Assembly (NCBI GenBank): GCA_015680905.1
Contig: CM027385.1
Coordinates: 82,605,501 to 82,669,500, forward strand
Direction: 5' to 3'
DNA from: Coptis chinensis
Taxonomy: Eukaryota > Streptophyta > Magnoliopsida > Ranunculales > Ranunculaceae
Length of the DNA: 64,000 nucleotides
The notes below the pieces were generated by a model. That model saw only the letters and a program-made list of their open reading frames with translations. It had not been told where the DNA came from and searched no databases. Position numbers and translations under genes: made by a program. Below, piece after piece: positions 1 through 64,000 of this stretch. Positions within the stretch are counted from its first letter, which is position 1. Every line of letters starts with the position of its first letter.

Positions 1-2822
1 ATTGATGGGAAAAATCAAATGGTCTGTAGAGGAGTCTAATATGAAATTTGTAGCAATACTTGAATTTTATGAAATGTATTTTAAAGAATTTGCTAAGGAT
101 GCCAGAGCAATATGCAGATGGGACATTGAAGATTTAAATATGGAGTCAGTTATCATGCAAGAGATTTGTGGAACTATTTTCAGAGAAGCGGCCCAGGATG
201 CTGAGCGTAGATTAAATCTCATGAAGATGAAATATGAGGGACAAAATGAACGGTTAGTTTCCCTTGAAGCATCAGTATTGGAAAGTGAGAAGGCCTTAAA
301 CTCGGTGATTGAAGAGAAGGATCAATTAAACCATAAGCTAGTCAAGATTTCAGCTTTGCTGGAAGAGAAGGAAAAGGTGGCCCTGGAAACTGGCTCCAAG
401 TTAATGAAAGAGAAGGAGCGCACTGATCTACTTTATCAGGATTTGAGTTTGTTTAAAGACCAAGCAATTCAGCAGGAGAAATTAGTTTCTGTGACTGAAA
501 GGGAGTCAAATATGATAAAGAGTAAGTTGGAGGAGGCTTTGGGGCAAACACATTTATATGAGGACAAAATAGCCAAATTAAATAAGAAACTTAAGCTGGC
601 CATAGAAGACTTGGAGGAAGCAAATAAAGAAATGAAAAGGCTTCAAGTAATTATTCAACAGAAGGAAAATGCTTTATCATTGGTTGTAGCCAGAGAATCG
701 GGGCAGAAAAAGCAAGTTGAATTGCTTAGTACATATGTCGAAAGATTGTTCAAAACAGCTGCTGATTTTGAAGGACAGACGATGGAAATTGTTGAAAAGA
801 ATAATTTAAGGTAATCTATCTATGATATATTCTATTGCTTGCATGTGCACGACAAAGAAAACAAGTGAAGTGGGTGAATTAACATGAAAAACTATGTTGA
901 CCTGTCCGAAGTAAGTTATTATACTTCGGAAACAATGAATTTACGCATTAAACACTTCATTTCTGTGGCATCATCTCAGAGTAGTTTAAGTATATAATTT
1001 GGTTTTTTTAGGATTTGTCTACAAAGACAAACTTTTAAATTATGTCAAGTGCATAAGTTTTCGTTTTCTTTTTTCAGGTTGAAAAGGTTAAAGTTTCAGT
1101 TGTATCCACTTGTTCAGAATCCTGCTTTATCTAGGAAATCAGAGTTGGTGTACAAGGAAAGACTGGAAAGAAGATATTCTGACCTTCAGAAGGCTGAAGC
1201 AGAGGTATCTGAACTATCACGTCGTCTGGTTTTGTGTACTATTCCATGATAGACTCCATATTATAAGGAATAATATAGTCATTGAGCATTGAGTTGGATT
1301 CAAACTCATTAAAGATACACACAAAGGAAATCTTGTTATAAATGAGCATTGTGCTGGCTTTAACTTAACTTATCCATTGTATATAAAGATAATCTAGTAT
1401 CATTGTAGTGAAGCTAAAAATAAAGAAATAAGTGAAAAGAAAGTGAAGGGAGAGGGGAGAAGAGAATAAAATGGGAAAAGAGAGGGCAGGAGTGTTAAAT
1501 CCTTGGTTGCATCTCACTCATATTTATATTCAATTGTGTACTAGTTAAATCCTTGGTTGCACCTACTACTTACAATACCACATAGATAAATGTTATTAGA
1601 CTGTTAATTGATAAATATCATTACGGGGAAGTGTTGAATTTTACATCTGTTAGTTGTGTACTTAGTTACCTTTAAACAACCACATCCATTTCTTGGTAAC
1701 AACTCTTTTTTTTCCCCATCTTATCTAAAGAATTTCAGTCAGTATTATGTGTTCAAAAATCATTGGGATAATTGAATTTGTGCTCAATAAAAATAATATT
1801 GTAGGAAAGCTGAAGACTTATTTGTTGCACACCAGTTGTGACTTGTGATATATGTGTCCATAATCAGTCTCCTTTGTAAACTCTTCTTAAAGCTATTTTA
1901 TAGGAGATAATTTCAAATTTGGTTTTGACAATCTATCTCATGAAACATTACTCTTTTGACCGCAGGTTGATCTTTTAGGTGATGAAGTGGATGCTCTTCT
2001 AAGCCTTCTTGAAAAGATATATATAGGACTTAACCACTATTCGCCTATACTGCAACATTATCCCGGAGTAAGTGGCCCATTTTTTAACCCTTGTTTTACT
2101 ACTTTTTCATGTTATAAAGATTTCTCATTCTTTCGAGGAAACTACTTCATTATGCTAGATAAATTTGCTTAGGACTTAAACCTGAACTGGTTGCAAAATC
2201 TTTTGATATTTATTCTAGCTGATTAAGAGATTATAATGTTTCATGGAAGTACTTCAACTAGTTTAGAAGTTGATATGGTATTCATGAACATGATAGAAGT
2301 AATGTGAATGTGACTAATGATTGAATATTAAGTTATATATTGAAACTGTGGTAGAACACAACAGGATACTCTTAATTCACCACACGACAAATTCATAATA
2401 TGTATGTCAAAGTGCTTGAACGACTTCTTGAGAAGACATTTCACTAATTCCGTGTATTTAAATTCTCATATTCTGATTAAAGTCGTCTCAGGTTTGCTTA
2501 TCTACTCATTTCTGTTTAACTGTTTGTTCTCTTCTTAGAGCGATAAGTTTATTCTTAGTTTTCTTAATTCATGTTGGAAATATTTTGATGTTTCCACAGG
2601 CTCTACAGTAATTTTTCCTAATTGGCATTCTAAAAGATTTTTTACATACCCGCATAGTCATTCAGGCTCTGCATTTTTCATATTTGCTTGTGCTAATTAT
2701 TAATGTTGCATTTAGAAGACAATTTTTCATCCAGCTAATTTTTTCTGCAGATTATGGAGATCCTCAAATTAATTAAAAGAGAATTAAGTGTTGAATCTTT
2801 TAAATCAATTTCATCATGTTAA
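1..2822 (+). CDS. Coiled-coil protein, copy A (5' end outside window)
   Basis: Exons read 2-810, 1078-1204, 1966-2067 and 2751-2822, with GT..AG borders and phases that join without a stop until TAA at 2820-2822. The upstream exon(s) lie left of the window. The product is a long charged helix rich in Glu, Lys and Leu (coiled coil, about residues 50-270 of the visible part). A less charged C-terminal part follows, containing [18 protein letters not shown] and [18 protein letters not shown]. It resembles plant proteins annotated only as myosin-heavy-chain-like, and I do not recognise a function. Compared with copy B it keeps two in-frame stretches of about 14 and 10 residues and has 5 extra residues near residue 40. 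It is the more intact copy. The end of the last exon differs from copy B: here the frame meets TAA, whereas copy B has a possible splice donor. Confidence 0.7.
1460..1835. other. Intron indel between copies A and B
   Basis: This part of copy A intron 3 (1205-1965) has no counterpart in copy B. It contains a 17-bp direct repeat, ttaaatccttggttgca, at about 1496 and 1544. No coding potential or terminal repeats were seen. Confidence 0.5.
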
Positions 2823-3898
2823 GGTACCTAAATCTCTACTCCTTGTATATTTTTTTCTCCTTTGTTTTAATTTGATTGGATGCTATTCTCGAGAAGTCTT
2901 TTGTTTACTCGTAAAATAACTTCTTTGATTATGAGCTGTTGTATGTTAGTACTTAATTTAATTTCTGTGACCAACAAAAGCCCAGTTGTTGGTGCTATGG
3001 GCATTGGCTCTTTTTTATCACGTTGGATGAGGTTGTTTATACTGGCTACCTATATGAGATGGCATGTTTAGAATTAAGAAGTAATGCGGTAAAATACTCC
3101 AATTGTAAGCAAAATATGTATAGCTTCAAGGAATATATACAGATAAGGCTAGAGGAATTTTTAAATGATAAAGTAACTTCGACTTATTGACAGAGCGACA
3201 TTTGCAGCTCAAAGTTTTTGTATGCATGTTTATCTCATCATTTTGTAGTATTACTTGTAAGAAAAACCATTGCTATTTCATTAATCATAAAATATGCCAT
3301 GAATCTATAACCTATAAATATAGGAATGAAAATTTTGAACTACTCAGTTAAAATACCTTTTCTTTGATTCTTAAGTCTTAACAGGATAACTAGTAAGAGT
3401 TTGCACTAGATGTATCCAGCATTTTGAGCAGGTGTACATTTGTTGCTTTTGCAAGGGAATATAGAATACAAGGAATGCCAAAAAAAGGCAAGGGTATAGT
3501 ATTGTGTTCAAGCTGTTTCACCAGTTAAGCAGATCGCATGCTATACTAGTTGATTTTTGTTGCTCCTACACAAAAGAAAAACAGACGTAAAGAGGGGCGA
3601 GGCAGAGCTGTTATCCTGTTACAGAAGCTTAAAGTTGGGTGATCTTGTTCAGACGCTGCATTAGTGGTGTATATTAGGTGTAGCTTTGTGAAATCTGTTT
3701 CTCACTTTTGACAATACCAAATATCTGTCACAATGAATAGAACTCTTTTCTTCATACACACCTCCTGTTTTTTGTTTCTTGTATAAGATGCTTATGTACA
3801 AATGTCTGTGAGAAAAGAAAATAGTTCTTGACTTCATGTAGTTTAAGGACTTGGTCACTTACTAATATTTGCTAGTAGCTTCACCTTTTGTTTCTAAA
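2823..3898. other. 3' flank of copy A, shared with copy B
   Basis: Non-coding sequence that aligns with about 11,391-12,940 of copy B, apart from the LINE fragment found only in B. Short ORFs here are not conserved between the copies and are not called. Confidence 0.6.
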
Positions 3899-3907
3899 AT
3901 TTATTTT

Positions 3908-4257
3908 GGGTGAACTAGTGTTATCCCCCACTAGATGAGCCAATTAGGATTCCCCCTCCCCCCACTAGATGGGAAATTAGGGTCTTCTCCCCTAAACACA
4001 CGGTCAATTTGGTTTGACCATTAACTTTCAAGTCAAATAACTGAAAATAACATAAATATCTCCATCTAATTAAAATTGAATATTTTTTTTTAAACAATGA
4101 GGGCATTTGTGTAATTTTCAATTATTTGACTTGAAAAGTTAATGGTCAAACTAAATTGACCGTATGTTTAGAAGAGAGACCCTAATTTTCCATCTAGTGG
4201 GGGGGGGGGGAGAAATCCTAATTGGCTTATCTAGTGGGGGATAACACTAGTTCACCC
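3908..4257. mobile_element. Mutator-like MITE, 350 bp, 9-bp target duplication
   Basis: The ends are long inverted repeats: the left begins gggtgaactagtgttatccc and the right ends with its reverse complement. The arms stay similar for over 100 bp, so the element folds back on itself. A perfect 9-bp direct repeat atttatttt flanks it at 3899-3907 and 4258-4266. Copy B lacks the element at the matching place (about 12,945). A 9-bp target duplication with long G-starting inverted repeats points to the Mutator superfamily. There is no transposase, so it is non-autonomous. Confidence 0.85.
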
Positions 4258-5304
4258 ATTTATTTTTATTTGTATTTTTTAACTTAGGACGATTTTAGGT
4301 TGGTAACAAATTGCTTCAGTATCCTATGCAGTGAATACTGAATAGCTTAAAGTGTCATGCTTGTTTTTCCTACAAATTTTTTTCCTAAAATTCAGAAAAA
4401 TTCAGCAAAATTTCCAGGTTTCAGGTATCTGAATATCAAAAATTATCCTGAATTTATGAAACAAGCAAACAGCCAAGGGGCAAAGTCATCTTCAAAATTT
4501 TTACACTATAAGGCATGGTTTTAGAGCTGAGAGAGTACCGGATTTGTTGTAAAAAGTAAAATGGTTAGTTTGAGATACCCCCTGTTTTTAAACTCACTAG
4601 AATGGTAGTACGTTTTTGTTGTCTAAGATAAAATGGTTAATTTGAGATACCCCCTGTTTTTAAACTCAATGGAGAACGGTACCAGTCACGTTTTTTAGGC
4701 TCTCTCCTTCGTTCTTTCTTGGTATACAGAATCTCATCCAGCCTTAATTCATCGTTATATGCTCACCATCCCCACACCGTGTCCCAATATATAAGTCTAT
4801 CAACTTTAGCATCAATACATCTAACTACTTTAAAGAAAACTGTCTCGTGAACAGTGTATTTTTCTCTTATACCCTCGTCATGTTTGTTTTACAAATTATT
4901 AAAAGGTAAATACAAATAAGATATGTTAAAAAGACCGGTGTTTTAGCCCCCTTGATTTAGCACTTATCCTCAGTTTTGCAAATATTTAAATATTGCCACT
5001 GTCCAAAACGCACGACTTATTTTCGAAAGTGAAACATTTCATTTTTGAACAATTACAGCTCTACCACACCCAAAAAAATTAACGTGGTACATGTTAAAAA
5101 GAATAATCTTGAATATTTATTTGAACCCAAACAAAATATACTAAGATTGGGTTGATATTTTTAACTAAGTTGATTCCAAAATAACTTGTTTTCTTCCACT
5201 TTGTTTTTCTTGATGCAAGACTTGGTTTGATGATCTTATACATTCTCATCTCTCACCCATTTTTCCTTTTGAAATTAATAGCATATGGAAGAGGGTCGTA
5301 ACCC

Positions 5305-5526
5305 ATGGCCGATCCTAAAATCGAAGAAAGTTATGAGTTATTTGTTTCATGGATGGCGCCGGTGAAGTTACTACTTACCGAAGATCAGATCTGTGCAATC
5401 GGGATGGAAATTGTTGGTGGAGTTTGGAACTGTGGCTGTTATTTGGATCAAGAGATGACCGATTGTCATTATGTTAATAGAAACTTGTTTAAAAGGTTAA
5501 CAGTTAAGATTTTAATTTACCGATAA
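5305..5526 (+). other. Short ORF inside the TIR element, unknown
   Basis: 73 codons beginning MADPKIEESYELF, within the inserted 1.8-kb element. The first 55 codons are richer in G and C than the surroundings, which would fit a captured gene fragment (Pack-type element), but I recognise no family and see no splice sites that extend it. It may be spurious. Confidence 0.2.
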
Positions 5527-5738
5527 CCGTCCTACCCCCCTTAATGGGTCAGGACGCTAAACCAATAAAAACGTTCAATTGGTAAATTAAAAAAATATAA
5601 AGGCAAAAACGTCATATAAAATGACAAAGTAATTCGGAAATACGTAAACAAATATTAAAACACTGTTACCTCACTGTAGATAAGGGACGCGATTATTAAA
5701 GTATTTTAGATTTGATATACCTCCCTACTCACACAAAA

Positions 5739-5867
5739 AATTGACGTGGTGGATGATACAGATGTCATTTCATCAATATTTTATATGACAATGTTATCAT
5801 CCTGTTTATTTAGATGTGTAGATGATGATACAAGATATGTATCATCCGCCACGTAGTCAATGATTTA
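5739..5867. repeat. Inverted repeat around gacgtggtggatgatac
   Basis: The left arm ttgacgtggtggatgataca at about 5741 pairs with the right arm tgtatcatccgccacgtagt at about 5838, with only a few mismatches and a loop of about 75 bp. It looks like a small foldback element inside the 1.8-kb insertion. Confidence 0.6.
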
Positions 5868-6429
5868 ATTTTATGAGTCAATTTTGTCAATAGGTTTTAA
5901 CCCAATAGTTTTTGGATTTTAATAATTTGGTTTGTCTTCCAATTATATCTAAAATATTGGTTTGGTTTTGGGTTTGCTCTCCACCGAACCGATAAAATGT
6001 CATTTTAGTAATATTTTATGAATAATTTTGTATATGTTTATTAATTGTGTAGTTAAAATTATTTGATTTAATTTAAAATTTAATTGATTTTATAGTTTTC
6101 GATTCGGTTTTGGTTTGCAATATATCTTATCGGTTCAGTTTTGGATTCATAATTTTCTTATCGGTTAGAACTTTTCAAAACCCTACCCAAACCAATCCAT
6201 TAACAGCCCTAGTAAGTAGGGGATATGCCAAATGAATTTGAAGATGGGTATCTCAAAAGATAGAATCTGAAAAATATTTGTTTAACTTGTTTAAGTATTT
6301 AGTAAAAAAAAAATGGCATTTAAAAAAAAAAAGAAAAAAAAAATGCAAAACAGGCAGTATCTCAAATTAACCCAAAATAAAAACTAGACTACGGAATTAA
6401 ACTTGTAGTGAACTTTGGCAAAATGACTT

Positions 6430-6694
6430 TTTGGATTCGAAAAACGACTAAAAAATGTATCAAACTTTACACGTTTTGATAATATGGGGACCAAATTTTT
6501 TTTCTCCCACTGTTTGATTTTTGCAATGTAGGAACTTTCGTTAAATTTCTCTAACACCGTTTATAATTTGTATTAATTTTTATTTTATAAATTAATACAA
6601 ATGAAAATTAATTTGTAATGTTGAAAAAAAATTAATATAAATTAATTTGTAATGTTGAAAAAAATTAATATAAATTTTCTAATTTGCAATGTTG

Positions 6695-6727
<33 letters not shown>

Positions 6728-7285
6728 TTTGAGAAATTTGACGGAAATTCCTATATTACAAAAATCAAATAGTTTGGTCTCCAAACCATAGTACAAAATA
6801 TCAGGATATGGGTATTTATCGATATTCAATTTCTGGATATGTATCGTGGATATATCTTCTTCTTTGGGGATATTTGACATTGTTTCACATGTAAATATCG
6901 TTGATATATCCAAAATATCGACAAATATCATAGATATTGTAGATATTTCTTGATATATCATGATACACTATTTATATTTATTTGAAATATAATAGTAAAT
7001 ATTAAATAAAATTGTTATATACACAAAATATCGTAAAATATCATAAATATCGTCGAAATATCACTAATATTTGCAATCGTATATATCTCTGAACATATCG
7101 TGATATTTATATATATTTCTCTGAAATCTGGATAGATATTTCTAAATATCGCGATATATCGAGATATTTTGTACTATGCTTCAAACTATGAGTAAAAAAA
7201 AAAATAGTCTCCCTAATCCCTATCCGTCAAAAAATATAAAATTTGATACATTTTTTAATCGTTTTACGTTTTGGATTTCTGTCGT
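6430..7285. mobile_element. Foldback (MITE-like) element split by a nested hAT MITE
   Basis: The left arm, about 6430-6545, carries actaaaaaatgtatcaaa and gtttgatttttgcaatgtag. Their reverse complements occur in the right arm at about 7235 and 6745. The right arm is interrupted by the hAT MITE at 6787-7178. The middle is an A-rich run (6693-6724). The outer ends are approximate and no clear target duplication was found. Confidence 0.6.
6787..7178. mobile_element. hAT MITE, gatat-rich, family 1 copy 1
   Basis: Terminal inverted repeats catagtacaaaatatc and gatattttgtactatg. The 8-bp flanking duplication is ctccaaac (6779-6786) and cttcaaac (7179-7186), 7 of 8 matching. An 8-bp duplication with ends starting CA is typical of hAT. 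The interior is full of gatat/atatc words. The same family, in reverse orientation, lies at 45,819-46,203. No transposase. Confidence 0.85.
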
Positions 7286-7487
7286 GTTCTCGAGAAAGAA
7301 TCCCACTTTCTAATTTCTATCGATAAAAAAGAGAGTAAAGAATTTTAACAAAGTAATTATTACTTTCTTTAACAAACTAATTATTACTTTCACTTTCTGA
7401 CTACTCGCCGACTTTTTATATACAGTAGTACACTTTAACCAGCACCAGTGTAGGACTTTATCACGTCACTTTTTAGTCACCCCACAT

Positions 7488-7882
7488 CAGGGCCCAAAAT
7501 ATCGCCGAGATATCCGATATCTCGCCGATATATCTCGAAGAATTGGTACATGCATCGATTTTTCCGAGATATATCCAAATATTGAACCCCCTTTTTCCCC
7601 GAATATATCGAATTTCTGATATGAAAGTTTATATCGCCCGAGATAATCGATATTTCGAGATAATCGATATATATCGATTGACTTTTTGACCAATTGTTAA
7701 TAATTTAATATTGAAATTTCCGAAATATCCTATATATCCGAGATATATCGGGAGAGATATGAGATATCCGAATATATCGGTTTTTATATCCGATATTTTA
7801 GAAACTTTGATGGTCACTTTAACCAGATATCCATATATCTCGGTTTTGGACTTATTAACCGATATCGAAATTTTGGGCCTTG
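7488..7882. mobile_element. hAT MITE, gatat-rich, family 2
   Basis: Ends cagggcccaaaatatc and, reversed, caaggcccaaaatttc. A perfect 8-bp duplication ccccacat lies at 7480-7487 and 7883-7890. CAGGG ends and an 8-bp duplication are classic hAT features. The interior is a series of gatatc/cgatat words, like family 1, but the ends differ. Apparent ORFs inside are repeats, not genes. Confidence 0.85.
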
Positions 7883-7890
7883 CCCCACAT

Positions 7891-8473
7891 GACCACGTAC
7901 GACTTTCTTAACTCCTAAGGCAAACATGCATACTTAAGCGCCAATAGCACTGCCTTTTGAAAATTGAAACAACTAAGAGAATGTGACAATATTCACTTGT
8001 AAATGGTTAAAAACTTTTGTCCAATACAAAATTGAATATCAACGTGATTATTTTTCCAAGTTAAAATGAGAGTGAAATTTTCAATGAGTTGTGAATTTTG
8101 GATGGAATGTTGTGAATTTTTGATGGGATGTTAGATTCTGTGTGTTTTTTTTCGGACCCCTCGTGTGATTTTTCGACTTTTTTATGGTTTTTTTTTTAAC
8201 TTCAAATATATGTTTCATTCCGTTATGCGCGTTTTTTTATTTTTACATTCAACGGAAATCTAATATCTAGTCCGAGATTAATATTCACATTTGTATATTT
8301 GTATTGGGCAGTCTCATCTTGTTTTTCACCAAAAACAGAAAATTAAGCCACTGGTGTCGAGCTGAATAACATTAACATGCACTGGGCTCAAGCTGAATAA
8401 CATTTTACATGCACTGGGAATGCTCTAACAGTTCACATTTCTTCACTCTCCCTCAACGTCTCAAAAAAAAAAA
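7891..8473. other. Upstream region of copy B
   Basis: AT-rich sequence before the first exon of copy B. A direct repeat of about 35 bp (gctgaataacatt followed by acatgcactggg) occurs twice at 8360-8420, about 60-110 bp before the ATG, and may lie in the promoter or 5' leader. No clear TATA box can be assigned. Confidence 0.4.
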
Positions 8474-11428
8474 ATGGCAATTTCTTATTTCTCTAGTTCA
8501 GAAGAAAGAGAAGTAGAGTTACCACCTTCAATAGAAAAACAACTAAGAATAATCTACAACGAATATTTCATGCCACGACTTGGTTTTAGAGGAAGACAAC
8601 AACTTGCTAGTCTTGGAGAAGCAGCTGCTTTCAAAATACTTCAAAGATTTCCGAATCTCTCGGACTATATTGATTACATGCATGCAGTTTCCCACTCTCT
8701 TTCTACTCAAGCTCATGTTTCTGTCTCTGCTCCAACTGTTCCTATTTCTGAACTAGAACGAGGTAACTACAGTGCTCTATTTCTTTTATTTTGGGTATGT
8801 GGTAAAATATAATCTTAGTTTAGGTGTTTTGACTGTTATGTGAAGGTATCAAGTTTGGATATTTAAGCTTTTATATTGTTAATTAGTGCATGTCTTATAG
8901 TGTGTGTTAGTTAAAGTCTTAAACTGTGCATGATTGTCATGGGCACAGATGAAACGTGGGGAAGTGGAAGTTTTTTAGATCATGTGCTCTTGGAGAATGA
9001 GATGTTATCATCGCAATTGTCTAGTGCTGCAGACAAAATATGTTGCGACAGATTGTTGAAACAGATCAGGAAGTTTAAATGTGATATGCAAGATATGAGC
9101 GTTGAAACTTCAGTTAGAGAAGATGTGCATAAGTGTATTCTCAAGGAGTTGATGGGAAAAAACAAATGGTCTGTAGAGGAGTCTAATATGAAATTTGTAG
9201 CAATACATGAATTTTACGAAATATATTTTAAAGGATTTCCTGAGGATGCCAGGGACATTGAAGATTCATATATGGAGTCAGTTATCATGCAAGAGATCTG
9301 TGGAACTATTTTCAGAGAAGCAGCCCAGGATACTGAGCGTAGATTATATCTCATGAAGATGAAATATGAGGGACAAAGTGAACGGTTAGTTTCCCTTGAA
9401 GCATCAGTGTTGGAAAGTGAGAAGGTCTTAAACTCGGTGACTGAAGAGAAAGAGCAATTACAGCAAGAGTTAGTCAAGATATCAGCTTTGCTGGAAGAGA
9501 AGGAAAAGGTGGCCCTGGAAACTGGCTCCATGTTAATGAAAGAGATGGAGCGTGCTGATCAAATTTATCAGGATTTGAGTTCGTTTAAAAGGGAGTCAAA
9601 TATGATAAAGAGTAAGTTTGAAGACAAAATAGCCAAATTAGAGAAGACATTTAAGCTGACCATAGAAGATTTGGTGGGAGCAAATAAAGAAATGAAAAGG
9701 CTTCAAGTAATTATTCAGCAGAAGGAAAATGCTTTATCATTGGTTGTTGCTAGAGAATCGGCGCAGAAAAAGCAAGTTGAATCACTTAGTACACATATGT
9801 CCAAAGATTGTTCAAAACAGCTGCTGATTTTGAAGGACAGACTATGGAAATTGTTGAAAAGAATAATTTAAGGTAATCTATCTATGATATCTTATATCTG
9901 TATAATGTGCGCAACAAAGAAAAAATAGTTTGTGAAGTGGGTGAAAAACTATGTTGACAAAGACAAACTTACACTCAATAAACACTTCATTTCTGTGGCA
10001 TCATCTGCAGAGTAGTTTAAGTATCTCTAATTTGTTATTTTTAGAATTTGTCTGCAAAGACAAACTTTTAAATTATGTCAAGTGCATAAGTTTTCATTTT
10101 CTTTTTCAGGTTGAAAAGGATAAAGTTTCAGTGTGATGTACTTGTTCAGAATGCCGCTTTATCTAGGAAAACAGAGTTGGTGTACAAGCAAAGACTGGAA
10201 AGAAGATATTCTGACCTTCAGAAGGCTGAAGCAGAGGTATCTGAATTATCACATTGTCTAGTTTTGTGTACTATTCTGTAATAGACTCCATCTTGTTTAT
10301 AAGGAATAATATAGTCATTGAGCATTGAGTTGGATTCATTCAAACTCATTAAAGATACACACAAAGGAAATCTTGTTATAAATGAGCATTGTGCTGGCTT
10401 TAACTTAGCTATTTTATATAAAGATAATCTAGTATCATTGTAGTGAAGCTAAAAATAAAGAAATAAGTGAAAAGAAAGTGAAGAGAGCGGGCAGAAGAGG
10501 TATCTCTTGTTGTATCCAGTTGTGACTTGTGATATATGTGTCCATATTCAGTCTCCTTGTGAACTCTTCTGAGATAATTTCAAATTTGGTTTGACAATCT
10601 ATCTTATGAAACATTACTCTTATGACCGCAGGTTGATCTTTTAGGTGATAAAGTGAATGCTCTTCTAAGCCTTCATGAAAAGATATATATAGGACTTAAC
10701 CATTATTCGCCTATTCTGCAGCATTATCCCGGAGTAAGTGAACCATCTTTTATCCCTTGTTTTACTACCTTTTCATGTTATAAAGATCTCTCATTCTTTC
10801 GAGGAAACTACTTCATTGTGCTAGATAAATTTGCTCAGGAATTAAACCTGAACTGGTTGTAAAATCTTTTGATATTTATTCTGGCTGATTTCGAGATTAT
10901 AACGTTTCATGGAAGTACTTCGACTAGTTTAGAAGTTGATAAAGTATTCATGAACATGATAGAAGTAGTGTGAATGTGACTAATGATTGAATATTGAGTT
11001 ATATATTGAAACTGTGGTAGAACACAACAGGACACTAACTCACTAAATGACAAATTCATAGTATGTATGTCAAAGTGCTTGTATGACTTCTTGAGAAGAC
11101 ATTTTACTAATTCCGTGGATTTAAATTCTCATATTCTGATTAAAATCGTCTCAGGTTCACTTTTTCCTACAGGCTCTACAGTACTTTTTCCTAACTGACA
11201 TTCTAAAGGATTTTTTACATGTCAGCATAGTCATTCAGGCTCTTGCATTTTTCATATTTTCTTGTGGTAATTATTAATGTTGCATTTAGAAGACAATTTT
11301 TCATCCACTTATTTTTTCTGCAGATTATGGAGATCCTCAAATTAATTAAAAGAGAATTAAGTGGTGAATCTTGTAAAGCAATTTCATCAGGTGTTACCCC
11401 TTGTATATTTTTTTCTCCTTTGTTTTAA
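8474..11428 (+). pseudogene. Coiled-coil protein, copy B, frameshifted
   Basis: Exons 8474-8762, 8949-9872, 10110-10236, 10632-10733 and 11324-11390 or beyond match copy A. The first exon encodes an N-terminal helical segment with PPSIEKQLRIIYNEYF and QQLASLGEAAAFKIL, which faintly recalls the N-terminus of plant RDR3-type RNA polymerases; this is not decisive. Near 9793 copy B reads agtacacatatg where copy A reads agtacatatg. The 2-bp insertion shifts the frame to a stop at 9869-9871. The protein would be 403 aa, without the C-terminal part, and exons 3-5 would become untranslated. Splice sites downstream are intact, so the damage looks recent. It may still make a truncated coiled-coil protein. 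Confidence 0.6.
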
Positions 11429-11893
11429 TTTGATTGGTCGCTATTCTCGATAAGTCTTTTGTTTACTCATAAAATAAGTTATTTGATAATGAGCTGTCGT
11501 ATATTAGACTATTAGTATTTAGTTTAATTTCTGTGACCAACAAAAGCCCAGTTGTTGCTGCTATGGGGGTTGGCTCTATTTTATCACGTTGGGTGAGGTT
11601 GTTTATGTTGGCTACCTTTATGAGATAGCATGTTTAGAATTAAGTAGAAGTAATGCGCTAAAATACTACAATCGTAAGCAAAATATGCATAGCTGAAATT
11701 TTAAATGATAAAGTAACTTTGACTTATTATTGACAGAACAAGATTTGCAGCCCAAAGTTTTTTGTATGCATGTTTATCTCATCATTTTGTAGTATATTAC
11801 TTGTAAGAAAAACCATTGCTATTTCATTAATCATAAAATATGTCATGAATCTATAAATATAGGAATGAAATTTTGGAACTATTCAGTTAATAT

Positions 11894-12428
11894 TCCAGCC
11901 AACAACTTCTTCAAACTAAACACTGATATTTCATTCAAACAAGGATAATTGTCATGCTATGGATATGTTATCAGGAAAACAAATGGTGAGTTTGTTGCTG
12001 CCGGACTTGGGCATGGTCGAGATTCCACAGCTGAAGATGCAGAAAGCCAAGGAATGCTCCAAGCAATCAGATGGAGCAGACAATTCAACCTACCACAACT
12101 AGAAGTGGAGACTGACTGTAAAAATGTTAGCAGTTTTTTGGAGAAGGGACAGGGAAACATCTCGTGGACCTCTCAAACCTATCTAAATGACACACTATCT
12201 ATTCTGTCATTACTAGACAAAGCTTGTATATTAAGTGGGTCAGTAGCACTGGAAACAAAACTGCTCACGCTATAGCTTCTTTTGGTAAAACAAACTCTAA
12301 CTCTGCAGAATGGTTACTAAACCCTCCTATATGTCCTAGGGACATTCTGCAAGAGGATAGAGACTCTGTAATTAACTCTTCTTATTGTATATGTGATGTT
12401 GATTATGAAAAAAAAAAGGTCTTAACAG
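11894..12428 (+). mobile_element. LINE 3' fragment with RNase H-like domain
   Basis: One frame reads FFKLNTDISFKQG, then a stop, then CYGYVIRKTNGEFVAAGLG, STAEDAESQGMLQAIRW and LEVETDCKNV. After a frame change near 12,224 it continues KWVSSTGNKTAHAIASFG. This is the plant non-LTR retrotransposon RNase H (RVT_3 type), with the acidic residues still visible (D of NTD, E of AEDAE, D of ETD). It ends in an A-run at 12,408-12,417. The block is missing at the matching place in copy A (about 3350-3385). It is broken by one stop and one frameshift. Confidence 0.8.
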
Positions 12429-13260
12429 ACAACAAGTAAAAGTTTGCACTAGAAGTATCCAGCATTTTGAGGTTGTACGTTTGTTGCTTTTGCAAGAGAA
12501 TATGGAATACAAGGAATGCCAAAAAAAGACGAGGGTGTTGTATTGTGTTCAAGCTGTTTCACTATAGTTAAGCAGATCACATGCTTTACTTGTTGATTTT
12601 TGTTGCTCCTACACAAAAGAAAAACAGACACCATGTAAAGAGAGGCGAGGCAGAGCTATCCTGTAACGGATGCGTAAAGTTGGATGATCTTGATCAGATG
12701 CTGCATCAGTGGTGTATATTAGGTCTAGTTTTGTTAAATCTGTTTTTTAACTTTTGACATACCAAAAATCTGTCAGAACAAATAGAACTGTTTTCTTCAG
12801 ACACACCTCCATCTTTTTTTTTGTTTTATGTTTTGTTGTTTATATACAAATGTCTGTGAGAAAAGAAAATAGTTCTCCACTTCATGTAGTTCAAGGACTT
12901 GGTCACATACTAATATTTGCCAGTAGCTTCACCTTTTGTTTTGAAAATTTATGCTGTGAATACTGAATAGCTAAAGTTGTCATGCTTGTTTTTCCTACAA
13001 ATTTTGAAAGTTCAGCAAAATTTCCAGAAACATTCCAGGTTTCAGGTATCTGATTATCAAAAATTATCCTGAATTCATGAAACAAGCAAACAGCCAAGGG
13101 GCAAACTCATCTTCGAAAAATTATACGCTATAAGCTGCATGGATAAGGGGTGAGGAAGACCCCGTATGCTGGGTTTTAGAGCTGAAAGAGTACCAAATTT
13201 GTTGTTAAAACTAGATTATCAAATTAAACTTGTGATGTAGTGAACTTAGCAAAATGACTT
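12429..13260. other. 3' end of the duplicated unit (copy B)
   Basis: It aligns with 3385-3907, 4290-4555 and 6380-6429 of copy A, leaving out A's insertions. Similarity ends after gcaaaatgact at about 13,260, which marks one border of the duplication. Confidence 0.6.
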
Positions 13261-13915
13261 GGATTAAAGATTCTATTCGTCAAGCATGTGTGCAACTTCA
13301 AGAACTCACGGGCTCACGGCACAAACACAATACTCCAAACAGGCACAACACAACACAGCAGATTACTAGCCACTAAAGCAAAGTAGCCGTTGTACTAGTA
13401 TTTGACCATGTTTCAACTAAATATTTGCTTTTGTTCCATTTCATATCACCACGCAAATATTTTATGTCAGCAAACTCGTGAACTGGCAACCTTTCTGTGG
13501 GGGATTGATCTCATATGTGGATATGTACTTCCAAATCAATCGTTGGCTTAGTTGGGCTGGCCTTAAAATCATGCCCTTTACTTACCTAGTTACATGCACA
13601 GGCGCGTTTGCAAAAGAACTTCCTAATATAGATGTACTACCTGATGGGCAATTTATCAGGCTGTAAATCCATTAAACTAATAAGATGATTGTCTATATTG
13701 GATAACACAAAAAAGTTAGTACATTGGACAAGCTCACTACAAATTAGGCTGATCCACAAGTCAAACTCCCTGTCACAATAACACAAGTAAGCTGAAACCA
13801 CAAACAGAGAAACCAAACATACAGCAGATCGTTCTTCAGTACGTTAATCTTTAATTTTGTTACTGTTTCGTCTCTTCCCGGCAGCAGAGCTTCCCCATTT
13901 CGCTAAATGCAAGAA
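13261..13915. other. Intergenic region between copy B and MSI1
   Basis: Space between the end of the duplicated unit and the MSI1 stop codon; it holds the MSI1 3' UTR. No conserved ORF, repeat or RNA gene was seen. Confidence 0.4.
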
Positions 13916-18049
<4,134 letters not shown>

Positions 18050-18158
18050 TTAGGGTGTGTTTGGGGAAAAAAAAATTAGTTATATGTAGTGTGTGAAATT
18101 TCGGTAAATATCGAATTGCTTTAATGTCGAAATTTCGGTAAAAAGTTTTACTGTTTTA

Positions 18159-18541
18159 GGCTAAGTCCAATGGTACAGCAAAACATCATATATCACGGAA
18201 ATTTTGATCTAATAGTGCGTCAAAATGCTAATCCACCAATGCTATCGGTATAAGTTTACTTATATATAGCGCCAGTTTTAACGCCAGTATGAGTGGCGGA
18301 TAGAAGAAATCTAAGCCACACGCCACACTGTATGGCAGATAGATTTTTTTTTTCCCCACACGCCTGTGAGAATGGTGGCTGGAGAGTCCCGAAAAAAAAA
18401 AAAAAATCCTATATGTCATAGACACTGGCGGTTGTGAAAATAACCATTGGGTTGGAAAACACTAACCCACTAACTATATACATTATGCGTCTATGCTATT
18501 GTGGTTTGGCTGGATGACACACCAAACCATTGGACTTAGCC
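18159..18541. mobile_element. PIF/Harbinger (Tourist-like) MITE
   Basis: Ends ggctaagtccaatggt and accattggacttagcc are perfect inverted repeats. The 3-bp duplication tta flanks them at 18156-18158 and 18542-18544, the signature of PIF/Harbinger elements. It is 383 bp with no transposase. It lies close upstream of MSI1, in its likely promoter. Confidence 0.85.
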
Positions 18542-18544
18542 TTA

Positions 18545-20407
18545 GTGGAATTGTGAAAATTCAAAATTATATGTGGGTGATAAATGGAAATTGGATACCC
18601 ACGTTGGAATGAAATTTAAGGTTTGTATTTTATAAATGTTTGTTCTTGATAGTTGTATAGGAATTAGATTGTACTTGAAAATTTTCGATAAACAAACTTA
18701 GCAAACTAATTAAAGTTTTAAGGAGGTTTCATGAATTTAAAGATCTCATTGCCAATTAAACTTCGTATCTTATGAATTTAGTGCTAATTACATATTTTCA
18801 AAAACCAACAAATTGATGAAGGTTTCTATTAGATTTTCCAAAAACAATCTCACTAGAATATCACCGACACAATACCACATTAGAAATTATAAATTTGTAA
18901 TTATTTGAGTATAATTTTTTTTTCTCACATTCTAGCACACTATACCTTAACTATTCTAGATATATCATAGAAATATCTATACAACTAGAAAGTAGACTTT
19001 TAAAAACTTGTTCAACAATCATAATTATACATGTATAAAATTTTATAACAAATTATGATTCATGTTTTTGTCCCTAATCCGTTTTAATTTATAAATAAAT
19101 TGTTTTAATTAAGTTTTAAAAACATTTTTTTAATCCGAAGAGGGATCGCATATTGATTTAGAAGTGTGATTCTGTTTTAATTAAAAATGATATATTTATC
19201 TTTTTCAATAGGAGAGAAATTCATATTATAATAGGAGAATAATTATCGTTTTAATTAGAAGTGTTATAATTTATCTTTTCAATATGAGAGAAATTTCCGT
19301 TTTAATAGGATTTAATGACGTGAAATTTTAAGAGATATAAAAATACTATTTGTGGGAGTTTTAATATTAATATATTGATTGAAGTATTCCCAAATGCATT
19401 CGAGGTCAATTTCATATTTAAATATTTAGGAATTGTTAGAAATCAGGCCGTTTTGAAGTCAATTTAGTGATACTTTTATGACGGGCTAAGACTGACTCCA
19501 ACCGATACAATAATATCTTACTATTCCTATAAAATTTAGCATATATGGATAACAAAATTGGGTTTTCATCTCCAACTATTTCCAACCATGGTCACTTTCT
19601 ACAATTTTAGGCTAAGGTAAATGTAAAATGTAACAAAATAAACCTATGGTCTTTACACAAAGAAACTTTATGTGAATAAAAACTATAAACAATTATTAAC
19701 AACATATTAAAAAATTTAGACAAAAAGTAGGGGTAATATTTTGAATTTGAATAGAATAATTTTGTTGTTGACCACCTTCTTCTGGGCAATGTCATGTGGC
19801 CTACAAAATAATGGAGTCCTATCTCTGGCCCAGCAAATTACTACACCCACAAATTATATAATATATAAAACTAAAAACACAATTTAATATATATAACCCA
19901 AAATTTAATACATTTTTAACAAAACTTGTTTAAGAAGTATTAATAAGAAAGATGACAGAACTATTATTACAACGTAGTAAGTAAGAAACTATAGAGTTAT
20001 TTGCGTCAGATTGTTTGTTGGTTTTCTGTTAAATGTACTTTCACCTTATTACACTCAAAAACACAGAAGCTCCAAAGAAAATAAAACTAGGACAAGCTTC
20101 ATTTCCTCTCATATCAACTTCCTACCTAACTGCATGTACATCCCATTTGGCCATTTGCAGTAGCTTCATTGCACTTTAATGTGTACATCTCACTGGTAAG
20201 AAAGGAACCATCTCACTTTATATTCTCTTGGGTCATTTTTTAAGCTTCTTTTTTTGCTTTTTGGCCTCTTACTTTAGTTTGTTTAGTCATGAGTGGTTGT
20301 TCTTGAATCAGATCTGCTTAAAGGTGTTTTCTTCTGTAGTGACTTTGTGATTTTCATTTTTCAAGTAATCTGATAAAAGAATACTCAAGTTGTGGAGTGA
20401 AGTGAAT
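18545..20407. other. Divergent intergenic region, MSI1 / HERK2
   Basis: AT-rich spacer containing the HERK2 promoter. A loose tandem repeat of about 85 bp occurs at 19,140-19,310 (gagagaaatt.. and gttttaatt.. words). At 19,485-19,505 gggctaagactgactccaac resembles a MITE end, but no partner end was found. No gene was seen. Confidence 0.4.
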
Positions 20408-23005
20408 ATGGAGAAGTTGAAGAGAATGGAGGTTTGGGTGGTAATTTGTATCGTTTTGATATCTGGTTTTATAAGGAATGGAGAAGCTGAAACAAAGCCT
20501 TTCCTAATAAGCTGTGGTGTTAGTTCTAGTGTCACTATTGATGGCAGGAGATGGGTTGGGGATTCAGCCACTGGTGACAATTTCTCCCTCAATCCACCTG
20601 GGATTGCGGCTTCGACGTCAAATATTAGTGAGGACTCGATGCTGTATGAAACTCTATATAAATCAGCGAGGTTTTTCACTGAAGCTTCGAATTATACCTT
20701 TAATATTGATCCAGGGAACTATTATCTTAGACTCCACTTTTATCCATTCTCGTTTGAGCGTTATGATGTTAATAAGGATTCTTTGTTCACTGTTGTGGCG
20801 AACAATCTGAGGTTGGTTTCTCAATTCAATGTACCCGAGGAGGTTTCTAGGAAGAACTCTTACTTAAAGGCAATGGCATCTTCTTTGATGAAAGAGTACT
20901 TCCTCAGTGTTGATTCAGGTGAACTTGTTATCGATGTTATTCCTGATAATGGCAAATTCGCTTTTGTAAATGCCATCGAGATTGTTCCAGTTCTTGGTAG
21001 ACTCTTTGTGGATTCTGTAGCTAAAGTTGGTGGAAATGGTGCAGAAAATTCTTTGAACTTGGGTGAGCTAGGCATTGAGACCATGTATAGATTGAATGTA
21101 GGAGGTCCAAATATCAAACCCGATAGGGATCAAGATTTGTGGAGAATGTGGGAATCGGATCTTGTCTACATGTTCACTTCATATGCTGGAACTGAGATTA
21201 ATAGTAAATCAAATATTACTTTCTCCTCTGCAAATGACTCTTCAGTTGCACCTCTTCTAGTGTATGAAACCGCAAGGGCTATGACAGATAATGAAGTCAT
21301 AGAGAAGAGGTTTAACATGTCGTGGAAGTTTGATGTTGATCCTAATTTTGATTATTTGGTGCGATTACATTTCTGTGAGCTATACTTTAACACTACAAAT
21401 CTGAGAATATTTCGAATTTACATAAATAATAAGACAGCTGCAGACAATTTTGATATATTTGCCAGAGCAGGTGGGATGAACAAGGCATATCATCAGGATT
21501 ACCTCGATATGGTGTCTTCTAAGATTGAAACTCTTTGGATTCAGTTAGGGCCTGCTACATCTGCTGGTGCTTCTGGAACTGATGCATTATTGAATGGATT
21601 GGAGATATTTAAGCTCAGTCAAAGAGGGGATCTTTCTTATCCATCAAAGCTGTCAGGTTCAGGTGGAAATGCATCAGGTGTGAAGGGTCGGGCTCTTTGG
21701 GTTGGAATTGGATCAGGGATTGCTTCCATTGCTCTTCTTGCATTTTTGTGTACTATGTTTTTCTGTTACTGTGGCCAAAGGGAAAAAACAGCTCCTGCCA
21801 AAAACAATCCACCTGGATGGCGCCCTTTTTTCAGCATTGGAAATGGCACTACAAGCGCTCAAGGATCCAAATTCCCTGTTGGAACTTTAAACTTTACTGG
21901 GTCTATGGCTAATACTAGAGTTGGCAAGCATTTCACATTAGCAGAACTTCGACTTGCTACAAATAACTTCGACGACTCTTTAGTGATCGGAGTTGGAGGT
22001 TTTGGTAAAGTTTACAAGGGAGAGATTGACGATGGCTCCCTGGTTGCTGTCAAGCGGGCTCACCCACAATCGCAGCAAGGCCTGAGAGAATTCGAGACTG
22101 AAATTGAGATGCTTTCAAAACTCAGACACCGCCATTTGGTCTCAATGATTGGGTTCTGTGAGGAACAAAACGAGATGATCTTGGTGTACGAGTACATGGC
22201 CAATGGAACCCTCAGGGCTCACCTGTTTGGCAGTGATCTTCCTCCTTTGTCGTGGAGGCAAAGATTAGATGCATGTATAGGTGCTGCTCGGGGTCTCTAT
22301 TACCTTCATACAGGGGCAGAGAGGCGGGGTATAATTCACAGGGATGTTAAGACGACAAATATTCTATTAGATGAGAGTTTTGTTGCAAAGATGGCAGATT
22401 TCGGGTTGTCAAAGGATGGTCCTGCACTTGATCATACTCATGTGAGTACTGCAGTAAAGGGAAGCTTCGGATATCTTGATCCGGAATACTTCCGTAGGCA
22501 ACAATTGACCGAGAAGTCTGATGTGTATTCATTTGGTGTGGTGCTGTTTGAAGTTATGTGTGCTCGACCTGTCATCAATCCAAGCCTACCGAAAGATCAG
22601 ATAAACCTTGCAGAATGGGCAGTCCGATGGCAACGACAGGGAGAACTAGAAACTATTGTGGATCGACGTCTTGAAGGGTACTCACGTGATTCGTTGAAAA
22701 AATTTGGAGAAATAGCCGAGAAATGTCTTGCTGATGAGGGAAAGAATCGACCAACAATGGGTGAAATCCTGTGGCATTTGGAGTATGTTTTGCAGCTGCA
22801 TGAAGCTTCAATGCACAGTAACAATACAGATGATTCATTTTCAAGCAGTCAAATTCCAGTAAGTCTTGACAATCTAGTGGTGCACCGAGAAACCACTATT
22901 GACCAGAATTTGGAAGGAGAAAGCACGATAAAGGGGGCCATAACATCAAATGGTACAGTTGGTGCTGAAGAGTTCTCACAGCTGGTTAATCCGCAAGGAA
23001 GGTGA
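20408..23005 (+). CDS. HERK2: CrRLK1L receptor-like kinase, HERK2-like
   Basis: Single exon, 865 aa. Residues 1-27 are a signal peptide. About 30-400 form the malectin-like extracellular region with many N-glycosylation sites. A transmembrane segment lies at about 428-454 (WVGIGSGIASIALLAFLCT). A Ser/Thr kinase domain follows at about 520-795: glycine loop GVGGFG, Lys in VAVKRA, catalytic HRDVKTTN, ADFGLSK, and the activation segment HVSTAVKGSFGYLDPEY. The juxtamembrane GWRPFF motif and the kinase match Arabidopsis HERK2 better than FER, THE1 or CVY1, as far as I can recall them. Known role of the family: plasma-membrane sensing of cell-wall state and RALF peptides, cell elongation. The start chosen is the first ATG; the upstream in-frame codon at 20,390 is TTG. 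All kinase residues are present. Lack of introns is normal in this family. Confidence 0.9.
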   Translation: MEKLKRMEVWVVICIVLISGFIRNGEAETKPFLISCGVSSSVTIDGRRWVGDSATGDNFSLNPPGIAASTSNISEDSMLYETLYKSARFFTEASNYTFNIDPGNYYLRLHFYPFSFERYDVNKDSLFTVVANNLRLVSQFNVPEEVSRKNSYLKAMASSLMKEYFLSVDSGELVIDVIPDNGKFAFVNAIEIVPVLGRLFVDSVAKVGGNGAENSLNLGELGIETMYRLNVGGPNIKPDRDQDLWRMWESDLVYMFTSYAGTEINSKSNITFSSANDSSVAPLLVYETARAMTDNEVIEKRFNMSWKFDVDPNFDYLVRLHFCELYFNTTNLRIFRIYINNKTAADNFDIFARAGGMNKAYHQDYLDMVSSKIETLWIQLGPATSAGASGTDALLNGLEIFKLSQRGDLSYPSKLSGSGGNASGVKGRALWVGIGSGIASIALLAFLCTMFFCYCGQREKTAPAKNNPPGWRPFFSIGNGTTSAQGSKFPVGTLNFTGSMANTRVGKHFTLAELRLATNNFDDSLVIGVGGFGKVYKGEIDDGSLVAVKRAHPQSQQGLREFETEIEMLSKLRHRHLVSMIGFCEEQNEMILVYEYMANGTLRAHLFGSDLPPLSWRQRLDACIGAARGLYYLHTGAERRGIIHRDVKTTNILLDESFVAKMADFGLSKDGPALDHTHVSTAVKGSFGYLDPEYFRRQQLTEKSDVYSFGVVLFEVMCARPVINPSLPKDQINLAEWAVRWQRQGELETIVDRRLEGYSRDSLKKFGEIAEKCLADEGKNRPTMGEILWHLEYVLQLHEASMHSNNTDDSFSSSQIPVSLDNLVVHRETTIDQNLEGESTIKGAITSNGTVGAEEFSQLVNPQGR

Positions 23006-25155
23006 ATTCTATGGATTTTGTTTCACTCAAGCTCATTGAAACAATGGAATCTTCTCTACTAGATTGGATATACAGTTAGAGGGAGGTTTGCTAAGAAATT
23101 CCTAGTCCTGGCAAAGTTAACTACTATTCTTTTGGTTTGTATTCTTGTTTGTTTGGGTCCTTTACTTACTCAAAGGGACCGTTGATAACCTTGGTTATAC
23201 TTGTCATTTAGTGTCTACAGCAACACTTTGTAAAATTTATTTTTTGCTATGTTGTTTCATTGAATTCTTGCTTCGGTTGGCTCTACACAGATTTGTTTCT
23301 TATTTCATTCAATTCAGGCACACATCCTTATTTATATGTTCGCAAATTGTTGTTTCTAGGACCTCTGAAGGGTGTGTTCACTATATAAAGAATGGGGTTA
23401 TATCCACTAATCCACAGTTTTCATATATCAAGATTTGGTTGTTTTCTGGCTTGCACAGAGTTCTGCAATCTGCTGCATCTGTCATTCTGTTGTTGTTCAG
23501 GTCAGAAGAAGTATAGTGACATTCCAAACTACATATACTAGGTATTAGTAGAGAAGCAAATGACTGTTTGAGACAACAGTCAAATTTGAACTTATGAAAC
23601 ACCATTTATAATTAGGCATGGTTCACGTCAAGTGACAACAAGTATTACAAACTGTTTTGGTGCTCAGTTCCATCAATCACATTGTCTTTCCCAGAGGAGA
23701 TGGCATTATCTGATCCAGCTGGGACTGCTTTATGAGATACACCGCACAGTCACAAGGACAAGCCAGGTACAGCAGTTGGTATTATTGCAGTTGGTGTTAG
23801 AAAACATGACCATTATTCGGCGAGTGGATCTGGATCATTGTCTTCCCAGAGTGTACTCAAACCAACCAAGCGGGACAAATAGCCTTAATTATCAAGGCTC
23901 TACCACGAGTCTTGGCGCCATTTGTCCCAAGAGGATGACTGCACTTAATTAGTTTGGATAACAAAAAAAGCGGTGCCTAAGTGGTTTCTCATTCAAATTA
24001 CTGCACCATATTTTATGCTCCAAGTATAGAACTAAAAACAAATTAAAGCCAATGAAGCTGTTGTTTCTGCTCACCATTCATATGCTTCTCAAAAATCCAT
24101 TCCACCAGTCTGAGAAATTTATAAGGTGTCTTCTTGCCATTTGTCCCAATAAGACTTATACAAGTTGCTCTCAATGCATCTAAAAACTGTGGGGTAGCTG
24201 GAATCTTGTCTCAAAATTGGTTCTAAATGAGCAGGTTTTGAGTTGTGTACTAGTGTGTGGCTGTTCTGCGGGCCTGGACAACAATAATCTCAATGCACTT
24301 ACTCTTAAGCATGACACTTGACTTAGTTGTTAGTAACAACTTGAGCCCCCACCCCATTAATCAGTGACATAAGTCATAAACTTCCAGTATAAAGTTTCAT
24401 AATTGAGAGTTCATATTAATACTTGTATAAATGGTAAAATTTGGAGCATCAAAATTTTATTTTCTACATTTGCAAATCTGATTCAGGTAGGACTTGGGAC
24501 TTCTAAAGGTTACTAAACAGGATTATGTTCCTGGTCCCAAATTCCTTGAAATTCTACTAAATTTGTCAGAAAATTTTAAAAACCGTTATCTATATTTTCT
24601 TCATAGCAAATTAGCAACACTAATGAGTCTTTGTCCACGTCCACCAGACCACCACTTGACTCATGGCAAATATATTTTCCCCGTGGGCGACTTGCATGCT
24701 ATTAGATGCAACGCCAATCATTACATCTAACTGCGTGCAACTCGCCCACAAGTTGGGAATTAAAATCTTTGAAAACTAAAAACAACTATTGAAAAAACTC
24801 ATTTTAGCAAATCAAAAGTCACAGTTTCATGGGTTGGACGGCCTATTATTGGACAAATAGTAATGTCAATTTTTTAGACTTTGGAACCATATGTCATAGG
24901 ACTTGACTCTTTATGCTTGGCTACATTAGCCGTCCTAATAAACAAGGGGAAAAAAAAAAAACAAAAAAAAATAGTTTTTTTTTTTTTTTTTTTTCAATTT
25001 TTCAATATTAAAAGTTTTGATTTGCAAATGTGAAACACACTCCACACTGAAAAACAAAAAGATTTGATTTTTATGAATTAGAAGACTCTGTTTGTTATAT
25101 ATAGAACCCCTTTGTTGGATTTGTTGTTTATGTAAGTGTGGGTGTTGTTGTGGTA
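23006..25155. other. Intergenic region HERK2 - NAGK
   Basis: Contains the HERK2 3' UTR and the NAGK promoter. ORFs of up to 120 codons (e.g. 23,145-23,516) lack family resemblance and codon bias and are not called. An A-run facing a T-run at 24,950-24,994 could form a hairpin. Confidence 0.4.
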
Positions 25156-28100
25156 ATGAAGAGGTATAGAAACGGAGAAATTTGGGATTTTGAGAATGTA
25201 AGTAGAGATGGGGTGGAAGTAATACTTGGTTTAGATGGTGGAACAACTTCTACTGTTTGTATTTGTATGCCTGTTATGCCTTTTACTCTTAATATTCCAG
25301 ACCCTCTTCCTGTTCTTGCCAGGGCAATTGCTGGTTGTTCCAATCATAACAGTGTTGGAGGTAATTTTTAATTCTTCTTCTTCTTATAATTATTATTGTG
25401 TTTTGATCAGTCTTATTGGGAATGATGTGTAGAAGATTTGATTCATACAATATTGACATGTTTGGAGAATTTTTGATTATTCATAAGAGTGTTGTAGAAA
25501 CTAATGTGATGCTTATCATAGTATAGCAAAAGCTTACTTCTATCTGTATATATTTTTACGCCTAGTTTAAGACACGAATCACATTTTGGTGGTCGTTTCA
25601 AGGCCAGCCTAAATGCATTCTTCTCACCTTGCGCCTTAGTAACATAGTTCGATAGGCATTTAATATTTGTAGGAGTTTTAACACTACTGCTTCGCATTTT
25701 TGTAATTTCCCTATCAAATTAAAGGGCTACATTTGATAAAGTTTTCTACTGCCTACCTCGATATGAAGTTGGAATTTACTTTATCCCATTCCATGCTTCT
25801 ATAGTGATAATTTTTCCTTGTTTTATATTCTCCAATGGTTGTTTTCTTCCAAAGTTATATGTCCGACAATGTTGTATCCAATATAAGAGTTAAGGATTCT
25901 CACACGTGAAATGTGTTGGATGTTACAGAAACTGCAGCAAGGGAGACACTTGAAGAGGTTATGGCAGAAGCCCTTTCAAAATCTGGTTCAAATCGATCAT
26001 CTGTTAGAGCTGTTTGTTTAGCTGTGTCTGGTGTTAATCATCCCACAGATCAACAGAGGATATTAGATTGGCTAAGGTTTGTAGTTTTCAGTTTCAATGA
26101 TTTTATAACTGACATTTCTATATCACTTTTCTTCTTGTTATTTCTCGTTCATCGTCATTGTCATCATCATCATCATCATCATCATAGTCTGTATCTTCTT
26201 TTGAAATCTCTGGACATCGACTTTTGCCATCACATGGTCCCTTTTATATTTTTTATTAGCAAAGATGCAATATAGTATTAAAAATCCAACCAAAAAGATC
26301 AGTAGGACGGGTATTTTATGTAAGGCTATAATACAAGGACACATAATCGAAAGACAAAATGAACAGAAGAAAATCGGAAAAGGCTAATTCTCATGATCAA
26401 CGAGTCCCAACTAAATACTAAGTCTCTTATAGGCGTCTCTTTCCACCCCTTCCATATCTTTGAGTTAAAGCAAAATATGTCCCATGACTGAAATAACTAA
26501 ATAATCATCTCTTGCGAAGACGCCCCTTGATCTTCTTCTCTTTTTTTGTGACGATCATTGCATGCTCTGCCGTTCTGTTTATATTTCTGCACATTAAAGT
26601 CTAACTTCTTATCTCTCTAATTTGCTATCTTATATGTTTTCTTAGGGATATATTCCCAAGCCATGTGAAATTGTTTGTCCAGAATGATGCTGTGGCCGCT
26701 TTAGCTAGTGGGACAATGGGAAAGCTTCATGGATGTGTTCTAATTGCGGGTACTGGAACCATCTCCTATGGGTTCACCGAAGATGGAAGAGATGCTCGAG
26801 CTGCTGGTGCAGGACCTATTTTAGGTGATTGGGGAAGGTAAATATCCTCAAAAAATCTATCAGTGATATTACGTAGCACATGAGCCGTGCAATTGCAAAC
26901 GTATTTTGTGTTATGACCCTCAAATTGTTTGTGCTTTTTGACACACTAACAAACGTGGTCTTATAATTAGTGTTATTGGTATTTGCTATATTTTATTTTT
27001 GGGAACTTTTAAACAATTGGTTAAATGACCAGAAATGTTTCTGTAGTGGCTATGGAATCGCTGCACAAGCATTAACGGCGATAGTAAAAGCCAATGATGG
27101 TCGTGGCCCCCAGACAATGCTTACATCTAGCATACTCAGCACATTAGATCTTTCATCACCAGATGAACTTATCGGGTAATTTTCGTTGCAACTGTGTTTT
27201 CATCATCTAAGTTGTTCTTGCAGTTCCTAATTAACAATTTAGGTGTAGTATTCTGGTGCCCGCTTGAATGATGTATTGTTTTCGTATTGTGATTTAGGTG
27301 GACTTATGCAGATCCATCGTGGGCTCGCATTGCGGCACTTGTTCCAGTGGTAGTTTCTTGTGCAGAAGCAGGCGATCCAGTTGCTAATAAAATCTTACTG
27401 CTATCAGTCCAAGAGCTAGCTGAAAGTGTAAAAGCAGTCGTTCAGAGACTTGGCTTGTCTGGTGAAGGTTCGCTTTTATCAACTATGCACATTGAATATA
27501 CTAACTGGATACCAGCATATGAAGTTTTTTCTTCCTTTCAGAATGGGACTTTAGTAATACATATGATTTTAGTCCTTCAAACTCTTTTCTAAAGCATGTA
27601 AATGAGTGGATCAAATGCTTAAAACTTTTTTCATGAATTACTATTATGCGCATTTTAGTTAGAATATTATACTTTTGATCTGCCCTCAGAAAGCTTCTAA
27701 AATATTTGAACCGTTCAAATTCAGTGGAAAAGCTTCATATTTATAAGTGATCAAAATGTGCGTATGTACCATAAATTTCTAACATAAGCCTGGCTTAATT
27801 GCATTGTGAACTTGTGCTAGAAAGGAGTGGATCATATAATTGAAGGCTTTGTTCCTTATACCTGTCAGAATTTTCGTTATTATTGTTCTTATGCTTATTA
27901 AAACATCCTTGCAGATGGAAAGAATTATTTTCCACTTGTTATGGTTGGTGGTGTCCTTCAAGCTAATAAGAGTTGGGATATAGGAAGAGAAGTTATAAAT
28001 TGTATCTCCAAAGATTATCCTGGGGTTCATCCTATTAGACCAAAGGTTAGCTTGCAATGCAGTTTACCCTCTGAATATATTGATAATAGTCTCATTCAGA

Positions 28101-28209
28101 ACAAGGCTAATTTTATTTGTTGTATTCAAAGGTGGAGCCTGCAATGGGAGCAGCACTACTGGCTTGGAGATTCTTAATGAAAGAATCAGAAGACAAACTG
28201 AAGAGATGA
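25156..28209 (+). CDS. NAGK: N-acetylglucosamine kinase (BadF/BadG/BcrA/BcrD type)
   Basis: Seven exons: 25156-25360, 25929-26076, 26646-26837, 27047-27175, 27298-27467, 27915-28045 and 28132-28209, giving 350 aa. The ASKHA (actin-like ATPase) fold is clear. The phosphate-1 loop LGLDGGTTSTV is at about residue 25, the second nucleotide loop LIAGTGTISYGF at about 150, GPILGDWGSGYGIA follows, and the C-terminal sugar/ATP element is MVGGVLQANKSW. Known role: ATP-dependent phosphorylation of GlcNAc to GlcNAc-6-phosphate, salvage toward UDP-GlcNAc, in the cytosol. The start is the ATG at 25,156, giving MKRYRNGEIWDFE before the nucleotide loop, as usual in plants. Intron 2 holds a (cat)n run at 26,158-26,186. 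Confidence 0.92.
26158..26186. repeat. (CAT)n microsatellite in NAGK intron 2
   Basis: About nine uninterrupted tca/cat units, inside an intron. Confidence 0.85.
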
Positions 28210-29128
28210 CCAGAATCGATGTCAACTGTACAAAAGATCTTCATGATTGCCATTTTTTTTTAAGAAAAGCATAGTTGGTTGAAATAGTGTGATTGTATCA
28301 TTGTTTGATTTTCAAAGCCATCTATAATTCCAGAATGTAATGTTTTCTTGTCAAATTATAGTTCATGTATGCATTTTTAGGAAGAGCATTCTCTCACCCT
28401 GCCATGTTGGAGATCACAAGTATGCTTGATCCTTATTTTCTAGCTTCGTGGTGGTGGCTCTGATTGGCCATGCATGATTGTACACAAATCTATCCAAAAA
28501 AGATGCTTCTTTTAAAACATACGTTGTTGACTATCAACTCACGACTTTGTTTTTTTTAATATAAATCTTGCCAAGAAGTTGCTTACACGTCATGTGGGGA
28601 AGTGTGAATGCACGTGGATTCTTAACTAACTATACAACTGTCTGACAAAAAAGAGACGTTACTCATTTGTTCATTTCGTTGACAGAGAAAAAAAAAGAAG
28701 GCCCCTGTAAAACTTGGATATGTAAGAATCTCTTTACTATTTTGATGCATATTACAATTCAATGTTGCTAGTTGATTCATAAACTTGAGACCTTTTGTAC
28801 TTAATCCGGTGAAATTTTATCATTCCATGTTACAACTTGTGGCATTTTATTTTTTGGACTAATATTTAAGAAACATGTGTTGGTTAATCTTTATTGATTT
28901 CATTTTTTGATGAATATGTTGTGAGTGTTTGATGGATTATGTGTTTCTGTATGTAGATAACTTAAGAAAGAAGACGAGTAGCATTTATATACGCTTTGAA
29001 ATCTAATTGTTCATTTGCTGACAGCAACACTCTGGGAGGTTCTTTTTGTGGTGAGTTCATCAGAAGAGAGTTTGAAAAAAAAAAAGAAAATTGCTAGTCC
29101 TAGTTGGGCTGGATTTTGCGAATTCATC
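28210..29128. other. Intergenic region NAGK - VTC2-like
   Basis: Contains the NAGK 3' UTR and the promoter and leader of the VTC2-like gene. No other gene was seen. The frame of the upstream ORF is open back to 29,015 but has no ATG there. Confidence 0.4.
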
Positions 29129-29299
29129 ACGGCTTTAAGTAGAGGAACTCGTGTTGAGGCCAGAAGGGGCACAGAATGCTTAGAAGGGTGTCCTAAGTTT
29201 TTGATTTCATCACCTACATTTCACGGTGGTCGAGGTGCCTTACCTTCTGCTGGAGGTCATCCAGCGGATCTAACTTTCCTTGCCGGTGGTGGGTGCTGA
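29129..29299 (+). promoter_or_regulatory. Conserved upstream ORF with ACG start (ascorbate-responsive type)
   Basis: 56 codons from ACG at 29,129 to TGA at 29,297-29,299, ending 59 bp before the main ATG. The peptide contains VEARRGTECLEG, SSPTFHGGRGALPSAGG and a C-terminal LTFLAGGGC. The region is much richer in G and C than its flanks. VTC2/GDP-L-galactose phosphorylase mRNAs of plants are known to carry a highly conserved uORF that begins at a non-canonical ACG and lowers translation when ascorbate is high (Laing and colleagues, 2015). This peptide fits my memory of that uORF. The ACG has A at -3 and G at +4, a strong context. There is no in-frame ATG upstream within the open stretch. Confidence 0.8.
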
Positions 29300-29358
29300 A
29301 AATCTATTCACATTTCAGTGTTTACCTTCCTTTATTTTTCTAAAGATTGTATATAAGC

Positions 29359-32053
29359 ATGGTTACTGTCAAGCAATGTGAAGACGATTACTGTTTGATG
29401 AAGCATAGTGCTACTTCTGAGCTGTCCAAATGTCCTTCCCTTGATTTGCAAGGTTAGTGCCAATAATGCTTTTGTTTTTATGTTCATTTTGATTTTCATG
29501 CTTATGATGTGAAGTAGAGTGCATGTTGTGTAAGACATTTTATATCGCTGGTAATACAACACATTGGAGGAGATGATATATATTAATATCATTTGTTTGG
29601 ATGGCCATTGATCTCAGGTACTCGAGTTCCCATTTTCATGTTTGGTAGTCAGTCCTCCTTGGATAGTTGTGCCTATGGGGGGATTTTCAATACTCTTGAG
29701 AAGCAAAGTTTATTGGATTTACTTCTTCTTGCTCAGGTAGAGCATCCATTGATCCATATAATGTACTTTTTGGATGCTTGCAGCTCAGAATTATGTTTCC
29801 TAAATTAACTTAGTTATTTGCAGTGGGAAGATCGTGCATGGAAGGGACTTTTTAACTATGACGTGACCACTTGTGAAATGAAGGTGTTTTTCCATGTTTG
29901 AGTTTTGACTTCTGTAAGCAGTTAGTTTACTCTTATATCATACCATGGTCCTAATGTTATATCCATATTCAGGTGACTAATGGTTTGAAAAAGTTTGTTA
30001 CTCAGTTGAATGAAGAAAGGAGTGTTTTAAATTATCTTCCAGTGCTTAAGGAAAAAGGAGTGCGCCATCAGTTGTACCCTATCATACACAACTGCAAAAT
30101 ACCCATGGAAGAATTCCTTTTTGCTGTTACAACTGGAGAAAAGGCATTACCGAAGCTTATTCAGTCAGCCTCAGTGCCTGAAGATGTTAACTTGAGCATA
30201 ATCATCAATGTGAGTATTATATGATGATTTAATTGGTAAATTCTCTCAAATGTCGATACAATTACCCTTGTGGTTAAAATATCACATAACTAGATCAAAA
30301 GGCCAAGCAAATTGGATGACTCCTGCAAACAAGTATACTAAACATTGCCTCGTAATTGTCGACTGTTATGACTCCTCAATATAATGTGATAGTTTGTGCG
30401 ATAGAATTTGAGCTAGGATAGTAAATTTCAGCTTTATTTCATATTTGGCTGTTGACTGGTCGTTTTTAAAAGTGCCAGATTATGTTCACATTAAGGTTAC
30501 TGGTTTTACTTTTGTCAGAATACTCATCAAAGTTCTTAAGTTTAATTTTACTCTCTTTTACGTAAAGGCAAACCCCGTTGATTATGGCCATGTCTTCCTT
30601 CTACCAAGCGGTTATTGTGGTTTATCAAGGATCCTGGATTCAAGACTGTTAGAAATGGTCACGCGTTTTGCTTTGGAAATAAATAATTGCTCATTTCGCA
30701 TCTTTTATGACTTTTCTGCATCAAATTCCAACCAGCAATGTGTCCAGGTACTGTGTGTAGCTCTACCCTGATTTCTTCCACCTTGTGTGTATGATGTTTT
30801 CGTGCTGACAATGTAGCTTGACCTTTTAAGTTTAAATCATGTTTGAAGTTGGTTTAATACATCTTATTTTAGTTAACAATCAAGATTTGACCTGATTTCT
30901 CTCATGTGACAGGCTTGTTATCTAGCGATCCCTTTGCCGGTGGAGAGTATGCCAGTTGCTACTCTATCTGGTAACTGGGGAGAAAGAGGGTTACATATCT
31001 CTGAGGTTACAGATTACCCTATCAAAGCTCTCTCTTTCAAAGGATATGGAAACTTAAAATTGCTGGTCGAGGTGGTCTCAGAGATATGTTCCTGTTTACA
31101 AAAGCTGAACAACCCGTATAGCTTGCTTATCACTGACTTTGGTACAAATATGATGTTGTTTCCTCAGGTAAAGAAACCTTATTTATTCTTATTTTAAATG
31201 ACCGCTCATACTGGTAAATAATATTGAAGGTCCGGTTGATCAGTATCTTACTTGATTGCTTCAGTATAACCAACTCCAGACACCGAGCTACTTGACTAGC
31301 TTCTCACTACATCTTTCTAGTAACGGAACTTCATTATATATTCCAATTGGTTGAAAGTGTTTAATACTGGTCTGTTGGAACTTTCTCTAAAATTGTTTTG
31401 TAACAAAGTCAAGGCTTATATTCTTCAAAAAAGGAAACAGGTTGAAACAATTTCCACAGATGTGTTACTTCTTTTATGAGTTTCAGTCGTTTTTGTAAAG
31501 GCATTGTTTTGAGCCTAGAAATTTACTCTGTTAAAATATTTGTCATAAATACACCATCAAATGGCAAATGCTCTGAAGTTGTACATTTGAACTGTAAAAA
31601 AAATTATTTAGAAATAAAACTTAACCAACTCCGGGGTGGAAGGTTATTTTGAGCTTCCCTAACCCCTCCCCTTAATTACACTCATACAGGAAAAGTTTGC
31701 ATTGATAGTATTCAACTGACCATCCTTGCCTCTCTCACTGATTCCCCCCTCTCTTCATGAGAAACCTGAAACACATGTTTGATATATACTTCATGCTAAA
31801 TCATGCCAACTAACTGTGGAAGATTTGATTTGTCTGTTGAATGGCTCAGAACACTTGCTGCAGCCTCTCAGCTCTGGAATGTGGTGGGCACTTTGTATTC
31901 AAAACAAAGCACGAGTTTGATCAAGCATCCGAGGAAGCTCTTCTAAAGCGTCTGGCTGATGCATCTCTTGGCAATGAAGACTTCTTATCAGTAAAACAGC
32001 TTTGTTTCCGCATTGCAGATCAACTAAGTTGTTCTAAAATGGAGCATGCATAG
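29359..32053 (+). CDS. VTC2-like (GDP-L-galactose phosphorylase family) protein, catalytic motif lost
   Basis: Seven exons: 29359-29452, 29618-29736, 29824-29883, 29973-30209, 30568-30747, 30913-31167 and 31850-32053, giving 382 aa. Family marks: GTRVPIFMF near the start, WEDRAWKGLFNYDVTTCE, VTNGLKKFVTQLNEER, NPVDYGHVFLLPSGYCGL, ACYLAIPLPVES, LLITDFGTNMMLFPQ and CGGHFVFKTKHEFDQASEE. True VTC2/VTC5 enzymes turn GDP-L-galactose and phosphate into L-galactose-1-phosphate and GDP, the controlling step of ascorbate synthesis, through a histidine in an HxHxQ motif. Here the matching positions read NQQCVQ across the exon 5/6 junction, so both histidines are gone (Q and C). The linker before CGGHF is shorter than in VTC2, and the usual C-terminal tail is missing. 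The frame is intact with no stops, so this is a pseudo-enzyme rather than a pseudogene. The start of exon 7 (after cag at 31,849) is the least certain border. Confidence 0.85.
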
Positions 32054-32258
32054 CTCTTCATGTAAAATATTATCTTGTCCATCCATGTTAATAAAACACT
32101 CTTATGTAAAATACTGTTTGTTCAATAAAATGCCGGTATTGTTCGAAATTACAATCCCCGAAATATTGGTAGATATTTGTCCACGTCATCAAATCAAGGA
32201 ATAAAGTTGATGCCAATGAAATTTCAACATTTATTGTGAGCAAAGAAGAAGAAAAACC

Positions 32259-33025
32259 TAGGGATGTCCAAACAGGTACTCGACCCGGCCTGAACCCAAT
32301 TTTTCGGGTTTTGAACGGGTATTGGGTTATTTGAATTCAGACCGATTTTCAACGGGTCGGGTTTGGAGTCGGGTATTTTATTGAGAAGTTAAACCCTACC
32401 TTAACCCTATATTTCGGGTATCCATCGTGCTCGGGTTCAGATTTGGATAGAATAAAACCCGGTATAAATGAAGAACAATAAGAAATCTTATTTGAAATAT
32501 ATATCTACATTTTATTCTTTCTTCGGCTATCCACCAATCATTTAAACAAAATAAAACTTCTAATGAATTTGGAATTAATTATCATCTATACTCGGACATA
32601 ATTCTTTCATATAATTTAAAAAAAAAAAAAGATTCGGAATGAACTATAGACACATGATCACGTGCAATTACTGAAAAAATTGGAAATTCCAACATAAATT
32701 TTTCCATAATATAATATATTAAATAACTCATCATTATAAACATGAATGATATCATAATCCAAATATTTATCTAGCTCATTCTTTTATATGAGATTAGTAG
32801 TATATAATTAAAATCGGATTTGGGTTCGATTTCGGGTTTTTTTAGCTCTTTAATTAAGGGGTTTAGGATTAAATTATTGTGTCGGGACTCAGGTCCATTC
32901 AGGTTTAGAAAGTGTGAGCAAGTCACCAAACCCTACCCTATGTATTTTGGTTTGGGTTTTGTCGGGTTCGGTGTGGGTTTTTTGTTCGGGTTTTGGGCGG
33001 GTTTAAGGCAAGATGGACATCCCTA
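32259..33025. mobile_element. hAT element, 767 bp, just upstream of OLA1
   Basis: Ends tagggatgtcc and ggacatcccta. A perfect 8-bp duplication gaaaaacc lies at 32251-32258 and 33026-33033. TAGGG ends with an 8-bp duplication indicate hAT. The terminal 200 bp on each side are rich in cgggtt / aaccc words (subterminal repeats); the middle is AT-rich. No transposase. The right end is 73 bp before the OLA1 ATG, so it forms the proximal promoter or leader of that gene. Confidence 0.88.
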
Positions 33026-33098
33026 GAAAAACCCTACACAAAAGTAGAGGACAGCTGAAAACTCAAAAAAAAAAAAAAAATTTGGAGTTGAATAAAAG

Positions 33099-36000
33099 AT
33101 GCCTCCAAAAGCTTCAAAGAATAAAGATGCAGTAGTTGAAAGACCAATCTTGGGTAGATTTTCATCTCATTTGAAGATTGGCATCGTAAGTTTTTCTTAT
33201 AAAGTTTGTATTTTGATGTATTATTATTCATCACTAGTCACAAATTGATTGTTATTATAATGTAAATTGGTAGGTTGGATTGCCAAATGTTGGAAAGAGT
33301 ACTCTTTTTAACACACTGACAAAGTTATCGATTCCGGCTGAGAATTTCCCTTTCTGTACTATAGAGCCCAATGAGGCCCGTGTTCATATTCCTGATGAAC
33401 GGTTTGATTGGCTTTGCCAACTGTTCAAGCCCAAGAGTGAGGTTTGTTATTTTTCTATTTCAAGTTGTATTCTTTTTGATTGGTAAGCCTGTTTTAAATG
33501 ATATCAGTAACTCTTTGATATATATTAGTTGGTGCTAATTCATAGGTTCCAGCTTTTTTGGAAATACATGATATAGCTGGACTTGTTAAAGGTGCTCATG
33601 AAGGGCAGGGGCTTGGAAACAATTTCTTGTCTCATATTCGTGCGGTGGATGGAATCTTCCATGTCCTACGTAAGCTTCTTTTCATTCAAGTATTCCTTAT
33701 CCTTATGTTAGTCTCTACTGTAAAAAAGAAACTTATGTTTTATTCCGTTCTTTAGGTGCATTTGAAGATCCAGATATCATTCATGTTGATGATTCTGTGG
33801 ATCCCGTGAGGGATTTAGAGGTTATTACTGAAGAGCTGCGGCTGAAGGTATTTGGGGCGCTCTTTTAGTTTAACTTGATTTATTGCATTGTGAAACATGC
33901 TTCAAATTACTTGGTGACCAGAAATTGCTCATTGCATACAGCAAATGTAACTAGCAAATGATAACTGGCAGTCTTCTTTCTATGTTGTAGGATATTGAAT
34001 TTATGGAGAGGAAGGTGGAGGATCTCGAAAAGAGCATGAAAAGGAGCAATGACAAGCAGTTGAAGTTAGAGCATGAGTGTTGCGAGAAGGTTCTGAGTCT
34101 CACTCTCTGGATATTTTTGCATTTTTATTTGCATGTGATATTCTGTTGAATGTGTTATCTCCCTATTTTTTGTTTTCTCGTTGATCATATAATTGTGCAT
34201 TATTTCTTGAATATTAGGCATCATCTCAAGTGCTACTGTTGTTCTCATTATTGCATATCATCTGTGAGAGTCGAAGTATATATACTATGTTGTTTTGTCG
34301 TTCAAGATATTGCTTGTACATCCATGGACATGAATATGTGTTATGTAGATTAAATATGAAGTTAATGGGATCCAGATTGCCTGACAAGAACAATTAGCAC
34401 AACAAATGAAAATGAAGTGTGAAATCAACTCCTTTGAACCTGAAGTTATGATCTTACTTTACACATTACGAGAATGATTTTAGTACATGGTTCCAGGTTT
34501 CCAAAACATGTATGGTTGTATCTAGACTCCTTGCTGGAATGTTTTCCAAGTTAAAACTTTGTGAAAGAAAATAAGAAAAGGATCTTCTACTCTGCTAGTA
34601 ATGTTACTTTTACCAATGGACATTTAACGTTTATGGTTTTTTTTCCCACTTGCTAGATGCTATAACTTAAGAAAACTAGACAATTGAGGAAGCTAATTGT
34701 ACTTGTGCATGCTTGGTTTGTATCCACAACTATCATTTCTGTTAAGAGTTCCATTTATGGCCTAGGTATCTTGTCCTTGAACAAGCTAACATTAGTAAGC
34801 AGCTTTCCTTTGTCTACCTTGGAGGTCTGGGACTACTTCTCATGTCTCTCATTGCATTGCTACAGATCCAAGCATGGCTCAAGACTGGAAAAGATGTTCG
34901 GCTTGGGGATTGGTCTGCTGCGGATATTGTTATCTTGAACACGTTCCAGCTTCTCACTGCCAAACCTGTTGTCTACTTGGTACGCCACATTATTATCTTG
35001 TATTCCATTGTGTGACTGAGATCTCATGTGCTTCACATTTGATTAGTGAATCCTACATTCCTACCCACACTTTGGATGCTATGTTGAAATAGCTTTAGGA
35101 GTTTAGGTTTAGGAAACCACATATTTTTATTTTTATATGATGAAATGGGATGGTAAAGGTTTTCTACTCTTGGAACATAATTTTGTTCCGTATGTAATTC
35201 ACTTTAGATTTTGATACCAAATTACCAAGTAATAAAAAAAAAGACACTTTAAATTTTGATAAATTTATACTGTATGCAGGTTAACATGAATGAGAAGGAT
35301 TATCAGAGGAGGAAAAACAAGTTTCTCCCGAAAATTCATGCTTGGTATGTTCATAATTCTGTGCAATGTAGGTTACAAATTCCACTTATATCTACCCCAT
35401 TTTCTAGTTTCCTCCCCAACAAAGCATGAAATTTTTGAAAGTAGATAGTAAAAGTATTTCTCTGTGCAACATTGAAATCTCCTCTCTGCTTACATGCCAC
35501 TGAGTTGGAGAGTGAGGACGTATCCAATTAATGTAAAGTTGTTATTCAACCTCTTTATCCCCATGACTCTTAGGGTAGGGTTATCTGCAGGTCTCTTTTT
35601 CTTTTGGTGTAAACGCACTTACATAATCATTTTATCAGGGTTCAAGAGCATGGCAAAGAACAAATTATCCCATTCAGCTGTGCTTTAGAAAGAACTCTTA
35701 CTGATTTGCCGGAGGATGAAGCTGCAAAGTATTGCAAGGAGAACGAAGTCCAGAGGTATCCGTGCTTGGAAATACTGGAAGAATTGAATCATTGCAGTAT
35801 TGTAATATAATATGCCATGAAATCTTTAATTGTGACGGAGTTCATTGGACTGGTCTCATGAAGCCCATTTTGGTGATAAATCTGTGTTGCATATGAAGTC
35901 ATTATCTAATGCCCTTCTATATACATGTCTCTGGTCTAAACTGTTGAAAATTGTTTCTGCAGTGCCCTCACAAAGATCATAAAGACTGGATTTTCTGCAA

Positions 36001-37238
36001 TTAACCTCATTTACTTTTTCACTGCTGGCCCTGATGAGGTAATAATCTTTTCTTATTGGATCACCAAGTTAGATTGCTTATGCTCTTATTGTTTGTTATA
36101 ATCATATCTATACTTTCTACCATTTGTTCAGCTTTGTTCTTGTTTATGTCACATAAAAGTGTAAAATACAGTAAAAGAACCAAATCAGAAGAAGGATAAG
36201 AAAATAAACATTTCTAGACAACATTCTTAGAATTTAGTTCCTATCATGGCCACTGAATTGAGATGTCTTCTGACCAAAATACAACGGCCTTTACAGGTGA
36301 AGTGCTGGCAGATTAGGAAGCAATCAAAGGCTCCTCAGGCAGCAGGTGCCATCCATACTGATTTCGAGAGAGGTTTCATATGTGCAGAGGTGATGTTTTT
36401 GTTTCATATTTCCTCATTTTTATTTTTGTTTTATCAATAAAAGGTATTGCATCTTATATTTAAAAGAAGAAAGTTCTGAAAGAGGAATTTTATTTGAAGT
36501 TGCAACTAGGATAATTTTTTGTTCTTGAATTTAACACAAAAATGTATGTAAAACTCAGTCTTCAGCCAGTTCAATTTGAGGCGACCTGGTGCTGCAATAT
36601 ACCTCTTTGGAAATGATTGTAACAGTTTTAGTCTACACTATCTCTGGAACTGTTTAGAAAATAGTTTGAGGAAAAAAAAACTTACTTTCTTTTGGCTTTA
36701 CGGAGATTTATATTGATTCTCAACCTGCAGAAAATGTGGCTTTGGAGAGTATTAGATGGAGAAATGGGATTCATTAGTTTAGGTGAAAGTGAATCATCTT
36801 TAATGATAATGGTACTTAGCATATAGGAAAAGAGGGAAAAGATAGCAAAGTGAACTCCAATAAGCTCTTATATATGTTTTAAATGAATCCGACTTATAAT
36901 ACCTGGTACTCAGTCAGGATATTGTTTTATGAGTTGCAGGTCATGAAATTTGAGGATCTCAAGGAACTTGGGAGTGAGGCAGCTGCTAAGGTATCTATCT
37001 TGTCTGAATCTTTAGTTAAAAAATATAGCTAGGTTGATTAAGTCTAATTTTTGTAAATATTGACTCAATTATTGTTAGCTCAATTACTCCAGCTCATGTG
37101 CACTGGTTCACTTTGTTTGTTTCTACCTTCTTTCTACAGGCTGCAGGGAAGTACAGGCAGGAAGGGAAGACCTATGTTGTCCAAGATGGAGACATAATTT
37201 TCTTCAAGTTCAATGTTTCTGGAGGCGGAAAGAAATGA
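33099..37238 (+). CDS. OLA1: Obg-like ATPase 1 (YchF/OLA1)
   Basis: Twelve exons: 33099-33185, 33274-33441, 33546-33669, 33756-33847, 33991-34089, 34866-34979, 35280-35344, 35639-35755, 35963-36038, 36297-36389, 36940-36990 and 37140-37238, giving 394 aa, the family's normal length. G1 is GLPNVGKST (residues 31-39) and G3 DIAGLV is at about 92. The G4 position reads NMNE (about 230-233) instead of NKxD, as in YchF proteins, which explains ATP rather than GTP preference. A coiled-coil insert lies at about 130-180 ([18 protein letters not shown]). The C-terminal TGS domain includes [20 protein letters not shown] and ends [11 protein letters not shown]. Known role: cytosolic ribosome-associated ATPase, with links to stress and defence responses. 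The start MPPKASKN is conserved. Confidence 0.95.
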
Positions 37239-37820
37239 GTCTTTGAAGTGCCTTATTTACATTTGATCTTTGTCCTCTTTGTTTCTTCCTATAATGACCC
37301 TTGAGTTTATATACAGTAACTTTTTTTTTTTTTTTTGACAAGTCTGTTTTAAATGAGATCAGTAACTCTTTGATGCTGGTGGGTTCGACCCCCGACTTCT
37401 GGTATCATCACCCAAAGGTTTTAACCAACTTTGTTAGTCGGCATCTGCTCTGCTATATACAGTAACTTTCGTTTGTATAATCTATTGATTCTCAATTAAA
37501 AGATCAGAATATAACGATGTTTCTCCATGGACCATTATATTTACTTGTGTATGCGTAGCTCTTCCTATCACTGATATTTGCCTTGTTCTGTGTTTCCAAA
37601 ATTGCCAAAAGATAAGATGCCCATTTGAGTTCATAAAATTGAAAATGCCGGACAAACTAACGGAAAATGCTAAATCGGAGCTAGCGAAATTTCATATAAA
37701 CAACAGGACACGATATATCCAATACCAGTCTATCTGATATTTCGTGGAATTTTGTACTTGAAACTATTATATTCACTTTGGGTTGTTATTATCCCCTTTG
37801 CATTCTCATCTAATTAATCA
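37239..37820. other. OLA1 3' region and spacer to the KxDL gene
   Basis: OLA1 3' UTR, interrupted by a SINE at 37,324-37,453. No other gene was seen. Confidence 0.5.
37324..37453 (-). mobile_element. tRNA-derived SINE with 16-bp target duplication
   Basis: Read on the minus strand: a tRNA-like head with an A-box-like part (agttggttaaaacc) and a B-box-like part (gggggtcgaaccc), then a short body, then a poly(A) tail (the T-run after 37,323 on the plus strand). A perfect 16-bp direct repeat tatatacagtaacttt flanks it at 37308-37323 and 37454-37469. This is a complete short SINE in the 3' UTR or 3' flank of OLA1. A 31-bp piece of its 3' body also occurs in OLA1 intron 2 at 33,489-33,519 with one mismatch. 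Confidence 0.8.
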
Positions 37821-38572
37821 ATGGAGCAAAATCTGGAGAGGGAAGCAATAAAAGCAGCATCAGAAGAAATCTCTGATCAATTCAAAACACTTATAAACCA
37901 CACCGATCTCGACCAACTCAATCATTTACAACACCTCATGTATGTAATCTCAACTTTCCTTATTGTTATTATATATATAGAGTCCGTCTACCCCCAAAGA
38001 TATCTTCAAGATATCTTGATTGGAAATCGAAATTGAACGTTGGAAAATGTGGATCCACATCCAACCGTCACCGAAATCAACGGTTTTTCGTGGGCTGGTA
38101 GCCCATAAATTATAAATTGTTTTTTATTTTCGGATCGTTGGATCACACTTCCAAATGTCTCGAACCCACATCCCTATGAGGATATTCTCGTGGGCTGGTA
38201 GCCCAGAAATTATATATATATTGTCGTTTGAATGAAATAGATACATCTGTCGAAATTTGTGCTGCTTATTTCTTGGCATTTTGTTCCGTATCGAGATTTT
38301 GAACTTTTACGCATTGGACCATTATATTTTTACGTGTTGGTATATTTGTTGGGATCATTGTGACATTATTTACGTGCAACAACTATACACTTCGGTCCTA
38401 GTAATGGATTATTACAGGGGCTTCCATTTGTTTGTGAACTGTATGTAGATTGGGGAGATTACAGGACGGCAATGCAGTGTTAGCACATTTTAATGACTAC
38501 TCAGAACAGTGTTTTGGGGACGTGTCTAGTGATTTTTCAAGGAATACACGTCTCTTAAAATCTATGAAGACT

Positions 38573-38605
<33 letters not shown>

Positions 38606-38873
38606 GATGTAGTTATCTATTGCCACTTTTGTTGATAAAAAGTTTAGAGAGCACTGTAATATGATTTAGCGTACTAAATACTAATACTAGTTTCAGATGT
38701 CTTGTTCCTTCTTGTACTCCTGATATATAGTTGGCACTTGTGTTAATTATCTATTTTATATGTATTACAGAAGCATGAAAACGAAGATCATGGCTACCTA
38801 TCCAGATGCTTTTCCAGATAGTTCGACAGAAACAATACTTGACCAGAGGCTAGACCTCGAACAGCCTCAGTGA
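37821..38873 (+). CDS. KxDL motif-containing protein (BORC/BLOC-1-related)
   Basis: Three exons, 37821-37939, 38449-38601 and 38771-38873, giving 124 aa. The middle exon encodes LGRLQDGNAVLAHFNDYSEQ and then SMKTDLDYIFQKLR, containing the K-x-D-L motif (KTDL) that defines the family, followed by MKTKIMATYPDAFPD. The whole protein is helical. In animals the homologue KXD1 belongs to the BORC/BLOC-1 complexes that position lysosomes; the plant role is little known. The start is the first ATG (MEQNLEREAIKAASEE). Intron 1 carries a repeat (see 38,089-38,215). Confidence 0.85.
38089..38215. repeat. Direct repeat in intron 1 of the KxDL gene
   Basis: The 26-bp word beginning cgtgggctggtagccca occurs twice, at 38,089 and 38,189, each followed by aaattata. 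The surrounding intron sequence (37,980-38,222) differs in style from the rest and may be a small transposon relic, but I found no terminal repeats. Confidence 0.5.
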
Positions 38874-39445
38874 AACCAAGAGCCTTTTTGTTTTTATTTT
38901 TCTCCTGTTTCATGAAATGAGAAGTTCATGTATGTACTAAAGTTTAGTGATAATTTACCACTTCTTTAATGCTTGGTGTAGCACACTAGTTTGATAGGGC
39001 AACAAAGTTTTCTCAAGGACTTCGCATAACATTCCAACTTTCAAACTACAAAAATTTATGGCGTCTTGCTGCAATAAATTGATGGAATTTCGCAGATTAT
39101 AGTTGAGTGAAAGTTGCCATAAGCTGTGTCATGAAACACAATACACATAGCTAACTTCACTTCCTAAAATGGTTTTTTGCATACTGCATGGACATTGAAC
39201 AATAAGAAGCAGATCATGATAGAGTTTATATTTTGAAACAATTCATTTTCGTAAAATCGGTTTTATCACGAAATTTTGTGAAGTTTATCAGCATTTTGTT
39301 GGATCTTACTTGCCTCAAAGATACTTGAAGAACAAGCACCACAAAAATTTAAAGTGTTTTTTGTGCTATTCAAAATAGAGATGAGGAAAACACAGGACAG
39401 ATAATGTTTTAGTACCATATCAGGATTTACCCACTAAAATAATGC
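38874..39445. other. Spacer KxDL gene - psbR
   Basis: 3' UTR of the KxDL gene and distal psbR promoter. No other feature was seen. Confidence 0.4.
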
Positions 39446-39526
39446 CACGTGTAATAAAGAGAGCCAACTCTTCCTTTGAATTTGTTCTTAGTTGATCCTC
39501 TTTCAATTGAATTATTGAATATATAG
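39446..39526 (+). promoter_or_regulatory. psbR core promoter: G-box and TATA box
   Basis: A perfect G-box CACGTG (in gccacgtgta) at 39,446-39,451 and a TATA box tatatag at 39,520-39,526, about 42 bp before the ATG. G-boxes are common in light-regulated photosynthesis genes and also act as ABA elements. This is inferred from motif and position only. Confidence 0.5.
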
Positions 39527-39567
39527 AGAAAACAAAAAGGCAAAGACATTAGAATTGAAGATAAGAA

Positions 39568-40956
39568 ATGGCAACTTCTGTTATGGCATCCTTGAATTTG
39601 AAACCTTCTCCATTCCTTGAGAAATCAGCAGCTGTTAGAGGTGTTCCTTCACTTGCAAGGCCAACTTCTTCCTTTAAAGTTCAGGCCAGTGGAAAGAAGA
39701 TCAAGACTGACTCACCATATGGTTAGTTTTTCTTTAAATTTCTTTTGGATATGCATGGTATCGTTAGTTGAGTAGATACACAATACACTATATATTGTCA
39801 CGTATTACTACTATCAAATAAATGCATGCTGTGCACTGTTTCTTGATGTATCTATATCCAAGCATATTTTTGGGATATATAGTCCCCTATGGGCATTTGA
39901 AGCCATGCTTCAGCATAAGACATAAGATCCCGGATTGCTCCACCACTGCTTAATAGTTAAGATTTTCATAATTTTGAGAACTGGCCGGAAATGGAAATCA
40001 GGAAGAGGTGAGCCTTTAGTTAGAGTAAAAATGCCATATAACCTTTAATTAAACAACCTCTATCAGCTTCAGTAATCAGATTTTGTCCATCCTTCAAGTA
40101 CGGGTAAATAATCCTTTAACACCAACCTCAGAAGTTAAGTTACATGTATGTGTTTTCTTAGTTCTTACACATGTATTGCTGTACTTACATATAAATTTAT
40201 GAAGTCTGCTACAGCTTCTCACTTATTGTGTGGAGTTTTTCCTGTATACATATGGTATGTTAATTTTGGTAATATGGTCATCAGGACCTGGAGGTGGCAT
40301 GAACTTAAGGGATGGTCTTGATGCATCTGGAAGGAAACCTAAGGTTGAATACTTGAATAGACTTGAACATGTTACATTGAACTCTCATATTTTGCAAGTC
40401 GCATCGATGAAATTTCATCTATACATTTGATATCAACTAAAGACATAATGTTTAAACTATATCAGGGAAAGGGAGTTTACCAATTTGCTGATAAATATGG
40501 GGCTAATGTCGATGGATACAGGTAAATTTCCATCCTATATTCCTGTTAAATCATCACTAGGATGAGTTTATTTTCACGTGTTATATAAACCACGCCGGCT
40601 TAGCAAATGTATGAAACTAAACTTATCATACTTGACATACAGCCCAATCTACAGTCCGGATGAATGGGCTACAACTGGCGATACCTACAGTGGAGGTAGA
40701 ATTATGCCCTAATTTTATGCTATTAAATTCCTTCACAGTAGAGTTCTTTTGTGTTTTCATGCTATAAGATGAAAAATTATATGGGAAACCTTTTCTTTTT
40801 TTTCTTTCTTTAGTGTTACATTTCACACTTAGTCTAATGTACATTTCTTATTGCAATGCAGGTACCACTGGCCTGTTGATTTGGGCCGTTACTCTTGGTG
40901 CCCTTCTACTAGGGGGTGCTCTGCTTGTCTACAACACAAGTGCTTTGGCTCAGTAA
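39568..40956 (+). CDS. psbR: Photosystem II 10 kDa polypeptide PsbR
   Basis: Five exons: 39568-39721, 40285-40343, 40466-40521, 40643-40695 and 40862-40956, giving 138 aa. The first ~40 residues are a Ser/Ala-rich chloroplast transit peptide ([20 protein letters not shown]). The mature part contains [38 protein letters not shown] and [16 protein letters not shown], and ends in one thylakoid transmembrane helix ([20 protein letters not shown]) followed by NTSALAQ. Known role: lumen-side subunit that helps dock PsbP/PsbQ at the oxygen-evolving complex. All splice phases agree. A broken second copy without exon 1 lies 6 kb downstream. Confidence 0.95.
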
Positions 40957-41248
40957 ATATATGTCTGTGGACTGTGTTCTAGTCTGATATTCGTATTTAT
41001 GCGCAGCATGAACATACTATATGTCTATATCACTCTTTTATGTGTTGAAGTTCAACTCTTGAAATTTGATATGTAGTTGTGTTGATGGATGTAGTATTTT
41101 TTTTTCAATATCCAGTTAGTTTTGTATAACACTAGGACACAACGTAATAACTAGTTTTGCAATAAATCTAAGAACATGTAGATATACCTTCAACACTGAT
41201 ACAGGCATCTCTTCAAAACATGCCTTCATTTGCACACAGCTGAAGCCT

Positions 41249-43130
41249 TCATTGCATATGAAACAGATCCAAAGTTATACTGATATGTTCTGTCTTTTTT
41301 AAGCCTTTCAATGCACACGATGACACCAAGCATGTACAGAGAGTTCACGATGCGTCGATGCCTGTTAAACACTACACACCCCAAAATTACCTTCGATGTA
41401 GACATGTAGTGCGCCTTCTAAAAGAAAAGCCATTCTCCAAAGTATTTACAAGACCGTCTGTTCATTTTTTATGCTTAGGCCATTCGTAATGAAAACAACT
41501 TGCAAAATAATCACAAGACGACGCCTTTAAAAGCAATTGTTACATTCAATTTGCAAATATTTGCGGATATATTGATCACATATATTTTCACAAAACACGA
41601 TCAAATGTTTATTTATGAAAAATTCTTAAGTTAATGGTTTGTAGGTCCATCGGGGTGTCAGCGGCACCGAAAAACCAGAATGGAGACCCTAATTGAATCG
41701 ATGGTTTATAAATACGTACATAATTGTAGATCAAGACACAGAATACCTTTGGAACTGATTTTATTTCGAAAATCAGTCAAGATGTTCATGTCCTAAAGCT
41801 TAATGGTTCACAATAATTAAGAAACCAAAACAAATGGCGACTCTATGAAGGTGCAATGAGACATACATTTGGCAAAATTGGCTTTACAGATTGCACTATC
41901 TATTGTTGATGAATATAAATGAAACTAATAGTTGGGAAGAAACTCAAATGAAACTAATGTTCACGCATACAACTTATGGCTCTGTTTGGGCTGCAAGAGA
42001 TATTATATTACTTAACTATGATTAGGTGATACAAGTCATGAGAAGAACTACTTGTGCGTCTGCTTCTTATCCTGTCACATGTTTTACTTTGACTGTTTGG
42101 TTGACATTCACACCTATACACTCATTTTTTATACCATAAAAAAAAAAAAAAAAAAAATTGCAAATAAAACTTAAAAACAAATAAAAAGAAAAAAATTGTA
42201 ATTAAATATTGAATACATAAACACCTAATTGATTTATACAAAAAACATCCCAAAAAAAAAAAAAATTCCAATTTGATGAATAATGTGAAGATTTAAACAC
42301 TATTTTTTAGAGAACAAAAAATAAAATAAAAAAAATGTTTTAATGAAAAGAAATAAATAAGACAGGAAAAAGAAAAAATACATAAGATTTATGGTTCCAT
42401 TACTAAAATTCTCATAAAAAGATAGTGAGAGAGAGATAGAGAGAAAGAGAGAGAAAGAGAGACGTGTTTTTCTTATTATTATTTATAGCAAAAAGGTCAT
42501 CCACTGGATTAGTTATTCCTCCTCCCCTCATACTTATTTCAAAAGCAATGCACTGACCATTACCAACGAATAAGTTTGGGGAACAACAAACAAGATCTAT
42601 ATGGAAACCATAAGCAATATATGCATTCTAAGTCGGAGTTTGGAAGACAACCAAGGAACCCACCCCACCCAATAAAAACCAAAAGTATTTCTCAAGGGCA
42701 GGCTATTTTTTAAATGTATCATTACAAAGGTACCAAGCATTGCAACTTTGCAAGGAATATCATGAAAACCTAGCCAACAGTGACAATGAAATTTCCATTT
42801 GAAGCACAAAAAATACAAAAATTTCCAAACTATAGAACCCAATGTGTTTTGAATATAGATACACAAATAGGAACTTAAACTTTCATATTAATAGAAGCAG
42901 AGTTGAAAAAAACTTGTGCAAATGTATGCCTCAGTGGTAGTGGCAATTACAAAATCATCATCATTTATTCTAATAATCCGTGCATTTGATGCATCATTGG
43001 CATACTTACACATCAGTAACATATTCATTAGTCCACAGCTTCAACTGAGATTATACCATAAAACATTATTACCATGCAATGCATATAAAGAATTACAAAA
43101 CAAAGAATTACATTCTCATTTTACTTACAA
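41249..43130. other. Spacer between the psbR copies, A/T-rich
   Basis: No genes. Several A-runs (42,140-42,380), and a GA-rich microsatellite (gagagagatagagagaaag) at 42,426-42,462. Confidence 0.5.
42426..42462. repeat. GA-rich microsatellite
   Basis: Purine run of gaga/gata/gaaa units on the plus strand. Confidence 0.8.
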
Positions 43131-43135
43131 CCAGG

Positions 43136-43430
43136 AAGTGCAAATCCAAACATCAAAAGGCTAAATTTTTTATGAGCTAATATTTTAATGTAGTCAGTCC
43201 ACATGATCTAAAAGAGGATGCTAGAAATGACTTGACTGAGAAAACCAGCTAAAACCAATGGAAAGATAAAACCAAAACATAAACCACAATAAGGGGCAAA
43301 AGCACAACAATCTTAAAAGTTGTAAACAAAAACAAAACCCTCAGCCATTTTCAATAGAAATAAAAAAACCACAAAAATTGTTTCATTATAAACATTCAAA
43401 GTATATTTAAACCCATCACTGGCACCTAAG
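43136..43430. repeat. Direct repeat, copy 1 (partner 44,082-44,405)
   Basis: About 300 bp, beginning near ccaaacatcaaaaggctaaa and running past ccctcagccattttcaatag, recurs about 940 bp downstream at high similarity. The downstream copy starts directly at the end of the zinc-finger relic, so the repeated unit includes that gene fragment's 3' flank. Confidence 0.75.
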
Positions 43431-43906
43431 GAATGTAGTAGTACACAAATATTAAGCTTCAAAAAATCATAACAAACCCCAATAGATAAAAATAAAAACA
43501 CAAAAAATAAAAAAAAAAAAAACCCGAGAACTAGAAAACAATAATTCAAACAATGGTGATGAATATCTTTTTTTATCATCACTTTCAATCTTTTTTACAC
43601 ACAAAAAAAAGTCACTAAACAAACCACTGAAAACTTACAAACCAACAAAAACAATGGGATAAACATAGGATTTAAATTACCAATATATGAACCAAAGCAT
43701 GTAGATATGCATCAAACAGATTACCATTTAGAATTGGGCCTCAAAAAATTGGGCCCAGAAAAAGTTAGTTTCGTAAATTTCATACTCATATAAATATTCA
43801 TCAACCATTTCATTATTACTCAACAACAAACAAAATAGTCAAACCACCCCCAAATTAGTTAGGTTAGCAAAAACAAAACCCACAAAAAATTCATCACTCA
43901 TAATCC

Positions 43907-44140
43907 ATGGCTACCATCTCTGGTATTCTTTTATTTTTATTCTAATTAATATGTTCTTTTTTGTCTCAAGGCAAAAAGAGATTGACAAAGATCACTATCC
44001 CATGCAAAAACGTAGAATATGGTTGCAAGAAGATCTTTAAAACAATGGAAATGTGCACTGAGCATGAAGTGAATGTTTGTCCAAACATCAAAAGGCTAAA
44101 TTTTTTATGGGCTAATGTTTTAATGTAGTCAGTCCACATG
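43907..44140 (+). pseudogene. SIAH-type zinc-finger (SINA-like E3) relic
   Basis: A short exon 43907-43922 (ATG GCT ACC ATC TCT G), then a possible 48-bp intron with GT and AG ends, then a frame from 43,971 reading KKRLTKITIPCKNVEYGC, then KKIFKTMEMCTEHEVNVCP. The Cys-x6-Cys .. His-x4-Cys spacing and the IPCKN-YGC words resemble the SIAH-type zinc finger of plant SINA-like ubiquitin ligases. No RING or substrate-binding domain follows; the frame ends within the repeated flank. Such a short intron is unusual for plants. It is probably a fragment, but splicing cannot be excluded. Confidence 0.45.
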
Positions 44141-44425
44141 ATCTAAAAGAGGATGCTAGAAATGACTTAACTGAGAAAAGCAGCTAAAACCAATGGAAAG
44201 ATAAAACCAGAAACAGAAATTACAAAAAGGGGAGAACGCACAACAATCTTAAACGTTGTAAACAAAAACAAAACCCTCAGCCATTTTCAATAGAAATTAA
44301 AAAAACCACAAAAAATAACATTCTAAAAAAAATTGAATGGGCTTTAAAGAGAGAATAAAGCCTAAGTTGTTTCATTATAAACATTCGAAGTATATAAACC
44401 CATCAACAATGGCTAGCAACTCTGG
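44082..44425. repeat. Direct repeat, copy 2, with duplicated mini-exon
   Basis: Second copy of the 43,136-43,430 repeat. It is followed at 44,408 by ATG GCT AGC AAC TCT G then gtaattc, closely matching the mini-exon at 43,907. The intron-like part is now a (gttttttt)n run ending in ttttag. Confidence 0.7.
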
Positions 44426-45770
44426 TAATTCTTTTTTGTTTTTTGTTTTTTGTTTTTTGTTTTTTTTAGGTTGAGGTCTGACGTTTGTTTAAAAATTGAG
44501 AGTGAAAGAAAGGAATAAGAGGTTACAGGTTTATCATGGGTGATTAGAATTATACAAACTCACCGGTTGGCTTTGGGTATTTGGCTATTTGTTTTAGTCT
44601 CATTAACTCATCAAACATTTAAAGACATATTTAATTTGTCCCTCTTTAATGGTTTTGGACTCAAAATAAATGATAAATTATAATTTTGTTAGGCAAAAAG
44701 AGAAGTAAAAAAAAACATTGGTTTATTATTTAATTTTTTTTCATACTATTTTTTTTTTGTTAATTATAATCTCACTATAGTTGTGAAATTTTTTTGGGGT
44801 GCGGTAGTGGAAGTTTGCTAAAATAATTGGGGGGTGCTACTCTTTATAGTATGAAGATTTTTGTAGGAAATTTGTTATGTGGTAGTGGAGCTTTTCTAAT
44901 CTCAGGGGGTGCGACCGCCTCCACACGCACCCCTTATATCCATTTATGAAAAGAAGAATTCGAAAAATAAGAAAGTTGCTGATGGATTCAAGAAGTTGAG
45001 GGATCTTCTTTAGGCAAGTGAAAAAAGGGTGGAATGAGTGGGAAGAGATTGGCAATGAAAGGGAAGAAGAAATGAGATGGGTGAGGTTTTATATTCAAGA
45101 CTTGTTAATCTGGTTACTGTTTCACGAGATTTACTTTTCTTTAGTTTCATTGGTTTGAGGATTATTGATTTATAGTTATGATTGAGAGTAGTTCCATCTA
45201 GTTACTATTTGATGAGATTTACTTTTCGTTAGTTTAATTGGTTTGAGGATTATTGATTTTCAATTATAACTGAGATTGGTTAATTGGAATGTTAGTTGAT
45301 TGTTGTCTAGAATGATTGATTCTCTAAAAGTTTAATAGGTTCGAGAATTATTGATTTATAGTTATAATTGAGATTGGTTAATTGGAATGTTTGCTGATTG
45401 TTGTCTAGAAGTGTTGAATGTGGTGGTGATTAATTAGGGTATTAGCTAGTTATTTGTCAAGAAAGGATGATATGATTTTGTTTATTGGGGTGTTAGTTAA
45501 TTATTGATCAAGAATCGTTGATTTAGTTAATTGGGCTGTTAGTTACAGCTTACAATTGTTGTTTGCTTTTTTACCCTAATTACCAGCAAGTGCAAGTGGT
45601 CTGTTGGATCTTTTTTATTATTTGTTATGAAAATGGTTTATAGGTTTACAATTTATATTGTGTACATCGACGCGGCTTCATAATTAATGTAACTGGAAGA
45701 CGCAATTTCCAACCATTGGATGGAAGCCATGGTTGGGATTTTCCTTAATGTTATTTTGCTAATCCTATTT
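44426..45770. other. AT-rich spacer with degenerate tandem repeat
   Basis: At 45,100-45,420 a unit of about 110 bp (ggtttgaggattattgattt .. gagattggttaattggaatg) is repeated about three times with decay. No gene. Confidence 0.55.
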
Positions 45771-45818
45771 TCTTCTGGATATGCATGGTATCATTAGTTG
45801 AGTAGATACATAATACAC

Positions 45819-46203
45819 CATAGAAGTAAATATCCTGATATATCATAATATTTGGAGATATATATATCCAGATTTCAGAGAAAGATATATAAATATCACG
45901 ATATGTTCAGAGATATATACGACTGTAAATATCGGTGATATTTTGATGATATTTTGCGATATTTTGTGATATTTTGTATATATAACAATTTTATTTAATA
46001 TTTACTATTATATTTCAAATAAAAATAAATAATGTATCATGATATATCAAGAAATATCCACAATATTCACGATATTTTAGATATATCCACGATATTTGCA
46101 TGTGAAACAATGTCAAATATCCCCAAAGAAAAAGATATATCCACGATACATATCTAGAAATTAAATATCGATAAATACCCATATTATGATATTTTGTACT
46201 ATG
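45819..46203. mobile_element. hAT MITE, gatat-rich, family 1 copy 2
   Basis: Reverse-complement relative of 6,787-7,178. It ends in ttttgtactatg; the left end is catagaagtaaatatc. The 8-bp duplication is taatacac (45811-45818) and caatacac (46204-46211). The parent psbR intron has the empty site (acaatacactat at about 39,778), which proves insertion. Confidence 0.9.
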
Positions 46204-46482
46204 CAATACACTATATATTGTCACGTATTACTACTATCAAATAAATGCATGCTGTGCACTGTTTCTTGAAGTATCTATATCCAAGCATATTTTTGGGATA
46301 TATAGTCCCCTATGGGCATTTGAAGCCATGCTTCAGCATAAGACATAAGATCTTGGATTGCTCCACCCACTGCTTAAGAGTTTTAAGTTTGATGTTCCAA
46401 GTTAAGATTTTCATAATTTTGAGAACTGGCTGGAAATGGAAATCAGGAAGAAGTGAGCAGGTGGAAATCAGGAAGAGGTGAG

Positions 46483-46739
46483 CAGGGCAGGCCAACTAGG
46501 TGGCCGCCTAGGGACCCAGCTTGTTGGTCAAAATTTGAGCCCCAAAGTATAATCTTATACCCATTAGGCCACATGTAAAGGTTGTTCACTCCAGTTAAAT
46601 TATGTGTAGTCCAGTCCACTCAAACATTGGCCCACGACATCTTGTGTAATTGTGTAAAAGACTTGTTTTTTTTCTCAATAATATAGGCCTATTTTAAAAA
46701 ACTCATCTTGGGCCCCTCAAAGTTCAGGGCCGGCCCATG
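46483..46739. mobile_element. hAT MITE, 257 bp, CAGGGC ends
   Basis: Left end cagggcaggcc, right end ggccggcccatg. A perfect 8-bp duplication gaggtgag lies at 46475-46482 and 46740-46747. The parent psbR intron has the empty site ggaagaggtgagcc at about 40,000. Just left, a short word (ggaaatcaggaag..gtgagcag) is tandemly doubled. Confidence 0.88.
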
Positions 46740-47799
46740 GAGGTGAGCCTTTAGTTATGCACTGCACTTAGAGTAAAAATGTCATATAACCTTTAATTAA
46801 ACAACCTCTATCAGCTTCAGTAATTAGATTTTGTCCATCCTGCTTCAAGTACAGGTAAATAATACTTTAACACCAACCTCAGAAGTTAAGTTACATGTAT
46901 GTGTTTTCTTACACGTATTGCTGTACTCATATATAAATTTATGAAGTCTGCTACAGCTTCTCACTTATTGTGTGGAGTTTTTCCTGTATACATATGGTAT
47001 GTTAATTTTGGTAATATGGTCATCAGGACCTGGAGGTGGCATGAACTTAAGGGATGGTCTTGATGCATCTGGAAGGAAAGCTAAGGTTGAATACTTGAAT
47101 AGACTTGAACATGTTACATTGAACTCTCATATTTTGCAAGTCGCATCGATGAAATTTCATCTACACATTTGATATCAACTAAAGGCATAATGTTTAAACT
47201 ATATCAGGGAAAGGGAGTTTATGGTGCTAACGTTGATGGATACAGTTAAATTTTCATCCTATATTCCTGTTAAATCATCAATAGGATGAGTTTATTTTCA
47301 TGTGTTATATGAACCACGCCGGCTTAGCAAATGTATGAAACTAAACTTATTATACTTGACATACAGCCCAATCTACAGTCCAGATAAATGGGCTCAACTG
47401 GCGATACCTACAGCGGAGGTAGAATTATGCCCTAATTTTATGCTATTAAATTCCTTCACATTAGAGTTCTTTTGTGTTTTCTTGCTGAAAGATGAAAAAT
47501 TATATGGGAAACCTTTCCCCATTTTTTCTTTCTTTAGTGTTACATTTCACACTTAGTCTAATGTACATTTCCTATTGCAATGCAGGTACCACTGGCCTGT
47601 TGATTTGGGCCGTTACTCTTGGTGCCCTTCTACTAGGGGGTGCTCTACTTGTCTACAACACAAGTGCTTTGGCTCGAAAATATATATGTCGTGGACTGTG
47701 TTCTAGTCGATATTAAATTTATCTTTGCACATGAACATACTATATGTCTATATCACTTTTTTATGTGTTGAAGTTCAACTCTGGAAATTTGATATGTAG

Positions 47800-48852
47800 T
47801 GGGAAAATGTTGGCAAATATAATATTTTTCCACTATAAATTTGCCACTAAACAAACACACCCTAAGAAACAATGTTATAATATTTGTTTTTTTGGGTTAA
47901 GTTATAAGAGGGTCTTATAAGACCATGTGTTATAAGAGGGTCTTATAAGATGGTCTTATAAAGTGGCTTGTTTTTAATTTTAAGTTCTTCTTATAAACAC
48001 TTGTAAAAATAGAAAAAACAAATACATGACATCTTATAGATGGTTATTTGACAAATATAACCCTACTTTACATCACATTTAACTTGAATATATTAATTTG
48101 AAATAAACGTATAGTTTGATTTTCGGTTTCAAATCAATTTTGATAATTAGAATATCAATTTTAGGAAACTACTTTAATTGGCGGTGGTAGTGGTAGTGGT
48201 CTTAATAGCACGGTGGTGGTGGTAGTGAAGGTGATGATATTGGTTTTAATAGCATGGTGATGGTAGTGGTAGTAGAAGTGGTGGATGTCTTAATAGCACG
48301 GTGGTGGTGGTGATGATAGTTTTAATAGTACGGTGGTGGTGGTAGTGGATGTGATGATATTGGTCTTAATAGTACGGTGGTAGTGGTGGTGGTGGTGGTG
48401 GTGGTGGTGGTTTTAATAGCACAGTAGTGGTGGTGGTAGTCTTAATAGTTCGATGGTAGTGGTGGTGGAGGTAATGATGGTGGTGGTAGTGGTGGTGGTG
48501 ATGGTGGTGGTGGCAGTGGCGGTGGTGGTGGTGGTGGTAGTCGGTGGTGGTTAGGGTAATGGAGTTATTTGGAAAATAAGATAATGAAAATAGAAGAAGA
48601 GATAAATGAGGCTAGGGGTATATGGACGGGGGTGTTTGAGTCATTTTTCAAGTTATAAGACTTATAGAATTGAAGTAGATATAATTTTGGTACTTATAGA
48701 ATTGGAACCTCTTATAAGACATTTCTAGTAGAATGCCTCTTATAAGAGGCAAAAAACAAACCAAAAAAATGTCCAAAATCACTGAGCCACATCTTATAAG
48801 AGGTTATAAGACCTCAAGGTCTTATAAGAGGCAAAAACAAATGGCCCCTTAG
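47800..48852. mobile_element. Inserted 1-kb block with CTTATAAG repeats and a GGT minisatellite
   Basis: Absent from the parent psbR 3' flank (about 41,075-41,155). Both flanks of the block are dense in the palindrome cttataag (about 47,900-47,960 and 48,650-48,835), as in subterminal transposase-binding repeats. Both sides also have a tttgttttt word in inverted order. The core is a ggtggt-rich minisatellite. Exact ends and target duplication are unclear. Confidence 0.55.
48178..48560. repeat. GGT-rich minisatellite
   Basis: Units of about 40-60 bp that share cttaatagcacggtggtggt, with variable ggt/agt/gat triplets, repeat about seven times and then become almost pure (ggt)n. Strong G/C strand bias. 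Confidence 0.8.
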
Positions 48853-48952
48853 TTTTTAGGCAATAAATCTAAGAGCATGTAGATATACCTTCAACACGTA
48901 CTCATACAGTCATCTCTTCAAAACATGCCTTCATTTGCACACATTGAAGCAG

Positions 48953-50744
48953 CCCAATCATCTCTTCACTCATGTGGACTGCCATCATGACTGCTGCAGT
49001 TATCATTCACAGGTCTACTCAAACACATCCCAATTATCTCCTGCCACTGCTTGCACTAAAATCTCTATTATCCAATTTTCGGTCTATAAAATCTCCTTCT
49101 CAATGGACCAACTCACTAAAACTCCCTATTTTTAAAAACCCGACAATATGGACGAAAATACCCCAAAACTATTTTAATGGCAGAAAACAAGTTCTTATTA
49201 TTCTCCTCTTTCTCCACTACCCTCTTTCTTCTTCTTTTCTTACTTTTTCTCATTCTTTCATTTTTTTCAAATACAAAATTCTTCTTTTCTTTTTCTCAAT
49301 CAATTTCTCTTGAAATTTGTTGTTCTCCAACCAAACAAATTAAATTTGAGAAACAATATCAAGATTTGGAAATTTTGTTTCTTCCACTCAAAATCGGATA
49401 TGAGAATTGTCTACGTTTTCAATTCAAAGATGAAATCTCTTTGAATATGAAAGTCAAGTTTTTTTCAATTCAAAAATAAAATCTTTTTGAACTGTTGTTC
49501 ATTTCAAATAATTTTGCATAAGTTATGATCGACCTGTTTTCTCTATGAAAATTTAATTTTTCATAGGTCTTAAATTTACATAGATCAAGTTACTATGTAA
49601 ATATAATTTTACATATATATGACTATGTAAAAATACATTTACATATATTTTGTCAGGTGTCGAAAAATTTTCAATTCCAAAAGTTACTATGTAAATTTAA
49701 GTTTTCATAGTTCCAATGACTATATAAATATAGTTTTACATATATATGACTATGTAAAAATATATTTACATATATTATGTCAGGTGTCGGGAGAAATTTT
49801 CAATCCCAAAAGTTACTATGTAAATTTAAGTTTTTATCGCTCCAATGACTATGCAAATATAGTTATATATATATATATATATATAGCTGAAAAATTTTCA
49901 ATCCCAAAAAAGTAAAAAATAAAATAAAATAAAATGGAAAATAAAAACAGACAAGATTTTATCTCTTTTTTGGACAACAAAGGTTATTTAACAAGACCTA
50001 AATAATAAGAAGATTATGTGATATGGGTCGATGGGAGGGAATTTATACTCAACCGAGTTAGAACCAAGGAGTTGAGTCTCATTTCTTGCTATTATAAACC
50101 ACTTCCTTCCTATTTATTCCCTACACTTTTTTTTTTTTTTTTGCAAGAATAGGAATCCCGCGAGTTTCGACCATAAAGATTCCTAATACTAAAAGTTAGA
50201 TTAAAGAAGTCAGCGGACTGGTTTCGTCCCTAAAGATTTTTAAGTTTCCAAATAATAAAAAGAAAAAGGAAATAATCGAGAAACTAAAACGAAAAGTAAA
50301 AACAAATAGGAAGGCATGCAATTCACGTGAATGAATACGGCTGACAAATCCATAACACTCAAACTTTTTGAGATCACTCCAACATTCAATTCCATTTGAA
50401 CAGTTTTTCTTCTCTCCTTCATCCAAATTAACCAAATGTCCTCCTCGTCAAGGAGTGAAAGATCATAGTAGAGAAAGTACAAGTAAGGGTAAAGTTGATT
50501 ACAGAGAAAATATGTGTCTAGTGTAGGAAATCCTAGTGTTGGCTCCAGTGAGAAAACCACGGAATGCTTCGAGTACAAACAGAGAATCCGAAGAAGTAGA
50601 TGTACGTTGAATACAGACACAAGCTCGTTTTTGTCATCCAACTCAGTTTTGAGTTTTGAATATAGAACTTGAGAGGGAGGATCTTGAAGCTATTTAACTA
50701 CTTTCAAGTCGTGTTGGGTGCAACATTCCTATGCCTATCTAATG
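48953..50744. other. AT-rich spacer, no recognised gene
   Basis: Contains a 100-codon Phe/Leu-rich ORF at 49,177-49,479 (low complexity; not called), a tandem repeat at 49,573-49,870, an (at)n run at 49,862-49,885, and a T-run at 50,129-50,142. Confidence 0.4.
49573..49870. repeat. Tandem repeat, ~138 bp unit, about 2 copies
   Basis: The series ttacatatatatgactatgt .. gtcaggtgtcg .. aaaagttactatgtaaattt recurs twice, with a third partial copy. High similarity between units. Confidence 0.75.
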
Positions 50745-51215
50745 CAGTGTTTAGAAAACCGGACCGGACCGGTGGTTGAACCGGGGTCCGACCGGAACTG
50801 GTAAATTTTTGGTTCGGTTCAGTTAAAACTTGAGTTTATAATTGAACCCTCGGTCTAAGCTTAAACCGTGGTTGAACCGGCGAACCGGTTCAGTTGTAAA
50901 CCGGATCACCCTTATATAATTTTTTCTTTTTTTCTTTTTTTGAAAAATTGATAATGAACCTAACACCTAAACAAGATAATCCAAACTCCAAACCAACATA
51001 CTACTATGTATTTCTTGTATAAGAAATTTATTTTGATATATAATATCAATTAATATTGAATTAAAACATGTATTTATTCATTTTATTATTGTAATTATTA
51101 AAAAATTTGCTAAATAAATATAAATCGGTCCGACCGAGTCGAACCATGGTTGAACTTGGTTGAACCATTTTAACAAAAAATCGGCTCGATTACCGGTTCA
51201 GTTTTCAAAACATTG
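50745..51215. mobile_element. hAT element, 471 bp, with accgg-rich ends
   Basis: Ends cagtgtttagaaaaccgg and, reversed, caatgttttgaaaactg. A perfect 8-bp duplication atctaatg lies at 50737-50744 and 51216-51223. Both ends carry repeated ggttgaaccgg / ccggttcag words. No transposase. Confidence 0.88.
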
Positions 51216-51223
51216 ATCTAATG

Positions 51224-52129
51224 ATGGAGATGCCAAAAAGTACCATAATACTAACAGATCGATCTTTTAGTATGGGGCTAGTTTCTTGCAAAACCTTACA
51301 AAAACCAATGCGTAGCACAGGGTCACATACAAGTAGTTTATACTTTATACTTATCTATAATAAACAAAAGTGATTTTACTGATAAAAAAAGACAATAACT
51401 AGATTTTCATATAACAAAATCACTTGTAAACTGGGCAACAAGTCAAAATTAAATGAGACATTGAAATTAATTTAACTCCTATGTTCTTAAAGTTACATAA
51501 CTTCACGTAAAATCACTACAATACCAATTGAATTGATCCATGTCTTTGGCATAACGCCCCATAGCTACAGCTTATTTTTAATCCAAACAAGACATGGAAC
51601 AAAGTTGTGATCAACACAAGCATGTTTTAGTAACTCAAACAAGACATGAAACAAAGTTTTGATCAACACAAGCATGCTTCAGTAACTCATTAATTAATGT
51701 ATGAACAAGGCGTATAACATAATTTTGGAATTAGGAAAACCGAGAACTAAATAGGGCCCAAGACCCTCTACTTCCTTCTCCCTCTCAACCAAACCCTAAC
51801 TCGTCTAGGACTCTAGGTTGTATTGTTGAGCCTTGAGAGCAACGAGAGGGTGAAACAGATGGGTCAACAAACAAAGTTACTTTTTCAGATAGTTAGGCAG
51901 TAAAGTTTGGGGGATAGTAATATAATGGTGTAACCTGTTAATCATCAATGCAAGGAACAGGCCCATTAAAGAAGCCTCTCCATAATAACCTGATCAGTGG
52001 GACTGATAAAACCAGACTCGTCAAAATGATAAACAGTCCATATGAGCACCACAAAAATAGTCCCTGCTACTGTCTTCACTATAGTTGGACCTCTCCCACG
52101 TTTAATTCCATCCAAAACAAAGATTGTCA
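51224..52129. other. Spacer left of the copia relic
   Basis: No gene. The words gaacaaggcgtataacataa (51,703) and ctccctctcaaccaaaccct (51,779) recur at 52,690 and 52,714, on the other side of the copia relic. Confidence 0.45.
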
Positions 52130-52610
52130 ACTTCCTAAATGGAGTTTTAAACGAAAGAACCATAAATATCTTGCATAGTATTTAAAACCTGAAATAGAGA
52201 TACAAGGAGAAGGTCCCCACAGGTCTACATGAAGTAGTTGCAGTGGACCACTTGTTCTTGAGTTTGACAATTTGAAAGACAACTGTGAACTTTTTCCAAC
52301 TTGGCAATTCTTACAGAAAGTATTTACAGATGCTGATGATGCAGGGTGACCCAGCCTTTGGTGCCATGTTACTGGTCCAGTTCTTTCACCAATATAGGCA
52401 GCCTCTCTGTTGCCAATGAAAACAGATGATGATGCAGAGTTGATAGGAAGTGTGATAGGGTAAAGGCCATGCTTATGAGGTCCCTGGAAAAGGATCCTCT
52501 GTGTTTTGTTGTCTTGACAATGAAGTAAGATGAACAGTCATTGTCTTTTGTGAATTTGTGTACAGACAGAACCACCAGAATGGGAAAAAGGTTCATCAAA
52601 GGTGTTACAC
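52130..52610 (-). mobile_element. Ty1/copia pol fragment (GAG-pre-integrase / integrase start)
   Basis: Minus-strand frames read LSVHKFTKDNDCSSYF. After a frame change they read GPHKHGLYPITLP, then TWHQRLGHPASSASV, FCKNCQVGKSSQLSF, and PLQLLHVDLWGPSPCISISG. These are the GAG-pre-integrase LGHP motif, the zinc-finger CxxC and the first integrase Asp (HVDLWGP) of copia elements. No LTRs or reverse transcriptase were seen nearby, so it is a short broken relic. Confidence 0.85.
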
Positions 52611-52737
52611 TATGAAGTTAATTCACTAAATATCAACTAAGGGAACGAACAACATGTTCCTAACTTAATTATTTGTGATCAGAAAGATTTGAACAAGGCC
52701 TATAACATAACTCTCTCCCTCTCAACCAAACCCCAAG

Positions 52738-53028
52738 ATGATTTCTTCTTCTACTGTTTTCTTCTGCTTCTTGTTCATTTGTGTCTTCATTTCCTACTAC
52801 CCCACCTACACCACTTCCAGCTATGCTTCGTACCTTACACCTCCCTCCTCCCCAAGCACCACATCGCCACCACCATTGACCACCACGACTAGCACACTGC
52901 CTCCTCAACCTGATTATCATTTTTTTTCGCCGTCCAAGATCTTCTTAATTGGCGCACTTTGCTTTTTAGTAAGCGTTCTAACGATTGGTGGTGTTGTGCG
53001 CTTATGTAAGCGCATGTCCCGCTCATAG
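52738..53028 (+). CDS. Small Ser/Thr/Pro-rich membrane or secreted protein (candidate)
   Basis: A 96-codon ORF. A signal peptide lies at about 1-22 (MISSSTVFFCFLFICVFISY). A Ser/Pro/Thr-rich stretch at 33-58 (TPPSSPSTTSPPPLTTTTS) resembles arabinogalactan-type glycosylation modules. A transmembrane helix lies at about 67-87 (IFLIGALCFLVSVLTIGG), then a short basic tail RLCKRMSRS. This order is sensible for a real small cell-surface protein, and composition differs from the AT-rich flanks. No homologue is recognised, and transcription is unproven. Confidence 0.45.
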   Translation: MISSSTVFFCFLFICVFISYYPTYTTSSYASYLTPPSSPSTTSPPPLTTTTSTLPPQPDYHFFSPSKIFLIGALCFLVSVLTIGGVVRLCKRMSRS

Positions 53029-53837
53029 AATACTTCAAAAAAGAAGTCTTAATATATTTATATTTCCGTCTATTGTCTTATGCTCTTGCTGCTGCTGCAT
53101 CACCCAAGTATGGGTCAGCTTCCATTGTAGCTCTTGTCCATCTACTAGATCTTGTTATTGTTGAATGCTCTGACTGGCTGCCATTCAAGTATTTGGATTG
53201 TTAGCAAGTTTCGGTTTTCCACGCTGTCTTTAATTATATAGCTATATATCTTATCAAAATGATTTCCAGGGGAGCTTTAAGGGGAAAAAGTTTGAATAGA
53301 TTCAGTTACATATTGCAGTGCTATTTGTTCAGTAAAGTCAATAGGACATGAAGGCATTCTTGTATATTTGATATCAGGAACAACTCATGTTTTGGTTGTT
53401 TCGTTTAATGGATAGATTACTAGACTATGAATTCTCTTCTTGGCATTCATTAATTAGTGCACCGTGCATGTTTATCTGTAAGATGAAATCTCAAATATAT
53501 TCGGATCCCAAGCATTTTGTTTGGTTTTTCATATGATCGACAAACTCACTAACAATGAGCGACAAATTCACTAACAGGTTCATCCATATGCGTAGCGTGA
53601 ATAAGATTTCCCAGTGAGTGGAGGTCCAATAAGAAGGACTGAATGAAAGATGAGTAAAGACAGTTAAAACTAGACTGATATTTGCGCTCAAGAAGAGCTT
53701 GAAAATTTCAAAACATAAGAGCCATTGAGCATAAAACTTTAGTTTTTCTAGTTCCACTTTCTAGGGAATCAAGAACTAGGATTTCTATGCATAATACAAG
53801 TGAAAAACTCGCCACCCTAAGAAAATTCAGCCAAATG
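53029..53837. other. Spacer, nothing recognised
   Basis: 3' flank of the small ORF and AT-rich sequence. No coding or repeat signal worth calling. Confidence 0.4.
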
Positions 53838-54128
53838 GATGAGTAAAAAACAAGAACGCTTTTCTTCTTAAGCAAACTTGTTAGATTTCATCCAAATGTT
53901 AGGAAAATTGTTTATTCAATTTTGAGTACAACGCTTTATCTGTTTTGGCAAGACTAGATAACATTGTTAGTTCCATCTACGGTAGGAGAAATATGAAGAG
54001 ACAACCAGAATTACAGATTCAGATTTCAGATTTTAGATAGATCCATAAGCAACTCTGTGACTCTAATTTTCACTGCAAGCCATACATGCACCTAGGGGAA
54101 AATCTGGAAATGTAGTTTCCACTGCAGA
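53838..54128. repeat. 291-bp direct repeat, copy 1 (partner 55,674-55,963)
   Basis: Begins gatgagtaaaaaacaagaac and ends at gtttccactgcaga; copy 2 is nearly identical. Copy 1 continues into the LINE relic, while copy 2 stops at the same word, so copy 2 is the truncated one. Confidence 0.85.
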
Positions 54129-54360
54129 TTACTTGCTTTGAAGCTAAATGCATAGCAATTGTGCTTGCAGCTGAGAAGGCAGTAGAGGTGAATTGTACAA
54201 GGCCATGGATTTAATGGAGCTTCAATACCACGTGCTCTTAAGGCTAGATGGATACAAGCAAATTGAAAACTACAGTGTTGGAAGCTCACCCATGTGTTGG
54301 AGAGAGTGCAAGCCAGAGCTTGTGAGGAATATAGAAAGTCATTTAAGGATCTACTATAGA
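54051..54360 (+). mobile_element. LINE RNase H-like relic, strongly decayed
   Basis: Frames with stops and shifts read TCFEAKCIAIVLAAEKAVEV, later IPRALKARWIQAN, then KLQCWKLTHV. This recalls the E-A..A..A-E-KA and RARW.. parts of the plant LINE RNase H domain. It is a weaker match than the fragment at 11,894. Confidence 0.5.
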
Positions 54361-55673
54361 CTCAAATGAGATCACTTGTAGTAGTAGTATTGTCTCAAAT
54401 GAGATCACTTCTACTCTTTTTTAAGTTTGACTACCAGTTTGATTTACCAATTTTATTAGTTTGGGGATAAAATTGTTGCTGATCGAATCAGATTTTTCTT
54501 GTTAGAAAATGCTATTAGTGCAGACTGCAGCCATCAGGAATGCTCTATTTTGCTGGATGACTTTCAAACCATGTTTACCATCCAGATTAGCTAGTGATTA
54601 TGTAGTTTTTATTCATGCATCAATTCAAGAAGTTGTGCTTGTTACTTCCATTGGTAATTCCTTTAGCTTCAGAACTACTCTATTGTTATGATATATGTCA
54701 GAACTAAAATATGGAGTGTCTACCAATGTCTTCTGCCAAAATCATACTTGATAAGAAGTTCCATTTCACATTCAATCTGAACGGTTTTACCATGTGATAA
54801 ATTACACAAAAGAATTTTCAAAACTAAAATTACAGAAGTTCAGAACTAAAATCTGTCAGACCACCCCTAATACGAAAGATGTTTGCTTCTTAGCAACTGA
54901 GGGCAAAACTGTTGCAGGTCTTGTAATTTGAGGTCTGAAGATGTTTGCTTCTATTAGGAACAGCAGGTGGAGTTGAACTGCTTCAAACCTGAAAATCACA
55001 ATCAAACAACAAAATAGTTATCTTCTACAAAAATACCAAAATGCATGTATACCCAAACAGACACACAAAAATCAATTATATGTTTTCTACATATGTTTCA
55101 ATCATCGACCACTGGGACCAACCCGTACAACAAAAATAAGTAATTAAGAACTATTCTTCGTTCATATTAATTAACAAAAAAGTCTAGAAAGCAAAGTCTG
55201 TTGAGTCAGGTGCTGGAAGTCATTATCATGTTTTACAGAAAACGGTATGGAGCCAAAGAATGTCATACCACCAAATTTTCTACACATTCACAATATTTCT
55301 GGTCGATGCAAAAAGCCGTGCTACTGCAATTTCTGGTCGATCGTTTTCCTAATAAGATAGCAATGGAACATATATGAAAAATCCAAACTGTAAAACAGCT
55401 ATTATTGAAACTGTAAAATATGTTATAACTTGTTTCACTGTATTGAGCTCGACTCTCAGTTGGAAAAAATGTTATAAGACTTCACCAATAGTCTCGTTTT
55501 GGGGTTGAGCAATTGTGCATGACATAAATACAAAGATACACTCAAAGCAAGGAAGTATTTTTTTCTCATAACACATAAGAATTGCATCCGTTTTTGAATT
55601 TTGAAAAGCGCTATATAACACAAAGTGTTAATTATTTGGTCCATCGAAAATGATCTACTTTTAATATAAAGTT
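54361..55673. other. Spacer, nothing recognised
   Basis: AT-rich sequence between the two 291-bp repeats. Short ORFs only. Confidence 0.4.
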
Positions 55674-55963
55674 GATGAGTAAAAAACAAGAACACTTTTC
55701 TTCTTAAGCAAACTTCTTAGATTTCATCCAAATGTTAGGAAAATTGTTTATTCAATTTTGAGTACAACGCTTTATCTATTTTGGCAAGACTAGATAACAT
55801 TCTAGTTCCATCTACGGTAGGAGAAATATGAAGAGACAACTAGAATTACAGATTCAGATTTCAGATTTTAGATAGATTCATAAGCAACTCTGTGACCCTA
55901 ATTTTCACTGCAAGCCATACATGCACCTAGGGGAAAATCTGGAAATGTAGTTTCCACTGCAGA
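55674..55963. repeat. 291-bp direct repeat, copy 2
   Basis: See 53,838-54,128. Only scattered substitutions and a 2-bp gap separate the copies, so the duplication is recent compared with most relics here. Confidence 0.85.
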
Positions 55964-57700
55964 ATAGTTGTTAGCAAAAGGTTATGATAGTTTTCCAAAA
56001 AGGTGTCAAAAATGACAGTTAGTCCTAAAAATGTTCTTTTGAGCTTTAGAAGGCTGATCAACTTGTGATTTTCGCTCAAACACTTCGCTACCATTCTCCC
56101 TTGCTTGAGCTATCATGCATTGACAATCACAAGCTCTTCCTAAATTTCCGCCAAAAAAAATAATAAAAATAAAAATCATCTTCTAATACTCCACATATTT
56201 AATACCCAAATTTTGAGGTCTCCATTACACCACTTTCATTTTATACCCCTGTCAGACAAAAAGGACAATTTAATGCTCCACTTACTTGATGAGATCAAGA
56301 CCGCTCGATCTCCCTAAAACACCAAAAAACCTAAGAAAGAGAGAGAGTAAATCCATTGCTATCCTACTACATTTAGCAAAATCATACGAAAAATCACTCC
56401 CCCCCAGCACTAGGCACTGGGTTCATTTCAATTCAGCCCAAACGAAAACATCACTCACTCCACCTCTTGATACTGGATTCACTTCTACTTAAAGATGTTC
56501 AACAACTTAAGTACAACAGATCATTCTCTCTAGCGATTACAAGTTCAACAAGATCTATAATGCAGAGAAATTCAACAACCACAAATGAGGATGTTCCTCT
56601 TCTGGATCTCTCAAAGTTTTAATTCGAGAAAACTATTTTTTCGTTTTCTAACTAAACAATTACATCACTATTTATAGTACACACATTAGAGATACGAATT
56701 CTATTTTCCATTGATGCATTCAGATCAATATTTTAAAAAATGTGATGGTCTGATCTTTCCTCAAAGACAACTCAAAACGTTCACGAAATGGAAGACATGT
56801 CAAGATAGCCCAGACAAATTCACAAACCTCAAATCCAAGAAAGCAACATTTCTTATCAACAACCACTTTATACTTGGAAAAATAATCTAACAATTGCTTC
56901 TCGTTTCACCATAATATGTTGTTTTTCTGTAATGTCCTCGACTTTTTCATGAACACTTGTCAAATGAGAAAACGGGCCAATTTTGCCTAGTTATTACCAG
57001 AAACGGCAGAAAGTACCATTTCTGACTTGTAGTAGGTTTCATATTTCCCAGTTGAAATCCGAGCCAAAGTTTCTTTATAACAGCACACTCAAAAGAGATT
57101 ACGAATTTGGATGATATCTATAGACGAGAATATATGACAATATTGCATGTTCTGAAAGCCAGAATGCAACATGGACACGTAGACGAGTCTGAGGGAGATC
57201 CTCAACATCATTTCGTACAATGGGAGATACTGTGTTACTACTAAGAAAGGAAGATGAAGTTTTGAGTCTTCGTAACTTGGGTTCTTTTAACCAAGCTCCA
57301 CTAAGAAAGTGATTGTGGAGGTTCATGGAGAAAGACATAACCTTCGAAGATGAGTAATTATTTCTTGCTTTGGGACATGGACTTTGGGTGGAAGAGTGGT
57401 CCGGCAATAACCCCCAATGGTAATGTGGCACCCCTTATGGTTGTGGGGGTGGGGGTTTTAAGAGCTATTCCTGCTGTCCTGCGTATGTTCTTGAGAGGGA
57501 TTACTTTAATCATTTTCTGAAAATGCTAATTTCAAATTGTATACAGGTACAACAGATATGTCCAACTCTAGTTGTGCATAGGCCACTCACCAAGTCACCG
57601 TACTAATGTTCAAATAAAAAACAAGTTGAACATAACACACCCACATCAAAAATTAAAACCCAAGGAAGATGGGGAAAAAACATGTATATACTAGAGTTGT
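55964..57700. other. Spacer, nothing recognised
   Basis: No recognised gene. A minus-strand ORF at 57,099-57,431 and an overlapping frame ending KPTPTTIRGATLPLGVIAGP were inspected, but neither could be tied to a family or to clear splice sites. Confidence 0.35.
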
Positions 57701-57712
57701 TAACAGACTTAC

Positions 57713-58326
57713 CCTCACCACCCTTGCTCTGACTCTTAGCATCAAATGAATAATCCAGAAGCACTACTAGAACATCCTGCAATGCTGTAGAGGAGCATCT
57801 ATGTAGTAAGTACATCAAGACTCCATACCATCACATATTTATAATTCATTCCGAAACAAAGAATTTACCAACCTTTAATTTGATTTGAGGAATCTTCATC
57901 AATTTCAGCACAAAATCCAAACGGAATCTTCCACCAAATAGTGTAAACTTTATTTTTTGGCATCTCTTTTGCTGGTAAAAAAGGTCAAGAGGATATAATC
58001 AAAGGATTTATGAAGATGTCATAAGTGATGACTTCACACGGCCACAATCAAAATGCTATATATATGCCAAATTCAACTAAAAGATAAACTAAGTAAACAA
58101 AACAATGACCTATTTCTCTCTCATTTTACCTTCTAACAGCCTTGGTTAGCAATTGAACACAATAATGAAAGACATCTAGTGCATTTGTAAATTTACAAAC
58201 AGGATATTTTAGATGAACAATCCAATGATCATAATTCCACTTCGAGTTGATGTTATACATATGATAATACCTATAGATATCGTTGGTGATTCCAATTAAG
58301 CTCGATAAATTTAGTGGCTGATTGTA
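57713..58326 (-). other. Exon-like blocks of an unrecognised gene or relic
   Basis: Three minus-strand blocks with good splice borders. 58326-58130: acceptor cctcttgcag, donor aag/gtaaa; reads YNQPLNLSSLIGITNDIY, then HWIVHLKYPVCKFTNALDVF. 57971-57873: reads KIKFTLFGGRFRLDFVLKLM. 57776-57713: reads DVLVVLLDYSFDAKSQSKGG, donor gag/ggtaag. Blocks 2 and 3 join in phase. Block 1 ends in phase 2 and joining it directly to block 2 meets a stop, so an exon is missing from my model or the gene is dead. I do not recognise the protein. Confidence 0.35.
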
Positions 58327-59328
58327 CTGCAAGAGGATAAAGAGGCCCAAGATCAAAATGATAATAAGTTCAAATTAACAATGAAAACTTGAGCATAATA
58401 ATAATAATAATAATAAAAGAGTGTTGTCCCATTTGATATATTTTGTTCACTGCCAAGGTGATACGACATACGACACAATCAAAGGCAAAGGCTAGAAGCA
58501 CACCTTAGTTTATAGACAAAGTAAAAATAATTTTGAATTTAATTCATAATTTTAAAAACAAAAATTGTAAAATTCACACAAATTCATATTACACGAAAGG
58601 CCGTAACTAATTAACTTATTTAAAGGTACCATATTTGGGTGAAAGTAATTGTAACCAATCATGCAAGAATTAAGATATGAAGCAAGAAAAATCCATCACA
58701 GCCAATTTTGCCTCGCCAAGATGAACAGGTAAATCCTTAAATTTACCTACCAATAGGTTCCTGTATTTCAAGAGATACAAATAATTTCTTTCAACAATGA
58801 AGTATCTTCAAGTTACTATACTTTCGATTATCCCCACTGTGATTTACATGTCTCCACACGCAGCTCTACTGCTAAGTCAAGAAGCATGGGGTAGTGACAT
58901 AAGAAGTTTGATTTATATCCATTGCCTTCAAGATTTGAACAGATGATGGAACCAAAGTTACATATACAGATACAGGGCACAATCACTGTTGCCAACCGAA
59001 GTCAATAAAGCATAACAGCATAGTTCAAAGCATCGATTATGAGAGATACTACTGGCACAAGATAGCAAAACATCATAGTACAATGCTAATTCATCATATC
59101 TCGGCAGCCTTTTCTACTATGCAGAAGAGCTGATATACATATTACATGTAGTACAGACACAAAAAAAATAGATGCTTTTAATATTCAAATCGAAACTACA
59201 GTTGAATGAAGATTGGTTATGAGCTAAGGCAAGCCCTAATAACTATGTTTATCTATTTTTAACAAACTCATTTCACAACACAAAGCTCCAAAAAATATTA
59301 CTAGAAAGGTCTTGTTTTGCTAAGAAGT
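58327..59328. other. Spacer, nothing recognised
   Basis: AT-rich, with an (ata)n run at 58,396-58,416. No gene was seen. Confidence 0.4.
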
Positions 59329-59598
59329 TGTAACGATTCTCCTCATCCAGTCACGTTGATAATGTCCCCACTTGGCCCGTTCCGGACTTCCGACAGGGCG
59401 GGTTTTAACCAACCAGTAGCTTCCCAGGAGATCACTCATCATAGAATCTCTCCAGTCCGAGCATGCTCGGATTGGAAAAGCCTCGATGTTCGGATTTGAT
59501 GGATAATTACATATATCCAAGATCTTCGACAACTTCCTAAGTGAATCAAGTGAGACCACACAATGAGTAACCGTGACTCCTCACCATGAGATATCACA
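59329..59598 (-). mobile_element. Cassandra-type LTR (5S rRNA-derived), probably solo
   Basis: Begins tgtaac and ends aca, 270 bp. On the minus strand about 59,400-59,475 matches plant 5S rRNA in order: gagcatgctcgg, then ggagag, then tgatgagtga, then ctcctgggaag (the 5S C-box region and 3' half). Cassandra TRIM retrotransposons are known to carry 5S-derived promoters in their LTRs, and the flanking attcc/cggacttccgacagggcgg stretch fits my memory of them. No second LTR was found. The flanks gaagt / gaaac give no clean 5-bp duplication. Confidence 0.7.
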
Positions 59599-59964
59599 GA
59601 AACAGCCAACTCCAAAGTAAAATAACTTGAATATATAGCTAATTGTGATGACCAGATATCACCTCTTCTATAATAATAATAGTACAATACCAGATATCCA
59701 AAGCAATTATACCAGCAATAAGAATAAAATTTATACAGCAGCATTGGATAAATTAGCAAAAGATAAATAACAGTAGTTACCTTGGAACAACAGATGCTAG
59801 ATCTAGTTATTTGGTTTGCATGATTATGGTTGGAAAATGGAAATACAGTGATCTTATTGAATATCAAATTTCTGGTAAAATTTTTGTTGGAGTCTAAACT
59901 CTCTAGGCCCAATGTACAAATTTAATATTATTGATTAAGTACAAATTAACTTCCTAGGACAGGA

Positions 59965-62916
59965 TTAAATTCCAAGACGGTGCTGTTGCACAACTAAAAC
60001 AGAAGCTGTAGATGGAAACTCAGGCGATATTAATAAGCTGCCCACTGGCCCCAGGTCTTGGCAGTTGATCCTTCCACTCACGGCAGAAGCCAGCACTCCA
60101 TCTGGATTTCGACCCACAAGAAACAAATTGCACCGACTAAATTCTCGAGCTTTGGCAATTATATCTGCTGTGTCTGAAACCAACCTTTCCTCATATTGGA
60201 CTGAGCCATTACCAGGAATCTTCTGCTGGAACTCAACAAGGAACTCATCTACTCCATCATCTTTCTTTTCAACAGTAATTGTAAACGTCTCTTCAGCTGG
60301 CATATCCTCAATAATGAAGTGAACAACTACCAGTTTGATACCCGGGTGCTCAGCCATGCGAGCACCATAGGCCAGTGCTTCATGGTCATCTGGTCCCCCA
60401 AAGTAGATGACAGTGATAGTTGAAGAAAATTGGCTTGCAGCTATATGAGTATTACCACCAAGTCCACGGTCAACAAGGATCCCAACTGAGCAAGGCGCGT
60501 GCTCAAGAACCCTCTGGTTGATCAAACGGAAGTCAGCACGCGTGGTCTCCAATGTACCATCCAACCTTTGATGCTTGTGGTATGGGAGAATCACCATTGC
60601 TACTTGTTTGTTCTCAGCACTTGTACAGATATCCTCATGCATTCCAGTCATGGAAGATATAGCTTTCATTGGTCGGATGCTGACATTGCTCAGCTGTTGA
60701 AAACTCTCAAATGCAACAACCACATGGTCTTTATCAGACTGGTTTAGCTTGCTCGAAAATGGTAACCCATTTCTCCTTGCCTTGTGGACCATGAGAATAG
60801 CCGACGTCCTTTCAGAGAGCTCCATGAGGTGCATCGCATAGACACGCATACCTTCCCGCCTCTCAGTCCCACGGGAGGCCTCAATGAGATTTATCATTGT
60901 TGGGATGTTCCTTGAGCTGTGAAAACAAGCTAAAATCCTAAACTGGGTATTTGTATCTTTCCTCTGTATCTTTCTATGCTTGTAATCAACTTTGTTGGCC
61001 ATTTTAGCCGGATTATATACTGCCATGACGAGGGGTGTGGTGATGAAAGTCGTGAAAAGAGCCATGAGTACCATGATTGCAAATGTCTGATCATTCAACA
61101 CCTGTAATAGAGATGGAAGAGAAATGCTATCTTGTCATATGGCACAAAAGAAAAAAAATTAAGAATATAGAATAAAGGTTGGCAAGTATTTATTCCGTTC
61201 TTTGGGCATGGGTAAAATAAACAAAAAAGACTGTCCTAATGCAAGACAGTCCCTGTGAAAAGGAAATGACCATAATCGTCATCATATGCAAATTTGGGGA
61301 AGAAATAATTAAATTGTTGAGAGAAAAACAACACACATTGGTGAAATTACCAAGTAGAATCTATCAAATGATCACGTGTAAAAAACCCAAACATTGAAGT
61401 ATACCTTTCTCTCTTTTCCAATGTTGAGAACAATGAGTTCCACCAACCCTTTAGTATTCATGAGAAACCCCAAGGCCAGAGACTCGCGAAAAGGTATTTT
61501 GCAAGCGAGAGAGACCATTACAGTCCCAAAAATCTTGCCAACACATGCTGTACCTATTACCATGACCAAGAGTCCCCACGACTGCACACCTTGAATGGTG
61601 GTTACATCAGTTTTCAAACCGCTTGAAGCAAAGTATAGAGGGAGGAAGAGACCAGATACCAAATCCTCCACCTTCTCCACTAGAGCACCAGCAAATGGCC
61701 CTTCTTTTGGGACAAGAATACCAACCACAAAGGCCCCAAAGAGTGCATGGATACCGATAGCATCTGTGACAAAGCCAGCAGCGAGCACAAGAGCTAAAGA
61801 GGCACAAATATACGTCTCATTCACGGGTTCACCCTCAGGGCAACGCTTGGCCATCCATGAGAAGATTGGACGGAAAAGGAATATGGCAACAGCTACAAAC
61901 ACGGACCCAGCAATGAGAACGTAAACAGAGATAGCAGGGGAACGTCCAGAGCCACTGAGAGCAATGGCGAGTGCAAGCAGGATCCATGCAACCACATCAT
62001 TTACAGCAGCCGCCGACATGGCCATTCTACCAACATCAGTAGTTAAAAGTTTCAACTCAGCTAATATACGAGCTAAAACGGGGAAAGCTGTAATAGAAAG
62101 AGCTACGCCCATGAAGACAAGAAATGGAGCTTGGTCGACACCCATGGAAATAGTTTTCCGGAGAGCAAACGAATCTCCCATTCCTAAAGCAAATGGTACG
62201 CTGATCCCTGCAATAGCAATCGCAAGGGCTTTCTTTCCAGTTTGACGTAAGGACTTTGGGTCTAATTCTACGCCGACCAGGAAGAGAAACAAGAGAAGAC
62301 CAATGTTGGCTAAAGTATCCAGCACTGTGAGGCTCTTGGCAGGAAAAACATGATGAAGATAAGATTTATTGCGACCCAGAGCTGATGGTCCTAGCAATAC
62401 ACCTCCCTGGAATAAGTAAATAAAACATCTAACATTAAAAAAAGAATGCATTCCATATAGGTGAAAGTATTTTATTATGTAAATTCCACCAAATCATACA
62501 ATTTTAACAGCAAATAGAGATATATGACGATCCTACATGTATCATGCTTTAAAGAACCACCAATGCACTATTATTCAAGTTTCACTTAGCTAATGACTCT
62601 AGGAAAACACATCTAATTTAATTGCACATTTGTCAGCCTAGTAATTTTTTATCTTGATTCTTAAAAATTGTCACTCAGTAGAAACCAAAGTAATGTAAAA
62701 CCAACAGAAAATACTTACGATAATCTCGGCGATCACACGAGGCTGTCTCATAGGCTTTAGAAGAAAAGCAAGAGTGCGAGACACGAAAACTACAAGACAT
62801 ATTTGCAAAATGATAAGAGGGAGTGAAAAATTAAGAGGATTATCCCCTTGAAATACTCCATTAGATGTCGCCTTCATTGGTAATGGACATGGCTGTCCTG
62901 TAACATTCGTCGCCAT
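59965..62916 (-). CDS. CHX18: Cation/H+ antiporter, CHX17-20 clade (CHX18-like)
   Basis: Three exons (reading order) 62916-62719, 62406-61405 and 61101-59965, giving 778 aa. The N-terminus [18 protein letters not shown] is a mark of the CHX17/18/19 group. Twelve or so membrane segments (about residues 30-430) form the Na+/H+ exchanger domain, with the conserved Asn-Asp motif [20 protein letters not shown] and the late [19 protein letters not shown]. The cytosolic half (about 450-778) holds two USP-like parts with [32 protein letters not shown] and [13 protein letters not shown]. Known role of the clade: K+/H+ exchange at endosomal membranes, pH and K+ homeostasis. The protein ends soon after [11 protein letters not shown], shorter than Arabidopsis CHX18, and the acidic linker before the second USP-like part is also short. 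The clade is sure; the exact number among CHX17-19 is not. Confidence 0.9.
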
Positions 62917-63940
62917 TGCACCACACCAAGAGTCACAAGTATTAAACTCCTATTCTTTCAATGCAATACCCCTGTTCAAAAGAAACAACCATCAAATATC
63001 ATCCAAAATTTCAAGTTCCAAGTGTTGTAGAATGAGATGAAGTCTCTTTTCTGTTGTGCAAGTTCACATATGTGTCGTATTTATAGCGGGAACGAAAGAA
63101 CTCAGTATTTGACTTGGACTTGTTTAAAGTAGTTTTGTTAACATACTCCTCCGAAGTTAATTACTTGACAGAATTCACGTCATGTATTTATGTATTAACC
63201 GTGGATCTCTAACACTAATTTCTTGAGATTTGGAATTTCATACACGTTGAACTAACTTTTCTTAGATGTAGACACGTTATTGGTTCCTCCAAAAGAAATT
63301 TCGAGCCACACACGTCCTCATCTTTTCCACAAAAAGAAGAAGTTACAATTGTTACAAAAACTTTAAAATTTCCAATTTTACTAGTTTGTCTCTCATAAAA
63401 GAAATAAAAAAAAAAATGTAAAATAAAATAAACCAATAATTGTGTGTATTAACTATTCTTTACTGAATTGGCATGTATTCTAAATTTCTAATACTCATCC
63501 TATTAGGAATTCCTATTTTGACTAGTAATTTCTGTATATAAACTATAAAGTGAGAAAAACTTAAAAACTACGAGCAAAAGGTCACAGGGCAGCCAAAGCG
63601 GTAGTTCAAAACAAAAAGGTACGCCATGGTTTTTTTTTTCCAGCCATGCACATTGTATTAACCAAGTCGACCTGTTTCGTTATCATCATTAATTCATAGA
63701 ATAGTCAAGTCTTATTTTTTCCTAGATTTCTAATTCCCTTAATTGTCCCAATTTATAATTCAGTTATGAAGTCTAGGTAAATTTGCATATTGTTAAGCAG
63801 CAACCGTTCAAGAACTTGCACCTTGAAAATTAAGTATTGTGAGATTTGACACCTCATAATTGTAATTGCGATTTAGATATTTTAGTTTAAGCTAATACCC
63901 TATTTTGTTCATAAACAGGCGAGTTTTTTAAATTTAGAGA
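62917..63940. other. CHX upstream region
   Basis: Likely 5' UTR and promoter of the CHX gene. No clear elements can be assigned and no other gene was seen. Confidence 0.4.
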
Positions 63941-63951
63941 AGGTGCATACA

Positions 63952-64000
63952 TGGACATTGCTACAAAGAGGTCACCGAGAGCAGTTCCTCCTGCATACAC
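63952..64000 (+). other. Possible start of a gene cut by the window end
   Basis: ATG at 63,952 opens MDIATKRSPRAVPPAY to the window edge. Composition becomes less AT-rich here. Too short to judge. Confidence 0.2.

Follow-up and report, generated by a model that had tools for sequence, protein, structure and literature searches.

A candidate pseudo-enzyme of the GGP/VTC2 family in Coptis chinensis beneath an apparently constrained ACG-initiated uORF

A stretch of 64,000 nucleotides of the Coptis chinensis genome (the window), drawn from one contig of an assembly of 936 Mb in 116 contigs, contains a seven-exon gene at 29359-32053 on the forward strand whose stop-free frame encodes a 382-residue protein of the VTC2/GGP family. 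Both histidines of the catalytic HxHxQ motif are absent from this protein. Judging from sequence comparisons, and with moderate confidence, we read the window gene as an old paralogue of GDP-L-galactose phosphorylase (GGP/VTC2) whose product has no activity but is kept by selection, a pseudo-GGP that would act by binding. The intact spliced frame, the lack of HxHxQ, an apparently constrained block of codons in the leader uORF, and an 11:1 retention of canonical residues relative to a decayed copy of the gene are all consistent with such a protein.

An earlier, first-pass annotation of the window had described the frame and all splice phases as intact, and the gene model bears this out. Every intron is GT-AG, and the seven exons follow the same phases as those of L010, the canonical GGP/VTC2-type gene of this genome, whose exons measure 112, 119, 60, 243, 186, 249, and 345 nt. 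The two proteins are co-linear and share 123 of 370 aligned residues (33%), and main-frame synonymous divergence between the two genes is saturated, yet the window frame is open. Homologous sequence and shared exon phases argue for membership of the GGP/VTC2 family by descent. Three parts of the L010 protein have no counterpart in the window protein when the two are aligned: the KKRP stretch, defined as a nuclear localisation signal (PMC6878703), some 16 residues close to where exon 7 begins, and the C-terminal tail. The features referred to in the text are as follows.

29129-29299, forward strand: leader uORF of 56 codons plus stop, with an ACG start in the context ATCACGGC and the block SPTFHGGRGALPSAGGHPADLTFLAGGG near its end
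29359-29452, forward strand: exon 1 of the gene model, with the ATG; 6 of 31 aligned residues identical to L010
29618-29736, forward strand: exon 2, with the same length (119 nt) and phase as exon 2 of L010; 8 of 40 residues identical
29824-29883, forward strand: exon 3 (WEDRAWKGLFNYDVTTCEMK); 14 of 20 residues identical to L010
29973-30209, forward strand: exon 4, without the KKRP stretch of the canonical protein
30568-30747, forward strand: exon 5, 180 nt against 186 nt in L010, with YGHV kept and both catalytic histidines absent
30730-30747, forward strand: NQQCVQ at the end of exon 5, where L010 has NHLHFQ (HxHxQ)
30913-31167, forward strand: exon 6; 33 of 83 aligned residues identical to L010
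31850-32053, forward strand: exon 7 with the stop codon, matched by an L010 exon-7 query
G000 C9:29084000-29091000, reverse strand: L010, canonical GGP/VTC2-type gene with NHLHFQ

On the 5′ side of the window gene, the product of the neighbouring gene (27293-28209) matches the BadF/BadG ATPase family; this neighbour, which ends near 28209, is probably an N-acetylglucosamine kinase. The 3′ neighbour begins at 33099, encodes a match to the MMR_HSR1 GTPase family, and is presumably OLA1/YchF.

At the end of exon 5, codons 30730-30747 read NQQCVQ, as the first-pass annotation had reported, at the same exon 5/6 junction where L010 reads NHLHFQ. The HxHxQ motif that characterises a GGP/VTC2 enzyme is therefore absent from the window protein. 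Exon 5 of the window gene is two codons shorter than that of L010, and the two available alignments place this gap differently. The DNA alignment sets it on the histidine codons, so the histidines may have been deleted instead of replaced by glutamine and cysteine; the protein alignment sets it a few residues earlier, which brings NQQCVQ opposite NHLHFQ and the cysteine opposite the second histidine. The loss of both histidines is certain, while the substitution proposed in the annotation, of the catalytic histidine by cysteine and of its partner by glutamine, holds in one of the two alignments. The known enzyme carries its nucleotidyl intermediate on the second histidine of the motif (PMC10069634), and the normal GGP reaction is therefore not expected here.

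The cysteine opposite the second histidine, combined with the retained final glutamine of the motif and the retained upstream YGHV, raises the question of altered chemistry, in which the NQQCVQ cysteine would serve as a nucleophile or the fold would support a different nucleotide-processing activity. We consider this highly improbable. By the DNA alignment, the histidine codons are more likely to have been deleted than replaced, and the 24 residues leading up to the junction (6 of 24 identical to L010) are no better conserved than exon 5 overall (15 of 60). Identity on the junction side exceeds only that of exons 1 and 2, unlike what a working active site would be expected to show.

A wrong gene model or an assembly error might instead be hiding the histidines, since the model is drawn from genomic sequence and other family copies in this assembly carry stops. 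However, HxHxQ is absent from the three forward-strand frames between about 30501 and 31100, and the annotation's own refuting condition, another exon 5/6 junction that restores the motif, found no support, with none of 70 donor × acceptor combinations near the junction yielding it. A separate copy of the gene, L009, moreover has the same motif sequence. Such an artefact would be very improbable.

The first-pass annotation had also noted a retained uORF, and this is borne out by the 56-codon frame at 29129-29299, whose ACG context ATCACGGC is identical in L010 and the window gene. Over a 28-codon block, 22 residues are identical between the two genes, and the 17 differing codons comprise 11 synonymous and 6 non-synonymous changes (dN 0.24, dS 1.50; approximate Fisher p 1e-4). 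Purifying constraint on this block of the window gene is supported by these comparisons. Outside the block, the uORF can scarcely be aligned with that of L010. Published GGP uORFs start with ACG (or AUC), and a conserved uORF from a non-canonical ACG start, as defined in the same sources (PMC6878703, PMC11066809), is present in the window gene. GGP uORFs are considered to stall ribosomes, possibly in an ascorbate-dependent manner (PMC6878703, PMC11066809); one review adds that there is as yet no direct evidence that ascorbate itself acts on the GGP uORF (PMC11066809).

Between the two paralogues, the leader-peptide block (22 of 28 residues identical) is better conserved than the main protein (123 of 370). 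This difference would be expected if the selected part were the uORF or the mRNA and the main protein mattered little. However, both the 11:1 retention and the reduced divergence of the exons, described below, are features of the main frame, which makes selection on the leader or transcript alone improbable.

An inverted copy of the window gene, L009 (G000 C9:82725001-82734000), lies about 90 kb away on the opposite strand of the same contig. Within the 9 kb fetched, it contains exons 5-7 only and is decayed, with frameshifting gaps. The motif DNA CCAACCAGCAATGTG is common to L009 and the window gene, and the histidines were therefore lost before that duplication. The two sequences differ at 34 residues; with L010 as a distant outgroup to polarise the changes, the canonical residue is kept 11 times by the window gene and once by L009, the other 22 differences being uninformative (p = 0.006). 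We regard this 11:1 retention as the strongest sign, at the level of sequence, of a protein still selected without its catalytic residues. Divergence between the window gene and L009 is lower in exons (57 of 606 sites) than in introns 5 and 6 (90 of 688, counted in well-aligned stretches only), a weak difference (p = 0.043). The pairwise omega, estimated over 197 codons after 15 gapped codons were dropped, is 0.55, with a bootstrap interval of 0.32-1.04 that reaches neutrality. An omega near 0.55 would be expected from a constrained window gene if L009 drifts. Changes at codon positions 1, 2, and 3 number 21, 16, and 20, with no excess at the third position.

Several of these observations would equally be produced by slow decay, in which an old inactive GGP paralogue has kept its frame open by chance and carries its uORF as a remnant. 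The 33% identity to L010, the loss of the NLS-like KKRP, of the exon 7 residues, and of the tail, the width of the omega interval, the lack of a third-position excess, and the decay of the nearby copy L009 all lean in this direction. Slow decay has more difficulty with the constraint on the uORF block, with canonical residues retained at 11:1 since a duplication that came later than the loss of the histidines, and with 382 codons free of stops and frameshifts despite saturated synonymous divergence from L010. On balance, it appears rather unlikely. The first-pass annotation's conserved pseudo-enzyme is thus upheld in part: the signs of constraint after the duplication favour it, while the omega interval does not separate it from neutrality and the selection evidence is drawn from one genome.

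The candidate pseudo-GGP has to be viewed beside L010, which is the only other full-length GGP-family gene in the assembly among the matches listed; an L010 exon-7 query of the genome likewise matched, among the matches listed, L010 and the window gene only. The uORF of L010 is intact, and its 437-codon frame is open but for one in-frame TGA, which lies upstream of NHLHFQ. At face value, the assembly contains, among the matches listed, no full-length GGP-family frame without interruption apart from that of the window gene. The TGA could be real, could be an assembly error fed by repeats, or could be tolerated. Arabidopsis vtc2 vtc5 double mutants stop growing at germination unless supplemented (PMC11066809), and the genome has two places with PF04030, the last-step oxidase family. 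For these two reasons, it seems likelier that L010 contains an error or that the assembly misses a GGP gene than that the plant has no GGP.

VTC2-like gene parts are also present in at least 10 dispersed copies (L011-L017, L032-L034). Seven copies compared with L010 are 90-94% identical to it over about 2 kb. In eight pairs compared, the longest shared block measures 2.6 to 6.4 kb, and in seven of the eight it extends well past the VTC2-derived part. The shared blocks reach beyond the VTC2 sequence, and a VTC2 fragment was therefore apparently captured by a mobile element, which seems to have spread it. We rejected the notion that L010-L017 are all working genes, given a stop at one common codon. 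This same-codon stop occurs in eight of ten spanning sequences (L010, L011, L012, L013, L015, L016, L017, and L034) and is TAA in L011 and L034. The site is gapped or altered in L014 and L033, where it reads neither TGA nor TAA, and the segment is absent in L032.

Set against the majority of the copies, L010 shows 8 synonymous and 6 non-synonymous codon differences, and 36 of 1160 non-coding sites differ as well. These counts hint at past constraint on L010 (p = 0.03 with an assumed neutral share of 0.72). In an unrooted tree, L010 sits beside copies L011 and L016; the tree is nearly star-like, a shape that speaks against a simple picture of L010 as parent and the others as its copies. Querying the genome with the uORF gave six places among the matches listed: L010, the window gene, three that fall by coordinates inside copies L013, L016, and L017, and one at C2:8.34 Mb (L039). 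The last was rejected as a further gene, as the 8 kb fetched there hold only the uORF and exon 1. These sit in repeat sequence common to L016, and L039 may represent the 5′ part of L011, detached from that copy.

Compared with the plant GGP enzymes VTC2 and VTC5, the window gene shares seven exons in the phases of L010, a conserved ACG-initiated uORF, and co-linearity over 370 residues. It differs in having neither HxHxQ nor KKRP, in its shortened exon 7 and tail, and in its 33% identity. Loss of the HIT domain has been described before in this family: 3 of 35 GGP homologues, from rice, Amborella, and Physcomitrium, are reported to be without HIT domains and also without the NLS (PMC12537018). 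Likened by description, these homologues resemble the window protein in both absences, and unlike the window gene they come with no mention of a uORF or a selection test in the accessible portion of that source. The Angiosperm II GGP clade is described as an old angiosperm duplicate under possibly more relaxed constraint (Tao et al. 2020, PMC7640755). Its eudicot members, again compared by description, have 5-6 exons, against 7 in the window gene (PMC7640755).

A functional analogy may be offered by KONJAC1 and KONJAC2, inactive proteins that resemble VTC1 (about 31% similarity) but carry two additional residues in their catalytic domain. They bind VTC1, a GDP-mannose pyrophosphorylase, and raise its activity by 100% and 50%, respectively (PMC11066809). 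They are inactive relatives of an enzyme of the same pathway with a small indel in the catalytic domain, as the window protein would be. They belong to another protein family, and binding is reported for KONJAC, whereas for the window protein it is a prediction.

Database searches yielded little beyond these comparisons. Scanned against Pfam, neither the window protein, the uORF frame, nor the canonical protein matched a GGP family; the sole match was a sub-threshold hit to SHNi-TPR. An NCBIfam scan of the window protein gave no match. In PDB sequence searches, the window protein had no match and the canonical protein had five, all at chance level. No relative was found by a GTDB scan or a viral contig scan with the canonical protein as query.

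If the window gene does encode a pseudo-GGP, its mode of action might be pictured as follows. Lacking the HIT nucleophile, the protein would be unable to form the guanylylated-histidine intermediate. At high ascorbate, its translation would be repressed via the uORF; at low ascorbate, it would be made and would act by protein binding. Likely partners would be active GGP or PLP, a PAS/LOV protein and an inhibitor dissociated by blue light, which keeps GGP inactive until blue light releases it (PMC11066809). The pseudo-GGP would then either activate GGP or titrate its inhibitor PLP, on the same principle as the inactive KONJAC proteins that bind and activate VTC1 in this pathway. We put forward only tentatively, by analogy, this idea of an inactive GGP paralogue under the enzyme's ascorbate-linked uORF as a feedback-controlled activator or inhibitor-decoy. 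Two further points weigh against a pseudo-GGP: with 33% identity and several other losses, its binding surfaces may have changed as well, and the active GGP that it would regulate, L010, carries a TGA in this assembly.

In the literature searched, mostly at the level of listings and abstracts, we saw neither a KONJAC-like layer acting on GGP nor a functional inactive or pseudo-GGP. While loss of the HIT domain in a GGP homologue is already known, its combination with a constrained ACG uORF and with signs of selection after the loss is undescribed as far as these searches go. GGP is regarded as the step at which plants chiefly control vitamin C synthesis, and biofortification efforts target its uORF (PMC11066809). 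A paralogue that combines HIT loss with a constrained uORF would add an unexamined player to the vitamin C feedback loop, and the window gene would test whether the uORF can control something besides catalysis. Surveys that count each GGP homologue as an enzyme could overcount. If the proposal is true, the rate-controlling step of vitamin C synthesis would come under a KONJAC-like level of control.
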